From assembly GCF_023078375.1 (NCBI RefSeq), contig NZ_CP095554.1:3836501-3900500 (forward strand): a stretch of 64,000 bases of DNA, read 5' to 3'. The notes below the pieces were generated by a model. It had not been told where the DNA came from and did no database searches. It saw nothing but the letters and a program-made list of their open reading frames with translations. Shown here in pieces: positions 1-64,000 of this stretch (positions within the stretch are counted from its first letter, which is position 1; every line of letters begins with the position of its first letter). A program made the translations under genes and the position numbers. Origin of the DNA: Roseomonas gilardii subsp. gilardii (GTDB taxonomy: Bacteria; Pseudomonadota; Alphaproteobacteria; Acetobacterales; Acetobacteraceae).

Positions 1-1089
1 GTGGGCACCTACGAACCCGGCTCGACCTTCAAGCTGCTCACCGTCTCGATGGCGCTGGAGAGCGGCACCAGCAACCTCTACAGCACCTTCGACGCCAGGA
101 ACCCGATCCGCATCGGCCGCTTCACGATCCGGGACTTCCAGGGCAAGAACCGCGTCCTCGCCCTGCCGGAGGTCATCGCCTACTCCTCGAATCTCGGCGC
201 CGCGCGCATGGCCTGGGCCGCGGGGCCGCAACGGCAGCGCGACTTCCTGCTGCGCATGAACATGCTCTCGAAGCTGCATCTGGAACTGCCCGAGCTGGCC
301 ACGCCCCTGGCCCCGCCCGCCTCGCTCTGGAAGGAGGCAAGCACCTACACCATCGCCTTCGGACAGGGCATCAGCGTCACGCCGCTGCACGTGGTCAACG
401 CCATCTCCACCATCGCCAATGGCGGCACGCTGCGGCAGCCCACGCTGGTGGCGCAGCCGCCCGGCGTCGAGCGTCCCGGCACGCGCGTGATCTCGGAGAC
501 AACCACGGCGCTGGTGCGCAAGCTGATGCGCATCGTGGTGACGGATGGCTTCGGCAAGACCGCCGAGGTTCCCGGCTACTTCCCCGGCGGCAAGACCGGC
601 ACGGCGCAGAAGGCCGGCGCGCATGGCGGCTACGTCCAGGGCAAGCGCATCGCCGCCTTCGTCGCGGCCTTCCCAATGCAGGCGCCTCGCTACGCCATCT
701 ACATGATGATCGACGAGCCGAAGCCGAACGCGAAGAGCTACGGCTACGCCACCGCCGGCTGGGTGGCAGCCCCCGCCGCCGGCCGCGCCATCGCCCGCGT
801 TGCCCCGATCCTCGGCATGGTGCCGGACGATCCCAAGGACCCGGCGATCAACCAGGCGCTCTACATCCCGCTGCAGCCCGGCCGTGGCCCGGCGCCCTCC
901 GCACCGCCAGCCGGCAAGCCCGCCCAGGCTGCCGCGCCTGCCACCACCCGCCCTGCCTCCACGCCGATGCGGGCCGCGCCGCCGGCCACCGCCACGCCGC
1001 CCGGCACGCCGGAACACCCCGCGCGCGGTCCGTTGCGCGTCACCGATGCCAGCGAATGGCGCAACCGGGAGGCCGCGCTGCCACGATGA
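1..1089 (+). CDS. ftsI: Peptidoglycan D,D-transpeptidase FtsI (PBP3), 3' part
   Basis: Cross-links septal peptidoglycan in the periplasm during division. Only the transpeptidase half is present; the true start lies before the window, so the GTG at base 1 is not a start. All three penicillin-binding motifs are visible in the 362-residue fragment: STFK at 8-11 with the acylated serine, SSN at 62-64, and KTGT at 198-201. A Pro/Ala-rich tail of about 60 residues follows. The stop overlaps the murE ATG (ATGA), and the position at the head of the dcw cluster supports FtsI over a PBP2 paralogue. Confidence 0.95.
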   Translation: MGTYEPGSTFKLLTVSMALESGTSNLYSTFDARNPIRIGRFTIRDFQGKNRVLALPEVIAYSSNLGAARMAWAAGPQRQRDFLLRMNMLSKLHLELPELATPLAPPASLWKEASTYTIAFGQGISVTPLHVVNAISTIANGGTLRQPTLVAQPPGVERPGTRVISETTTALVRKLMRIVVTDGFGKTAEVPGYFPGGKTGTAQKAGAHGGYVQGKRIAAFVAAFPMQAPRYAIYMMIDEPKPNAKSYGYATAGWVAAPAAGRAIARVAPILGMVPDDPKDPAINQALYIPLQPGRGPAPSAPPAGKPAQAAAPATTRPASTPMRAAPPATATPPGTPEHPARGPLRVTDASEWRNREAALPR

Positions 1090-2591
1090 CGACCGCGACC
1101 GCCCCAGGGCCTGGGGGTGCCGCGATCGCTCTCGGACAGCTCGCGCGCGCCATGGGCCTTCCCCGGCCGGAAGGCGATCCCGCCATCGCCGGGCTGACCG
1201 CCGACAGCCGCGCCGTGGCGCCGGGATTCCTCTTCGCCGCCCTGCCCGGCTCGCGCACCGACGGGCGCGCCCATATCGGCGATGCGGTGGCGCGCGGCGC
1301 CGCCGCGGTGCTGGCGCCCGAGGGCACCGCCTGGCCGGAAGGTGTCCCCGCCCACCCGCTCCTCACCGCGCCGGACGCCCGCCGCGCCCTGTCGCTGGCC
1401 GCCGCCGCCTTCCACGGCGCGCAGCCGGAGGTGCTGGTCGCCGTCACCGGCACCAACGGCAAGACCAGCACGGTCGATTTCCTGCGCCAGATCTGGGCCC
1501 TGGCCGGCCGCCACGCCGCCTCGCTCGGCACGCTGGGCCTGCGGGCCGAGGGCTTCCCACCCGGCCCTTCCCTCACCACGCCGGACCCGGTGACGCTGCA
1601 TGCCACCCTCGCGGACCTTGCCCGGGCCGGCGTCACCCATGCGGCGATGGAGGCCTCCTCGCACGGGCTCGACCAGCGGCGCCTGGACGGGGTGCACCTC
1701 GCCGCGGCGGGCTTTTCCAACCTGACGCGCGACCATCTCGACTACCATGGCGGCATGGCGGGCTACCGCGCCGCCAAGCTGCGCCTCTTCGGGACCGTCC
1801 TGCCGCCCGGCGCCCCCGCCGTGGCCAATGCCGACATGGAGCCGGAAACGCTTGCGGCCCTGCGGGCCATCGCCCGCGACCGGAGCCTGCGCCTGCTCAC
1901 CGTGGGCGAGGCGGGCCATGACATCCGCCTGCTGCACCATACTCCGCTGCCCGAGGGCCAGGCGCTGGAGCTGGAGGTCTTCGGGCGCCGCGCCGGCCTT
2001 ACCCTGCCGCTGCCGGGCCGCTACCAGGCCGACAACCTGCTGATGGCGCTGGCACTCGCCGTGGCCACCGGCCTCGATGCGGAACGGGCCCTGCCCCTGC
2101 TGGAACGCCTGCGCGGCGTGCCCGGCCGCATGGAACTCGCCGCTCGCCTCGGCAACGGCGCCGCCGTCTATGTGGACTACGCCCATACCCCGGATGCGCT
2201 GGAGCGCCTGCTCTCCGCGCTGCGCCCGCATGTCGGGCTGGGCGGGCGGCTACATGTCGTCTTCGGCGCCGGCGGCGACCGCGACCCGGGCAAGCGCCCG
2301 CTGATGGGCGCCGCCTGCGCCCGCTTCGCCGACCGCTGCTGGGTGACGGACGACAACCCCCGTTCCGAGGACCCCGCCGCCATCCGTGCCGCCGTGCTCG
2401 CCGTTTGTCCCGGCGGGATCGACGCGGGCGACCGCGCCTCCGCCATCGCCGCGGCCCTGGCCGATCTGCGCCCGGGCGACGTGCTGGCCGTGGCCGGCAA
2501 GGGGCATGAGAGCGGCCAGACCATCGCCGGCGTCACCACGCCCTTCGACGATGCCGAGGTGGTGCGCCGCCTCGCGGGGGAGATGGCATGA
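1086..2591 (+). CDS. murE: UDP-MurNAc-Ala-Glu:meso-DAP ligase MurE
   Basis: Cytoplasmic Mur ligase that adds the third residue to the UDP-MurNAc peptide. The 501-residue protein has the ATP loop TGTNGKT at 121-127 and the DNPR motif at 423-426, which is the signature for meso-diaminopimelate (rather than lysine) as substrate. The ATG at 1086 is chosen because it overlaps the ftsI stop. The gene overlaps murF by an ATGA at 2588. Confidence 0.96.
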   Translation: MTTATAPGPGGAAIALGQLARAMGLPRPEGDPAIAGLTADSRAVAPGFLFAALPGSRTDGRAHIGDAVARGAAAVLAPEGTAWPEGVPAHPLLTAPDARRALSLAAAAFHGAQPEVLVAVTGTNGKTSTVDFLRQIWALAGRHAASLGTLGLRAEGFPPGPSLTTPDPVTLHATLADLARAGVTHAAMEASSHGLDQRRLDGVHLAAAGFSNLTRDHLDYHGGMAGYRAAKLRLFGTVLPPGAPAVANADMEPETLAALRAIARDRSLRLLTVGEAGHDIRLLHHTPLPEGQALELEVFGRRAGLTLPLPGRYQADNLLMALALAVATGLDAERALPLLERLRGVPGRMELAARLGNGAAVYVDYAHTPDALERLLSALRPHVGLGGRLHVVFGAGGDRDPGKRPLMGAACARFADRCWVTDDNPRSEDPAAIRAAVLAVCPGGIDAGDRASAIAAALADLRPGDVLAVAGKGHESGQTIAGVTTPFDDAEVVRRLAGEMA

Positions 2592-4008
2592 CCGGCACCC
2601 CGCTCTGGACCAGTGAGGAGCTGCGCGAGGCCACCGGCGGCACGATGCCGGAGGGCATCGCCGTCACCGGCCTGTCGATCGACACCCGCAGCCTCCAGCC
2701 CGGCGACCTTTTCATCGCGCTCCGCGACCAGCGCGACGGGCATGACTTCGTGGCCGGGGCGCTGGATTCCGGCGCCGCCGCCGCGATGGTGGACCGCCAG
2801 CCGCCGGAGGTGCCGGAACAGGCCCCGCTGCTGCGCGTCGCGGACACGCTGGCCGGTCTCACCGCCCTGGGCGCCGCCGCGCGGACCCGCTCCACCGCCC
2901 GCTTCGCCGCCGTGACCGGCAGCGTCGGCAAGACCACGACCAAGGAGATGCTGCGCCAGGGCCTTGCCGCCCTCGCCCCCACCCATGCGGCGGTGGCCAG
3001 CTACAACAACCACTGGGGCGTGCCGCTCACCCTGGCCCGGCAGCCGCGCGAGGCCGCCTATGCGGTGATCGAGATCGGCATGAACAACCGGGGCGAGATC
3101 GCCCCCTTTCCCGCCTCGCCCGGCCGGACGTGGCGGTGATCACCAACGTCGCCGCCGCCCATGTCGGCCATCTGGGCTCGGAGGCGGAGATCGCCGAGGA
3201 GAAGGCCGACATCCTGGCCGGCCTCGCCTCCAACCTCGTCCCCGGGGGCGGCACCGCCGTCTTCCCCGCCGACGGCCCGCATGCCGCGCGGCTGGCGGAG
3301 CGCGCGCGGGAGGCCGGCGCCCGGCTGGTCCGCTTCGGCGAGGCGGAGGGCGCCGATATCCGCCTGCTCGACTGGCAGGGCACGGCCACCGGTTCCAGCT
3401 CCCATCTCTCGCTGCACGGCATGCGGCTGGGGCTGAAGCTGCCGGTCCCCGGCCGGCACATGGCGCTGAATGCCCTGGCCGCGCTGGGCGCCGCCGAGGC
3501 GCTGGGGGCCGACCCGGTGCGCTTTCTCGCCGCGCTGGAGGGCTTCTCCCCCACCGCCGGCCGGGGCCTGCGCCAGGCGATCCCGCTGGAGGGGGGCGGC
3601 GAGTTCCTCCTCCTGGACGAAAGCTACAACGCCAACACCGCCTCGGTCGCCGCCGCCCTGGCCGTGCTGGCCGCCCAGCCCACCCCGCCCCCGGGGCGCC
3701 GCATCGCCGTGCTCGGCGACATGCTGGAACTCGGAGAACACGGGCCAGACCTGCACAGATCCCTTGCCCCGGCGGCGGCGGCGGCGGCCGACCTCGTGTA
3801 TTGCTGCGGCCCGCTGATGCGCGGGCTTTTCGAGGCCCTCCCTCCGGGGAAGCGCGGCGCGCATGCCCCGGATTCCGCGAGCCTGGCTCCGGTCCTGGCC
3901 AGCGCGGTGCGCGGCGGCGATGCGGTGATGGTGAAAGGTTCGCTCGGCAGCCGCATGGCGACGGTGGTCGCGGCGCTGAAGGGCAGACGGAAGGACTCTC
4001 CTGCGTGA
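2588..4008 (+). CDS. murF: UDP-MurNAc-tripeptide:D-Ala-D-Ala ligase MurF, frameshifted in this sequence
   Basis: Adds D-Ala-D-Ala to complete the UDP-MurNAc pentapeptide. The first frame (2588-3139) carries the ATP loop TGSVGKTT at 110-117 and ends with a false tail after EIAP. Homology resumes in another frame with [13 protein letters not shown], just upstream of base 3130. Restoring one C in the run at 3102-3106 rejoins the frames as [15 protein letters not shown] and gives about 473 residues, the normal MurF length. Both halves are well conserved, so the gene is probably intact in the organism. The stop overlaps the mraY GTG. Confidence 0.93.
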
Positions 4009-5093
4009 TCTACAATCTCGTCGCTCCCTTCGGCGAGCAGTTCATCCTGTTCAACCTCCTGCGATACACAACCTTCCGTGCCGGCGCCGCCTGCCTGACG
4101 GCGCTGCTGGTCTCCATGATCTTCGGCCCGGCGGTGATCCGCTGGCTGCGCACCTTCCAGCGCGGCGGCCAGCCGATCCGCACCGATGGGCCGGAGCGCC
4201 ATCTGGTGGAGAAGAAGGGCACGCCCACCATGGGCGGCGTGCTGATCCTGATGAGCCTGGGAATCGCCACGCTGCTCTGGGCCGACCTGCGCTCCGGCAT
4301 CGTCTGGGCGGTGCTGCTGGTCACCATGGGCTATGGGGCGCTGGGCTTCTGGGACGACTGGCTGAAGGTCACCAAGCGCAACACCAAGGGCGTGTCCGGC
4401 CGCATGAAGCTGGTGGTCCAGGGCGGGCTCGGCCTGCTGGCCGCGATCTGGATCACCTGGCTGATGCCCTACAACCTCCAGGGCGCGCTGGCCGTGCCGT
4501 TCCTGAAGGACGTGCTGATCCAGCTCGGCCTGTTCTTCCCCATCGTGGGCATGCTGGTGATGATGGGCGCCTCCAACGCGGTGAACCTCACCGACGGGCT
4601 GGACGGTCTGGCCATCGTGCCGGTGATGATCGCCGCCGGCGTCTTCGCCCTGATCACCTATCTCGTCGGCAACCGCGTCTTCGCCGACTACCTGCAACTC
4701 AACTTCGTGCCCGGCACCGGGGAGCTCGCGATCTTCCTGGCCGGGCTGATCGGCGCCGGACTCGGCTTCCTCTGGTTCAACGCGCCCCCGGCCGCGGTGT
4801 TCATGGGCGATACCGGCTCGCTGGCCCTGGGCGGCGCGCTGGGCGCGGCGGCAGTGGCCACCAAGCACGAGATCGTGCTGGCCATCGTCGGCGGCGTCTT
4901 CGTGGTGGAGACGGTGAGCGTCATCATCCAGGTCTTCTGGTACAAGCGCACCGGCCGCCGCGTCTTCCTCATGGCCCCCCTGCATCATCACTTCGAGAAG
5001 AAGGGCTGGGCCGAGCCTACGATCGTCATCCGCTTCTGGATCGCCGCCATGGTCCTCGCCCTGGTCGGCCTCTCCACCCTGAAGATCCGGTGA
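4005..5093 (+). CDS. mraY: Phospho-MurNAc-pentapeptide transferase MraY
   Basis: Integral membrane enzyme that moves phospho-MurNAc-pentapeptide to undecaprenyl phosphate, making lipid I. The 362 residues match the family's usual length. Visible signatures are the Asp pair in [19 protein letters not shown], and the HHH motif in [13 protein letters not shown] near the C terminus, with about ten hydrophobic segments. The start is a GTG whose last bases form the murF stop (GTGA); no ATG fits better. Confidence 0.95.
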
Positions 5094-6529
5094 CAGCCAT
5101 GGCCCGCGACCTCACCTCGCCCGATATCTCCCGCGACAAGGAACCGCCGCGGCGCGCCTCCGACACGCTGCCGGAGGGCTACGACTTCAAGCCCTTCGCC
5201 AACCGCCGCATCGCGGTGGTCGGGCTGGGCAAGGCCGGCCTGCCCGCCGCCTACCGGTTGCGGGACTGGGGCGCGGAGATCGTGGTCTGGGACGACAACC
5301 CGGCCCAGCGCGAGGCCGCCGAGGCCGCCGGCTTCACCGTGGCGGATGTGACCGCCGTGCCCTTCGCCCAGGACACGCTGCTGCTTTCCCCCGGCATCCC
5401 GCACCGCCTGCCGCGCACCCATCCGGCGGCCGCGCGGGCGCTGGCGGCGGGGGCGCCGATCCTCTGCGACGCGGAGTTCCTTTTCCTCGCCGCCCGCGCG
5501 GCCGGCTCCAAGGCGCGTTTCGTCGGCATCACCGGCACCAACGGCAAGTCCACCACCACCGCCCTGCTGCGCCACATGCTGAAGGGCGCGGGCATGCCGG
5601 TGGCCGCCGGGGCCAATCTCGGCCCCGCCGCCACCGCCCTGCCCCTGCTGGCGCGCGGCGCCTATGTGCTGGAAATGTCGTCCTACATGCTGGAGCGCCT
5701 GGACGCGCTCCACTTCGACATGGCGGCGATGCTCAACCTGAGCCCCGACCACCTGGACCGCCATGGCGGCATGCCGGGCTATACCGAAGCCAAGGCGCGC
5801 ATCTTCGCCGGCAACCGGGTCTCGGTGCTGGGCATGGATGACGAGGCCTCCCGCGCCCTGGCCCCGCGCATCCGGGGCCGGCTCGTGCCGGTTTCCGGCA
5901 CCACGCCGCAGCCCGGCGGCGTCTGGGCCGAGGGGCGCCTGCTGCGCGACGCGGAAGGCCCGCTCCTCGACCTCGAGGAGGCCGCCGCCCTGCCGGGCAC
6001 GCACAACGCCCAGAACGCCGCCGCCGCCGCCGCCCTGGCGCTCGCCCTCGGCCTCACCCGGGCGCAGGTGGCGGAGGGGCTGCGGAGCTATCCCGGCCTG
6101 CCGCACCGGCAGGAGCGCGTGGCGGAACAGGATGGCCTCCTCTATGTCAACGACAGCAAGGCGACCAACGCGGACAGCACCGCCTGGGCGCTCGGCACCT
6201 ATCCGCGCGTGGTCTGGATCGCCGGCGGCGTGCCCAAGGAGGGCGGGATCGAGCCCCTGGCCCGCTTCTTCCCGCGCGTCGCCCATGCCGTGCTGATCGG
6301 GCGCTGCGCGGAGGAATTCGCCGCCACCCTCGCCGCCCATGGCGTGCCGCACGAGATCGCCGGGACGATGGAGGCGGCGCTGCCCGCCGCCCGGGACGCC
6401 GCGCGGCGCCTGGGCGCGCCGGTGGTCCTGCTGAGCCCCGCCGCCGCCTCCTTCGACCAGTACAGCGGCTTCGAGGCACGCGGCGAGCATTTCCGCACCC
6501 TGGTGCAATCCCTGGAAAAGGCGGCCTGA
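5090..6529 (+). CDS. murD: UDP-MurNAc-Ala:D-Glu ligase MurD
   Basis: Adds D-glutamate to UDP-MurNAc-L-Ala. Residues 41-50 hold the N-terminal nucleotide-type loop [10 protein letters not shown], and the ATP loop TGTNGKST is at 148-155. The 479-residue length includes an N-terminal extension of about 35 residues. The GTG at 5090 overlaps the mraY stop, like its neighbours; an ATG at 5099 is the alternative start. It ends 3 bases before ftsW. Confidence 0.95.
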
Positions 6530-6532
6530 CGC

Positions 6533-7672
6533 ATGTCCTTCTCGCGCGCGGATTCCTCGGTCCTGGGACGCTGGTGGTGGACGGTGGACCGCTGGACCCT
6601 GGCGGCCATCTTCATCCTGGTGGGCTTCGGCTATGTGATGATGCTGGCCGCCTCCCCGGCGGTGGCGGAACGCATCGGCGCCTCCTCGCGCGATTTCTTC
6701 ATCTGGCGGCAGGTCGGCTATCTCGCCCTCTCCATCGCCCTGATGATCACGGTCTCCCTGCTCTCGCCCCGGCAGGTGCGGCGGCTGGCCATCCTGGGCT
6801 TCGGGGTCGGCCTGGCGCTCACCGCCGCGACCCTGGTGGTGGGCGTGGAGATCAAGGGCGGCCGCCGCTGGCTGCCGATCCCCGGCCTGTCGCTGCAGCC
6901 CTCGGAATTCCTCAAGCCCTGCTTCGCCATCGTCGCCGCCTGGCTGCTGGCCGAGGTGCTCGGCCCCGGCCCCGTCTCCCGCTGGGCCGGCTGGCTGATC
7001 GCCGGGGCCTGCTGGCTGGTGATCGCCTTCCTGCTCAAGAGCCAGCCGGATATCGGCATGCTCCTGGTGGTGACCTCGGTCTTCTTCACCCAGCTCTTCA
7101 TCGCCGGCCTGCCGGTACTGCTGGTCGGCGCGCTGGGCGGGCTCGGCGCGCTGGGCGGCGTGGGCGCCTATCTGACCCTGCCGCATGTGCGCTCCCGCGT
7201 GGAACGCTTCCTCGACCCCTCCACCGGCGACAACTACCAGGTGAACGTGGCGCTGGAAGCCTTCGGCAATGGCGGGCTGATGGGCACCGGCCCCGGCGAG
7301 GGCCGCATCAAGAACGTGCTGCCCGACGCCCATGCCGACTTCGTCTTCGCCGTGATGGGAGAGGAGTTCGGCATGATCGTCTGTGCCCTGCTGATCGCGG
7401 TCTTCATGTTCATCGTGGTGCGCGGCATGCTGCGCCTGCTGGCGGAGACCGACCTTTTCGTCATCCTGGCCGCCACCGGGCTGCTGACCCAGTTCGGGCT
7501 GCAGGCCTTCATCAACATGGGCTCCACCCTGCATCTGATCCCGACCAAGGGCATGACCCTGCCCTTCGTCTCCTATGGCGGCTCCTCCTCGCTCGCCATC
7601 GCGCTGGGGCTGGGCTTCCTGCTGGCGCTCACCCGCCGCCGCAGCGGCCGGGCGATGGAGGAGGCCCTGTGA
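6533..7672 (+). CDS. ftsW: SEDS-family septal glycosyltransferase FtsW
   Basis: Polytopic SEDS protein that polymerises lipid II at the septum together with FtsI. The 379 residues show about ten membrane segments. They include the family stretches KGGRRWLPIPG, LQPSEFLKP and SQPDIGMLL, and a C-terminal part with IPTKGMTLPFVSYGGSS. Position between murD and murG is the standard dcw place and separates it from RodA. The stop overlaps the murG GTG. Confidence 0.95.
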   Translation: MSFSRADSSVLGRWWWTVDRWTLAAIFILVGFGYVMMLAASPAVAERIGASSRDFFIWRQVGYLALSIALMITVSLLSPRQVRRLAILGFGVGLALTAATLVVGVEIKGGRRWLPIPGLSLQPSEFLKPCFAIVAAWLLAEVLGPGPVSRWAGWLIAGACWLVIAFLLKSQPDIGMLLVVTSVFFTQLFIAGLPVLLVGALGGLGALGGVGAYLTLPHVRSRVERFLDPSTGDNYQVNVALEAFGNGGLMGTGPGEGRIKNVLPDAHADFVFAVMGEEFGMIVCALLIAVFMFIVVRGMLRLLAETDLFVILAATGLLTQFGLQAFINMGSTLHLIPTKGMTLPFVSYGGSSSLAIALGLGFLLALTRRRSGRAMEEAL

Positions 7673-8829
7673 GGGGCCCGGCCGTCCGCAGCTTCGTCGT
7701 CGCCGCCGGGGGCACTGGCGGCCATGTCTTCCCGGCCGAGGCCCTGGCCGCGGAGCTGACCGCGCGCGGCGAGCGCGTGGTGCTGATGACCGATGCCCGC
7801 TCCGGCGCCCTGATGGAGAAGGGCGGCACCCGCTTCGAGGGGATGGACCGCTTCATCCTGCCCGGCGCCGGGCTGGCCGGGCGCGGCGCCCGCCGTGCCG
7901 CCGCCGGGGCGCTGGCCCTGGCGCGCGGCACGATCCAGGCGCGGCAACTGCTGGCCAGGCTGAACCCGGCGGCGGTGATCGGCTTCGGCGGCTATCCCTC
8001 CGTGCCGCCCATCCTCGCCGCCCGGCTGCTCCCCGCCACCCGCCGCCCCGTGGTGGTGCTGCACGAGCAGAATGCCGTGCTGGGCCGGGCCAACCGCTTC
8101 CTGTCGCGCGGCGCGGACCTGCTGGCCCTGGTCTTCGAGGATACGGGCCGCATCCCGGAGGGCGTGGCGACCGAGGTGGTCGGCAACCCCGTCCGCCCGG
8201 CGATCCGTGCCCTGGCCGGGCAGGGCTTCCTTTCCCCCGCCGCCGAGGCACCCTTTCACCTGCTGGTCCTGGGTGGCAGCCTGGGCGCCCGGGTCTTCGC
8301 CGATGTGGTGCCGGAGGCCATCGCCCGCCTCGCGCCGGAACAGCGCGCCCGGCTGCGCGTCACCCAGCAGTGCCGGGCCGAGGATCTGGAGCGCACCCGG
8401 AGCGCCTATGCCGGGGCCGGGGTGGCGGCGGAACTCGCCCCCTTCTTCCCCGATGTCGCGGGCCTGTACCGGAACGCGCATCTGGTGATCTCGCGCGCCG
8501 GCGCCTCCTCCGTGGCGGAGCTGGCCTGCGCCGGCCGCCCCGCCATCCTGGTCCCGCTCCCCGGCGCCATCGACGACCACCAGAGCGCCAATGCCCGCGC
8601 GATGGCCGCTTCCGGCGCCGCCGAGGTGATGTTGCAGGCGGGAAACCAGGCCGGGAATCCGGACGGTTTCACGCCCGGGGCGCTCGCTTCGGCGTTGACC
8701 GCCCGGCTGGAAGACCCTACCCGCCTCATTCCGGCCGCCGCCGCCGCGGCCGGGCTCGCCCGCCCCGATGCCGCCGCCCTGCTCGCCGACCGCGTGCAGG
8801 CCCTGGCGCATTCGCACACGACCCGCTGA
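7669..8829 (+). CDS. murG: UDP-GlcNAc:lipid I GlcNAc transferase MurG
   Basis: Membrane-associated GT-B glycosyltransferase that converts lipid I to lipid II. The glycine-rich loop GGTGGH is at residues 14-19, and the donor-binding region PLPGAIDDHQSANA lies in the C-terminal domain. The 386-residue length is normal. The GTG at 7669 is chosen because the loop sits the usual distance from it and it overlaps the ftsW stop. murC follows after 15 bases with a GAGAGGGAG ribosome site. Confidence 0.95.
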   Translation: MRGPAVRSFVVAAGGTGGHVFPAEALAAELTARGERVVLMTDARSGALMEKGGTRFEGMDRFILPGAGLAGRGARRAAAGALALARGTIQARQLLARLNPAAVIGFGGYPSVPPILAARLLPATRRPVVVLHEQNAVLGRANRFLSRGADLLALVFEDTGRIPEGVATEVVGNPVRPAIRALAGQGFLSPAAEAPFHLLVLGGSLGARVFADVVPEAIARLAPEQRARLRVTQQCRAEDLERTRSAYAGAGVAAELAPFFPDVAGLYRNAHLVISRAGASSVAELACAGRPAILVPLPGAIDDHQSANARAMAASGAAEVMLQAGNQAGNPDGFTPGALASALTARLEDPTRLIPAAAAAAGLARPDAAALLADRVQALAHSHTTR

Positions 8830-8844
8830 GAGGGAGCCCGCCCT

Positions 8845-10314
<1,470 letters not shown>

Positions 10315-10333
10315 GCCGCCCGCCGGACCCGCG

Positions 10334-11290
10334 ATGAGCGCCGCCGCCCCCGCCACACCGGAAAGCGCCGCCTCCGAGCCTGCCCCTCGGCCTGCCGCCC
10401 TGCCGGACTGGCTGGCGGGGCTGCGCGGCCGCGTGCAGGCCGGCGCGGTGCTGGGGCCGCAGAGCTGGTTCCGCGTCGGCGGCCCGGCGGAGTTCCTGGT
10501 CCGCCCGGCGGATGCGGAGGACCTGCTGGCCCTGCTGCGCGCGAAACCCGCCGCCATGCCGCTCACCGCCATCGGTGCCGCCTCCAACCTCATCCTCCGC
10601 GACGGCGGGCTGCGCGGCGTGGTGCTGCGCCTCGCCCGCGGGTTCTCGGAGGTGGCGGTGGAGCCGGACGGCATCACCGCCGGGGCCGCCGTCCTCGATG
10701 TCACCCTGGCGGAACACGCCGCCGCCGCCGGCCTGGCCGGGCTGGAATTCCTCTGTGGCATTCCGGGCAGCGTCGGCGGCGCCGTGGCGATGAATGCCGG
10801 CGCCTATGGGGTGGAGGTGAAGGACGTCCTCGACTGGGCCGAGATCGCCACGCCGGAGGGCATCCGGCGCCTTTCCGCCGCGGAGCTCGGCTTCGCCTAT
10901 CGTCGCTCCGCCCTGCCGCCCGGTGGCATCGTCACGCGCGCGAGATTCCGCGCCACGCCGGGCGACTGGTCTGCTATTGCCTCCCGCATGGGGGAGATCC
11001 GCGAGAGCCGCGAGGCCAGCCAGCCCGTGCGCGCCCGCACCGGGGGCAGCACTTTCAAGAATCCGCCGGGGCACAGGGCCTGGGCGCTGATCGACGCGGC
11101 CGGCTGCCGCGGCCTGCGCCATGGGGCGGCGCAGGTCAGCGAGAAGCACTGCAATTTCCTGCTGAACCTCGGCGGCGCCACCGCCGCCGAGATCGAGGCG
11201 CTGGGCGAGATGGTGCGCGCCCGGGTCCTGGCCCATTCCGGTGTGGGGCTGGAATGGGAGATCAAGCGAATGGGGGAGTTCGCTCAATGA
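10334..11290 (+). CDS. murB: UDP-N-acetylenolpyruvoylglucosamine reductase MurB
   Basis: FAD-dependent reductase that forms UDP-MurNAc. The 318 residues carry the FAD domain (IGAASNLILRDGGLRG), FLCGIPGSVGGAVAMNAGAYG, and the catalytic-serine region RTGGSTFKNPPG. This is the type I/II layout without extra loops. The N terminus has an Ala/Pro-rich leader of about 30 residues. The ATG at 10334 follows murC by 19 bases and the stop overlaps the ddl ATG. Confidence 0.95.
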   Translation: MSAAAPATPESAASEPAPRPAALPDWLAGLRGRVQAGAVLGPQSWFRVGGPAEFLVRPADAEDLLALLRAKPAAMPLTAIGAASNLILRDGGLRGVVLRLARGFSEVAVEPDGITAGAAVLDVTLAEHAAAAGLAGLEFLCGIPGSVGGAVAMNAGAYGVEVKDVLDWAEIATPEGIRRLSAAELGFAYRRSALPPGGIVTRARFRATPGDWSAIASRMGEIRESREASQPVRARTGGSTFKNPPGHRAWALIDAAGCRGLRHGAAQVSEKHCNFLLNLGGATAAEIEALGEMVRARVLAHSGVGLEWEIKRMGEFAQ

Positions 11291-12236
11291 CGCGCGTCGC
11301 TGTTCTTCTGGGGGAATCTCGGCGGAGCGGGAGGTTTCTCTGTCCTCCGGCACGCAATGCGCCGCCGCGCTGGAACAGGCGGGGCACGAGGTCACCCGCA
11401 TCGAGGTGGGCCAGGACCCCGCCGTGCTGATCCAGGCGCTGCGGGACGCGAAGCCCGATGTGGTGTTCAACGCCCTGCACGGGCGCTTCGGCGAGGATGG
11501 CTGCGTCCAGGGCATCCTGGACTGGCTCGGCATCCCCTACACGCATTCGGGGGTGCGCGCCTCGGCGATGGCGATGAACAAGGCCGCCGCCAAGGCCGCC
11601 TTCACCGCCGCCGGCCTGCCCGTGGCGCCGCACCGGCTGATCGAGGCGGCGGAGCTGGAGGAGGCCGATCCCCTCCCCACGCCCTATGTCATCAAGCCGG
11701 TCGAGGAAGGCTCCTCGGTCGGGGTGCACATCATCAAGGGCGGCGACAACCGGCGCGCGGAGATCGCCCGCTCCTGGCGCTACGGCACCATCATGGCCGA
11801 GCCCTATATCCCGGGGCGCGAGCTGACCGTCGCGGTGATGGGCGACCGGGCGCTGGAAGTCACCGAGATCAACGCCGAGGCGGGCGAGTTCTACGACTAC
11901 GACTCCAAATACGCCCATGGCGGCTCCCGCCACACCCTCCCCGCCCCCGTGCCGCCGGCGATCCGCGCCCGGGCGCTGGAGGTGGCGCTGCACGCCCACC
12001 GGGCGCTCGGCTGCCGCGGCGTCTCGCGCTCCGACTTCCGCTATGACGACACCGGGGAGGGCGAGGGCCGCCTCGTGCTGCTGGAGGTCAATACCCAGCC
12101 CGGCATGACGCCCACTTCGCTGGTGCCGGAGCAGGCGGCGCATCACGGCATCGCCTTCCCCGAGCTCTGCGACTGGATCATCTCCCAGGCCCGCCATGAC
12201 GGGCTGCGCCCCGACGGGTTACGCCATGCCGCGTGA
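11287..12236 (+). CDS. ddl: D-alanine--D-alanine ligase Ddl, frameshifted near the start in this sequence
   Basis: ATP-grasp enzyme that makes the D-Ala-D-Ala used by MurF. The ATG at 11287 overlaps the murB stop and encodes MTRVAVLLG. The frame then breaks in the G run at 11310-11314; one extra G restores the family start MTRVAVLLGGISAEREVSL. The rest reads cleanly, with KPVEEGSSVGVHI, DFRYDD and EVNTQPGMTPTSL (metal and ATP residues). Restored length is about 316 residues, normal for Ddl. Without the correction the only long frame begins with unrelated residues. Confidence 0.92.
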
Positions 12237-13062
12237 GCCGCAGCGGCCCTCCGGGCTGCGCCTCTGGCTCCGGCGCCGGCGGGGCCTGCTCCGCCCGGTC
12301 CTGCGCGCCGGGGTGGCCGTGGCCCTGCTCGGCGTGGTGGTGATGGGCGTCTCCGCCTTCGCCCCCGCGGGCGGGCTGTTGCAGTTCGGCTCGGGCTTCA
12401 CCTCCGCCGCGCGCGATGCGGGCCTGAAGATCACCGAAATCCGGATCGAGGGCGCCGAGAACATGCCGGAGCCGCGTATCCGCGCCGCGCTCGGCGTGAA
12501 GACCGGCGACCCGACCCTCGCCTTCTCCCCCGATGCCGCCCGCCAGGCGCTGGAGGCCCTGCCCTGGATCGCGCAGGCCGAGGTGGAGCGCCGCCTGCCC
12601 GGCACGGTGGTGGTGCGCGTCACCGAGCGCCGCCCCTTCGCCATCTGGCAGAACCAGGGCCGCTTCTCCGTGGTGGACCGCTCCGGCAAGGTGGTGGCGA
12701 CCGACCGGCTCGACGCCTTCGGCCCGCTGCCGCTGATCGTCGGGGCCGGCGCGGAGAAATACGCCGCCGCCCTCTACGACCAGTTGCGCGAGGCCCCCGA
12801 CGTGCTGGCCCGCACCCAGGCGCTGGTGCGTATCGGTGAGCGGCGCTGGAACCTGCATCTCTCCAACGGGATGGACGTACTGCTGCCGGAGGGTGAGGAG
12901 AAGGCCGCGATCCGCCGCCTCGCGGACCTGCAGAAGCGCAACGCGCTGCTCGACCGCCCGCTCGTTTCCGTGGACATGCGCCTGCCTGACCGGCTGGTGG
13001 TGCGCCAGGCGAATGCCCCCGCCCCGCCCACCGAGGCCAAGCGCGGGAGCGGCAAGGGGTGA
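12226..13062 (+). CDS. ftsQ: Cell division protein FtsQ
   Basis: Bitopic inner-membrane divisome protein. In the 278 residues a basic cytoplasmic leader (1-26) is followed by one membrane segment (about 27-46). A periplasmic POTRA domain comes next, starting near ITEIRIEGAENMPEPRIRAAL, then the FtsQ beta domain (FSVVDRSGKVV). The ATG at 12226 overlaps the ddl stop by 11 bases. The stop overlaps the ftsA GTG. Confidence 0.93.
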   Translation: MPREPQRPSGLRLWLRRRRGLLRPVLRAGVAVALLGVVVMGVSAFAPAGGLLQFGSGFTSAARDAGLKITEIRIEGAENMPEPRIRAALGVKTGDPTLAFSPDAARQALEALPWIAQAEVERRLPGTVVVRVTERRPFAIWQNQGRFSVVDRSGKVVATDRLDAFGPLPLIVGAGAEKYAAALYDQLREAPDVLARTQALVRIGERRWNLHLSNGMDVLLPEGEEKAAIRRLADLQKRNALLDRPLVSVDMRLPDRLVVRQANAPAPPTEAKRGSGKG

Positions 13063-14354
13063 ACGAACTGACGCGCATCCCGCCCCAGCTCGAACCCGTC
13101 GCCCGGCCGCGCCGCCGGCCCCGCGCACGCTCGGGCATCTACGGCGTGCTCGACATCGGCAGCACCAAGACCGCCTGCATGATCGCGCGCGTCGATCCCG
13201 ACGGCCTGCCGCGCGTGCTGGGCCATGGCTGGAAGCGCGCCGGGGGCATGAAGGGCGGCAATGTCGTCGATCTCGCCGAGGCCGAGCGCGCCGTGCGCGA
13301 TGCCGTGGCCGCGGCGGAGGAGATGGCCGACCACAAGCTTCCGGGCGTCATCTGCAACCTGTCCTGCGGCCAGCCGGAAAGCCGCGTGCAGAACCTGCAC
13401 TGGACCATCGGCGGCCGTGCCGTCACCGAGGCCGACCTGCGCGCCCTGCTCTATGACGGCCGCCGCCGCGCCGCCGAGGAAGGGCGCGAGAGCGTGCACG
13501 CCATCCCGCTCGGCTTCACCATCGACGCGACGCCCGGCGTGGACGATCCGCGCAAGATGATCTGCGACACGCTGGGCGCGAAGCTTCACCTCGTCAGCGC
13601 CTCCTCCGCCTCGCTGCGCAATCTCGGCGCCACCCTCGCCGCGCTGGACCTGGAGATCGAGGAGCTGGTCTCCGCCCCCTTCGCCGCGGCGCTCGCTGTG
13701 CTGGTGGAGGACGAGAAGGAACTGGGCGCCACGGTGGTGGACATGGGGGGCGGCTGCACCAGCCTTTCGGTGATCCAGGACCACCATCTCCTCTACACCG
13801 CGCAGGTCCCGGTCGGCGGCTGGCAGGTGACCAACGACCTGGCGCGCGGCCTCGCCACGCCGATCGCGCAGGCGGAGCGCATCAAGGCCCTGTATGGCGG
13901 CGTCGTCGCCACCGCCGAGGACGAGAAGGAGATGCTGGTCATCCCGCAGGTGGGCGAGGACGAGGACCACATCGCCCGCGTGCCGCGTGCCATGGTGATG
14001 AACATCGTGCGCCCGCGCCTGGAGGAGACGCTGGAGCTCGTGCGCGACCGGATCGAGGCGGCGGGGCTCGGCCCCGAGGTCGGTTCGCGCGTCGTTCTCA
14101 CCGGCGGCGCCAGCCAGATCGTCGGCGTGCGCGAACTGGCGGCGCGAATCCTCGACCGCCAGGTCCGTCTCGCGAAGCCGCATCCGGTGCGCGGCCTGCC
14201 AGAAAATATGCAAACGCCCGATTTCGCGACAACGCTGGGGCTTCTCTCATGGGGTGCGGGCGAGGGACGCCCGACACTCGACCTCGACATGGGCGGAATC
14301 GCGCCGCGCGGCAAATTTGCGCGCTTCGTGAACTGGCTAAGGGATCGTGTCTGA
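13059..14354 (+). CDS. ftsA: Cell division protein FtsA
   Basis: Actin-like ATPase that tethers FtsZ to the membrane. Phosphate-binding loops are visible: [11 protein letters not shown] (about residues 29-39), [10 protein letters not shown] and [11 protein letters not shown]. The end, WLRDRV, fits a C-terminal amphipathic membrane-targeting helix (inferred from position). The 431 residues are slightly longer than usual because of a basic N-terminal extension. It starts with a GTG that overlaps the ftsQ stop. Confidence 0.95.
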
Positions 14355-14382
14355 GGCAAACTGCCGGCGGGGACAGTTCTTT

Positions 14383-14404
14383 TCCGGATTCACGTCCGGA
14401 TTCA
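14383..14404 (+). repeat. Short direct repeat upstream of ftsZ
   Basis: TCCGGATTCA occurs at 14383-14392 and again at 14395-14404, a 12-base period, in the 74-base gap between ftsA and ftsZ. It lies 25 bases before the ftsZ start codon. It could be a regulator half-site pair or chance; nothing else supports a function. Confidence 0.4.
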
Positions 14405-14428
14405 TGCGTTGCCAAGGGGGCTACGCCG

Positions 14429-16025
14429 ATGACTCTCAACCTGACGATGCCTCGTCAGCAGCACACCGATTTCTCGCCGCGGATCACCGTGGTCGGCGTC
14501 GGTGGTGCGGGTTGCAATGCCGTCAACAACATGATCGCCATGGGACTCGATGGGGTCGAGTTCCTGGTGACCAACACCGACGCGCAGGCGCTGCTGAACA
14601 GCCGCGCGGAGCGTCGCGTGCAGCTCGGCCCGCATCTGACGCAGGGCCTGGGCGCCGGCGCGAAGCCCGAGATCGGCCGTGCCGCGGCGGAAGAGGCGAC
14701 CGAGGATCTCGCGCGTCATCTCGAAGGCGTGCACATGGTCTTCATCACCGCCGGCATGGGCGGTGGCACGCACGGGCGCGGCCCCGGTGATCGCGCGCAT
14801 GGCGCGTGAGCGCGGCGTGCTGACCGTCGGCGTGGTGACGAAGCCCTTCGACTTCGAGGGACCCAAGCGCCGCCGCGCGGCCGATATGGGCCTCGACGAG
14901 TTGCAGCAGTATGTCGATACGCTGATCGTCATTCCGAACCAGAACCTGTTCAGGAAGGCCAACGAGCGCACCACCTTCGCCGAGGCCTTCAAGATGGCCG
15001 ACGACGTCCTCTACATGGGCGTGCGCGGCGTGACCGACCTGATGGTCAATCCCGGCCTGGTGAACCTGGACTTCGCCGATATCCGCACCGTGATGGCGGA
15101 GATGGGCAAGGCCATGATGGGCACCGGCGAGGCCGAGGGCGATGACCGCGCGGTGAAGGCGGCCGAGGCCGCGATCAGCAACCCGCTGCTGGAGGATACC
15201 TCCATGCGCGGCGCCCGCGGCGTGCTGATCAACATCACCGGCGGCTGGGACATGACCCTGTTCGAGGTGGACGAGGCCGCGAACCGCATCCGCAAGGAAG
15301 TGGACGAGGAAGCCAACATCATCTTCGGTTCCTCGGTGGACGAGGAGATGAACGGCCGCCTGCGCGTGTCCGTCGTGGCGACGGGCATCGACGCCGAGGT
15401 CGAGGAAGCCCTGGCCGAGGCGCCGAAGCTGGTCGCCATCGGCGGCGGCGCGGTGCATGCGGTGGGCGGGGCGAACCTGCCCGGCGCCGGCGCGCATCCG
15501 GCCCCGGGCACGCCGATGGCGCGGACCGGTGGTCCCGGCGCGCTCTCCCGCCCCGCGACCACCGCGGGCGCGCCCTCGGGGCACACCGTCGCCCCGGCGC
15601 CGGTCTCGATGACGCCGCCTTCGCTGCGCACCGCCGTGACGCCCAGCATGACCCCGGGCGTGGCGCCGGGCCCGCGCCTCGCCGTGAACCGTCAGGCGGA
15701 GCCGCAGGCGCCGTCCGCCGAGGCCCCGGCCCATCATGAGGCCGAGCCGGGCCCGCAGCCGACCGCTGAGCCCGTGCTGCGTGGCCCCATGTCGGCGCCC
15801 CTGGCCCCGCCGCGCCCGCCGGCCTCCCCCGCGCCTGGCGCCACCCCGGGTGGGCTGAACCGCCTGTTCCGCCAGGCGACCGGGCTGATGAAGCGCAGCC
15901 TGCCGGAGGAGGCCACGGCCCCCGCGCCGCAGCCGCAGCGCGCGGAGGAAGCCCACCGCGCCCCGCCGCAGGCCGAGACCGGGCTGGACATCCCGGCCTT
16001 CCTGCGCCGCCAGAAGAACAACTGA
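14429..16025 (+). CDS. ftsZ: Cell division protein FtsZ, frameshifted in the GTP-binding signature in this sequence
   Basis: Tubulin-like GTPase that forms the Z ring. The N-terminal frame has [14 protein letters not shown] and reaches TAGMGGGT. It should continue [13 protein letters not shown], but two bases are missing between 14770 and 14771. Adding GG restores [13 protein letters not shown], the tubulin signature, and a protein of about 532 residues. The second frame runs to 16025 through a normal GTPase core. It ends with a long Pro/Ala-rich linker and the tail peptide [10 protein letters not shown]. FtsZ is essential, so the break is most likely a sequence error. AAGGGGG lies upstream of the ATG. 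Confidence 0.93.
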
Positions 16026-16102
16026 CGCCCGACGCAGGGGGCCGCCGATCCGGCCCCCTCAGGCCGATTGGCCACCCTCGCAGGACGGCCAGCAGATCCA
16101 GG

Positions 16103-16133
16103 AACCCGCCCGAAGATTTCGGGCGGGTTTTTT
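16103..16133 (+). terminator. Intrinsic terminator after ftsZ
   Basis: A perfect 12-bp stem (AACCCGCCCGAA / TTCGGGCGGGTT) around a GAT loop runs straight into six T residues. It separates the division genes from lpxC, so lpxC probably has its own promoter. Confidence 0.92.
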
Positions 16134-16135
16134 CA

Positions 16136-16200
16136 TGTGCAATAACTATGCATATTCAATGACTTAGCGAGAAATATTGAGAAACAAGGCTTGAATGGCG
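16136..16200 (+). promoter_or_regulatory. AT-rich candidate promoter region for lpxC
   Basis: These 65 bases between the ftsZ terminator and lpxC are strikingly AT-rich against the surrounding GC-rich sequence, with TATGCATA and ATATTGAG. A promoter is expected because the terminator blocks readthrough, but no convincing -35/-10 pair stands out. Confidence 0.4.
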
Positions 16201-16276
16201 CTTCCCCTCGGCCGGTGCCAGTTTCCAGTTGTGGCGGCAGCAAGGCCGTCGGCAGAAAACAGGTTCCAACACTTCA

Positions 16277-17233
16277 ATGGACGGTTCCCTCCTTTCCGTG
16301 ACCGGTGCCCGCAAGACCCTCAAGGCCTCCATCGGCTGCGTCGGGACTGGCCTGCACTCCGGTGACCGCGTCAGCCTCACGCTGCGCCCGGCCGAGGCGG
16401 GGACGGGGATCCTGTTCCGCCGCACCGACCTGGGTGTGGACATCCCGGCCCGCTACGACCTCGTCACCGACACCCGCCTCTGCACCGCGCTGACCTGCCT
16501 CACCCCCGCCGGCGAGGCACGGATCGGCACGGTGGAGCATGTGCTGGCCGCCCTGGCCGGCTGCGGCGTGGACGACTGCATCATCGAGGTCGATGCCCCC
16601 GAGATCCCGATCCTGGACGGCTCTGCCGCGCCCTTCGTCTTCCTGATCGACTGCGCCGGCGTCACGGCCGCCGCCCCTTATGCGCCGCGCGATACGATCG
16701 AGGTGCTGAAGCCCATCCGCGTCGAGGAAGGCTCCGCCTGGGCCGAGCTGCACCCGAACAGCCGCCGCGGCATGGAGATCTCCCTCGCCATCGCCTTCGA
16801 GGGCACGGCCGTCGGCCGGCAGGACCTGTCCCTGCCCGTGACGCCGGATTCCTTCCGCGAGGTCCTGGCCGATGCCCGCACCTTCACCATGGCGGAGGAC
16901 GTGGCCCGGCTGCGCGCCGTCGGCCTCGCCCGTGGCGGCTCGCTCGCCAATGCCGTGGTGGTGGACGGCCCGCTGGTGCTGAACCCGGGCGGGCTGCGCC
17001 ACCCGCAGGAATTCGTGCGGCACAAGATGATGGATGTGGTGGGCGACCTCTTCCTGGCCGGCGCACCGCTGCGGGCCTGCTTCCGCGGCCACAAGTCGGG
17101 CCACAGCCTGAACAACCGCCTGCTGCGCGCCCTCTTTGCCGACCCGACCGCCTGGCGCATCGATTCCCAGGCCACTGAGAACGCCAGCGCCGCGGCCAAC
17201 GCCCGCCTCCCCCTGGCCGCCGCTCCCGCCTGA
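16277..17233 (+). CDS. lpxC: UDP-3-O-acyl-GlcNAc deacetylase LpxC
   Basis: Zinc enzyme for the committed step of lipid A synthesis. In the 318 residues the zinc ligands read as His88 (VEHVLAAL), His249 and Asp253 (RHKMMDVVGD). The catalytic-base region is GHKSGH with His276. The ATG at 16277 gives MDGSLLSVTG, just ahead of the conserved GTGLHSGDRV at 23-32; in-frame starts further upstream lack support. Placement after ftsZ is common in proteobacteria. Confidence 0.95.
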   Translation: MDGSLLSVTGARKTLKASIGCVGTGLHSGDRVSLTLRPAEAGTGILFRRTDLGVDIPARYDLVTDTRLCTALTCLTPAGEARIGTVEHVLAALAGCGVDDCIIEVDAPEIPILDGSAAPFVFLIDCAGVTAAAPYAPRDTIEVLKPIRVEEGSAWAELHPNSRRGMEISLAIAFEGTAVGRQDLSLPVTPDSFREVLADARTFTMAEDVARLRAVGLARGGSLANAVVVDGPLVLNPGGLRHPQEFVRHKMMDVVGDLFLAGAPLRACFRGHKSGHSLNNRLLRALFADPTAWRIDSQATENASAAANARLPLAAAPA

Positions 17234-17284
17234 CGTGGCGCCGCCGCTCCCGTCGCGGGAGAGGCGACGACGCCTGGGCTGCCT

Positions 17285-17881
17285 CTAGGCCAGCCGGAGA
17301 ACCATGGCGACCCGCTTCCCCAGCCTGTCGAGCCTGGCCTCCGAACGGCGCAGCGTCCTCAGTTCCTCCCCCATGACCCTCTCTGGCATCTCCCGGAACC
17401 CCAGCCGCCGGTAGAAGGGAGCATTGAAAGGCAGGTGCAGGAACGTCGTCAGGCTTGCTTCCTGGAAGCCGCTCCCCTTGGCCCAATCCAGGAAGCAGCG
17501 CATCAGGGACCGCCCGATCCCCCGGCGGGCGGCCCCTGTGCGCACCGAAATCTCCCGAAGATGAGCCCGTCCCCCGACCACCCCGGCCACCGCGAAACCC
17601 AGGATCTCCCCCTCCGGGTCCACCGCCACCCAGGCATGCCCCGCCGCCACCGCTTCCTCCCAGGCGGCCGGCGGGGCCGGCTCGGCCTCCGCCAGCACCG
17701 CCATCCCCACGGCACGGAAGGCCCGCGCCGCGTCGCGCTCCACCGCCGGCAGCAGCGCCGCCCCCCCGTCCCGCGCCACGCGCACCACGCAGTCCAATCC
17801 TTCCTCCCCACCACCCCATGGCAACCGGCCCGGCCACTGATCCGGGGCGCCGGGCGCCAGGCTACCCCATCCCTTCGTCAT
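17285..17881 (-). CDS. GNAT-family N-acetyltransferase
   Basis: Putative cytoplasmic acetyltransferase of 198 residues, convergent with lpxC. The acetyl-CoA site is visible as ISVRTGAARRGIGRSLMRCFLDW (RxxGxG/A type), and the C-terminal NAPFYRRLGF is typical of GNATs. The substrate cannot be told. The N-terminal 30 residues look unlike the fold, so a later in-frame GTG near VVRVARD may be the real start. Confidence 0.75.
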   Translation of the reverse strand: MTKGWGSLAPGAPDQWPGRLPWGGGEEGLDCVVRVARDGGAALLPAVERDAARAFRAVGMAVLAEAEPAPPAAWEEAVAAGHAWVAVDPEGEILGFAVAGVVGGRAHLREISVRTGAARRGIGRSLMRCFLDWAKGSGFQEASLTTFLHLPFNAPFYRRLGFREMPERVMGEELRTLRRSEARLDRLGKRVAMVLRLA

Positions 17882-17937
17882 CCGCGCTGCTTTCGGCCCC
17901 TGCCGGCGCCCCGCAGCCGTGTTATAGGGCGCTCACC

Positions 17938-18848
17938 ATGCGCATGATCGCCACGCTCCGCCGCTCCCTCCCGCGCCAGGCCCGCAGCGCGCCGCGCCGG
18001 GTTCCCCGCCGGGCCCCCTTCTGGGCGCTGCTGCTGCTGCCTCTGCTTCTGCCGGGCTGCGGGCTGATCGACCAGTGGGACGGCAAGTCCTCCTCCCTGA
18101 CCACCAAGCCGGACGGCTCCTCCCTGGGCACGCCCGAGGAACTCTACGCCGCCGGCATGGACGCGCTGAAACAGGAGAAGCCCGCCCAGGCGGTGGAGCT
18201 CTTCGAGACGGTGGAGCGCGAGCACCCCTATTCCACCTGGGCCACCAATGCCCGGCTGATGACCGGCTATGCGGAATATTCCCGCAACCGCTACACCGAG
18301 GCGCTGACGGCGCTGGACCGCTTCATCCAGCTCCACCCCGCGCATCGCGACATCGCCTATGCCTACTATCTGCGCGCCCTCTCCTACTATGAGCAGATCA
18401 ACGACGCGCAGCGCGACCAGACCTCCAGCAACACGGCCATCACCGCGCTGCAGGACGTGGTGAACCGCTTCCCGAACACGCCCTATGCCCGCGATGCGCG
18501 CCTGAAGATCGACCTCGCCCGCGACCACCTCGCCGGGCATGAGATGTCGATCGGCCGCTTCTACCAGCAGCGCGGCCTCTATGCCGCCGCGATCGGCCGC
18601 TTCCGCAACGTGGTGGACAACTACCAGACCACGAACCACGTGCCGGAGGCGCTGCACCGCCTGACCGAGATCTACCTGGCGATGGGACTCACGGACGAGG
18701 CCCGCAAGACCGCCTCCGTGCTCGGCCACAACTATCCGGGCAACCCCTGGTACCAGGACAGCTACGCCATGCTGGTGGAAGGCGCCCCCCTGCCCAGGGT
18801 GATGAGCGCCCGGGCTTCTTCCGGCGGGCCCTCAACACCATCTTCTGA
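17938..18848 (+). CDS. bamD: Outer-membrane assembly lipoprotein BamD, frameshifted near the end in this sequence
   Basis: BAM-complex lipoprotein with TPR repeats. The signal segment ends in the lipobox LPGC (Cys41). TPR-like stretches follow (TPEELYAAGMDALKQ, FQ-family PYSTWATNARLM and NRYTEALTALDRF). After NPWYQDSYAMLVEG the frame breaks. With one extra C in the run at 18785-18790 it continues APPAQGDERPGFFRRALNTIF and stops at 18848, a normal BamD end. As printed, the frame runs on through recN, an artefact of the lost base. Confidence 0.92.
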
Positions 18849-18912
18849 CCTCCCACGAACCTTCCGGGGATGGCGCCGCAGGTGCCACCCCCGTGCCTTC
18901 CGCGGAGCCCGC

Positions 18913-20604
18913 TTGCTCGCCTCCCTTTCGATCCGCGACGTGGTGCTCATCGAGCGCCTGGACCTGCGATTCGGCCCCGGCCTGACGGTGCTGACCGGCG
19001 AGACCGGGGCCGGTAAGTCGATCCTGCTGGACAGCCTGGGCCTCGCCCTGGGCCAGCGGGCCGAATCCGGCATGGTCCGCGCCGGACAGGCCCAGGCGAG
19101 CGTCACCGCCGTCTTCGCCCCCGCCCCCGACCACCCCGCCTTCGCGATGCTCGCCGAGCAGGGCATGGAGGGCGAGGAGGAGATCGTGGTCCGCCGCGTG
19201 GTGAACACCGACGGCCGCTCCCGCGCCTTCGTGAACGGGGAGCCGGTGGGCGTCGGCCTGCTGCGCCGCCTCGGCTCCCTGCTCGTCGAGGTCCAGGGCC
19301 AGCACGATCAGGTCGGCCTCGCCGATCCGGGCAGCCATGGCGGGCTGCTGGACGCCTTCGGCGGGCTCGAACCGCGCCGCCGCAAGGCCGGCGACGCCTT
19401 CCGTGCCTGGAAATCCGCCAGCCGCTCCCTGCGCGAGGCGCAGGAGGCCATCGCCGCCGCCCAGCGGGACGAGGAATGGCTGCGCCACGCCGTGGGTGAG
19501 CTTTCCGACCTTGCCCCCGAGGAGGGCGAGGAAGAGGCGCTGGCCAGTGAGCGCCAGCACATGCAGCAGGGCGAGCGCCGCGCCGAGGCCATCGCCTCCG
19601 CCCTGGCCGAACTCCAGCCGCGCGACCGGCGCGGCGGCAGCGGCCCCGCCGCCGCGCTGCGCAACGCCGCCCGTGCCCTGGAACGCCTGCCCGCGCCGAA
19701 CGAGGAGGCCACCCCGGCCGTCTCCGCCCCCTTGGCCGCCCTGGCCGCGGCCCAGGATGCGCTGGCGGAGGCGGAATCCCTGCTGGAGCGCCTGAGCGCC
19801 GATTTCGGCCCCGACCCGCGCCGGCTGGAACAGTTGGAGGAACGGCTCTTCGCCCTGCGCGCCGCCGCCCGCAAGCATGCCGTGCCGGTGGTGGAACTGC
19901 CCGGACTGCTGCTGCGCCTGAAGGAGCGCCTGGGCGCCCTGGATGCCGGAACCGGCCGCGTGGCGAAGCTGGAGGCCGAGGCCGAAGCTGCCCGTGCCGC
20001 CTTCATCGCCGCCGCCGCCGACCTCACCGCTGCCCGCACCAAGGCGGCGCGCGAGCTGGAAAAGGCCGTGGCGCGCGAGCTCGCGCCCCTCAAGCTCGAC
20101 CGCGCCCGCCTGCATATCGAGATCGTCGCGCGCGAGGAATCCGCCTGGGCCGCCGATGGCGTGGACCGGATCACCTTCCTCGTTTCCACCAATCCCGGGC
20201 AGACCCCCGGCCAGCTCGCCAGGATCGCCTCGGGCGGCGAGCTGTCGCGGCTGATGCTGGCGCTGAAGGTCGTCCTCGCCCGGGGCTCGCCCGTGCCCAC
20301 CCTGGTCTTCGACGAGGTGGACAGCGGCATCGGCGGTGCCACCGCCGCCGCGGTGGGGGAACGCCTGTCGCGCGTCGCGGACCGGCTCCAGGTCCTTGTG
20401 GTGACCCATTCGCCGCAGGTCGCCGCCCGCGGCACCTCCCATCTCCGCGTGGCCAAGGGCGTGCGGGGCGACCGGGCCGAGACGCGCGTGGAGCCGCTCG
20501 ACCTCGGCGCGCGGCGCGAGGAGATCGCCCGCATGCTGGCGGGCGAGACCATCACCGAGGCCGCCCGCGCCGCGGCCGACGACCTGCTGGCGGGGGCCGC
20601 CTGA
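18913..20604 (+). CDS. recN: DNA repair ATPase RecN
   Basis: SMC-like ATPase acting in double-strand break repair. The TTG at 18913 gives MLASLSIRDVVLIERLDL, the usual RecN start, and places Walker A GETGAGKS at 29-36. The middle is a long Ala/Glu/Arg-rich coiled coil. The ABC signature (IASGGELSRLMLALK) and Walker B (LVFDEVDSGIGG) lie near the C terminus. The length of 563 residues is normal. It lies 64 bases after the corrected bamD stop. Confidence 0.92.
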   Translation: MLASLSIRDVVLIERLDLRFGPGLTVLTGETGAGKSILLDSLGLALGQRAESGMVRAGQAQASVTAVFAPAPDHPAFAMLAEQGMEGEEEIVVRRVVNTDGRSRAFVNGEPVGVGLLRRLGSLLVEVQGQHDQVGLADPGSHGGLLDAFGGLEPRRRKAGDAFRAWKSASRSLREAQEAIAAAQRDEEWLRHAVGELSDLAPEEGEEEALASERQHMQQGERRAEAIASALAELQPRDRRGGSGPAAALRNAARALERLPAPNEEATPAVSAPLAALAAAQDALAEAESLLERLSADFGPDPRRLEQLEERLFALRAAARKHAVPVVELPGLLLRLKERLGALDAGTGRVAKLEAEAEAARAAFIAAAADLTAARTKAARELEKAVARELAPLKLDRARLHIEIVAREESAWAADGVDRITFLVSTNPGQTPGQLARIASGGELSRLMLALKVVLARGSPVPTLVFDEVDSGIGGATAAAVGERLSRVADRLQVLVVTHSPQVAARGTSHLRVAKGVRGDRAETRVEPLDLGARREEIARMLAGETITEAARAAADDLLAGAA

Positions 20605-20795
20605 TACGGAGTTCCGCCTGACCACCCGGTCCCGGCCTCCTTCCCCAGTGGGGGGAACAGGCCCGGGGCCGATCTTCCCCGGGGCAGGGCACCGGCTCCT
20701 CCGGAGCCTGCGGGGCCCCCTTGCCGCCACTTCGCCGTGCTCTCCCACGCGCGGCCGTGTGGCGCCGTCCCGCCCCCTTTCCGATCGAGGACGCG

Positions 20796-21881
20796 ATGAA
20801 CCGACGCAGCCTGCTCGCCGCCGGCATGACCCTTCCCTTTCTGGCCGCCTGCGCCATGCCCATCCAGAACGGGCTGACCCCGGTGCTGGAATCCGACACG
20901 CCGATCCAGGGCGTCACCACCAGCCGGGACGGGCGCGTCTTCGTGGTCTTCGCCCGGCTGGACGGCGGCGAGGGCGCCCGTGTCGCCGAATGGGTGAACG
21001 GCCAGTTCCGCCCCTATCCCGACGCCGCCTGGAACGCCTGGCGCCCCGGCGCCGCGCCCAACAACGCCTTCGTCCGCGCCAATGCGCTGCGCATCGGGCC
21101 GGAGGGCGATCTCTGGGTGGTGGATACGGGCAGCCCGGGCATCGGCAAGCCCGCCCTGCCCGGCGGGCCGAAGCTGGTGCAGATCGACCTCGCCACCAAC
21201 AAGGCGAAGCGCATCTACCGGCTGGACGAGCTGACCGGCGAGCGCAGCTTCATCGACGATGTCCGCTTCAACGCGCGCCTCGCCTATGTCACCGATGCCG
21301 GGCAGCCCGCGATCATCGTGATGGACCTGGACCGCGGCGCCGGCTGGCGCGTGCTGGAGGGCGATCCCTCCCTCACCGCCCGCCGCCCCCTGACGGCCGA
21401 GGGGCAGGAGCTGCGCGGCCCCGATGGCCGCCCGGTCTTCATCCATGCCGACCAGCTGGAAGTCTCGCAGGACGGGCAGTGGCTCTACTACCAGTCCTGC
21501 TCCGGCCCCATGTCGCGCATCGCCACCCGCTACATCGACGACCGCAACATCTCCGACAGCGAGCGTGCGCGCCATGTGGAGCCCTGGGCGCAGACCGGCT
21601 CCACCGGCGGCACCGCCATCGACGCGGCAGGCAACATCTACGCCAGCGACACAGACAAGCTCGCCATCCTGCGCATCGCGCCGGACCGCACGGTGACCAC
21701 GCTGGTGCAGGACCCGCGCCTGCTCTGGGTGGATGCGATGTGGATCGACGATGCCGGCGACCTCTGGCTGCCGGCGGCCCAGCTCAACCGCCTCCCCGCC
21801 TTCCAGGGCGGCACCTCGCGCGTGGTGCAGCCGGTCCGGGTCTTCAAGTTCGCCCTCGGCGCCCGGCCGGTCCGGCGATAG
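20796..21881 (+). CDS. Major royal jelly protein / Yellow-family lipoprotein
   Basis: Predicted envelope-anchored beta-propeller. The 361-residue protein has the signal MNRRSLLAAGMTLPFLAACA with lipobox Cys19. Blade motifs match the MRJP/Yellow family: QIDLATNKAKRIYRLD, SFIDDVRFN, AYVTDAGQPAIIVMDLD and WRVLEGDPS. A late GDLWLPAAQLNRLPAF stretch also fits. The first ATG that gives a signal peptide is at 20796. Bacterial members have no established role; a SMP-30-type lactonase is a related alternative, but its metal-site pattern is not evident. Confidence 0.8.
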   Translation: MNRRSLLAAGMTLPFLAACAMPIQNGLTPVLESDTPIQGVTTSRDGRVFVVFARLDGGEGARVAEWVNGQFRPYPDAAWNAWRPGAAPNNAFVRANALRIGPEGDLWVVDTGSPGIGKPALPGGPKLVQIDLATNKAKRIYRLDELTGERSFIDDVRFNARLAYVTDAGQPAIIVMDLDRGAGWRVLEGDPSLTARRPLTAEGQELRGPDGRPVFIHADQLEVSQDGQWLYYQSCSGPMSRIATRYIDDRNISDSERARHVEPWAQTGSTGGTAIDAAGNIYASDTDKLAILRIAPDRTVTTLVQDPRLLWVDAMWIDDAGDLWLPAAQLNRLPAFQGGTSRVVQPVRVFKFALGARPVRR

Positions 21882-21969
21882 GAGGTCGCGGCGCCGCGCC
21901 CGGGGCCGGTCCCGGGCGGAGGCCCCGCCTTTCGTTGGCGCCGGATGGCATGGCCGGTCTTCAGCCTGA

Positions 21970-24267
<2,298 letters not shown>

Positions 24268-24419
24268 GGGCAGCCTGGCCCTCTGCTGGAGAACACGCTT
24301 CACCACTTCGGCGATTCCGCTGGCGCGGACCGTGCTTGAGCGTGATCAGGCCGACCAGCTATCGCGGTGGCGCATGGCTCGTGACAAATCTGCTGTCCAG
24401 CCACCAGCTTTAATGTAAT

Positions 24420-24434
24420 TGATCGTCATTCTCA
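24420..24434 (+). promoter_or_regulatory. Fur-box-like site before the 24454 membrane protein
   Basis: On the minus strand TGAGAATGACGATCA matches the 15-base Fur consensus TGATAATGATTATCA at 12 of 15 positions, with perfect TGA/TCA ends. It lies 20 bases before the predicted start, inside a rare AT-rich patch (24408-24440). Iron or manganese control of the next gene is inferred. Confidence 0.5.
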
Positions 24435-24453
24435 ATAAGAAGGCATTCCTCCC

Positions 24454-26469
24454 TTGTCCGGCTTCACCGCGACGGGCCGCTGGCAACGGGCTGGCTCCCC
24501 CAGCTCCCGCACGGCCAGCGAACTGGCGCCAGCCTCCGGCCGGAAGGCCCTGCCGCGCCTGCCGGACGCCCAGCCTTCCGCCGGGACACGAAGCGGCAGC
24601 CGCTTCCTGACGGACCGCCTGGCACGCCATGTGCCGGATGTCGTGCTGCTCGCCTTCGTCGTGATCCAGCTGCTGCCCTTCCTGTCTGCCTTCCACCAGG
24701 CTGCCGACGACAATTTCTGGCAGTACGTCACCCTGACCGAGCTGGATTCGCCCTGGGATCTCGTTGCCCGCCTCACCCGGATCGCGGAGGACCAGGGACG
24801 CATCGGCATGTATCCCGCCATGCCGCTGGTGCTGCTGGGAACCATGCTGCCGGAATACGCCTGGGGCCGGCTGCTGGTGGTCTTCTGCTTTGGCCTGACG
24901 CTGCTGGGCTTCTGCCACCTCTTCGCCCGGCGCTTCCGGCTGCCGCTGACCCGCGCCGCGCTGCTGCTCACGGCCTGCATCCTGCCGATGGCGGCGCATC
25001 ACCTGCCGCCCAATGCCTATCCGGTGATGCTCACCCTGCCGCTGTTGGCCCTGCTGGCGATCCATCTCCAGCTGGCCCGCGCCGGGCGAATCTCCGCGCC
25101 GGCCGCCCTGGCCGCCTTCCTGGGCCTTTTCGCCGCGACCCTGTTGCTGGAATACGCGCTGGTGGAGGGGCTGGGGCTGGCCGTGCTGGCGCTGATGACG
25201 GCCCGGGCGCGCGGTGGCCGGGAGATGTGGCTGCACGGGGCGGCGCTGCTGGCCTCGGCCTCCGTCCATTTCGGCTACCGCCTGATCTTCCCGAGCCACT
25301 ATCCGGGCACGATCGCGGAGGCCGTGCCGCTGGCCGACATCCTCCGCCTGCAACTCCTGCACATCGTCAACGGCACCGTCTTCCCGCATCTGTCCCTGGC
25401 CGTCCCGTCGCCGGAGGACATCGCGCCCGCTATCCTCCTGCTGGCCTCGGGGGCCTGGCTGGCCGCGCGGCTGCTGCCGGAACTCGCCGCGCGCCTGGAC
25501 GCCCGGCTGGCCGTCCGGGTCCTGCTCGCCTGCCTCGCCTGGGCTTGGCTCAATACGCTCGCCCATGCCTTCACCCAGAAGTACCAGTCCTGGTGCCGGC
25601 ACGGGGACTGCACCTATGTCGACTCCCGCCTCTCGGCGCTGAGCCTGGGCATCGCCCTGGCCATCGGCCTCGCCCTGCTGCTCCGTGGCGCGGCGCGGCA
25701 TGGCCCCGCCCGGACCCGGCAGGCTACGCTGCTCTGCGCGGCCTGCCTGGGCCTGCTCGGCAGCGCCACCTTCCTGCACAACCGTGCCTCCGCCCGGGTC
25801 ATGGCGGAAAAGGAAGGCGCCTTCGACCTGCTCCGCGAAACGTCCTGCCGGGTGCCGGACCGGATGGGGCGCGATCCGCTGGTGCTGCAGGCGCTGTCGC
25901 GCGCCGTTCTCTGGCCGACGGACCCGGGCGGCGCCAGCCGGGCGACCTATCTGGCGACCTACCGGGACGCGCTGCCCCGGCTCGGCCTCGCCTGCCAGCC
26001 CATCGCCTTCCGGCCCCGGCCACAGCGGGCCGAGCTGCTCGGCTGGTCCTTCCGTGAGCGCGGGGGACGCTGGTCCCTGGGCGAATCCGCGGTGATGCGC
26101 GTCCCCGTCAGGCCGGACACGCTGGGCGCGATCCTGACGCTCTCGGCCTATGTTCCGCCCGGCGGCGCGCCGCAGCGCGTCACCCTCCGCGACGCCGGAG
26201 GCCGGACCTGCCAGCTCGCGCTCGAATTCACGAAGGTCCAGCGGGTCTTCCTGCCCTGGCGCGATGCCGCCCCGGGCTCGATGGTGACGCTGCTGCTGGA
26301 AACGCCGGATGCCGTCAGCCCCCGGCAGGCCGGGGTGAGCGAGGATGGGCGCGTCCTGGGTGTCTTCCTGTCCGGCGTGAGGCCTGTCCCAACTGCGCCA
26401 GGGCGTAACAGGGGTGTGGATGGTCCCGATGCGGCCCTCGATCTGGGCCGCTGCCTGGACGAAGGCTGA
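24454..26469 (+). CDS. Polytopic membrane protein of unknown function
   Basis: I do not recognise this 671-residue protein. From about residue 60 to 460 it shows ten or more hydrophobic segments separated by short loops, including DDNFWQYVTL and FHFGYRLIF-like stretches. The layout resembles polyprenyl-linked glycosyltransferases or cell-surface biosynthesis proteins. The last 130 residues form a soluble domain beginning LLGWSFRERGGRWSLGE. It resembles the beta-sandwich tails of some membrane glycosyltransferases (weak similarity, by eye). The TTG at 24454 follows AAGAAGG by 10 bases; a start near HVPDVVLL is possible. Confidence 0.7.
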   Translation: MSGFTATGRWQRAGSPSSRTASELAPASGRKALPRLPDAQPSAGTRSGSRFLTDRLARHVPDVVLLAFVVIQLLPFLSAFHQAADDNFWQYVTLTELDSPWDLVARLTRIAEDQGRIGMYPAMPLVLLGTMLPEYAWGRLLVVFCFGLTLLGFCHLFARRFRLPLTRAALLLTACILPMAAHHLPPNAYPVMLTLPLLALLAIHLQLARAGRISAPAALAAFLGLFAATLLLEYALVEGLGLAVLALMTARARGGREMWLHGAALLASASVHFGYRLIFPSHYPGTIAEAVPLADILRLQLLHIVNGTVFPHLSLAVPSPEDIAPAILLLASGAWLAARLLPELAARLDARLAVRVLLACLAWAWLNTLAHAFTQKYQSWCRHGDCTYVDSRLSALSLGIALAIGLALLLRGAARHGPARTRQATLLCAACLGLLGSATFLHNRASARVMAEKEGAFDLLRETSCRVPDRMGRDPLVLQALSRAVLWPTDPGGASRATYLATYRDALPRLGLACQPIAFRPRPQRAELLGWSFRERGGRWSLGESAVMRVPVRPDTLGAILTLSAYVPPGGAPQRVTLRDAGGRTCQLALEFTKVQRVFLPWRDAAPGSMVTLLLETPDAVSPRQAGVSEDGRVLGVFLSGVRPVPTAPGRNRGVDGPDAALDLGRCLDEG

Positions 26470-26571
26470 CCGGCCCGCGACGAAGCGGAAAGCCCCCGCC
26501 AGCGGTCCTTGCCGAGGCGGAGGGCCGGCGCCACATGGCCCCGGCCCCCATTCCGGAAGCGATGCGGCGGG

Positions 26572-27060
26572 TCAGCCCGCCGTCTTCAGCCCCTCGCGCA
26601 ACCTGTTCTCCTGCTCCGCCGTCAGATTGGTCCGCAGCACCGTCCCGCCGAATTCGGCCATGGCCGGCAGGACCTTGTCCGCCGTGACCTTGCGCACCAG
26701 CACGCAGAGCGCCGCGCCGCCCGGCGGCAGCGCCTGGGTGGCATCCTTCAGGAAGTTGTCGTCGATGCCGACATCGGTGAAGTAGCCGCTCAGCGCCCCC
26801 GCCCCGGCGCCGACAGCGGTGCCCAGCAGCGGGTTCAGGAAGAGCAGGCCAATCAGCGTACCCCAGAGCGCGCCGGAGGCCGTGCCCGCCAGGGTGGTGT
26901 TCACGAGCTGGTTCAGCTTCACATTCCCGTCCGGCTGGCGGACGGCGACCACGGCATCCCCGATCTCGATCAGGTATTCCTTCTGCAGGCTCAGCAGCTT
27001 CTGCCGTGCGGCCTCGGCCGTCTGCTCGTCCGGGTAGGCGACGATCACCAGATCCGCCAT
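26572..27060 (-). CDS. DUF1269-type membrane protein
   Basis: The 162-residue protein has an N-terminal alpha/beta part (MADLVIVAYPDEQTAEAA). A glycine-rich membrane hairpin follows (GTASGALWGTLIGLLFLNPLLG and GAGAGALSGYF), then a soluble tail. This is the layout of the DUF1269 family, whose function is unknown. The ATG at 27060 is chosen because the alternative at 27084 adds residues that do not fit. It is convergent with the membrane protein at 24454. Confidence 0.8.
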   Translation of the reverse strand: MADLVIVAYPDEQTAEAARQKLLSLQKEYLIEIGDAVVAVRQPDGNVKLNQLVNTTLAGTASGALWGTLIGLLFLNPLLGTAVGAGAGALSGYFTDVGIDDNFLKDATQALPPGGAALCVLVRKVTADKVLPAMAEFGGTVLRTNLTAEQENRLREGLKTAG

Positions 27061-27252
27061 GTCCAAGCTCCTCCATCTCCCCACGCCGGAGGCCCCGGCG
27101 GGATTCGGGGCATAGAAGGCGACAGGAATCCCGGCCTTGCAATCCCGGCCGCTCCGGCATTGAGGGAGGGGCGGACATGCGAAGGGCGGAACCCGCGGGT
27201 CCCGCCCCTTCCTCCGCCCTCTTTTCCGCAGGACTGCCCGCGGTGCCCGGGA

Positions 27253-28560
27253 TCACTCCGCCGCGACGGGCGGGGCATAGGCGGCGGCGCGGCGCATGCC
27301 ATTGGCCACCACCGCGATCAGGCCGATCACCGCGGCCAGGGCGACGTAATGCGCCGGCCCCATCTTGTCGGCCGTCACCAGCATGGTCACCGCCAGCGGC
27401 GTCAGGCCGCCGAAGATCGCGTAGGCCACGTTGTAGGAGAAGGAGACGCCGGTGAAGCGCACCGCTCCCGGGAAGGCCCGCACCATCACATAGGGCACCA
27501 CGTTGATGATCCCCACCGCCGCGCCGGCCAGGGCATAGAGCGGCACCAGATGGCCCGGATTCGCCGCTGTGCCGACATAGAGCGCATAGGTCGAGGCGAT
27601 CAGCAGCACCGTCCCCACCAGCGCCACCGCCACCGTGTTGAACCGGTCCAGCAGCACACCCACCAGCACGGCGCAGATCGTCAGGGTCAGCGTCGCGAGG
27701 CTGCTGCCGATCAGCGTCGTGGTCGCCGGAATGCCGTGCAGGCGCTGCATCAGGGCGGGCGTCATCAGGATCACCACCACGATGGCCGCGGTCAGCATCC
27801 AGGTCACCGCCATGGAGATCACCACCGAGGCGCCATGGCCGCGCAGCACCTGCTTCAGCGGCATCTCCTGCACCACCGCCTTGCGGGCGCGCATCGCCTC
27901 GAAGACCGGCGTCTCGTGCAGCCAGCGGCGCAGGTACATGGCGATCAGCCCGAACACGCCGCCCACCAGGAAGGGGATGCGCCAGGCGCCGCCCATGATC
28001 TCGGCCGGCGTGTAGGCGAGGTTGATCGCCGTCGCCATCAGCGAGCCCAGCAGGATGCCGCCGGTCAGCCCGCCGGTCAGCAGGCCGCAGGCCAGGCCCA
28101 CGCGGTTGGCCGGGACATGCTCCGCCACGAAGACCCAGGCGCCCGGCGCCTCCCCGCCGATCGCGGCGCCCTGGAAGACGCGCATCACCAGCAGCAGCAG
28201 CGGCGCGGCATAGCCGATGCTGGCATAGGTCGGCATCAGCCCGATCAGCAGCGTCGGCACCGCCATCATCAGGATGGAAAGGGAGAACATGCGCTTGCGG
28301 CCGGTCTTGTCGCCGAAATGCGCCATGATGATGCCGCCCAGGGGCCGCGCCAGATAGCCGGCGGCGAAGATCCCGAAGGTCTGGATCTGTTCCAGCCAGA
28401 CCGGCATGTCGGCCGGGAAGAACAGCTTGCCGATGACCGTGGCGAAGAAGACGTAGATGATGAAGTCATAGAATTCGAGAGCGCCGCCGAGCGAGGCGAG
28501 GGCGAGGGTCTTGGCGTCCTGGCGTGTCAGGCTTCGGTCTGTCGCGTTCTCGGTCATCAT
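27253..28560 (-). CDS. MFS transporter of the metabolite:H+ symporter type
   Basis: Twelve-helix inner-membrane transporter, 435 residues. The start LASLGGALEFYDFIIYVFFA and the loop GGIIMAHFGDKTGRKRMF are the MHS-family signatures (ProP, KgtP and ShiA relatives). VFQGAAIGGEAPGAWVF follows. Substrates in the family are dicarboxylates, osmolytes or shikimate; this one cannot be assigned. The tandem ATGs at 28560 and 28557 are the likely starts. It is divergent from the LysE exporter. Confidence 0.88.
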   Translation of the reverse strand: MMTENATDRSLTRQDAKTLALASLGGALEFYDFIIYVFFATVIGKLFFPADMPVWLEQIQTFGIFAAGYLARPLGGIIMAHFGDKTGRKRMFSLSILMMAVPTLLIGLMPTYASIGYAAPLLLLVMRVFQGAAIGGEAPGAWVFVAEHVPANRVGLACGLLTGGLTGGILLGSLMATAINLAYTPAEIMGGAWRIPFLVGGVFGLIAMYLRRWLHETPVFEAMRARKAVVQEMPLKQVLRGHGASVVISMAVTWMLTAAIVVVILMTPALMQRLHGIPATTTLIGSSLATLTLTICAVLVGVLLDRFNTVAVALVGTVLLIASTYALYVGTAANPGHLVPLYALAGAAVGIINVVPYVMVRAFPGAVRFTGVSFSYNVAYAIFGGLTPLAVTMLVTADKMGPAHYVALAAVIGLIAVVANGMRRAAAYAPPVAAE

Positions 28561-28636
28561 CAAACGTCCATGGCTCGGGCACCCGCGCTCCGGCGGTGGA
28601 GGGAAGACGTTTCCTTTCGCGGGTGCGGCGCGGCAC

Positions 28637-28646
28637 GCAATATTGC
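28637..28646. promoter_or_regulatory. AT-rich palindrome between divergent transporters
   Basis: GCAATATTGC is a perfect 10-bp palindrome in an otherwise GC-rich 250-base gap. It is 77 bases from the MFS start and 165 from the LysE start. It is a plausible operator, with no known regulator attached. Confidence 0.35.
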
Positions 28647-28810
28647 ATCGCGGCACAGCCGCTACCAATGCCACTCCCTCCACTCGGCCCTGCCCCCAGG
28701 GCGGGGCTTGGCAGGGCCGAGCCGGGCCGGCGGGCAGCAGCGGCGTTGATGCCGGGGATCAGAATTATGCGTTGGACCCGCGGCGTCACCCGGCGCAGAA
28801 AGCGGCTGCC

Positions 28811-29482
28811 ATGCCACTCGATCCCGCCCTGCTCGCCGCCTATCTGCTGGCCTGCCTCGTCCTGGTGCTGACACCGGGGCCGGACATGATGTTCGTACTG
28901 GGCCAGACCCTGTCCGGCGGACCGCAGCGGGGCTGGGCGGCGGTGCTGGGCATCGTCTGCGGCGCCTTCTGCCACATCACGGCCGCCGCGCTGGGCGTGG
29001 CCGCCATCCTGGCGGCGGAGCCCATGCTCTTCACCCTGCTGCGCCTTGCCGGCGCCGCCTATCTGGTCTGGCTGGGCTTCGGGGCGCTGCGGGCCGCTTG
29101 GCGCGGCGAGGCGGGCCTCGCCCCCGCCGTCCAGCCCCTGGAGCCGGGCTCCCGCCCCCGGGACACACGGCTCGGGGGCCAGGGCCGCATCGTGCTCCAG
29201 GGCATGCTGACCAACCTGCTGAACCCCAAGGTCGCGCTGTTCTTCCTGGCCTTCCTGCCGCAGTTCGTGGCACCGGGCCTCGCCCCGGCTTGGCTCCAGA
29301 TGCTGCTGCTGGGCCCGCTCCTGCCCCTCCTGGGCCTGCCACTCTTCGCCGTGCTGATCGCCGGCGCCGGCCGGGCAGTCAGCAGCCTGAACCGCTCCGT
29401 CCGCGCCACCCGCTGGCTGAACGGCCTTGCCGGCACGATCTTCCTGGGCCTGGGGCTGCGCCTGCTGCTCGACCGGCGGTAG
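28811..29482 (+). CDS. LysE/RhtB-family amino-acid exporter
   Basis: Inner-membrane exporter of 223 residues with about six hydrophobic segments. The family signature is near the N terminus (LVLTPGPDMMFVLGQTLSGG), followed by GAAYLVWLGFGALR and NLLNPKVALFFLAFLPQF. The ATG at 28811 places the first membrane helix at residue 5. The substrate (homoserine, threonine, lysine or similar) is not determinable. Confidence 0.9.
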   Translation: MPLDPALLAAYLLACLVLVLTPGPDMMFVLGQTLSGGPQRGWAAVLGIVCGAFCHITAAALGVAAILAAEPMLFTLLRLAGAAYLVWLGFGALRAAWRGEAGLAPAVQPLEPGSRPRDTRLGGQGRIVLQGMLTNLLNPKVALFFLAFLPQFVAPGLAPAWLQMLLLGPLLPLLGLPLFAVLIAGAGRAVSSLNRSVRATRWLNGLAGTIFLGLGLRLLLDRR

Positions 29483-29521
29483 AGGGAGGCGGAACGCCGC
29501 CCCCCTGCCCGTCCCGGGGCC

Positions 29522-30994
29522 TCACATCTCCGCCGGGCTGAACCGCCCGTGCCGTTCCACCATGCCGGCGCTGGCCTCGTTCAGCCCGATCACCTCCACG
29601 CGCAGCCCGTGGCGGCGCATCTTGTTGACCACGCCTTCCAGCGCGCCGACGGCGGTGATGTCCCACAGATGTGCCCCGGTCAGATCGATCACCACCTGCT
29701 GCGCCACCGCGTCGCGCAGGTCGAAGGCATCGGCGAACATCTCGGCGGAGGCGAAGAAGACCTGCCCCCTCACCGTATAGGTCCGGGTGCGGCTGGCCTC
29801 GTCGTACCGCTCCTCCACCTGCAGCAGCCGCATGACCTTGAAGGCGAAGAAGACGCCGCTCAGCAGCACGCCGACGAAGACGCCCAGCGCCAGGTTGTGC
29901 GTCACCACCACCACCGCGACGGTGGCCAGCATCACCAGGCTGGACAGGCGCGGATGCGCCGCTAGGTCCCGCAGCGAGGACCAGGAGAAGGTGCTGACCG
30001 AGACCATGATCATGATGGCCACCAGCGCCGCCACCGGCACCTGCGCCACCCAGGGGCGCAGCAGCACCATCAGCACCAGCAGGAAGGCCCCCGCCACGAG
30101 GGTGGAGAGCCGCCCCCGCCCGCCATAGCGCAGGTTGCCCACGGTCTGTCCGATCATGCCGCAGCCGGCGATACCGCCGAAGGCGCCCACGGCGATGTTG
30201 GCGATGCCGAGCCCGGTACATTCGGCGCGCTTGGAGCTGTTGGTCTCCGTCCAGTCGTCCACCACCCCGGCGGTCATCATGGATTCCAGCAGCCCGACCA
30301 TCGCCATGGCCAGCGCATAGGGGAAGACGATCCGCAGCGTCTCCAGGTTCAGCGGCACCTGTGGCCAGACCAGGGAAGGCAGGGAGTCCGGCAGGCGCCC
30401 CAGATCCGTCACGGTGCGCAGCGGCATGTCCAGGCCCATGGAGAGGGCGGTGAGCACCAGGATGCAGATCAGCGGCGAAGGGATCGCCTGGGTCACGCGC
30501 GGCACGAGGTAGATGATCGCCAGCCCCAGCGCGATCATCGCATAGGTGTGCCAGGTCACGTCCATCATCTGCGGCAGCTGTGCCGAGAAGATCAGGATGG
30601 CCAGCGCGTTCACGAAGCCCGTCCGCACCGAGCGCGAGACGAAGCGCATCAGCACGTCGAGCCTGAGCAGGCCGAAGACCACCTGGATCGCCCCGCAGAG
30701 CAGCGTGGCGGCCAGCAGGTATGGCAGCCCGTGCGCCGAGACCAGCGCCGCCGCCACCAGCGCGACGGAGCCGGCGGCCCCCGAGATCATGGCCGGCCGG
30801 CCGCCGGTGAAGGCGATCACGATGCCGATCACGAAGGAGGCGAAGAGCCCCACCTCCGGATCGACCCCGGCCACGAAGGAGAAGGCGATCACCTCGGGGA
30901 TCAGGGCGAAGGTGCCGACCATGCCGGCCAGGATTTCGCGGTGGAGACTGCCGCCGGTCCATTCGGCCCGGTAGCGTGCGAGGTCGAAGCTCAT
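29522..30994 (-). CDS. SulP-family anion transporter with STAS domain
   Basis: The 490-residue inner-membrane protein starts with REILAGMVGTFALIPEVIAFS, a SulP-type first repeat. About 11-14 membrane segments lead to a C-terminal STAS domain (roughly 385-490) with VRGQVFFASAEMF and VIDLTGAHLWDITAVGAL. Relatives carry sulfate, bicarbonate or dicarboxylates; the substrate here is open. It is convergent with the LysE gene. Confidence 0.9.
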   Translation of the reverse strand: MSFDLARYRAEWTGGSLHREILAGMVGTFALIPEVIAFSFVAGVDPEVGLFASFVIGIVIAFTGGRPAMISGAAGSVALVAAALVSAHGLPYLLAATLLCGAIQVVFGLLRLDVLMRFVSRSVRTGFVNALAILIFSAQLPQMMDVTWHTYAMIALGLAIIYLVPRVTQAIPSPLICILVLTALSMGLDMPLRTVTDLGRLPDSLPSLVWPQVPLNLETLRIVFPYALAMAMVGLLESMMTAGVVDDWTETNSSKRAECTGLGIANIAVGAFGGIAGCGMIGQTVGNLRYGGRGRLSTLVAGAFLLVLMVLLRPWVAQVPVAALVAIMIMVSVSTFSWSSLRDLAAHPRLSSLVMLATVAVVVVTHNLALGVFVGVLLSGVFFAFKVMRLLQVEERYDEASRTRTYTVRGQVFFASAEMFADAFDLRDAVAQQVVIDLTGAHLWDITAVGALEGVVNKMRRHGLRVEVIGLNEASAGMVERHGRFSPAEM

Positions 30995-31374
30995 GGGAGG
31001 CTCATGGGGGGAATGACGGTCCCGGTTCCTTGGGCCGTGTCACGCGCGGGATGCGGAGGACGGCCGGGAACCATCCGCGCCCCAGGCCCGGCCTCCCCCC
31101 GCCGATCCCCGGCCTTCGCTCGCAACAGGCGATCATGGGCCGCCGCATCGTGCGGCGGATCGAAGCATGTCGTTGTTGCGAGCACAGCCTACATCGGCGT
31201 GGTGATCCCTGTGATGATCCCTGTGGTGATCCCGCTGGCCTCATGCGGCGGGCGCAGGCACGAAACATGCCGGAACCGGCCGGGGCCCGATTTTGCGGTG
31301 CGGCAGGGTTAGACCCTGCCGCAGGAGGGTGCAAGCCGCCCGGCGGCGGATGGCACGCGCGCCCCCTTCCCCGC
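30995..31374. other. 380-base region without a gene
   Basis: This lies between the SulP start and the end of the aminopeptidase gene. It holds imperfect GTGATCCCT repeats around 31200-31235 and a perfect hairpin at 31300-31322. No reading frame here looks protein-like. Confidence 0.6.
31300..31322 (-). terminator. Hairpin downstream of the aminopeptidase P gene
   Basis: A perfect 10-bp stem, GCGGCAGGGT / ACCCTGCCGC, closes a TAG loop 52 bases beyond the minus-strand stop. On the minus strand it is followed by ACCGCAAAA, so there is no T run; it may stop 3' decay or work with Rho. Confidence 0.45.
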
Positions 31375-33177
31375 TCAGAGCGGCGCGCAGGCCCTTCGCA
31401 GCCAGGCCGCCACCTCGTGCTCCAGGCCCGGCGCCACCTCCGACGCCACGCGGGCATGATAGACATCCACCCACTCCCGCTCCGCCGGCGTCAGCAGGGC
31501 CGGCAGGATCAGCCGGCGCTCATAGGGCGCCAGGGTTAGCGTCTCGAAGCCCAGCCAGGGCCGCCCGGAGAGCCCCTGCCCCGCGGAGCGCGTCAGCAGC
31601 AGGTTCTCGATGCGGATGCCATAGGCCCCGGGCAGGTAGAAGCCCGGCTCGTCGGACAGGATCATCCCCTCCTCGATCGGCACCGGCCTCGCCGCCCGGG
31701 AAAAGGCCACCGGCCCCTCATGCACGGACAGGAAGGACCCCACCCCGTGCCCCGTGCCGTGGTCGTAGTCGAGCCCCGCATCCCAGAGCGGCCGCCGCGC
31801 GATGGCATCCAGGTGCGGCCCGGCCACGCCCTTGGGGAAGGTCAGCGTGGCCAGGGCGATGTGGCCGCGCAGCACCCGCGTGTAGCGTTCCCGCAGCTCC
31901 GGGGGCGCCTCGCCCGGCCCGCTCCACAGGGTGCGGGTCACATCCGTGGTGCCGTCGAGGAACTGCGCCCCGCTGTCGATCAGGTAGCATTCGTCCCGCC
32001 CGATCGCCCGGTCCGTTTCCGGCGTCACCCGGTAATGCACGATCGCCCCGTTCGGCCCGGCGCCGGAGATGGCGGGGAAGGATTCCGCCCGGAACAGCGG
32101 CAGCGCCCGGCGGAATTCCAGCAGCTTCCTGGCCGCCGTGATCTCGGTCTGCCCGCCCCGCGGCGCCTCCCGGGCGAACCAGCAGAGGAAGCGCGCCAGC
32201 GCCAGCGCATCCCGCGCATGGGCCGCCCGCGCACCTGCCTGTTCCACCATGTTCTTGCGCGCACGGGGCAGGCGCACCGGGTCCTCCCCCGCCACCACGC
32301 TCGCCCCGGCCTCACGCAGCCGCATGGCGAACCAGGCCGGCGTCAGGTCCGGATCGACCCGCACCCGCTTGCCCGCCAGGGCCTTCAGCGCCTGCGGCCA
32401 TTCCTCCGGCGCGCGCAGTGCCACGGCATTGCCCAGATGCGCCCGCAGCGCCTCGTCCAGCTTGGCCGGGGCGATGAACAGGTCCACCGTCCCATCCGCC
32501 CGCAGCACGCCCTGGGACAGCGCCAGCGGCGTGTGCTCCAGATCCCCGCCCCGGATGTTGAGCAGCCAGGCGGTGCTGTGCGCATCGGCCAGGATCGCCG
32601 CATCCTCGCCCGCCGCCCGCAGCGCCGCGGCGGCCGCCTCGCGCTTCTCCTCCGCGCTCTGCCCGGCATGTTCCGCCGCCTGCGGCAGGGCGCGCGCCAT
32701 GGGCGGCGCGGGCCGGTCGCTCCAGGCGGCATCCAGGGGATTGCTGTCCAGCGGCACCAGATCGGCACCGGAGGCCGCCAGCTTCTCCACCGCTGATTCC
32801 GGCATCAGCCGGGGGTCGTAGCCGATGCGGCGGCCCTTCGCATGCTCCCGCAGCCAGTCCACCGCCGGCTCCTCGGTGATGTGCCGCCGTTCCCAGAGGG
32901 CCGGGTCGGTTTGCGCCGCCACCTGGGTGGTGTAGCGCCCGTCGGTGAAGACCGCCGCCCGTTCGGGCAGGACGATGGCCAGCCCGGCGCTGCCCGTGAA
33001 GCCGGTGAGCCAGGCCAGGCGTTCCGCCGAGCTTGGCACGTATTCGCCCAGATACTCGTCCGAGCGCGGCACCACGAAACCCTCCACCCCGAGGCCGGCC
33101 AGATTCCGGCGCAGGGCCTCCAGCCTGGCTGCCGGAGGGGCTACCGGGGATGCCGTTTCACCCGTGACAGCGCTCAC
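31375..33177 (-). CDS. M24B aminopeptidase P (long form)
   Basis: Metallo-exopeptidase that removes N-terminal residues before proline. The roughly 600-residue form has two creatinase-like N-terminal domains and a C-terminal pita-bread domain. Metal ligands are visible as the two Asp in DSGAQFLDGTTDVTRT, the His region HGTGHGVGSFLSVHEGP, and the Glu residues in SDEPGFY and RIENLLL. The GTG at 33177 gives MSAVTGETASP; an ATG at 33234 is the alternative start. Confidence 0.9.
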   Translation of the reverse strand: MSAVTGETASPVAPPAARLEALRRNLAGLGVEGFVVPRSDEYLGEYVPSSAERLAWLTGFTGSAGLAIVLPERAAVFTDGRYTTQVAAQTDPALWERRHITEEPAVDWLREHAKGRRIGYDPRLMPESAVEKLAASGADLVPLDSNPLDAAWSDRPAPPMARALPQAAEHAGQSAEEKREAAAAALRAAGEDAAILADAHSTAWLLNIRGGDLEHTPLALSQGVLRADGTVDLFIAPAKLDEALRAHLGNAVALRAPEEWPQALKALAGKRVRVDPDLTPAWFAMRLREAGASVVAGEDPVRLPRARKNMVEQAGARAAHARDALALARFLCWFAREAPRGGQTEITAARKLLEFRRALPLFRAESFPAISGAGPNGAIVHYRVTPETDRAIGRDECYLIDSGAQFLDGTTDVTRTLWSGPGEAPPELRERYTRVLRGHIALATLTFPKGVAGPHLDAIARRPLWDAGLDYDHGTGHGVGSFLSVHEGPVAFSRAARPVPIEEGMILSDEPGFYLPGAYGIRIENLLLTRSAGQGLSGRPWLGFETLTLAPYERRLILPALLTPAEREWVDVYHARVASEVAPGLEHEVAAWLRRACAPL

Positions 33178-33370
33178 GAGACCGCGACCTTCGTAAACGA
33201 CATGTTTCGCTCCTATTTCATGACCTGGGCGCATATCTCAGCAGCCAGATCCGCACGAGCAAAAGCGGCGGGCGCGCTTATGTTGCTTTGCATCAAGCGC
33301 GGCACGGCGAAGCGAGTCGAAGACAGAACGACCCACCGCCCCGAACCGCGCCGCGAAAGGAACGCTAGTC

Positions 33371-33718
33371 ATGAATACCCGGATCAACCAGACCGAAGCC
33401 GCCCTGATGATGCCGATGCCCGCCAATGCCCAGGCCGAGCGCGTCCAGGCCCTGCGCCAGCAGGCCCTGCAGCAGAGCGACAGCGGGATCGGCCGCTGGT
33501 TCCGCAGCCTGACCCTGCGTCTCTCCGAGGGCCTGCAGCGCCGCCGCGCGATGGCCGAGCTGCAGGAGCTGACGGATCGCGAGCTGGCCGATATCGGCCT
33601 GACCCGCGCCGACATCCCGCACCTGTTCGACCGTATGGCGCAGCAGGAGAAGGTGGCCGCCCGCGCCCCGGTGTCGCGTCCGGCCAACGACTTCGGCGGC
33701 AAGCGCGCCGCGGCCTGA
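33371..33718 (+). CDS. DUF1127 small basic protein
   Basis: 115 residues with an Arg-rich core and the DUF1127 motif MAELQELTDRELADIGLTRADI at about residues 61-82. Family members are small alphaproteobacterial proteins, some linked to RNA turnover or phosphate and carbon control; the role of this one is unknown. AAAGGAA precedes the ATG by about 9 bases. It is divergent from the aminopeptidase gene. A 9-bp GC hairpin (33727-33747) and a strong terminator follow. Confidence 0.85.
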   Translation: MNTRINQTEAALMMPMPANAQAERVQALRQQALQQSDSGIGRWFRSLTLRLSEGLQRRRAMAELQELTDRELADIGLTRADIPHLFDRMAQQEKVAARAPVSRPANDFGGKRAAA

Positions 33719-33789
33719 GGCCACGGGCCGGCGGGCATCCCGCCGGCATCAGGCTTGCGTCTTCCGCATGGAATTTCGCCAGTCACAGC

Positions 33790-33817
33790 AAAAAGGGACG
33801 GTTCGCCGTCCCTTTTT
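33790..33817. terminator. Bidirectional terminator with TTCG loop
   Basis: A 12-bp stem, AAAAAGGGACGG / CCGTCCCTTTTT, closes the extra-stable TTCG tetraloop. The A and T tracts give a T run on both strands, so it serves the convergent DUF1127 gene and prmA. Confidence 0.92.
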
Positions 33818-33881
33818 CGTGCCCGGCCGCTGGTGCCAGAAAAATTCCGCCCCTTTTGCTGCACTGCGGGATAGGCTGCTC

Positions 33882-34823
33882 TCAACGCTTCCGCAGGACC
33901 AGGGTGGACCACTGTCCGAGGTCGATCCGCCGTTCCAGCACCAGCCCGCAGCGGCGATGCGCCGCCAGCACCATCCGCACCTGGGTGCCGAGCAGACCGG
34001 CCAGGATCGCGGTGCCGCCGGGGCGCAGATGCGTGGCGAGATCGCGCGCCATGGCGCAGAGCGGGCGCGCCAGGATATTGGCGAAGACGAGGTCGTAGCG
34101 CCCGTTCCGCACCACCGGATCGCGCCAGCCATCCGCCAGCTCCGCCCGGAACAGCCCGCGCAGCCCGTTCATCACCCCGTTCTCGGCCGCCACCCGCACC
34201 GACCAGGGCTCGATATCCGTGGCCAGCACCTTCCGGTGCAGCAGCTTCGCCGCCGCCATGCCCAGGATGCCCGAACCCGTGCCCAGGTCCAGGATGCGGC
34301 GCGGCCTGCGATAGGCCACGGCCTCGAAGGCCAGCAGGCAGCCGCGAGTGGATTCGTGCTCGCCGGAACCGAAGGCCAGCCCGGCATCCAGCCGCAGCAC
34401 CAGGCGCCGCCATTCCCGCGGGTTTGGCAGATGCGTCGGGCGGATGATGAAGCGCCGGCCCAGCTCCTGCTCCGGAAAGGCCTCCACGGTGCGGGCCAGC
34501 CAGCCCTCCGCCTCGGTCGGATAGCGCTCCGGCTCCCCGGCATCGAAGCCCGAGACCGCCGCCGCCAGGGCCAGCGCCGCGCTCAACGCCGCCTCGTCGC
34601 CGTTCTGCTCCCAGACGCCTTCCAGCCGCCAGGTCTCCTCCAGCGGTGGCTCGCGGAAATAGCCGACGGTGCGGCAGAGGCTTTCCAGCGCCGCCTCGTA
34701 ATAGGGCACCGCCTCGTCCGGGATGCCGGTCAGCACCAGCGTTTCCAGCGGAATGGCCCAGCGCGTGTTGCCCTGGGTCGGCCAGTGGCCGGGCTTCTGC
34801 TGGATGGCGGTCTCGCTGCTCAT
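33882..34823 (-). CDS. prmA: Ribosomal protein L11 methyltransferase PrmA
   Basis: SAM-dependent enzyme that trimethylates ribosomal protein L11. In the 313 residues the SAM loop is LDLGTGSGILGMAAAKL, preceded by AFGSGEHESTRGCLLA and followed by ATDIEPWSVRVAAENG. The Asn-Pro motif region reads DLVFANILARPL. Its ATG overlaps the uvrD stop (TGATG), making it the last gene of the operon from purC. Confidence 0.93.
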   Translation of the reverse strand: MSSETAIQQKPGHWPTQGNTRWAIPLETLVLTGIPDEAVPYYEAALESLCRTVGYFREPPLEETWRLEGVWEQNGDEAALSAALALAAAVSGFDAGEPERYPTEAEGWLARTVEAFPEQELGRRFIIRPTHLPNPREWRRLVLRLDAGLAFGSGEHESTRGCLLAFEAVAYRRPRRILDLGTGSGILGMAAAKLLHRKVLATDIEPWSVRVAAENGVMNGLRGLFRAELADGWRDPVVRNGRYDLVFANILARPLCAMARDLATHLRPGGTAILAGLLGTQVRMVLAAHRRCGLVLERRIDLGQWSTLVLRKR

Positions 34824-37087
34824 CAGGCGCGCTCCACGAAACGGTCCAGCACGCGCTTGCTGCCGGTCTTCTCGAAATCCACGTCCAGGCGGTCATCCTC
34901 CACCCGGGTCACGCGTCCGTAGCCGAATTTCTGGTGGAAGACGCGGGTGCCGACGGTCATGGCATCCTTGCGCGCCGGTCGCGCCTGCACCTCCCAGGCG
35001 CCTTTCTCGGAAAGCTTGGCCTCCATGATCCGTGGCCGTCCGGCGCTGATGGGACCATGCGCGAAGACGCTGGGCGCCGTCGCCATGCGCTGCCGCTGCA
35101 TCGCCGAGGAGCCCTCGACCTCCACCGCCTCGCGCGGCAGCTCGTCCAGGAAGCGCGACGGGATGGCGGCCGACCAGTTGTTGTAGATGCGCCGGTTCGC
35201 CGCATGGCTGATCACCGCCATCTTCCGCGCCCGGGTGATGCCGACATAGGCGAGGCGCCGCTCCTCCTCCAGCCCCTTGGTCCCGCCCTCGTCCAGGGCA
35301 CGCTGGTGCGGGAACAGCCCCTCCTCCCAGCCCGGCAGGAAGACGAGGTCGAATTCCAGCCCCTTCGCCGCGTGCAGCGTCATCAGGGAGACCTTGGCCT
35401 CCGGGGCGTTCTCGTCATTCTCGGTCACCAGCGCCACATGGTCGAGGAAGCCCGCGAGGCTCTCGAACTCGCCGATCGCGCGCAGCAGTTCCTTCAGGTT
35501 CTCCAGCCGGCCCGGCGCCTCGGCCGACTTGTCCTGCTTCCACATCTCCGTGTAGCCGCTCTCGTCGAGCATGGTGGCCACCGTCACCACATGCCCCTCG
35601 CGCGCCAGCATCTCCCGCCAGCGGCTGAACCCGTCGAACAGCTCGCGCAGCGCCGCGCGCGGCCTGGGGCGGAAGGCATCGGTGCGCGCCAGTTGCTCCG
35701 CCGCCACGGCGAGCGGGATGCCCTGCTCGCGCGCCGCCACATGCATGTGCTGGAGCCCGCTGTCGCCGACGCCGCGCCGTGGCGTGTTCACGATACGCTC
35801 GAAGGCCAGGTCATCGCTCGGCTGGTGCAGGATGCGCATATAGGCCATGGCGTCGCGCACCTCGGCCCGTTCGTAGAACTTCAGCCCGCCCACCACGCGA
35901 TAGGGCACGCCGAGCACGATCAGCCGTTCCTCGAAGGCGCGCGTCTGGAAGCCGGCGCGCACCAGGATCGCCATCTCGCCCGCGCTGATCCCGTCGCGCT
36001 GTGCCTGCTCGATCCGCTCGCCCACCATGCGGGCCTCCTCCTCGGAGTCCCAGAGCGAGACGACGCGGACCTTCTCGCCCTCCGCATCGTTGCGTCCGGG
36101 GCGGAGCGTCTTGCCGAGCCGGCCCTCGTTCTTCGCGATCAGCCCGGCGGCGGCGGCCAGGATCGGCTTCGTGGAGCGGTAGTTACTCTCCAGCCGCACG
36201 ATCTGCGCGCCGGGGAAATCCTTCTCGAAGCGCAGGATATTCTCCACCTCCGCGCCTCTCCATGAGTAGATCGACTGGTCGTCGTCGCCCACGCAGCAGA
36301 TGTTCCGGTGCCCCTGCGCCAGCAGGCGCAGCCAGAGATACTGCACCGTGTTGGTGTCCTGGTACTCGTCCACCAGGATATAGCGGAAGCTGCGGTGGTA
36401 CTGCGCCAGCACCTCGGGCTGGGTGCGCAGGATCTCCGTCATGTGCAGCAGCAGGTCGCCGAAATCGACCGTGTTCAGGTCGCGCAGGCGGGACTGGTAG
36501 GCTTCGTAGATCTGCCGCGCGCGGCCATTGGCGAAGTCGCTGTCCTCCGCCGGCGTCACCCGCTCCGGCGTCAGGCCGCGATCCTTCCAGCGCTGGATCA
36601 CCGCCATGAGCCCCTGGGCCGGCCAGCGCTTCTGGTCGATGCCGCCCGCCGCCTCCATCACCTGCTTCAGCAGGCGGAGCTGGTCGTCCGTGTCCAGGAT
36701 GGTGAAGGAGGAGGTCAGCCGGACATATTCCGCGTGCCGCCGCAGCATCCGGGCGCAGAGCGCGTGGAAGGTGCCGAGCCAGAGCCCCTCCGCCGGGCGG
36801 CCCAGGATATGGGAGACGCGCTCCCGCATCTCCCGCGCCGCCTTGTTGGTGAAGGTCACGGCCAGGACCTGGTTCGGGAAGGCCCGGCGCGTCATCAGGA
36901 TATGGGCGAAGCGCGTGGTCAGCACCCGCGTCTTGCCCGTCCCCGCCCCGGCCAGCACCAGCAGCGGCCCGTCCACCGTCTCCACCGCCGCCCGCTGCTC
37001 CGGGTTCAGCTTGCTGAGGTAGTCGGGCTCCGGCAGGTCCCGCAGCCCGCCACCCGCCATGGGCGTCACGTCGCGGCTGTCGCTCAT
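34823..37087 (-). CDS. uvrD: UvrD/PcrA-type DNA helicase
   Basis: SF1A 3'-5' helicase of repair and replication. The 754 residues carry motif I AGAGTGKT (46-53), FTNKAAREMRERV, Walker B VDEYQDTN and GDDDQSIYSWRGA. VSLMTLHAAKGLEFDLVFLPG and YVGITRARK complete the helicase set. The C terminus VGTRVFHQKFGYGRVTRVE is the Tudor-like RNA-polymerase-binding tail of UvrD/PcrA. The ATG overlaps the stop of the pentapeptide gene. Confidence 0.94.
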   Translation of the reverse strand: MSDSRDVTPMAGGGLRDLPEPDYLSKLNPEQRAAVETVDGPLLVLAGAGTGKTRVLTTRFAHILMTRRAFPNQVLAVTFTNKAAREMRERVSHILGRPAEGLWLGTFHALCARMLRRHAEYVRLTSSFTILDTDDQLRLLKQVMEAAGGIDQKRWPAQGLMAVIQRWKDRGLTPERVTPAEDSDFANGRARQIYEAYQSRLRDLNTVDFGDLLLHMTEILRTQPEVLAQYHRSFRYILVDEYQDTNTVQYLWLRLLAQGHRNICCVGDDDQSIYSWRGAEVENILRFEKDFPGAQIVRLESNYRSTKPILAAAAGLIAKNEGRLGKTLRPGRNDAEGEKVRVVSLWDSEEEARMVGERIEQAQRDGISAGEMAILVRAGFQTRAFEERLIVLGVPYRVVGGLKFYERAEVRDAMAYMRILHQPSDDLAFERIVNTPRRGVGDSGLQHMHVAAREQGIPLAVAAEQLARTDAFRPRPRAALRELFDGFSRWREMLAREGHVVTVATMLDESGYTEMWKQDKSAEAPGRLENLKELLRAIGEFESLAGFLDHVALVTENDENAPEAKVSLMTLHAAKGLEFDLVFLPGWEEGLFPHQRALDEGGTKGLEEERRLAYVGITRARKMAVISHAANRRIYNNWSAAIPSRFLDELPREAVEVEGSSAMQRQRMATAPSVFAHGPISAGRPRIMEAKLSEKGAWEVQARPARKDAMTVGTRVFHQKFGYGRVTRVEDDRLDVDFEKTGSKRVLDRFVERA

Positions 37088-37581
37088 TGGCAGCGTCCCA
37101 TCGATCCGGCCCCGCAGATTCGCGTGCCATCCGTCCAGCGCGCCCCGTCCAGCCGGGCGGAGGACAGGTCGGCCCCGTCCAGCACCGCGCCCGTCAGGTC
37201 CGCGCCGCTCAGATCGGCCCGGAAGAGCCGGGCGCCCCGCAGGTCTGCCCCGTTCAGCTTCGCCCCGTCCAGCATCGCCCGCGTGAAGTCAGCCCGGCGC
37301 AGGTTGGCGCCGCCCAGATCCGCCTGGCTCAGCAGGGCGGAGCCGAAGCGGGCCTGCTGCCCGTCGACCCCCCGCAGCACCGCCCCCACCATGTTGGCGC
37401 GGGAGAAGCTGGCATCGCGCAGCACCGCCCCCGTCAGTTCGGCCTCCGGCAGGTCCCGCCCGTCCAGCAGGCAGCGCCGCCAGTCCACCCCGGGGGCGGG
37501 CAGGTCGTTGCAGGCGGCGCGGGCGGGCGCCGCGACGGCCAGGAGGAGCAGGGCGAGGAGGATCGGAAGGGCGGGGCGCAC
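37084..37581 (-). CDS. Secreted pentapeptide-repeat protein
   Basis: A 165-residue exported protein. A signal peptide (RPALPILLALLLLAVAAPARA) precedes ACNDLPAPGVDW. About 18 A(D/N)LxG-type pentapeptides then form a predicted right-handed beta helix (for example ADLGGANLRRADF and GADLRGARLFRADLSG). Function is unknown; the topoisomerase-protecting Qnr group is cytoplasmic, so this is different. The GTG at 37581 gives a compact signal peptide; a GTG at 37653, next to the purC stop, is possible. Confidence 0.8.
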   Translation of the reverse strand: MRPALPILLALLLLAVAAPARAACNDLPAPGVDWRRCLLDGRDLPEAELTGAVLRDASFSRANMVGAVLRGVDGQQARFGSALLSQADLGGANLRRADFTRAMLDGAKLNGADLRGARLFRADLSGADLTGAVLDGADLSSARLDGARWTDGTRICGAGSMGRCQ

Positions 37582-37653
37582 GCGACAGGATATAGAACGC
37601 CAGGAGAACGCGGTCGAGGAAGCCTGGCGCCCCCTCGCCGCCCGCCCGCCCAC

Positions 37654-38631
37654 CTATTTCGGGAAGTACCCCGCCAGGTTCCGCCGCACCCGCGCCAGCA
37701 CGTCCTCGCCCGCGGGCGGGAGCTGGAAGCGCTGCCCGGTGATCATCTCGAAGGCCCGGATATAGACGGCAGCGGTCTCCAGGATCACCTCCTGCGGGAT
37801 CTCCGGGATCTCGTCCTTGTAGGGGTCGCAGCGCGCCACCACCCAGTTGCGCACGAAATCCTTGTCGAAGCTTTCCGGCTTCTCCCCCTTGCCGAACAGC
37901 GTCCGGTAGGAGCCGAGCAGCCAGTAGCGGCTGCTGTCCGGCGTGTGGATCTCGTCCGCCAGCACGATGTTGCCGTCCGTGTCCGTGCCGAACTCGTATT
38001 TCGTGTCCGCCAGGATCAGCCCACGCTCCCGCGCCAGTTCCTGCCCGCGGGCGAAGAGCTTCAGCGCGTACTCGCTCAGCGTCTCCCACTGGCTCTTCGA
38101 CAGCAGCCCGCGCGCCACGATGTCCCCCGCCGTCAGCGGCTCGTCATGCCCGCCGTCGAAGGCCTTGCTGGTGGGCGTGATGATCGGCTCGGGCAGCTTC
38201 TGGTTGTCGCGCATCCCGTCGGGCAGGACATGCCCGTACATCCGCCGCTGGCCCTTCTTGTAGAGGGTCAGGATCGAGGTGCCTGTCGTGCCGGCGAGAT
38301 AGCCGCGCACCACCACCTCCACCGGCAGGATGGAGAGCTTCCGCCCCACCACCACGTTCGGGTCGGGGTATTCGATGACATGGTTCGGGCAGATGTCGCG
38401 CGTCGCCTCGAACCAGTAGCGCGCCGTCTGCGTCAGCACCTGCCCCTTGAAGGGGATGGCGGCCAGGATGCGGTCGAAGGCGCTGATCCGGTCCGTCGCG
38501 ATGATGATGCGCTTGCCGTCCGGCAGGTCGTAATTGTCCCGCACCTTGCCGCGATAGTGGTTCGGCAGTTCCGGAATGGTCGCGTCGCGGAGGGTCTGCT
38601 GCGCGCGCGCGGCGAGTTCTGTGAGGTCCAT
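37654..38631 (-). CDS. purC: SAICAR synthetase PurC
   Basis: Purine-synthesis ligase that condenses CAIR with aspartate. The 325-residue protein is of the longer, yeast-like class. Motifs include [11 protein letters not shown] at the N terminus, [33 protein letters not shown] and [12 protein letters not shown]. The ATG at 38631 is chosen over an upstream in-frame start that adds a non-conserved leader. It is the first gene of the purC-to-prmA group. Confidence 0.95.
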
Positions 38632-38834
38632 GCCGGTCTCGTCTCCGGAGAGAGGCTCCGCCCGCCACTGCCCCGGTCGGAGCGGCGGCGGGCCGGGAGG
38701 GATTGATCTGCGGCTATGCCTCCGCGCCCGGGGAAAGAGCAATGCTCCTCTCCGGGGCGGGGCCGGAAGAGAGGCTTCCCCAGGCGCCCCGGCCGCGCCG
38801 CCGGCCAGGGGTTCAACCGGGGTTCAGCCAAGCT

Positions 38835-39899
38835 TCAGTCCTGGGCGGAACCGGCGGCCTGCCGCTCCGCGGCCTCGGCCTTCGCTTCCTCGGCGGGGCC
38901 GGATTCGCTGGCCGGCCCGGCCGGCTCCGCCGGGCGCGCGCCCAGGATATGGGCGATGGCATAGGTCAGGTCCGGCCGGTTCAGCGTGTAGAAGTGGAAC
39001 TCGTCCACGCCATTGGCCTGGAGCAGCCGCACCTGCTCCGCCGCCACCACCGCCGCCACCATGCGGCGGGTCTCGATGTCGTCGTCCAGCCCCTCGAACA
39101 GAGCCCCCATCCAGTCCGGCACCGAGGCGCCGATCCGGGCGGAGAAGTTGCGCATCTGATTGAAGTTCGAGACCGGCATGATGCCCGGCACGATCGGCAC
39201 GGAGATGCCCGCCGCCAGCGCCCGGTCGATGAAGCGCAGGAAGGTCTCGCTGTCGAAGAAGTACTGGGTGATCGCCCGGGTCGCACCCGCATCGATCTTG
39301 CGCTTCAGGTTGTCCAGGTCGGCATCGGCCGAGGCCGCCGCCGGATGCGTCTCCGGATAGGCCGCCACCGAGATCTCGAAGGGCGCGATCCGCCGCAGTC
39401 CCTCCACCAGATCCGCCGCATAGGCATAGCCCTGCGGATGCGGCACGTAGTCGGAGGCCCCGGCCGGCGGGTCGCCGCGCAGCGCCACGATATGCCGCAC
39501 CCCGGCATCCCAGTACTGCCGCGCCACCTCGTCCACCTCGCCGCGCGAGGCACCGACGCAGGTCAGGTGCGCCGCCGGGGTCAGCGCGGTCTCCCGCACG
39601 ATCCGCGACACGGTGGCATGGGTCCGCGCCTGGGTGGTGCCGCCCGCGCCATAGGTCACGGACACGAATCGGGGCGCCAGCGGCTCCAGCCGCCGGATGC
39701 AGGCCCAGAGCTGGTTCTCCAGCGCCTCGGTCCGCGGCGGAAAGAACTCGAAGGACAGGGCCGGGGCGGGCAGCGCGGCCGGGGCGGGCAGCGCGCCGAA
39801 ACGCGGCCCGGTCAGCCAGCGTCCCAGCGGATTGACGCCTGGTTCAAGGCCGGGGCTGGCACCGGAGGCGCCGGCGCCGGGGGTCGCGACATGGTTCAT
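38835..39899 (-). CDS. metF: 5,10-methylenetetrahydrofolate reductase MetF
   Basis: FAD-dependent TIM barrel that makes methyl-THF for methionine synthesis. In the 354 residues, after a Gly/Pro-rich leader, the core begins SFEFFPPRT (the catalytic Glu). It continues with VTYGAGGTT, ALRGDPP, DLDNLKRKIDAGA, ITQYFFD and PGIMPVSNF. A charged Glu/Ala-rich tail of about 35 residues follows the barrel. The ATG at 39899 is the last start before the conserved core. It is divergent from mlaA. Confidence 0.94.
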   Translation of the reverse strand: MNHVATPGAGASGASPGLEPGVNPLGRWLTGPRFGALPAPAALPAPALSFEFFPPRTEALENQLWACIRRLEPLAPRFVSVTYGAGGTTQARTHATVSRIVRETALTPAAHLTCVGASRGEVDEVARQYWDAGVRHIVALRGDPPAGASDYVPHPQGYAYAADLVEGLRRIAPFEISVAAYPETHPAAASADADLDNLKRKIDAGATRAITQYFFDSETFLRFIDRALAAGISVPIVPGIMPVSNFNQMRNFSARIGASVPDWMGALFEGLDDDIETRRMVAAVVAAEQVRLLQANGVDEFHFYTLNRPDLTYAIAHILGARPAEPAGPASESGPAEEAKAEAAERQAAGSAQD

Positions 39900-40090
39900 G
39901 CGCCCCTCATAGCCTGTCCGTTCCCGGGTGGCACCGTCTCCTTTTTGGCTCCGGCGGCTTTTCGGCGGGACATCACGGGGCGAAACCGCCATCCTGTCGC
40001 GATATCTTGTCCTTCCCGAGGTTCGTCCTTCCGCTGCCCGGTGGTAAGGCGAATCTTCAAACGATGCCTCATCGGAGCCTGTCCGACACA

Positions 40091-40948
40091 ATGCGTTCCT
40101 TCCGCCTTCTGGCCATCACGCTGGTTCTGGGCATGAGCGCCTGCGCCACGCGCCCCGATCCGTCCGACCCGGAGGCGGTCGCGGAGTTCGAGCAGACCAA
40201 CGATCCGATCGAACCCTTCAACCGCGCCATGTTCGATGTGCATCAGGGTATCGACAAATACGCCCTGCGCCCCGCCGCCCTGGGCTACCGCGCCGTGCTG
40301 CCGCAGCCGGTGCGCGACGGCATCCACAACGCCATCGGCAACCTCAAATCGCCGGTCATCTTCATCAATGACGTGGCCCAGGGCGAGGTCGGCCGCGCCC
40401 GCGACACGCTGACGCGCTTCATGCTGAACAGCACGGTTGGACTGGGCGGCCTCTTCGACGTGGCGGCCAGCCTCGGCCTGCCCGCGCATGACGCGGACTT
40501 CGGCATCACCGCTGGCAAGGCGGGAATCGGCGAGGGACCCTATCTCTTCATTCCGCTGGTGGGCCCCAGCAACCCGCGCGACCTGACCGGCTATGGCGCC
40601 GGCATCGCCGCCAACCCCTTCACCTATCTCACCTTCGGCAATGATGGGCTGAACTACGCCTATGACTATGGCGTGCCGGTGCTGGGCGGGCTCGATACGC
40701 GCGAAAGGCTGATCGACACCATCGACGCGGTCAACCGCACCAGCCTCGATCCCTACGCGACCTACCGCTCCGGCTACCGCCAGCAGCGCAACGCGCAGAT
40801 CGCCAGCACCGGCGCCGCCCCGGCCCCCGGCCCCGCCAACCCGGCCGCCGCCAGCACGGGCATCGGCGTCGGCACCCGCGTCCCCGGCGCCGCGCCCAGC
40901 CTGGACAAGACGAGGCCGGCCCAGCCTTCCCGCCTGCCCGCGAACTGA
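40091..40948 (+). CDS. mlaA: MlaA/VacJ-family outer-membrane lipoprotein
   Basis: Part of the Mla system that removes phospholipid from the outer leaflet of the outer membrane. The 285 residues have a signal peptide with lipobox SACA (Cys18). The VacJ core follows: NDPIEPFNRAMFDVHQ, GNLKSPVIFINDVAQGE, RFMLNSTVGLGGLFDVA and PYLFIPLVGPSNPRD. An Ala/Pro-rich tail ends it. The neighbouring MlaC-like gene on the same strand supports the assignment. Confidence 0.93.
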   Translation: MRSFRLLAITLVLGMSACATRPDPSDPEAVAEFEQTNDPIEPFNRAMFDVHQGIDKYALRPAALGYRAVLPQPVRDGIHNAIGNLKSPVIFINDVAQGEVGRARDTLTRFMLNSTVGLGGLFDVAASLGLPAHDADFGITAGKAGIGEGPYLFIPLVGPSNPRDLTGYGAGIAANPFTYLTFGNDGLNYAYDYGVPVLGGLDTRERLIDTIDAVNRTSLDPYATYRSGYRQQRNAQIASTGAAPAPGPANPAAASTGIGVGTRVPGAAPSLDKTRPAQPSRLPAN

Positions 40949-41193
40949 GGCGCGTGGCCCCCTCCGCCAGAGGCCCCTTGCCGGGAGCCTCTGGAAGAAC
41001 CTGCCGAGGGGTGGCAAACCCGCGACCCGATAACCGCTTTACCCACAGATCCGGGCAGGCGGCCCGGACCGAGCGGCCCCACCGGACCGCAGGTCCGGCC
41101 CGCGAGGCCGTCCGGGACACCGGCGCCGGCCCCCGGGAACCAAGCCCCTGGCCTGGACCCCTCTCCGGCCGACAGAGAACCGCGGAAGACGAT

Positions 41194-41835
41194 ATGACGA
41201 GCCCCATGACCCGACGCCCGCTCCTCCTGGCCGCCCTGGCCCTGCCCGCGGCACTGGCCCTCCGCCATCCGGCGCTGGCCCAGTCCGTGGACCCGGGCCG
41301 CGCCACCGCCTTCATCCAGAGCACCGGGCAGGAGCTGGTGGCCGCGATCAACGCCAATGCCCCGGTGGCCCAGCGCCGCCAGCAGGTGGCGGGCATCCTG
41401 CGCCGCGCCGTGGACATCCAGGGCGTCGGCCGCTTCATCCTGGGCCGCTGGTGGCGTCAGGCCAGCCCGGCGGAGCAGCAGGAATACATGCGCCTTTTCG
41501 AGGAGACGCTGATCCGCAACCTGTCGTCCCGCTTCGGCGAATACCAGGGCGTCCGCTTCTCGCTGGGCCGCGCGCAGCAGCGCACGGAGGACGACGTGCT
41601 GGTGAACACCATCATCGAGCGCCCCAGCACCGCCCCCTTCACGCTCGACTGGCGGGTGAGCGATGTCGGCGGACAGCCGAAGATCGTGGACGTGATCGCG
41701 GAGGGCGCCTCGCTGCGCCTGACCCAGCGTTCCGAGTATTCCTCTGTGATCAGCCGCAACGGCGGCCGGGTCGCCGCCCTGCTGGATGCCATGAAGCAGC
41801 AGATCGCCCAGCTCCAGGCCCAGGAAGGGCGCTGA
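41194..41835 (+). CDS. mlaC: MlaC/Ttg2D-type periplasmic lipid-binding protein
   Basis: The 213-residue protein has a twin-Arg-like signal peptide ending HPALAQS. The core QTGQELVAAI-type start, GILRRAVDIQGVGRFILGRWW, YMRLFEETLIRNLSSRFGEY and SDVGGQPKIVDVIAEGASL mark the toluene-tolerance/MlaC fold. It shuttles phospholipids between MlaA and the inner membrane in known systems. A hopanoid-associated HpnM role is a close alternative. The 245-base gap to mlaA suggests its own promoter. Confidence 0.88.
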   Translation: MTSPMTRRPLLLAALALPAALALRHPALAQSVDPGRATAFIQSTGQELVAAINANAPVAQRRQQVAGILRRAVDIQGVGRFILGRWWRQASPAEQQEYMRLFEETLIRNLSSRFGEYQGVRFSLGRAQQRTEDDVLVNTIIERPSTAPFTLDWRVSDVGGQPKIVDVIAEGASLRLTQRSEYSSVISRNGGRVAALLDAMKQQIAQLQAQEGR

Positions 41836-41886
41836 GCCGGATCGGCACCCCCATCGGCCTGGATGCCAGGCCGGTGGGGCCTTGGA

Positions 41887-42102
41887 TCAGCGGATCGAGC
41901 CCGTCCCCGGCCCGCCCCGGGCCTGGGAGCCGCTGCCGCTGTCGTCGCGCGGCGTCGCGCCCGGCATGGCCTGGGTCGTCGGGTTGAAGTTGTTGTTCAG
42001 GCTATCTCTCGGCGAGCGGTCGGCCTGCGGCACCGGCCGGTCGGGGCCACTGCAGGCGGCGAGCGAAACCAGGCAGCTCGCGATCAGCAAAGGCTTGTAC
42101 AT
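41887..42102 (-). CDS. Small lipoprotein
   Basis: 71 residues: the signal MYKPLLIASCLVSLAACSG has lipobox LAAC, then a short Pro/Gly/Ser/Asn-rich disordered tail. GAGGAGA precedes the ATG by about 6 bases, which fixes the start. Function is unknown. It is convergent with the mlaC-like gene. Confidence 0.75.
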   Translation of the reverse strand: MYKPLLIASCLVSLAACSGPDRPVPQADRSPRDSLNNNFNPTTQAMPGATPRDDSGSGSQARGGPGTGSIR

Positions 42103-42229
42103 CCTTGTCTCCTCGGGAGCAGGAGAACGTCGGTCCCCGGACCGGCGGGTCGCTCCGTTCGTTAAGCGATCCGAAGCGCGGCTTCGCCATTTCACGTTCG
42201 CGTGTTCCATTGCCCCCGGCGATACCCGG

Positions 42230-42775
42230 TCAGGCAGCCACGCCTCCGTCCTTCCGGCGGCTCTCATAGACCATCATCCGGTGGCCCTTGTGCAGGAAGC
42301 TGTCCGCCTGGGTCATGCCGATGCTGCCCAGCACGGCGCGGGAGCTTTCATTGGTCTCCCGCGCCACGGCGATGATCCGCTCCAGCCCCGCCCGGTGCCC
42401 GAAGGCCAGGGCGGCGCCGGCAGCCTCCCGCGCATAGCCCTGCCCCCGGCATTCCGGCCAGAGCGCGAAGCGCAGTGCCACGCCGCGCCCGTCCGGGCGC
42501 TCCATCAGCCCGGTGATGCCGAGGAAGGCCTCGTCCTCCTGCCGGTGGACGCACCAGGTGCCGTAGCCGCGCACCGTCCAGAAGTCGATGTCGTCCTCCA
42601 TCTCCTCCCGCGTGCGTTCCGGGCTTCGCACCCCGTGCAGCATGATGCCGAAGACCCGTTCATCCGCCTTCAGGGCGGTCAGTTCGGGCAGGTTCTCCCA
42701 GCCGACAGGCAGCAGCAGGAGGCGCGGCGTCCGGACCAGCCGGGACAGCCGCAGGGAATCGGAGGAATGGAACAT
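42230..42775 (-). CDS. GNAT-family acetyltransferase (RimJ/RimL type)
   Basis: 181 residues. RTPRLLLLPVGWENL opens the domain, and the acetyl-CoA site is LWPECRGQGYAREAAGAAL. VARETNESSRAVLGSIGM is typical of RimJ/RimL relatives, which acetylate N-terminal amines or antibiotics. The true substrate is unknown. Confidence 0.85.
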   Translation of the reverse strand: MFHSSDSLRLSRLVRTPRLLLLPVGWENLPELTALKADERVFGIMLHGVRSPERTREEMEDDIDFWTVRGYGTWCVHRQEDEAFLGITGLMERPDGRGVALRFALWPECRGQGYAREAAGAALAFGHRAGLERIIAVARETNESSRAVLGSIGMTQADSFLHKGHRMMVYESRRKDGGVAA

Positions 42776-42876
42776 CGTCGTCGTGACACCAGGGCACCGG
42801 CCCCGCCGCCCTGCCCGCGGATCGGGCGAGGCGGCGGGTTCACCGGAAGGAGGACGGGAGGCCGTCCCTCACGCGC

Positions 42877-44556
<1,680 letters not shown>

Positions 44557-44658
44557 GGCGCGGTCTTTCAGGCAGAACGTGGAAGGATTTGCGGCCGGTT
44601 CTACCGGCTCGGCTCCGTAGCGTCGAGCATCGGCATCGAGATCGGCGGCCGCCGGGGT

Positions 44659-45087
44659 TCAGCGTCGCCGCCCGCCCCGGCCGGGAGTGCCACCCTGGGC
44701 TCCCCCTCGCGGGATGCGGGTGGGGGCGTGGAAATCCGGTGGCTTCCCTGCGATCCAGCGCAGGAAATCCGCCAGCCTCGGTTCGCCCCGCAAGGCTTCC
44801 GGGGAGGCGAAGTGCCGCGCCAGCTCCGCCTCGCCGAAACGGGCATGGATGGCACTGTGGCAGATCTGGTGCAGCCGCACCGTCCCCTTATGCGTGCCGC
44901 CCTTGAGGCGCGGGATCAGGTGATGCCGGCTGGAGCGCGCATGGGCCGGGATCGGCCGCAGGCACAGGGCACAGACAGGCCCCTCCCCTCTTCCGCCCAG
45001 GCCGGGGCGGGTGGCGGCAACCTGTCTTCCGGTGGGGCATGGCGTCGCGGGCGTCGTGACACCGGTGTCATATGGGGCCGCTTCCAC
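44659..45087 (-). CDS. HNH-type nuclease-like protein
   Basis: 142 residues. A Cys pair CALC (about residues 39-42) is followed by SRHHLIPRLKGGTHKGTVRLHQICHSAIHARF, the His-Asn-His layout with HH, LH and CH positions. The tail is Arg/Gly-rich. Whether it cuts DNA is unknown. It sits alone, 102 bases beyond the ettA start on the same strand. Confidence 0.75.
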   Translation of the reverse strand: MEAAPYDTGVTTPATPCPTGRQVAATRPGLGGRGEGPVCALCLRPIPAHARSSRHHLIPRLKGGTHKGTVRLHQICHSAIHARFGEAELARHFASPEALRGEPRLADFLRWIAGKPPDFHAPTRIPRGGAQGGTPGRGGRRR

Positions 45088-45212
45088 GCGCCGGAAGATG
45101 GCGTGCCATGCCCAGGCCGCGTGGCACGGTCGCGGCGCCGGGCCGCTGCCATGACCCCTGCTTCACCGCCTCAGGCCCCGGGGCCGCCCTGGCCCCGGAG
45201 CCCGTCGGCCGT

Positions 45213-45437
45213 TCAGTCGTTGCTGGTGGCGGGCTTGGTCGTGTGATGCCGCGTGGAGTGGCTGCGCTGTGTGCGGTGGGTGGTGGACTTGTGCTTCGCC
45301 CCCGTCGTCGCCGGGCTGGCGGCGGGCGCCGCCGTCGTGGCGGGCGCGCTGCTGTCGGTGGACTGCGCGAAGGCCGGCACGGAGACCGTGACCAGGCCCG
45401 CGGCCGCGAGGGCCAGGAACATGTGACGCAGAGACAT
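45213..45437 (-). CDS. Small secreted His/Thr/Ser-rich protein
   Basis: 74 residues. A clear signal peptide (SLRHMFLALAAAGLVTVSVPAFA) precedes an Ala/Thr/Pro stretch and a basic, histidine-rich tail with HRTQRSHSTRHHT. The ATG at 45437 is chosen because it begins the signal peptide. Metal binding is conceivable from the histidines but unproven. Confidence 0.65.
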   Translation of the reverse strand: MSLRHMFLALAAAGLVTVSVPAFAQSTDSSAPATTAAPAASPATTGAKHKSTTHRTQRSHSTRHHTTKPATSND

Positions 45438-45600
45438 TGGGTGTCTTCCCTGAGATTCTCCGGCTCCCCCGGCCGGATGCCAGGACGAAACCACGGAAAC
45501 CCCATGCCGTGCGTGAAGCCTTGGAAAGCCCGCCTCCATGCCGCAGATGCGAGGAAAGGGGGAGGGTTGACATCCTCCCCCCGGCCCTCTTCCAGCCGGC

Positions 45601-46269
45601 TCAGCCCAGCCCGGCCAGCACCTTCGCCGTGGCGCCGCTGATCTCGCCGAGCTTCTCGCCCGCCGCGACCCGGGCCTGGGTCTTCATCCCGCGCTCCTGC
45701 CGGGTGATCGCCTCGCGGGCCTCGGCCTCCGCCTCGGCGGGTGGCAGCACCAGCACGCCGGATTCGTCGCAGAGCACCGCATCGCCCGGCGACACCACCA
45801 CGCCGCCAATGGAGACCGGCACGTTCAGCCGCCCGCCCAGGTCATAGATCCGCGTGGTGATCGGCGCCTGCCCCCGGCACCACAGGGGGAAGTCGCTGGC
45901 CTCCACCTCCTCCAGATCGGTGCAGGGCCCATCCACCACGCCGGCCCTGGCGCCCGCCGCCTTGGCCGCCACGGTCACGCCGCCGCCCCAGCAGGCGTGG
46001 CGCACATCGCCCAGCCGGTCCACCACCAGGATGTCGCCGGGGCGCAGCAGGCCCAGCGCATGGTGCAGCAGGGTGGAATCCGGCCCCGGGATCTGCAGCG
46101 TCACCGCCGTACCCGCCACCCGCTTGTGGCGCAGCAGCGGCTGCACGCCCCGGTCCACGAAGCCCCAGTGGCGCCAGTGGCCGACCGTGGCGGTCTCCGT
46201 CTGCTCCAGCAGCGCGATCACCTCGGCGCTGATCTGCGGCGCGCTCTTCTCCACGACGTATTTCGGCAT
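45601..46269 (-). CDS. RraA-like aldolase/decarboxylase family protein
   Basis: Members are HMG/CHA aldolases (pyruvate-type retro-aldol) or RraA regulators of RNase E. In the 222 residues the family core is visible: ALGLLRPGDILVVD, then GDVRHACWGGGVTVAAKAAGARAGVVDGPCTD with the expected Arg and Asp. It starts 8 bases after the second permease gene and ends the ABC-transporter operon. This favours a catabolic enzyme acting on the imported compound over an RNase E regulator. Confidence 0.85.
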   Translation of the reverse strand: MPKYVVEKSAPQISAEVIALLEQTETATVGHWRHWGFVDRGVQPLLRHKRVAGTAVTLQIPGPDSTLLHHALGLLRPGDILVVDRLGDVRHACWGGGVTVAAKAAGARAGVVDGPCTDLEEVEASDFPLWCRGQAPITTRIYDLGGRLNVPVSIGGVVVSPGDAVLCDESGVLVLPPAEAEAEAREAITRQERGMKTQARVAAGEKLGEISGATAKVLAGLG

Positions 46270-46276
46270 CCTCACC

Positions 46277-47077
46277 TCACTCCTTCGCAAGCGCGCGCTG
46301 GAAACCCACCAGCCGCTCCACCAACAGAACCACCGCGAGCGCCACGACGATCAGCGCCATGGCCAGGGCCGCCACCAGCGGATCGGACCGGCTCTCGGTG
46401 TACTGGAACATCGCCACCGGCAGGGTCGTCAGGCGCGGCCCCACCAGGAACAGGCTGATCACCGTCTCGTCGAAGGAGACCAGGAAGGCCAGCGCCCCCG
46501 CCGCCACCGCCCCGGGCGCCGCGATCGGCAGCGTCACCCGCAGCGCCGCGCGCAGCGGCGTGGCGCCCAGCGTCCAGGCCGCCTCCTCCACCTCGCGCGG
46601 TACGGCGGCGAAGGCCTGCGCCATGATCCGCACGGCGAAGGGGATGGCCACGAGGCTGTGCCCCAGCGCCAGCCCCGGCCAGGTCGCGATCAGCCGCATC
46701 GGCTGAAGCGCCAGCATCAGCCCCAGCCCCAGCACCAGCGTCGGCAGCAGCAGCGGCGCCGCCAGCAGGCCGGCCACCACCCCCTTGCCGGGGAAATCCA
46801 GCCGCGTCAGCGCATAGGCCGCCGGCCCGCCGACCAGCAGCGCCAGCGCCGCGACGATCAGCCCCAGGATCAGGCTGGTGCCGAGCGCGCCCATCAGCGG
46901 CCCATTGGCCAGCAGGGCCTCGTACCAGCGCAGGGAGAAGCCCGGCGGCGGAAAGGTCAGGTAGTTGCCGGCGCTGAAGGACACCACCAGCACCACCACG
47001 GCCGGCCCCAGCAGCAGCAGATAGCCGCAGACCGCGAAGAGCCGCAGCAGCGGCCCCGCTTCCGTCACCGCCCTCAT
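46277..47077 (-). CDS. ABC transporter permease (PotC-like)
   Basis: 266 residues with about six membrane segments and the cytoplasmic coupling loop EEAAWTLGATPLRAALRVTLPIAAPG (EAA motif). It pairs with the permease at 47074 to form the channel. It starts inside the last codons of that gene (ATGA-type overlap). Confidence 0.9.
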   Translation of the reverse strand: MRAVTEAGPLLRLFAVCGYLLLLGPAVVVLVVSFSAGNYLTFPPPGFSLRWYEALLANGPLMGALGTSLILGLIVAALALLVGGPAAYALTRLDFPGKGVVAGLLAAPLLLPTLVLGLGLMLALQPMRLIATWPGLALGHSLVAIPFAVRIMAQAFAAVPREVEEAAWTLGATPLRAALRVTLPIAAPGAVAAGALAFLVSFDETVISLFLVGPRLTTLPVAMFQYTESRSDPLVAALAMALIVVALAVVLLVERLVGFQRALAKE

Positions 47078-47931
47078 GCCACCCGGCCCTCCCCCGCCTG
47101 GGTCCGCTTCGCCATGCCGGCCAGCACCCCGCGCAGCAGCATCACGGCCAGCAGGGCCAGAAGCAGCAGCATCGCCAGCACCGCCGCCACCGGCCAGTCC
47201 ACCGTGGTCAGTGCCTGGTCATAGATCTCGGTCGCCACGGTGAAGACCCGCCCGCCGCCCATCAGCCGCGGCGTGATGAAGGCGGAGATGCCCAGCACCA
47301 GCCCGAGCAGGAAGGCCCCGCCCAGCGCCGGCGCCGCCAGCGGCAGCGTCACCCGCAGGAAGGTGCGGCTCCGCCCCGCCCCCAGCGTCGCCGCGGCTTC
47401 CTCCAGCCGGGGATCGAGCCGCCCCAGCCCGGCGATCAGCACCAGCACCGCATAGGGCATCAGGCTTTCCACCAGCCCGATCCAGACGCCGGTCCAGTTG
47501 TTGATCAGCGGCACCGGGGCGCTGGTCAGGCCGAACCAGCCCAGGGCCACGTTGATCAGCCCGAGATCGCCCAGGATCGCCCGCCAGCCCACCACCCGCG
47601 CGGTGCCGGAAATCAGCAGCGGCGAGACCGCCATCAGCGCCAGCGGCGCCCGCCAGCGGGGCGAGGCCCGGCGGATCAGCAGCACCACCGGCAGCGCCAG
47701 CGCGGCGGCGATGGCCGAGGCCCCGGCGGAGAGCACCAGCGTGTCCCAGGCGAGCCCCCAGTAATACGGGTCCCCCGTCACCTTGGCATAGGTCTCGGCG
47801 GTCAGCGCCGCCTCCATCGCCCCGGTCTCGGCGGTGCGGTTCAGGCTGATGCGGAAGAGGCCCAGCATCGGCCAGAGGAAGGCCAGCGCCAGCACCAGCA
47901 GTGCGGGGGCGCTCAGCAGCCATCCGGTCAC
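47074..47931 (-). CDS. ABC transporter permease (PotB-like)
   Basis: 285 residues with six membrane segments and the EAA loop EEAAATLGAGRSRTFLRVTLPLAAPA. The second segment after DDPYYWGL-like residues matches the PotB side of polyamine-type importers. It overlaps the ATPase gene by 4 bases. Confidence 0.9.
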   Translation of the reverse strand: MTGWLLSAPALLVLALAFLWPMLGLFRISLNRTAETGAMEAALTAETYAKVTGDPYYWGLAWDTLVLSAGASAIAAALALPVVLLIRRASPRWRAPLALMAVSPLLISGTARVVGWRAILGDLGLINVALGWFGLTSAPVPLINNWTGVWIGLVESLMPYAVLVLIAGLGRLDPRLEEAAATLGAGRSRTFLRVTLPLAAPALGGAFLLGLVLGISAFITPRLMGGGRVFTVATEIYDQALTTVDWPVAAVLAMLLLLALLAVMLLRGVLAGMAKRTQAGEGRVA

Positions 47932-49004
47932 GCGGGGAACACCCGCAGGTCCTCCGGCCGCAGGGCGAGGCGCACCGCATCCCCCACCCGCAGCGCGGCG
48001 CCGGGATCGTAGGCGGGCAGTTCCGCCTGCACCGGCCCGGCCGGGGTCTCGGCCTCCAGCCAGACGATCTCGCCGCTATAGGTCCGCCGCAGCACCCGCC
48101 CGTCGAGCAGCACCGTGCCCTCCGGCGCCTGGCCCTCCGGCACCACCCGCACCCGGTGCGGCCGCAGGAAAGCCTCCGCCGCCCCGGCCGGATGCCCCGC
48201 CGCCACCGGCAGGGCGGCGCCCCCGGCGCGGAACACCCCGCCCGGCTCCACCGCGCCCGAAAGCCGCGAGGCCCGCCCGACGAAGCCCGCCACGAAGCGC
48301 GTCGCCGGCTTCTCGAAGACCTCCTCCGGCGGCGCCATCTGCTCGATCCGCCCATCCTTCATCACCGCGACGAGGTCGGCCATGGCCAGCGCCTCGCTCT
48401 GGTCATGGGTGACGAAGACCGCCGTGGTGCCGAGCCGCTGCTGCAGGGCGCGGATCTCGTCGCGCACCTCCTCCCGCCGCTTGGCGTCCAGCGCCGAGAG
48501 CGGCTCGTCCAGCAGCAGCAGGTCGGGGCGGATCGCCAGGGCCCGGGCCAGGGCCACGCGCTGCTGCTGCCCGCCCGACATGGCGCGGGGCTTGCGGTCG
48601 GCCAGGGCGCCCAGCCCCACCATCTCCAGCGCCTCGCGCGCCCGGGCCAGCCGCTCCGCGCGCCCGACGCCGCGCATCTCCAGCCCGAAGCCCGCATTGG
48701 CCAGCGCGCTCATATGCGGGAAGAGCGCATAGGACTGGAACACCACCCCCATGTTCCGCCGGTGCGGCGGCAGGGCGGTGACATCCTGTCCCGCCACCAC
48801 GACACGGCCGGAATCCGGCTGCTCCAGCCCCGCGATCATGCGCAGCGTCGTGGTCTTGCCGCAGCCGGAGGGGCCAAGCAGGGCCAGCAGCGCCCCCTTC
48901 GGCAGTTCCAGCGACACATGGTCCACCGCCAGCGGGCCGCCCGCGCCGAAGCGGCGGGTCAACCGCTCCAGGACCAGATGAGCGGGCGCCGGATGAGCCC
49001 CCAT
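47928..49004 (-). CDS. ABC transporter ATPase (PotA-like)
   Basis: 358 residues. Walker A is GPSGCGKTT near residue 39, then SYALFPHMSAL, signature MSGGQQQRVALARAL, Walker B LLLDEPLSALD, and HDQSEALAMADLV. A C-terminal TOBE domain of about 100 residues follows, as in PotA/CysA-type importers. It overlaps the binding-protein gene. Confidence 0.93.
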   Translation of the reverse strand: MGAHPAPAHLVLERLTRRFGAGGPLAVDHVSLELPKGALLALLGPSGCGKTTTLRMIAGLEQPDSGRVVVAGQDVTALPPHRRNMGVVFQSYALFPHMSALANAGFGLEMRGVGRAERLARAREALEMVGLGALADRKPRAMSGGQQQRVALARALAIRPDLLLLDEPLSALDAKRREEVRDEIRALQQRLGTTAVFVTHDQSEALAMADLVAVMKDGRIEQMAPPEEVFEKPATRFVAGFVGRASRLSGAVEPGGVFRAGGAALPVAAGHPAGAAEAFLRPHRVRVVPEGQAPEGTVLLDGRVLRRTYSGEIVWLEAETPAGPVQAELPAYDPGAALRVGDAVRLALRPEDLRVFPA

Positions 49005-50086
49005 CAGCGCGTGGCCGCCGTCATCACCTCGCGCCTCCAGCGCTGGTTCCAGTTGTCACGCAGCTTCACCGCCTCCAGCCAGTCGATCGGCACGATGCGG
49101 CTGCGGTATTCCGGGGCCAGGGCGGTGCGGCCGATCGCCCTGGCCTCCCTCTGCGCCTGCAGATTGGTCGGGCCGTAGAACATGCGGTCGGTGAAGGCCG
49201 CCTGCGGCCCGGCGGAGAGCGCGTGGTTCAGGAAGGCGATGGCCTGCTCCCGGTGCTTCGCCCCCTTCACGATGTTGATCGTGTTGATCTGGAAGGCCGT
49301 GCCCTCCGCGGGGATCACCACGCCCAGCTTGCCCTTGCTCTGGTCGTGATAGAGCTGCGAGCGCGCGTTCCAGCCGGTGCCGAAGGCGATCTGCCCGCTC
49401 AGCACCATGGAATAGGCATCCGGGCTCGGCTGGAAGGTCTGCACGTTCGGCACGATCTGCTTCAGCAGCGGGATCGCGGCGCCGATGTTCTTCCAGTCGC
49501 CCGAGGCGCTGTGCGCCAGGATCGCCGTCAGCGCCATGCCCTGGATGTCGGGCGGCGCGCTCAGCGAGGACTTGCCCTTGTATTCCGGCCTGGCGAGATC
49601 CATCCAGCGCGCCGGCGCCGCCTTGATCGCCTCGGCATCGTAGATCAGCGTCAGGTGGTCATAGGTCACCGCCGGGCCGCAGCCATTGCCCACCTTGTTG
49701 GCCTGTTCGTCGAGTTCCTTCAGCACCGGAAGGATCTCGGGCGTCAGCGGCTCCACCAGCCCTTCCGCGCAGGCGGCGGCAGCGGTGCTGGCGTCCATGA
49801 TCACCACATCCACCTGCGGGTCTGCCTTCTGCGCCCGCAACGTGCCCAGCATCTGGGCGGACCCGCCGAGGCCGGGATCGGTATACTGAACCGTCACCCC
49901 ACTGGCCTGGGAAAAGGGCTGCACCACCACCTGGGAATAATTGTCCTTGAACACCCCGACATAGGCGAGGAGCACCATCTCGCCACCCGGCCTCGCATTG
50001 CCCTGCGCCCGGGCAACGGGCATGGCCGCCAGGGCCGACAGGCAGAGCGCGAGGGTCAGGCGGCAGGTCGAACCAGGCAGGCGCAT
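49004..50086 (-). CDS. Periplasmic solute-binding protein (PotD/family 1 type)
   Basis: First gene of the transporter operon. The 360-residue protein has a signal peptide ending MPVARAQG and a type II periplasmic fold with GGSAQMLGTLRAQ, CGPAVTYDHLTLIYD, FGTGWNARSQLYH and AIAFLNHALS. Such proteins bind polyamines, iron or small acids; the ligand is not evident. The ATG at 50086 begins the signal peptide. Confidence 0.88.
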   Translation of the reverse strand: MRLPGSTCRLTLALCLSALAAMPVARAQGNARPGGEMVLLAYVGVFKDNYSQVVVQPFSQASGVTVQYTDPGLGGSAQMLGTLRAQKADPQVDVVIMDASTAAAACAEGLVEPLTPEILPVLKELDEQANKVGNGCGPAVTYDHLTLIYDAEAIKAAPARWMDLARPEYKGKSSLSAPPDIQGMALTAILAHSASGDWKNIGAAIPLLKQIVPNVQTFQPSPDAYSMVLSGQIAFGTGWNARSQLYHDQSKGKLGVVIPAEGTAFQINTINIVKGAKHREQAIAFLNHALSAGPQAAFTDRMFYGPTNLQAQREARAIGRTALAPEYRSRIVPIDWLEAVKLRDNWNQRWRREVMTAATR

Positions 50087-50230
50087 GGGCTTCTCCAGGG
50101 AATCCGCGTCGTGGTCTGCGGGGGTGCCTGCAAGCATCGGACCAATGACGGGATGCGCAACCCTATCATCTCGCAACTGCGTCGCGCCGGTATACACGCC
50201 CCCCATTCTGGGCGCCCTTGCCCCGGCCCT

Positions 50231-50986
50231 TCACCCCCAGAGTGGCAGGCCGATCACCGCCGCCAGGGCGATCAGCCCGAAGCAGGTCCGCCGGAACAGG
50301 ACCTCGCTCGCCCGGCCGAACATGCCGCTGCCGCACCACAGGCCCAGCGCGTAGCCCGGCGCCATCAGCGCCGCCAGCACCAGCGCCTCCCCGGTCAGCA
50401 GTCCGGCGAACAGATAGACGATCATGCTGATCACCCCGCTGGTGGCGAAGAAGAGCACGATGTTCGCCCGCACCTTCGCGGCCGGGATCGCGCCACCCAG
50501 CCAATAGGCCACCGCGGGCGGTCCGCCCATCTGCGCCAGGCCCGCGAAGACCCCCGACCCGGCACCGACCGCGAGCGAGAGCGGCCAGGCCGGGCGCCCG
50601 TGATAGCGCCAGCCGGAGGCCAGCAGCACCAGCATCCCCACGGCCAGGGCGCACATGCCCCAGCGCAGCGCCACCGGGTCCAGCCGCAGCAGCAGCCAGG
50701 CCCCCAGGGGCGCCCCCACCAGCGCCCCGGCGGTCAGCCAGGCGACCTCCCGCCGCGCCGCACCGCGCCATGCGGCGGGGACCAGGGGAAAGGCCGTGGC
50801 ATTGTCCACCAGCACCAGCAGCGGCGCGGCCAGCTTCGGCTCCAGCACCGCGCTCGCCAGCGGAACGAAGATCAGCGCCGAGCCGAAGCCGGAGAAGCCG
50901 CGCGCCAGCCCGGCCAGCGCGGCGGCGAGAAGCGTGGCCAGCAGGGGCATCGCAGGGGGCAAGTGAGGGGTGATCACAGAGGCCAT
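50231..50986 (-). CDS. TauE/SafE-family sulfite/organosulfur permease
   Basis: 251 residues with eight hydrophobic segments and the family landmarks ARGFSGFGSALIFVPLASAVL and GAGSGVFAGLAQMGGPPAVAYWL. Starts at 50986 (MASVITPHLP) or 50950 (MPLLATLL) are both possible. Substrates in the family are sulfite, sulfoacetate and similar anions; here unknown. Confidence 0.85.
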   Translation of the reverse strand: MASVITPHLPPAMPLLATLLAAALAGLARGFSGFGSALIFVPLASAVLEPKLAAPLLVLVDNATAFPLVPAAWRGAARREVAWLTAGALVGAPLGAWLLLRLDPVALRWGMCALAVGMLVLLASGWRYHGRPAWPLSLAVGAGSGVFAGLAQMGGPPAVAYWLGGAIPAAKVRANIVLFFATSGVISMIVYLFAGLLTGEALVLAALMAPGYALGLWCGSGMFGRASEVLFRRTCFGLIALAAVIGLPLWG

Positions 50987-51038
50987 TCCATTCCGGCCGG
51001 CGGCGTCGCGGCGCATCGGCGGCGTGGGCGGAAGCGGA

Positions 51039-51111
51039 TGGGCCGGGCAGGAATCGAACCCGCAACCAAGCCGTTATGAGCGGCCAGCTCTAACCGTTGA
51101 GCTACCGGCCC
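51039..51111 (-). tRNA. tRNA with CAU anticodon, probably tRNA-Ile2
   Basis: A full cloverleaf folds: acceptor GGGCCGG/CCGGCCC, D stem GCTC/GAGC, anticodon stem GGCCG/CGGCT with loop CTCATAA, and T stem GCGGG/CCTGC with TTCGATT. The CAU anticodon fits Met or lysidine-modified Ile2. The TTGGTT variable region and the overall match to E. coli tRNA-Ile2 favour Ile (AUA). CCA is not encoded. Confidence 0.9.
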
Positions 51112-51125
51112 TCCGCGGAGCGGGT

Positions 51126-52388
51126 TTAAGGGCCCCGCGGCGGCTCGGCAAGGAAGGCGCGGATCGCCTCCCCCGCCCCGGCAATGCCGGCCAGCCACTC
51201 GCCATGCCCCTGCGGACCATCGAGCGATGTCAGCTTCACCGGCCGGCCCAGCCCCTTCAGCACCCCTTCCAGCTCCCGCGCGTATTCGATCGGGAAGAGC
51301 CGGTCCCGCTCCGCCGGCACCAGCAGCCAGGACGCCTTCCCCTGCGACAGCGCGGCGCGCGTGTCCGGGTATTCGTTCAGGAAGAGCTGCATCGCCCGGG
51401 TCAGATAAAGGAAGGAATTCGCATCCGCGAGCTTCGCCCGGCCCGCGGCGATCTCGGTCAGATAGGGATCGACCGCCACGGTGTCGGTCATCCGGCGCGC
51501 CGGGTCCTGCCCCTCCGCCGCCCGTCCGTCGAAGCGCGACAGCGCCGCCCGGTCCTGGGTCTGCAGGGTGATGATCCGCAGCGCATCGGTCAGCCCGCGC
51601 AGCGGCGGCTCCCGCCCCTGGGCATAGTAGTCGCCGTTGCGCCAGTTGGGGTCGGCGCGGATCGGCGCCTCCCAGACCTCCATCCAGGCCTGTAGCCAGG
51701 CATCCATCCGGCCGACCGGCATCACCGGCATCACCCGGTCCACCAGGGCGGGATAGGCCGCCGCCCATTCGATGGCCTGCATCGCCCCCATCGAGGGCCC
51801 GGCCACCAGCGCCAGCCGCTTCACCCCCAGGCTGTCCAGCAGCCCCTTCTGCACCTCCACGAAATCGCGGATCGACAGCACCGGGAAGCTCATCCCATAG
51901 GGCCGCCCGGTGGAGGGATCGACGCTGGCCGGACCGGTGCTGGTGGTGCGGCTTTCCCGCACATAGAGATTGGCGGGCGTGTCGCTCGCCACCACGAAGA
52001 AGCGGCTGGTGTCGATCGGCTTTCCCGGCCCGATGATCGCGTCCCACCAGCCCAGCGGCCCGTTCGCATCGTTGCGGCCGAAGGCCTGGCCATTGGCGAC
52101 GAAGGGATGGGTGATCAGCACGGCATTGCCACCCGCCGCGTCCAGCGTGCCCGCGGTCTGGTAGCCGATGCGCATCCGCGCCACCGTGGCACCGCCGCGC
52201 GTGACGAAGCCCGGGATCTCGAAGGTCTTCTTCTCCACCAGCATGGCCTCCCCCGCCGGGTCGGAGGAAGGCTGGGCCGGGTTCTGGGCCGGGTTCTGGG
52301 CCGGGGCTTGCGCCTGGGCCGGCAGGACGCCGCGCAGCGCGGCGGCGAGGCCGAGGAGGAGAGGGGGCAACATGCGGCGCGGCGTCAT
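51126..52388 (-). CDS. Exported MetX-like alpha/beta hydrolase
   Basis: 420 residues. A signal peptide (MLPPLLLGLAAALRGVLPAQAQ) is followed by a short QNPAQ repeat, then a fold matching homoserine O-acetyltransferase. It has the nucleophile elbow GPSMGAMQAIEW, the acid region PAERDRLFP, and the His in QGHGEWL. The usual MetX elbow is GxSMGG; here Gly is Ala. Export argues against a role in methionine synthesis and for an esterase or acyltransferase acting outside the cytoplasm. Confidence 0.8.
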   Translation of the reverse strand: MTPRRMLPPLLLGLAAALRGVLPAQAQAPAQNPAQNPAQPSSDPAGEAMLVEKKTFEIPGFVTRGGATVARMRIGYQTAGTLDAAGGNAVLITHPFVANGQAFGRNDANGPLGWWDAIIGPGKPIDTSRFFVVASDTPANLYVRESRTTSTGPASVDPSTGRPYGMSFPVLSIRDFVEVQKGLLDSLGVKRLALVAGPSMGAMQAIEWAAAYPALVDRVMPVMPVGRMDAWLQAWMEVWEAPIRADPNWRNGDYYAQGREPPLRGLTDALRIITLQTQDRAALSRFDGRAAEGQDPARRMTDTVAVDPYLTEIAAGRAKLADANSFLYLTRAMQLFLNEYPDTRAALSQGKASWLLVPAERDRLFPIEYARELEGVLKGLGRPVKLTSLDGPQGHGEWLAGIAGAGEAIRAFLAEPPRGP

Positions 52389-52587
52389 GACGATTCCTGG
52401 ATCGCGCGTTCTGGACGGCGATGCTGCCGCCGCCCCCTCCCCCGCGCAAGCCGCCGCCCGGCGGCAATGGGGGCACCTCGCCAGCCTGTGCGGTGGCGAA
52501 GACGGCCCTTTGCTGCTACGGGGGCGGTGACGGCGGGCCGGGATCACCCCCGGCCGCCTCTTGGCTCCATTCCTCGGCAGGACCCGC

Positions 52588-53118
52588 ATGAACGCCAGCA
52601 AGATCCCCCCCGGCAAGGCGCCGCCGCACGACATCAACGTGGTGGTGGAGATCCCGCCGGGCTCGCAGGTGAAGTACGAGCTGGACAAGGACAGCGGCGC
52701 CATCGTGGTGGACCGCTTCCTGTTCACCCCCATGGCCTATCCGGCCGCCTATGGCTTCATCCCCGGCACCGTGGCCGATGACGGCGACCCGACCGACGTG
52801 CTGGTGCTGACCCCCGCCCCGGTGGTGCCCGGCGCCATGATCCGCGTGCGCCCGATCGGCGTGCTGCTGATGGAGGACGAGGCCGGCCAGGACGAGAAGC
52901 TGGTGGCCGTGCCGCACGACAAGATCACCACCCTCTTCACCAATGTGCAGACGGTGGACGACCTGCCGGCCTTGCTGCGCCAGCAGATCGAGCACTTCTT
53001 CACCCGCTACAAGGACCTGGAGCCCGGCAAGTGGGTGAAGGTCACCGGCTGGGGCACCAAGGAACAGGCCCTGGCGCTGGTCGAGCGCGGCGTCGCCGCC
53101 GCCGGCGAGAGCAAGTAA
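52588..53118 (+). CDS. ppa: Inorganic pyrophosphatase
   Basis: Hydrolyses pyrophosphate in the cytoplasm. The 176 residues show the family I core: [24 protein letters not shown], and the metal-binding Asp cluster DDGDPTD at 64-70, then [14 protein letters not shown]. The ATG at 52588 gives [10 protein letters not shown]; the upstream ATG adds residues outside the fold. Confidence 0.95.
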
Positions 53119-53125
53119 CGGCATC

Positions 53126-53155
53126 CCGGCCGGGAGTCCCTTGCTCCCCGGCCGG
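53126..53155. terminator. GC-rich hairpin between ppa and the GMC gene
   Basis: CCGGCCGGGAG pairs with CTCCCCGGCCGG, allowing one bulged base, in the 50-base gap between convergent genes. No T run is seen, so Rho help may be needed. Confidence 0.5.
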
Positions 53156-53168
53156 ATCGCCACCCCCG

Positions 53169-54740
53169 CTACACCTCGCCCCGGGACATCCGCCCCGTGA
53201 GGTGCTCCGCCTGCCGGATCGCCAGTGCCACGATGGTGAGCGACGGATTGCAGGCCGCGCCGCTGGTGAACTGGCTGCCGTCCGAGACATAGAGATTCGG
53301 CAGGTCGTGCGCCTTGCCGTTGCGGTCCACCACGCCATCGCGCGGCTTCTCGCTCATCCGGTTGGTGCCCATGTTGTGGGTGGAGGGATAGGCGGTGGTG
53401 TGGAAGACCCGCGTCGCCCCCACCGCGTCATAGATCGCACTGCCCTGGCGGTAGCCGTGCTCGCGCATCGCGATGTCGTTGGCGTGGTCGTCGAAATTCA
53501 CCCGCGCCACCGGCAGCCCGTGCTTGTCCCGCGCCTTGGGGTCGAGCGTGATGCGGTTGGTCTCCTGCGGCATGTCCTCCCCCACGATCCACATCCCCGC
53601 CAGCCGGTCATAGCCGTCCAGCGCCGAGGTGAAGCCGCGCCCCCAGCCGCCGGGGTCCAGGAAGGCCGCCATGAAGGGCACGCCGAGCGAGAGCGTCTCC
53701 ATCTCGTAGCCGCCGACGAAGCCGCGCTCCGGCCTGTGGTGCGCCTCGTCGCGCACGATGCCGGCCATGGTGGTGCCGCGATACATGTGCACCGGCTTCT
53801 CGAACATGCCGTACACGCTGGCGGTCAGGTGCCACATGTAGTTGCGCCCGACCTGGCCGGAGGAGGAATTCGCCATCCCGTCCGGGAACAGGGAGGAGGC
53901 GCTGTTCAGCAGCAGCCGCGGGCTCTCGATGGAATTCCCCGCGACGCAAACCACGCGCGCCTTCTGCCGCTGGTGGTTGCCCTGGGCATCGGCATAGACC
54001 ACGCCCGTCGCCTTGCCCTTCGCGTCGTGCTCGATCTTCAGCACCATGCAGTCCGGCCGCACCTCCAGATTGCCCGTGGCCTCGCCCGCCGGAATCTCGG
54101 TGTAGAGGGTGGACCACTTGGCGCCCGACTTGCAGCCCTGGAAGCAGAAGCCGATCTGCTGGCAGCTCCCCCGTCCGGCGCGCGGCTGGCTGTTGATCGC
54201 CATGTTGCCCGTATGCACTTCCTGATAGCCGAGCTTCTTCGCCCCGGCCGCCAGAACCTTGAAGTTGTTGTTGCCCGGCAGGCGCGGGATGCCGTTGGTG
54301 CCGGTGACGCCCATCTTGTCCTCGGCCCGGGCATAGTAGGGCGCCATCTCCTCCAGCGTGATCGGCCAGTCGAGCAGGTTGGCCCCATCGACCTTGCCAT
54401 AGGTCGTGCGAGCCTTGAACTCGTAGTCCTGGAAGCGCAGCGAGGCACCGGCCCAGTGCGTGGTGGTGCCGCCCACCGCCTTCACGATCCAGGCCGGCAG
54501 GTTCGGGAAGTCCCGCGCCACCCGCCAGGAGCCGGTGGTGGTGCGCATGTCCGTCCAGGCGAGCTGGGCGAAGCTCTCCCACTCGTCGTTGACGAAGTCC
54601 TGGATCTCGTAGCGGCTGCCCGCCTCCAGGATCACCACCTTCACGCCCTTCTGCGCCAGCTCGTTGCCGAGCGTGCCGCCACCGGCGCCGGAGCCCACGA
54701 TCACGACGAGGCTGTCGTCGTTCAGGTCGAAATTCGCCAT
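53169..54740 (-). CDS. GMC-family oxidoreductase
   Basis: FAD flavoenzyme that oxidises an alcohol, sugar or sugar acid. The 523 residues have the FAD loop GSGAGG at 16-21, a ligand region GGTTTHWAGASLRF, and a C-terminal part with STHNMGTNRM and GAACNPSLTIVALAIR (catalytic His/Asn positions). A Tat-exported small subunit lies 19 bases upstream, matching gluconate-2-dehydrogenase-like pairs. The ATG at 54740 starts MANFDLNDDS. Confidence 0.88.
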   Translation of the reverse strand: MANFDLNDDSLVVIVGSGAGGGTLGNELAQKGVKVVILEAGSRYEIQDFVNDEWESFAQLAWTDMRTTTGSWRVARDFPNLPAWIVKAVGGTTTHWAGASLRFQDYEFKARTTYGKVDGANLLDWPITLEEMAPYYARAEDKMGVTGTNGIPRLPGNNNFKVLAAGAKKLGYQEVHTGNMAINSQPRAGRGSCQQIGFCFQGCKSGAKWSTLYTEIPAGEATGNLEVRPDCMVLKIEHDAKGKATGVVYADAQGNHQRQKARVVCVAGNSIESPRLLLNSASSLFPDGMANSSSGQVGRNYMWHLTASVYGMFEKPVHMYRGTTMAGIVRDEAHHRPERGFVGGYEMETLSLGVPFMAAFLDPGGWGRGFTSALDGYDRLAGMWIVGEDMPQETNRITLDPKARDKHGLPVARVNFDDHANDIAMREHGYRQGSAIYDAVGATRVFHTTAYPSTHNMGTNRMSEKPRDGVVDRNGKAHDLPNLYVSDGSQFTSGAACNPSLTIVALAIRQAEHLTGRMSRGEV

Positions 54741-54759
54741 CTCAAACCCTCCCCGCCGC

Positions 54760-55308
54760 TCAGGCCGACGGCAGCCAGTCGATGTCGTTGAAGCCCCGGT
54801 TGATGTAGCCGCCGTATTCCGCGCTGGACCCCTCGTAGCCGAGCTTGGTCCAGACCTCCTGCTGGTTGTAGAAGGCGACCACGAGATCGGAGCGGACCTT
54901 CCGGAAGAAGGGCGTCCGCTCGATTCCATAGAGCAGCGGCAGCCGGTCGCGCTCCCAGTTCAGGCTGAGATAGTCGTTGCCGCCGTAGCGGACGCCGGAA
55001 TCCGCGTCGAGCCGGTCCACGCCCTCTTCCAGAAGGTTCCGCAGCGCCGTGTCCTTGCCCGCCTTGTCGTCGTAGGGAAGCACGGCGCTGGCATAGAGCC
55101 GGTCGGGGATGCGGTCGTGCGGGTAGATGTCCCGCGCCAGCTTCGCCAGCACCACCAGCGTCCGCGGCCGCAGGTTCCGCGCTTCCGCCGCCCAGCTCGC
55201 CCCGGCGGTGAAAAACGTGGCCGCCACGGCGGCCGCGGGAACCGCCGTGGCGGCGCCCCGCAGGAAGACCCTGCGCGTGGAGCGCAGCCGCTTGTCCACT
55301 TCCCTCAT
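54760..55308 (-). CDS. Gluconate 2-dehydrogenase subunit 3-like protein
   Basis: 182 residues. A Tat signal (STRRVFLRGAATA) leads to a mature protein with TLVVLAKLARDIYPHDRIPD and PLLYGIERTPFFRKVRSDLV, the small-subunit layout that pairs with GMC flavoproteins. The GMC partner has no visible signal peptide, so the complex may be carried out together by this signal (inference). Confidence 0.85.
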   Translation of the reverse strand: MREVDKRLRSTRRVFLRGAATAVPAAAVAATFFTAGASWAAEARNLRPRTLVVLAKLARDIYPHDRIPDRLYASAVLPYDDKAGKDTALRNLLEEGVDRLDADSGVRYGGNDYLSLNWERDRLPLLYGIERTPFFRKVRSDLVVAFYNQQEVWTKLGYEGSSAEYGGYINRGFNDIDWLPSA

Positions 55309-55368
55309 TCTCGTCTCCTCCCTGTGCCGGGGCTGTTTCCGCTGCCTTCGGCCCGTCAGACACTCACA

Positions 55369-55764
55369 TCAGCGGAAGCGGCCCCCCCGCTGCAACACCT
55401 CGATCCGGTAGCCATCCGGGTCCTGGACGAAGAAGAACCGCGCCAGCGGCCTGCCCTCGTGCTTCAGCTCCTTCAGCGGCAGCGGCGAGAGGCCCTCGCG
55501 CTCGAAGCGCGCATGCTCGGCCTCCAGGTCCTCCACCGAGACGGCGAGATGGCCGTAGCCGTCGCCGAGCTGGTAGGGCTCCGTCCGGCCGTCGTTGACC
55601 GTCAGCTCCAGCTCGAACTCGCTGTCCGGGTTGCTCAGATAGATCAGCGTGAAGCCGTCGAAGGCCAGCCGCTCCGCCACCTCCAGCCCGAAGGCACGGC
55701 GATAGAAGTCGAGCGAGCGCGCCTCGTCGCGCACCCGGATCATGCTGTGGATGGGCTTGGCCAT
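55369..55764 (-). CDS. gloA: Glyoxalase I-like VOC enzyme
   Basis: 131 residues. The fold and metal-ligand pattern match GloA: His in PIHSMIRV, Glu in FELELT, His in YGHLAVS and Glu in YRIEVL. A role in methylglyoxal disposal is likely from this full set. It starts inside the cytochrome gene's stop (TGATG) and lies 60 bases before the Tat subunit gene. Confidence 0.78.
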   Translation of the reverse strand: MAKPIHSMIRVRDEARSLDFYRRAFGLEVAERLAFDGFTLIYLSNPDSEFELELTVNDGRTEPYQLGDGYGHLAVSVEDLEAEHARFEREGLSPLPLKELKHEGRPLARFFFVQDPDGYRIEVLQRGGRFR

Positions 55765-56174
55765 CAGTTCCCCTCTTTCAGCCAGTCGATGATCGCCCCG
55801 CGGATGGCGGGGTTGGCTTGCCGATACGGCATCACCGAGCCGGGCACGAGCTTGGCGCTGTCCGCCAGCCAGGCATCCAGGGTCGCGGCATCCCAGCGGA
55901 TCTCCGAACCCGCCAGGGCGGGCGAGTAGCGGAAGCCCTCCTGCTTGCCGGCCACGCGGCCGACCACGCCGTGCAGGTTCGGCCCCTGCCGGTTCGGCTC
56001 GCCAGCCCCGGCGGTGTGGCAGACGCCGCATTGCCGCTTGAACAGCGTCGCCCCGTCAGGGGCCGCCGGCGCCTGCGCCCGCCCTGCCCCCGGGGCCATG
56101 AGCACGGCCAGGAGGGCCGCGAGGCAGGCCGCCACCGAAAGGGCGCCCGGCGCCCGGATTTCCATGCGTCTCAT
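55764..56174 (-). CDS. Periplasmic class I cytochrome c
   Basis: 136 residues. A signal peptide ends GAGRAQA; the haem motif CGVCH is at 49-53, and Met115 in VMPYR is the likely axial ligand. It is a short mono-haem electron carrier. Its place at the head of the gloA, Tat subunit and GMC genes suggests it accepts electrons from the flavoenzyme, which is inference. Confidence 0.85.
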   Translation of the reverse strand: MRRMEIRAPGALSVAACLAALLAVLMAPGAGRAQAPAAPDGATLFKRQCGVCHTAGAGEPNRQGPNLHGVVGRVAGKQEGFRYSPALAGSEIRWDAATLDAWLADSAKLVPGSVMPYRQANPAIRGAIIDWLKEGN

Positions 56175-56217
56175 TCCGCCGGGAAGACTAGGGCCCGGCG
56201 GCGGGGCGCGGGTGGTA

Positions 56218-56571
56218 TCAGGCTATAGCGTAGTCGCGCAGCCCGTTTTGCCGCAGCCGGGGCTTTGCCGTCCCATCCGCCACCCCATCGGCCAAGCTGG
56301 GATCATGCCCCTGCCGCCGCATCAGCCACAGGGTGCAGGTCACCCGCAGCAGCGAGGCGAAGTTCCCGACCTCCCCGCGGCGCTCCAGCACCTCGTCATG
56401 CAGGCTGGAGACGAAGCGCCCCACCGTGCTGCCTTCCGCGGCCGCGATCTGTCCGAGGATGTCCCAGAAGGCGGATTCCAGGCGGATGCTGGTACAGTGC
56501 CCGTTCAGACGCACGGCCCGCGTTTCGCAGGCATAGGTCTCGGGCTCCTGGGATGCGTAGAGATTGCACAT
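56218..56571 (-). CDS. Ribbon-helix-helix domain protein
   Basis: 117 residues with AVRLNGHCTSIRLESAFWDILGQIAAAEGSTVGRFVSSL (about 19-57), the RHH_4-type DNA-binding fold. A Lys/Arg-light tail follows. It may be a regulator, but no target site is apparent. The coding start MCNLYASQEP is the only good ATG. Confidence 0.75.
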   Translation of the reverse strand: MCNLYASQEPETYACETRAVRLNGHCTSIRLESAFWDILGQIAAAEGSTVGRFVSSLHDEVLERRGEVGNFASLLRVTCTLWLMRRQGHDPSLADGVADGTAKPRLRQNGLRDYAIA

Positions 56572-56994
56572 GGACGCGGCGCTCCTGCTGGCCCGGGCCC
56601 GTTTCCGGCCCTTGGCCCGTCATCCTGACGTGAGGCGCGGCGGATGCAACGCAAGACCTGTCATGGGCGGAAGCACGGCGGATGAGAAATCCGTCATCCG
56701 GGTCTGGCGCGGGGTGGTGGTCCTGTCCTCGCATCCGCCGTCCGGAGAAAATATCCTCCCCCGATCCCCGATCCCCGATCCCCGATCCCCAGGCCAGCCG
56801 TGCCATCGTCGAGGAGCGCCGCCACCGTCGTCCGCTCCCAGGTCCGGGGCACGCAGCCTCCTCGCGGGCAAAGGGAGGGCCAGGGCGTGGCCCGCCGGGG
56901 GGGGAACAGGGAAGAGGAGGCCCCGCCCGCCCGTGGCGGCAACAGGATCTCGCGCCGGACAGCACCGCCGGAACGGGCTTGGCCGCTGGCGCCC
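56572..56994. other. 423-base region without a gene
   Basis: No believable frame. It contains a 7-bp tandem repeat at 56759-56790. I see no RNA or terminator structure that I can defend. Confidence 0.5.
56759..56790. repeat. CCCCGAT tandem repeat
   Basis: Four exact copies of CCCCGAT plus CCCC. This is a simple 7-bp tandem array that could vary in copy number. It lies in the gene-free stretch between the RHH gene and the GNAT gene. Confidence 0.8.
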
Positions 56995-57579
56995 TCAGCC
57001 CCGCCCGCGCAGCCAGGACGGCACGGAAAGCCCGGCGGAATCCGGCACGGGCCATTCCTCCCGCACCCGGCGCAGCGGCACGAAGCCCGCCGCGACATAG
57101 TTCGGCAGCGCGCGCGGATGGTCGGCGGTGCAGGTGTTCACCGTCAGCACGTCGCAGCCCTCGCCCCAGGCCGTGTCCACCGCATGGCGGAGGAAGGCCT
57201 TGCCCAGCCCCTGCCCCACCGCATGCGGCATCAGCCCGAAATAGGACAGGTTGATGCCACGGTTCGCCCGCCGCTCCAGCTCGTAGAAGCCCGCCGGCTC
57301 CCCGTCGCGATAGAGCACGTGGATGGAGATGGCGGGGCTGGCCAGGACCTCCCGCAGATGGCTGTCCGGCACGGTGCGCCGGAACCACCAGAGATATTCC
57401 CCACCCACCGTGTCGTAGAGATAGCGGTAGAAGGGCACCGTGCAGCGCGCCGCCCGCTCCACCCGCACCTCCCCGGGAAGGGGCCGCGCGGGGGTGGCGG
57501 GCGGGCGGTCCATGCGCAGGAAGGTGACTTCCACCGTCACCGGCGTGATGCCATGCGGCCCCAGCGCGCGGACCGACAT
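56995..57579 (-). CDS. GNAT-family acetyltransferase after rpoD
   Basis: 194 residues. [11 protein letters not shown] and [20 protein letters not shown] open the domain, and the acetyl-CoA loop is [37 protein letters not shown] follows. It begins 2 bases after the rpoD stop (TGA-GG-ATG), so it is probably cotranscribed. The substrate is unknown. Confidence 0.82.
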
Positions 57580-57581
57580 CC

Positions 57582-59504
<1,923 letters not shown>

Positions 59505-59635
59505 TCCGAGCCTCCGAAAGGCGCGGAGCCCCGGCACCTGACCGCCGGGGACACCCACGCAAATTGCCTCTACCCTACAGGACCCGCCCGCTCCCCGGCC
59601 GCCGCGCGCGGCTCACGGGGGGATGGGTCCAATCC

Positions 59636-61525
59636 TCACAGCCCGTCCAGGCCGGTCTCCCCGCGCTGGACGGCGTCCAACGCCTCCTTCAGACGGTAGG
59701 CCCGCCGCTCGGCCGCCGGATCGTTCGTCGCGATCCAGTCCTCCAGAGCCAGGCGCCGGTCCTCGATCAAGGCGTCCTTTCCCCGCAGCAGGGCATAGAA
59801 GTGCCACCACGCGGCCAAAACCTCCGCCGGCTGGGCCTCCGGCCGCGCCGCCGCCGGCAATCCGGTCGCGCGCGTCGCCCAGGCATGGGCCTCCCCCAGC
59901 TCAGCCGCGTGCAGGTGGGCGAGCAGAGTCGCGCTGTCAAGCGTTCGTGAGCCCCCCGGGGAGGAGCCATGCCAGCCGAGCAATCCCTGCCGCAAGGCGT
60001 GGCAGGGGCCGGGCGGCAGTTCCAGCAGGGCGCAGGCCTCCTCCACCTCGTCCAGCACCCAGGGATGGGCGAGGATGATCGCCATCAGGCAACGCGCCTG
60101 TTCCAGCCGCGCGGCATCGGCATCCACCGGCCGGCGCTCGATCCGCACCGGCGGCGGGCGGCCGAAGCGGGCGCCATTCCGCCCGCCCTGCCAGCCCCCT
60201 TCCCCGCCCCGCCTCGCGGTGGGAGCGGCACCAGGGCCCCCGCCGGGGGCGAAGCCGGGCCGGTTGCGCGACCGGGTGGCGAAGAAGCGGTCGAACAGGG
60301 CCGAGCGGTATTCCGAGGCCAGGGCCTTGTCCGGGATCTTCGCCGCCGCGGCCGCGAGGTCGTTGCGCAGCGCCGCGCGCTGCTCCGGCGTGCCCGAGGA
60401 GCGGCCGGCATCCAGGATGTCGTAGAGCGATTCGTGCAGCGGCCGCGCCTTGTCCAGCACCGCCTGGAAGGCGGCCGGCCCCTGCTTCAGCACCAGCGTG
60501 TCGGGGTCCTCCCCCGCCGGCAGGGTGGCGAAGCGCAGGGAACGTTCGGGCGAGAGCAGCGGCAGCGCGATCTCGGCCGTGCGGGCCGCCGCGCGCGCCC
60601 CGGCCGCGTCGCCGTCGAAGCAGAGGACCGGTTCGGGAGACGCTCTCCACATCTCCCCCAGTTGGTCTTCCGTCAGCGCGGTTCCCAGGGGGGCCACGGC
60701 GCCGTCGAAGCCCGCCTGGTGCAGGGCGATCACATCCATGTAACCCTCCACCGCCACGAGCACCCGGCCCCGGAACGCCGCCTCCCGCGCCAGATCGAAG
60801 CCGTAGAGGTTGCGCCGCTTCGAGAAGAGTTCGGTTTCCGGCCCGTTCAGGTATTTCGGCTGCCCGTCGCCCAGGATGCGGCCGCCGAAGGAGACGATCC
60901 GCCCCCGCCGGTCGCGGATGGGGAACATGACGCGGTTGAAGAAGAAGCCGCTGTATCCGCCGTCACGTTCGTTGGCCCGCAGCAGCCCGGTCTCGGCCAG
61001 CCGCGCCGCCTCCACCCCCAGTTCCTTCATCGCCGCCGCCAGCGCCCCGCGCGAGGAGCCGGACCAGCCCAGGCCGAAGCGGTCGATCGTGTCCTCGCTC
61101 AGCCCCCGGCGGCGCAGGTAGTCCAGCGCCTCCCGCCCCTCGGCCTCGCGCAGCCAGCGGCGCATCACGCCGCAGGCCGCCTCCATGACCTCGTGCAGGT
61201 CGCGCGCCCGGGCCTCCCGCTCCACCTGGCGGGGGCTTTCCCTGGGTACTTCCAGCCCGGCCTCGCCCGCCAGCCGCTCCACCGCGTCACGGAAGCTCGC
61301 CCCCTCCGTGCCCATGACGAAGGACAGGGCATCGCCATGCGCGCCACAGCCGAAGCAGTGGTAGTGGTCGTCATAGACATAGAAGGAGGGCGTCTTCTCG
61401 TTGTGGAAGGGGCAGCACCCTTTCCACTGGCGCCCGTTGCGCGTGAGCTTGACCCGCCGCCCCACCAGGGAGGGCAGCGGCGTCCGGGCGCGGAGTTCTT
61501 CCAGAAAGGCGGGCGGGAGGGCGAT
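59636..61525 (-). CDS. dnaG: DNA primase DnaG, with an ATC start codon
   Basis: Makes RNA primers for replication. The 629 residues show the zinc domain (CPFH then CFGCGAHGDA), the RNA-polymerase domain, and the Toprim site with VEGYMDV and the DxD of CFDGDAAG. The family start ALPPAFLEELRART precedes the zinc motif. In frame there is no ATG, GTG or TTG between an upstream stop and position 61465, but ATC at 61525-61523 has an ideal ribosome site. Starting at GTG 61465 would cut off the conserved first 20 residues. The alternative is a sequence error at the start codon. Confidence 0.9.
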   Translation of the reverse strand: MALPPAFLEELRARTPLPSLVGRRVKLTRNGRQWKGCCPFHNEKTPSFYVYDDHYHCFGCGAHGDALSFVMGTEGASFRDAVERLAGEAGLEVPRESPRQVEREARARDLHEVMEAACGVMRRWLREAEGREALDYLRRRGLSEDTIDRFGLGWSGSSRGALAAAMKELGVEAARLAETGLLRANERDGGYSGFFFNRVMFPIRDRRGRIVSFGGRILGDGQPKYLNGPETELFSKRRNLYGFDLAREAAFRGRVLVAVEGYMDVIALHQAGFDGAVAPLGTALTEDQLGEMWRASPEPVLCFDGDAAGARAAARTAEIALPLLSPERSLRFATLPAGEDPDTLVLKQGPAAFQAVLDKARPLHESLYDILDAGRSSGTPEQRAALRNDLAAAAAKIPDKALASEYRSALFDRFFATRSRNRPGFAPGGGPGAAPTARRGGEGGWQGGRNGARFGRPPPVRIERRPVDADAARLEQARCLMAIILAHPWVLDEVEEACALLELPPGPCHALRQGLLGWHGSSPGGSRTLDSATLLAHLHAAELGEAHAWATRATGLPAAARPEAQPAEVLAAWWHFYALLRGKDALIEDRRLALEDWIATNDPAAERRAYRLKEALDAVQRGETGLDGL

Positions 61526-61538
61526 CGCCTCCTCCTTT
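61526..61538 (-). promoter_or_regulatory. Ribosome binding site that sets the dnaG start
   Basis: On the minus strand AAAGGAGG is followed by AGGCG and then ATC. AGGAGG, with a 5-base spacer, is as strong as a Shine-Dalgarno can be here, and no canonical start codon lies within reach. Confidence 0.8.
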
Positions 61539-61552
61539 GCGGGTCGTCGTTG

Positions 61553-61727
61553 CGGATCGGCCTCTATAGTAGGTTTATCGTAGGTTTTGACCTACGAGGC
61601 GCAGCCGGGTTCAGACCCGCCTGGGCTGCACCGCCCCGTGCAGGTCGGATCAGCCTCTATAGTAGGCTTGTCGTAGGTTTTGACCTACGGGGCGCAGTCA
61701 GGTTCAGCCTCGTCCGGCTTGCACCAC
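61553..61727. repeat. Two ~80-bp direct repeats, 93-bp period, each with a hairpin
   Basis: Copies begin at 61553 and 61646. The core CCTCTATAGTAGGYTTRTCG plus GTAGGTTTTGACCTACG differs at only a few bases. Each copy holds the hairpin CGTAGGT-TTTG-ACCTACG (61579-61596 and 61672-61689). In the frame that reads both copies in step most differences change amino acids, so selection on a protein is unlikely. Confidence 0.85.
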
Positions 61728-61836
61728 CGCCTCCGAAAACCGCCAGCCCGCCCCAGCTTTCGCCCCGCTGCCGCGTTGTGTGCGGGTGGCCGGGGCACCC
61801 CGCCCGGTCCGCGCGGCAAGATAACGGAGGCGCCAC

Positions 61837-62232
61837 ATGGCCCTGGAAATTCCCCACAACGCCCTGATCCTGGTAGCCGACGGCGCCAAGGCGCTGCTGC
61901 TCCGCAACACCGGGCGCAATGGCGAGATCACCCTGCGCGAGGAAAGCCGCCTTTCCCCCGATTTCGGCGCACAGGGCCCGTCCGGCGCCCGCCCCGAGGA
62001 CCAGTCGCCCAAGGAGACCGGCGAGGCCACCTTCGCCAAGCAGATCGCCCAGACGCTCCAGGCCATGAAGCTCCAGAACGGCTTCGAAGCCCTGGTGGTG
62101 GTGGCCGACCCGCAGACCCTGGGGCAGCTTCGCGAGGCGATGCACAAGGCGGTCGAGTCGAGCGTCGTGAAGTCGCTGGACAAGGACCTGACCGGCCACA
62201 CGCCGGAGGAGATCGCCGCGGCGCTGCGCTGA
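61837..62232 (+). CDS. Host-attachment-family protein
   Basis: 131 residues: HNALILVADGAKALLLRN at the N terminus, the acidic insert GARPEDQSPKETGEATFAK, then FEALVVVADPQTLGQLREAM and KDLTGHTPEEIAAAL. This is the Host_attach family (first described as needed for Agrobacterium attachment), whose biochemistry is unsettled. GGAGG lies upstream of the ATG. Confidence 0.82.
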   Translation: MALEIPHNALILVADGAKALLLRNTGRNGEITLREESRLSPDFGAQGPSGARPEDQSPKETGEATFAKQIAQTLQAMKLQNGFEALVVVADPQTLGQLREAMHKAVESSVVKSLDKDLTGHTPEEIAAALR

Positions 62233-62241
62233 ATCCTGCGG

Positions 62242-62268
62242 GGAAAAGGCGGCCCAGCCGCCTTTTCC
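62242..62268. terminator. Bidirectional terminator between convergent genes
   Basis: GGAAAAGGCGGC and GCCGCCTTTTCC form a 12-bp stem around CCA. The AAAA/TTTT tract sits inside the stem, so the T-rich 3' end of each transcript is part of the hairpin. Confidence 0.75.
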
Positions 62269-62279
62269 GGGAAGGCCGG

Positions 62280-62738
62280 TCAGCCGCCCAGCTTCGCCTT
62301 CACGATCGGGCCGACCTTGGCCATGTCCAGCGTGGCCGCGTGTTTCGCCTTCAGCGCCGCCATCACCTTGCCCATCTCCTTGATGGAGCCGGCCCCGGTC
62401 TCGGCGATCGCCGCCTCCACCGCCGCCGTGGTCGCGGCCTCATCCATCTGCTGCGGCAGGAAGCCCTCGATCACCGCGATCTCGGCCTCCTCCTTCGCCG
62501 CCAGTTCGGGACGGTTGCCCTGGCGGTACATCTCCACGCTCTCGCGCCGGCTCTTCGCCATGCCGCGCAGCATGGCGACGATCTGCTCGTCCGGCACCTT
62601 GTCCACGCCCGAGGGGCGCGCGGCGATGTCGGTGTCCTTCAGCTTCGCCATGATCATGCGCAGCGTGGAGGTGCGGGCGGCATCGCCCGCGCGCATGGAG
62701 GCCTTGAGTTCCTCAGTGAATCGGCTGCGAAGGTCCAT
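62280..62738 (-). CDS. GatB/YqeY-domain protein
   Basis: 152 residues, a standalone version of the tail domain of GatB. MDLRSRFTEELKASMRAGDAARTSTLRMI opens it, followed by QGNRPELAAKEEAEIAVIEGFLPQQM and GKVMAALKAKH. A role in tRNA amidation is inferred from family only. The ATG at 62738 has GAAGGAGAGG upstream. In alphaproteobacteria this gene often precedes dnaG, as here. Confidence 0.9.
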   Translation of the reverse strand: MDLRSRFTEELKASMRAGDAARTSTLRMIMAKLKDTDIAARPSGVDKVPDEQIVAMLRGMAKSRRESVEMYRQGNRPELAAKEEAEIAVIEGFLPQQMDEAATTAAVEAAIAETGAGSIKEMGKVMAALKAKHAATLDMAKVGPIVKAKLGG

Positions 62739-62829
62739 CAGGCCCTCTCCTTCCTGTTCTGGCGTCATCCGGCCGGCCCCCGTGCCGGACGGGCGGAAAC
62801 TTCCCACCCGCTCGCCGGGAAAACGGTGT

Positions 62830-62846
62830 TGGGAAATTTCTTCCCA
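62830..62846. promoter_or_regulatory. Inverted repeat 1 upstream of carA
   Basis: TGGGAAATTTCTTCCCA: 6-bp arms and a 5-base centre. It has the same arms as the repeat at 62871, with centres 41 bp apart, about four helical turns. Confidence 0.75.
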
Positions 62847-62864
62847 GGCTCACGCGGGATTTCT

Positions 62865-62893
62865 TTGACTTGGGAAACCACTTCCCAGATAAC
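62865..62893 (+). promoter_or_regulatory. Predicted carA promoter
   Basis: TTGACT (62865-62870) and GATAAC (62888-62893) are separated by exactly 17 bases, the inverted repeat at 62871-62887. The expected start point is about 62900, the A of the ATG, so the mRNA would have no leader. Confidence 0.65.
62871..62887. promoter_or_regulatory. Inverted repeat 2 inside the carA promoter
   Basis: TGGGAAACCACTTCCCA: 6-bp arms identical to repeat 1. It fills the promoter spacer, so a bound protein would block RNA polymerase. Confidence 0.75.
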
Positions 62894-62899
62894 CCCGCC

Positions 62900-64000
62900 A
62901 TGCGTTCCGTGGAAGAGATCATCCGCCTCGCGGGCGGGGCGGAGGCCGTGGCCCAGCGCTGCGGCGTGGGCGGCGAGGCCGTCCGCAAGTGGCGCCAGGC
63001 CCGCGCCATCCCGCCCAAGCACTGGCCCGCCCTGATCGCCGCCACCGGCCTGTCCTTCGGGGACATGCCGGGCGCCTCCGTGGCCACCCCGGCCGATCCC
63101 GCCACGCCGCCCCCCTCCCCCGTCCTCGCGGAGCCCTCCATGCCCGAAGCCGCCGACACCCCGCCCGCCGGCGCGACCGCCTGCATTGTCCTGATGGACG
63201 GCACGGTCTTCTGGGGCCGAGGCTTCGGCGCCGCCGGGACCCGGGCGGGCGAGATCTGCTTCAACACCGGGCTGACGGGCTATCAGGAAACCCTGACCGA
63301 CCCCTCCTATGCCGGGCAGATCATCACCTTCACCTTCCCCCATATCGGGAATGTCGGCGCCAATGCCGAGGATGTGGAGACCATCACCCCCGCCGCCCTC
63401 GGCCTGATCACCAAGGCCGATGTCACCGAGCCCTCCAACTACCGCGCCCAGCGCCACCTGGACGACTGGCTGAAGAGCTTCGGCATCCCCGGCATCGCCG
63501 GGGTGGACACGCGCGCGCTGACCATCCGCATCCGTGACGGCGGCCCGCCCAACGGCGTCATCTGCCACGCGCCCGATGGCCGCTTCGACCTCGCCGCGCT
63601 GCGCGCCCAGGCCGCCGGCTGGCCGGGGCTGGAGGGCATGGACCTCGCGAAGGAGGTGTCCTGCCAGCAGTCCTACCGCTGGGAGGAAGGGCTCTGGCGC
63701 TGGAACCAGGGCTATGAGGCCAGCCCGGCGAAGCGCCACAAGGTCGTGGCCGTGGACTACGGCGCCAAGCGCAACATCCTGCGCTGCCTGGCCGATGCCG
63801 GCTGCGACGTCACCGTGGTCCCCGCCACCGCCACGGCGGAGGAGATCCTGCGCCACGGGCCGGACGGCGTCTTCCTCTCCAACGGCCCCGGCGACCCGGC
63901 GGCGACTGGCGAATACGCCGTGCCCGCCATCCGCGGCGTGCTGGAGAAGCAGGTCCCCGTCTTCGGCATCTGCCTCGGCCACCAGCTCCTCGCCCTGGCG
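62900..64000 (+). CDS. carA: Carbamoyl-phosphate synthase small subunit CarA with N-terminal HTH-like extension, 5' part
   Basis: Glutaminase subunit supplying ammonia for arginine and pyrimidine synthesis. From ATG 62900, residues 1-55 (GGAEAVAQRCGVGGEAVRKW, then IPPKHWPALIAATG) look like a Cro/YdaS helix-turn-helix. A Pro/Ala-rich linker of about 25 residues follows, then CarA proper from ACIVLMDGTVFWGRGFG. The nucleophile Cys is residue 358 (GICLGHQ). An internal ATG at 63140 would give CarA alone, with Cys278, close to the E. coli position. The window ends before the catalytic His/Glu pair. Confidence 0.9.
   Translation, partial: MRSVEEIIRLAGGAEAVAQRCGVGGEAVRKWRQARAIPPKHWPALIAATGLSFGDMPGASVATPADPATPPPSPVLAEPSMPEAADTPPAGATACIVLMDGTVFWGRGFGAAGTRAGEICFNTGLTGYQETLTDPSYAGQIITFTFPHIGNVGANAEDVETITPAALGLITKADVTEPSNYRAQRHLDDWLKSFGIPGIAGVDTRALTIRIRDGGPPNGVICHAPDGRFDLAALRAQAAGWPGLEGMDLAKEVSCQQSYRWEEGLWRWNQGYEASPAKRHKVVAVDYGAKRNILRCLADAGCDVTVVPATATAEEILRHGPDGVFLSNGPGDPAATGEYAVPAIRGVLEKQVPVFGICLGHQLLALA

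Follow-up and report, generated by a model that had tools for sequence, protein, structure and literature searches.

A Cro-like helix-turn-helix domain on CarA of Acetobacteraceae and operator-like palindromes in the carA promoter point to autogenous repression

CarA of the Acetobacteraceae is probably an autogenous repressor, that is, a trigger enzyme that would control its own synthesis. In Roseomonas gilardii the protein is fused at its N-terminus to a Cro/YdaS-like helix-turn-helix (HTH) domain, and operator-like palindromes are conserved in carA's own promoter. Because of this combination, self-control of carA transcription by a DNA-binding CarA, put forward in a preliminary description of this DNA, stands as the best reading; from it we infer binding to the palindromes and repression. 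Two of the features expected of a trigger enzyme were found, namely an enzyme bearing a DNA-binding domain (as judged from sequence and fold model) and operators in the control region of the target gene (as computed sites). With metabolite-responsive control of transcription as a predicted third feature, HTH-CarA would belong in kind with the trigger enzymes.

The CarA fusion and its HTH domain

In the list of open reading frames of the 64,000-nucleotide stretch of DNA that was analysed (the window), a frame starting at ATG 62900 remains open through CarA and past the window end. The features of this frame are as follows.

62900..64000, plus strand: carA long form (HTH-CarA), continuing beyond the window, 471 aa in the genome; from reading frame and domain scan
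62909..63049, plus strand: Cro-like HTH domain, residues 4-50 (NF046037); from profile match and fold model
62972..63001, plus strand: helix 25-34 (EAVRKWRQAR) in the recognition position; from fold model and conservation
63065..63148, plus strand: variable linker, residues 56-83, predicted to be disordered (pLDDT <50 for 56-83), sequence not conserved

The uninterrupted frame into CarA given in the preliminary description is borne out by the length of 471 aa in the genome, and so is the N-terminal extension of 80 residues, since Met 81 is encoded by ATG 63140. The core of the protein was assigned by the Pfam scan to CarA, the glutamine-hydrolysing small subunit of carbamoyl-phosphate synthase at the entry to arginine and pyrimidine synthesis (small-chain domain PF00988, 163.7 bits; glutaminase domain PF00117, 83.1 bits), and C358, H442 and E444, which we take to be active-site positions from their roles in E. 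coli CarA, are invariant among 27 CarA. As to the surroundings of the gene, an SDR-like dehydrogenase gene sits between carA and carB (L001, downstream of 2631; L102): it lies 3' of carA in the R. gilardii genome, and in R. mucosa (L102) carB starts after it.

The N-terminus of CarA is a member of NCBIfam NF046037 "carph-isopro", which matched residues 4-52 at 64.0 bits (cut-off 38). The small named domain on alphaproteobacterial CarA proteins to which the preliminary description referred hence exists. In Pfam, the 80-residue extension stayed below the cut-offs, with YdaS_toxin (PF15943) at 25.6 bits against 30 and P22_Cro (PF14549) at 20.8 bits against 30.2, and membership in either family was rejected. 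The fold model of the HTH (mean pLDDT 88.7) has helices at residues 4-10, 14-21, 25-34 and 39-49, and its top structural match is N15 Cro on operator DNA. Further matches include entries of HppE, MPnS and PhpD, enzymes that hold a Cro-like HTH and for which we know of no DNA-binding role. From a full-length CarA model, which was poor (mean pLDDT 66), only HTH and linker were considered. Among 42 sequences, twelve residues of the HTH stretch are invariant, including E26, A27, R29, K30, W31 and Q33 of helix 25-34. Profile match and Cro-like model confirm the HTH-like segment suspected earlier, and the model contains the helix in recognition position that the predicted fold was expected to show. 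Together they support a Cro/YdaS-like HTH that would bind DNA.

The domain is a constant part of CarA in this family. It was found in all 23 other family genomes, where it always shares a reading frame with CarA, and likewise in frame with the CarA core in 78 of 80 named relatives. In the other two (L115, L139) the frame reaches past the contig end. The frame is preserved across linkers of differing length. These 80 are the best of 351 relatives confirmed in the named-genome scan and hence lean to close relatives. Part of them are apparently the same strains as in the other family set (e.g. L102 and G004) and thirteen have one linker motif in common, so that counts over relatives are not independent events. 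Across the order, the domain was detected in 296 of 299 genomes, all Acetobacteraceae, a count of domains and not of fusions checked in each.

Palindromes and promoter elements upstream of carA

Two TGGGAA-N5-TTCCCA palindromes (62830-62846 and 62871-62887) lie just 5' of carA, embedded in the following elements.

62280..62738, minus strand: yqeY (GatB/YqeY-like), divergent neighbour of carA, an open reading frame that we presume from its sequence alone to be yqeY; homologues divergent in relatives
62790..62806, no strand: degenerate third site CGGGCGGAAACTTCCCA, 9/12 arm positions
62830..62846, no strand: distal operator candidate TGGGAAATTTCTTCCCA, from pattern search, kept in relatives
62865..62870, plus strand: -35-like TTGACT, abutting the proximal operator candidate
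62871..62887, no strand: proximal operator candidate TGGGAAACCACTTCCCA, equal to the whole 17-bp promoter spacer, kept in relatives
62888..62893, plus strand: -10-like GATAAC, from sequence reading and relatives

TTGACT, the 17-bp proximal palindrome and GATAAC are contiguous without a gap, and the ATG follows 6 nt further on. This arrangement is conserved. Among 27 distinct family genomes, R. gilardii included, at least one site with at least 9/12 arm positions occurs at the carA start in all 27 and at least two in 26, the single-site genome being L019. With at least 10/12 positions, at least one site is present in 80/80 named relatives and two in 77/80, and in 74 of these 77 the paired sites are 37-44 bp apart. 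The centre of the proximal palindrome is located 21-23 bp before the ATG in 78/80 relatives; TTG is found exactly 6 nt 5' of the palindrome in 66/80, and 6-8 nt separate the -10 hexamer from the ATG in 78/80, with a loose -10 rule satisfied in 63/80. Among Falsiroseomonas species and their relatives (L149, L152, L172, L173, L181), several have a degenerate proximal arm, CCGGAA. As an outside control, 30 carA loci were fetched from 75 matching genomes in other families of the class, and none had a site with at least 10/12 positions within 600 bp before the GYQE codons (for L185 and L193, within the 278 and 445 bp of upstream DNA available).

The exact palindrome is rare in the R. gilardii genome (4.6 Mb, 97.6% complete), with three copies and none of the reversed control; allowing up to one mismatch gave seven sites versus two. 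The third exact copy falls within a TraG-like frame whose neighbourhood has transposase and conjugation-like frames; we assign all three names from likeness of sequence. Of the four one-mismatch sites, one (L279) falls within another TraG-like frame and one (L277) within a long frame; the other two, L276 and L278, have no clear placement. A wider regulon in this genome was rejected, as no pyrimidine or arginine promoter was seen among the sites away from carA, with L276 and L278 unannotated. The exact palindrome was present in 158 of 249 family genomes, mostly once or twice each, and the reversed control in 16; this count is genome-wide, irrespective of position relative to carA. One member of the family, G371, has eleven exact copies where almost every other genome has one to three, representing either a repeat or a real regulon. 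The window also holds another palindrome, GTAGGTTTTGACCTAC, which occurs twice (61580-61595 and 61673-61688, 93 bp apart) with near-identical surroundings upstream of a small gene at 61837, and which may be a further pair of operators or else a dispersed repeat.

The palindromes might instead be operators of a separate transcription factor, with the HTH on CarA being structural or acting elsewhere. Binding by the HTH itself is, after all, read from sequence and model, and HppE, MPnS and PhpD show that enzymes may hold a Cro-like HTH of no DNA-binding role known to us. We nevertheless consider this unlikely, as helix 25-34 is almost invariant, other domain-bearing enzymes have other palindromes that are alike where the recognition helices are alike (see below), and where the domain is missing the sites are missing too. 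The latter point comes from the outside carA loci above and from the three of 299 genomes of the order without a domain match (G721, G505, G330). In G721, carA is cut by the contig end and is uninformative. G505, G330 and G414, a genus mate of G330, have a CarA that lacks the domain, and they lack the paired sites (a single 10/12 match lies over 800 bp 5' of GYQE in G330, and G505 has four matches of 9/12), while in G331 and G415, of the genus of G505, the domain is present along with two exact sites per genome. Domain and paired sites are absent together.

Less likely still is binding of HTH-CarA to the sites with an outcome other than repression, be it activation or remodelling of the promoter or a role mainly at the divergent yqeY. 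Paired sites 37-44 bp apart would fit looping or wrapping, and yqeY homologues are divergent upstream of carA in 68/80 relatives. However, the proximal site occupies a 17-bp spacer, which is already the optimal promoter spacer length, so that a MerR-type activator would be unneeded. In addition, the sites persist in 11 loci that have no yqeY within 1.6 kb of upstream DNA, all of them MAGs of a single related group (L130, a twelfth locus, has 144 bp upstream only and is uninformative). For the same reason we think it unlikely that the palindromes are part of a divergent yqeY promoter.

Two starts and a proposed mode of self-control

Repression of carA by HTH-CarA itself is predicted from the position of the proximal site together with the known action of Cro and of YdaS, which has been described to bind paired sites over promoters (PMC8630535). 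The Cro-like HTH, held on a flexible linker, would bind as dimers to both palindromes, whose spacing is about four helical turns. Since the proximal one takes up the whole interval from -35 to -10, its occupation would exclude RNA polymerase and turn carA off. No Shine-Dalgarno (SD) sequence was seen before ATG 62900, and with the -10-like element 6 nt away the carA transcript should, as predicted from the sequence, start at or near this ATG, the long HTH-CarA then being made by leaderless initiation. Leaderless transcripts are known but uncommon in Gluconobacter oxydans, a member of the Acetobacteraceae (62/1344; PMC5756330), and the main text of that study does not name carA. A second start lies in the linker.

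63130..63133, plus strand: internal SD GGAG, 6 nt before the internal ATG
63140..63142, plus strand: internal start codon, Met 81, of a predicted CarA without HTH

This internal start is conserved at the nucleotide level. An SD (GGAG, GAGG or AGGA) precedes a linker Met in 67 of 76 loci, whereas shuffling synonymous codons 200 times gave 19.9 on average and never more than 29, and elsewhere in these carA genes it precedes 8 of 308 internal Met codons. The gap from GGAG to ATG is 6 nt in 51 cases and 9 nt in 16. The internal SD is missing in L107, L149, L152, L155, L158, L172, L173, L175 and L181; in Falsiroseomonas species and relatives among these (L149, L152, L172, L173, L181) perhaps only the long form is made. 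It is thus likely that one mRNA would give rise to both HTH-CarA and plain CarA. The preliminary description had taken proteomic detection of only the form from 63140 as refuting the fusion, which looks too simple where the sequence predicts both forms. That only the short form is made and the upstream frame is a high-GC accident is scarcely credible: the internal SD and ATG are good, no SD was seen before ATG 62900 and long chance frames are common in this DNA, but the stretch is a recognised protein domain (NF046037) with its twelve invariant residues in 42 sequences and a frame held across linkers of varied length.

In the autogenous scheme, the amount and state of HTH-CarA would report on carbamoyl-phosphate synthase. 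As for the signal, our guess, a tentative one, is that oligomeric state is sensed: assembly with CarB may alter the number of HTH domains presented together and hence the grip on the paired operators. The E. coli enzyme is described as heterodimeric in the presence of UMP and tetrameric when ornithine and ATP are present (PMC6245113), and two sites about four turns apart would suit several HTH domains offered at once by one assembly.

The same domain on other proteins and its relation to known systems

NF046037 was found in 83 of 289 genomes of the Alphaproteobacteria, above the cut-off in 52. Sixty-seven carrier proteins, a subset of those listed, were scanned with Pfam and NCBIfam (25 of 29 Pfam families listed); this set excludes L097 and L098, in which our HMM found no domain, and L059, R. 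gilardii's own carA. The partners were mitofilin (20), HisZ (8), ArgB (4), CarA (3), CoaBC (2), NAD(P)H-hydrate enzyme (2), crotonyl-CoA carboxylase/reductase (2) and, once each, pyruvate dehydrogenase E1 alpha, SerA, PyrB and a NarJ-like protein; the other 22 of 67 belonged to none of the named partner families. GlmU is an additional carrier (L026). The commonest partner is therefore a mitofilin-like membrane protein (L032-L050 and others), and in L039, L040, L050 and L073 the frame also contains an upstream sequence that we take to be uroporphyrinogen-III-synthase-like. In the one-contig genome G051, three equal-scoring matches lie near both ends (G051:C1:1546, 4140, 4597476), being either repeated genes or overlapping contig ends.

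Motifs for other carriers were proposed by an unbiased paired-palindrome search and then tested on more loci, with the suggesting loci included (3/24 for HisZ, 2/30 for CoaBC). For HisZ, the domain matched in 24 of 28 genomes of one family, HTH and HisZ core were in one frame in 24/24 loci, and TTCATA-N3-TATGAA (up to two mismatches, within 170 bp upstream) occurred in 21/24 loci versus 1.48 expected from shuffles. For CoaBC, the domain matched in 36 of 41 genomes, HTH and core were in one frame in all 30 fetched loci, and TTCACA-N4-TGTGAA was found upstream in 16/30 versus 0.22 expected. Cross-motif controls gave zero: the HisZ motif was absent from the CoaBC set and vice versa, and the CarA motif from both. 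ArgB, for which 4/4 genomes gave a match, had sites at -51 and -17 in three of these and at -51 in the fourth, for a motif picked after its sites were seen. Recognition helices and palindrome arms pair up: EAVRKW of CarA and DAVKKW of GlmU go with GGGAA or AGGAA, SAVSNYR of HisZ with TTCAT, SALSNYR of CoaBC with TTCAC, and SVYRWTY of ArgB and NVHRWTY of PyrB with TTACT or TTGCG, the GlmU and PyrB palindromes being by-eye readings of one locus each. The CoaBC motif was missing in 14/30 loci, and the paired-palindrome search gave no convincing operator pair for the mitofilin-type carriers, the largest group. Therefore, the domain is not always self-regulating, or the search missed sites.

On balance we lean towards a modular control system in Alphaproteobacteria, in which a portable Cro-like domain fronts about a dozen unrelated proteins, mostly metabolic enzymes (CarA, HisZ, ArgB, PyrB, CoaBC, SerA, GlmU, NAD(P)H-hydrate enzyme and others). 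Many of these would become self-repressors, with the operator following the recognition helix, and in CarA the leaderless long and the SD-led short start may determine how much of the enzyme is sensing and how much non-sensing.

The library entry for NF046037, the same domain as the CarA HTH, gives a name without a function, and the term carph-isopro returned no papers in the literature library searched. The modelled fold resembles those of N15 Cro, P22 Cro, Xfaso 1 Cro and YdaS; unlike these phage Cro and YdaS proteins, which are free small regulators, the CarA HTH is fused to a housekeeping enzyme and scores under the Pfam cut-offs. PutA, BirA, NadR, PepA and PyrH, the five trigger enzymes listed for E. 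coli in a published overview, likewise are metabolic enzymes controlling transcription, PutA binding the control region of its own gene (PMC8249747). HTH-CarA differs in the enzyme (CarA), in its Cro-like DNA-binding part, in an operator that equals the promoter spacer and in the predicted HTH-less form from an internal start. At the E. coli carAB promoter P1, PepA and PyrH are likewise metabolic enzymes taking part in control, but they are other enzymes, with direct PyrH binding unseen in that account (PMC6245113), whereas here the carA product itself bears the domain. In the literature searched, which left most subscription papers outside its scope, we found no description of a Cro-like fusion on CarA, of the nested start or of domain reuse with separate palindromes.

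Self-controlling enzymes such as PutA, BirA and NadR are known singly. Here, one small domain seems to convert many enzymes into self-repressors, seemingly across whole bacterial families and with operators that can be read from the sequence. For the Cro fold, this provides naturally matched recognition helices and operators, and carbamoyl-phosphate synthesis in Acetobacteraceae gains a candidate regulator that can be tested by simple assays.
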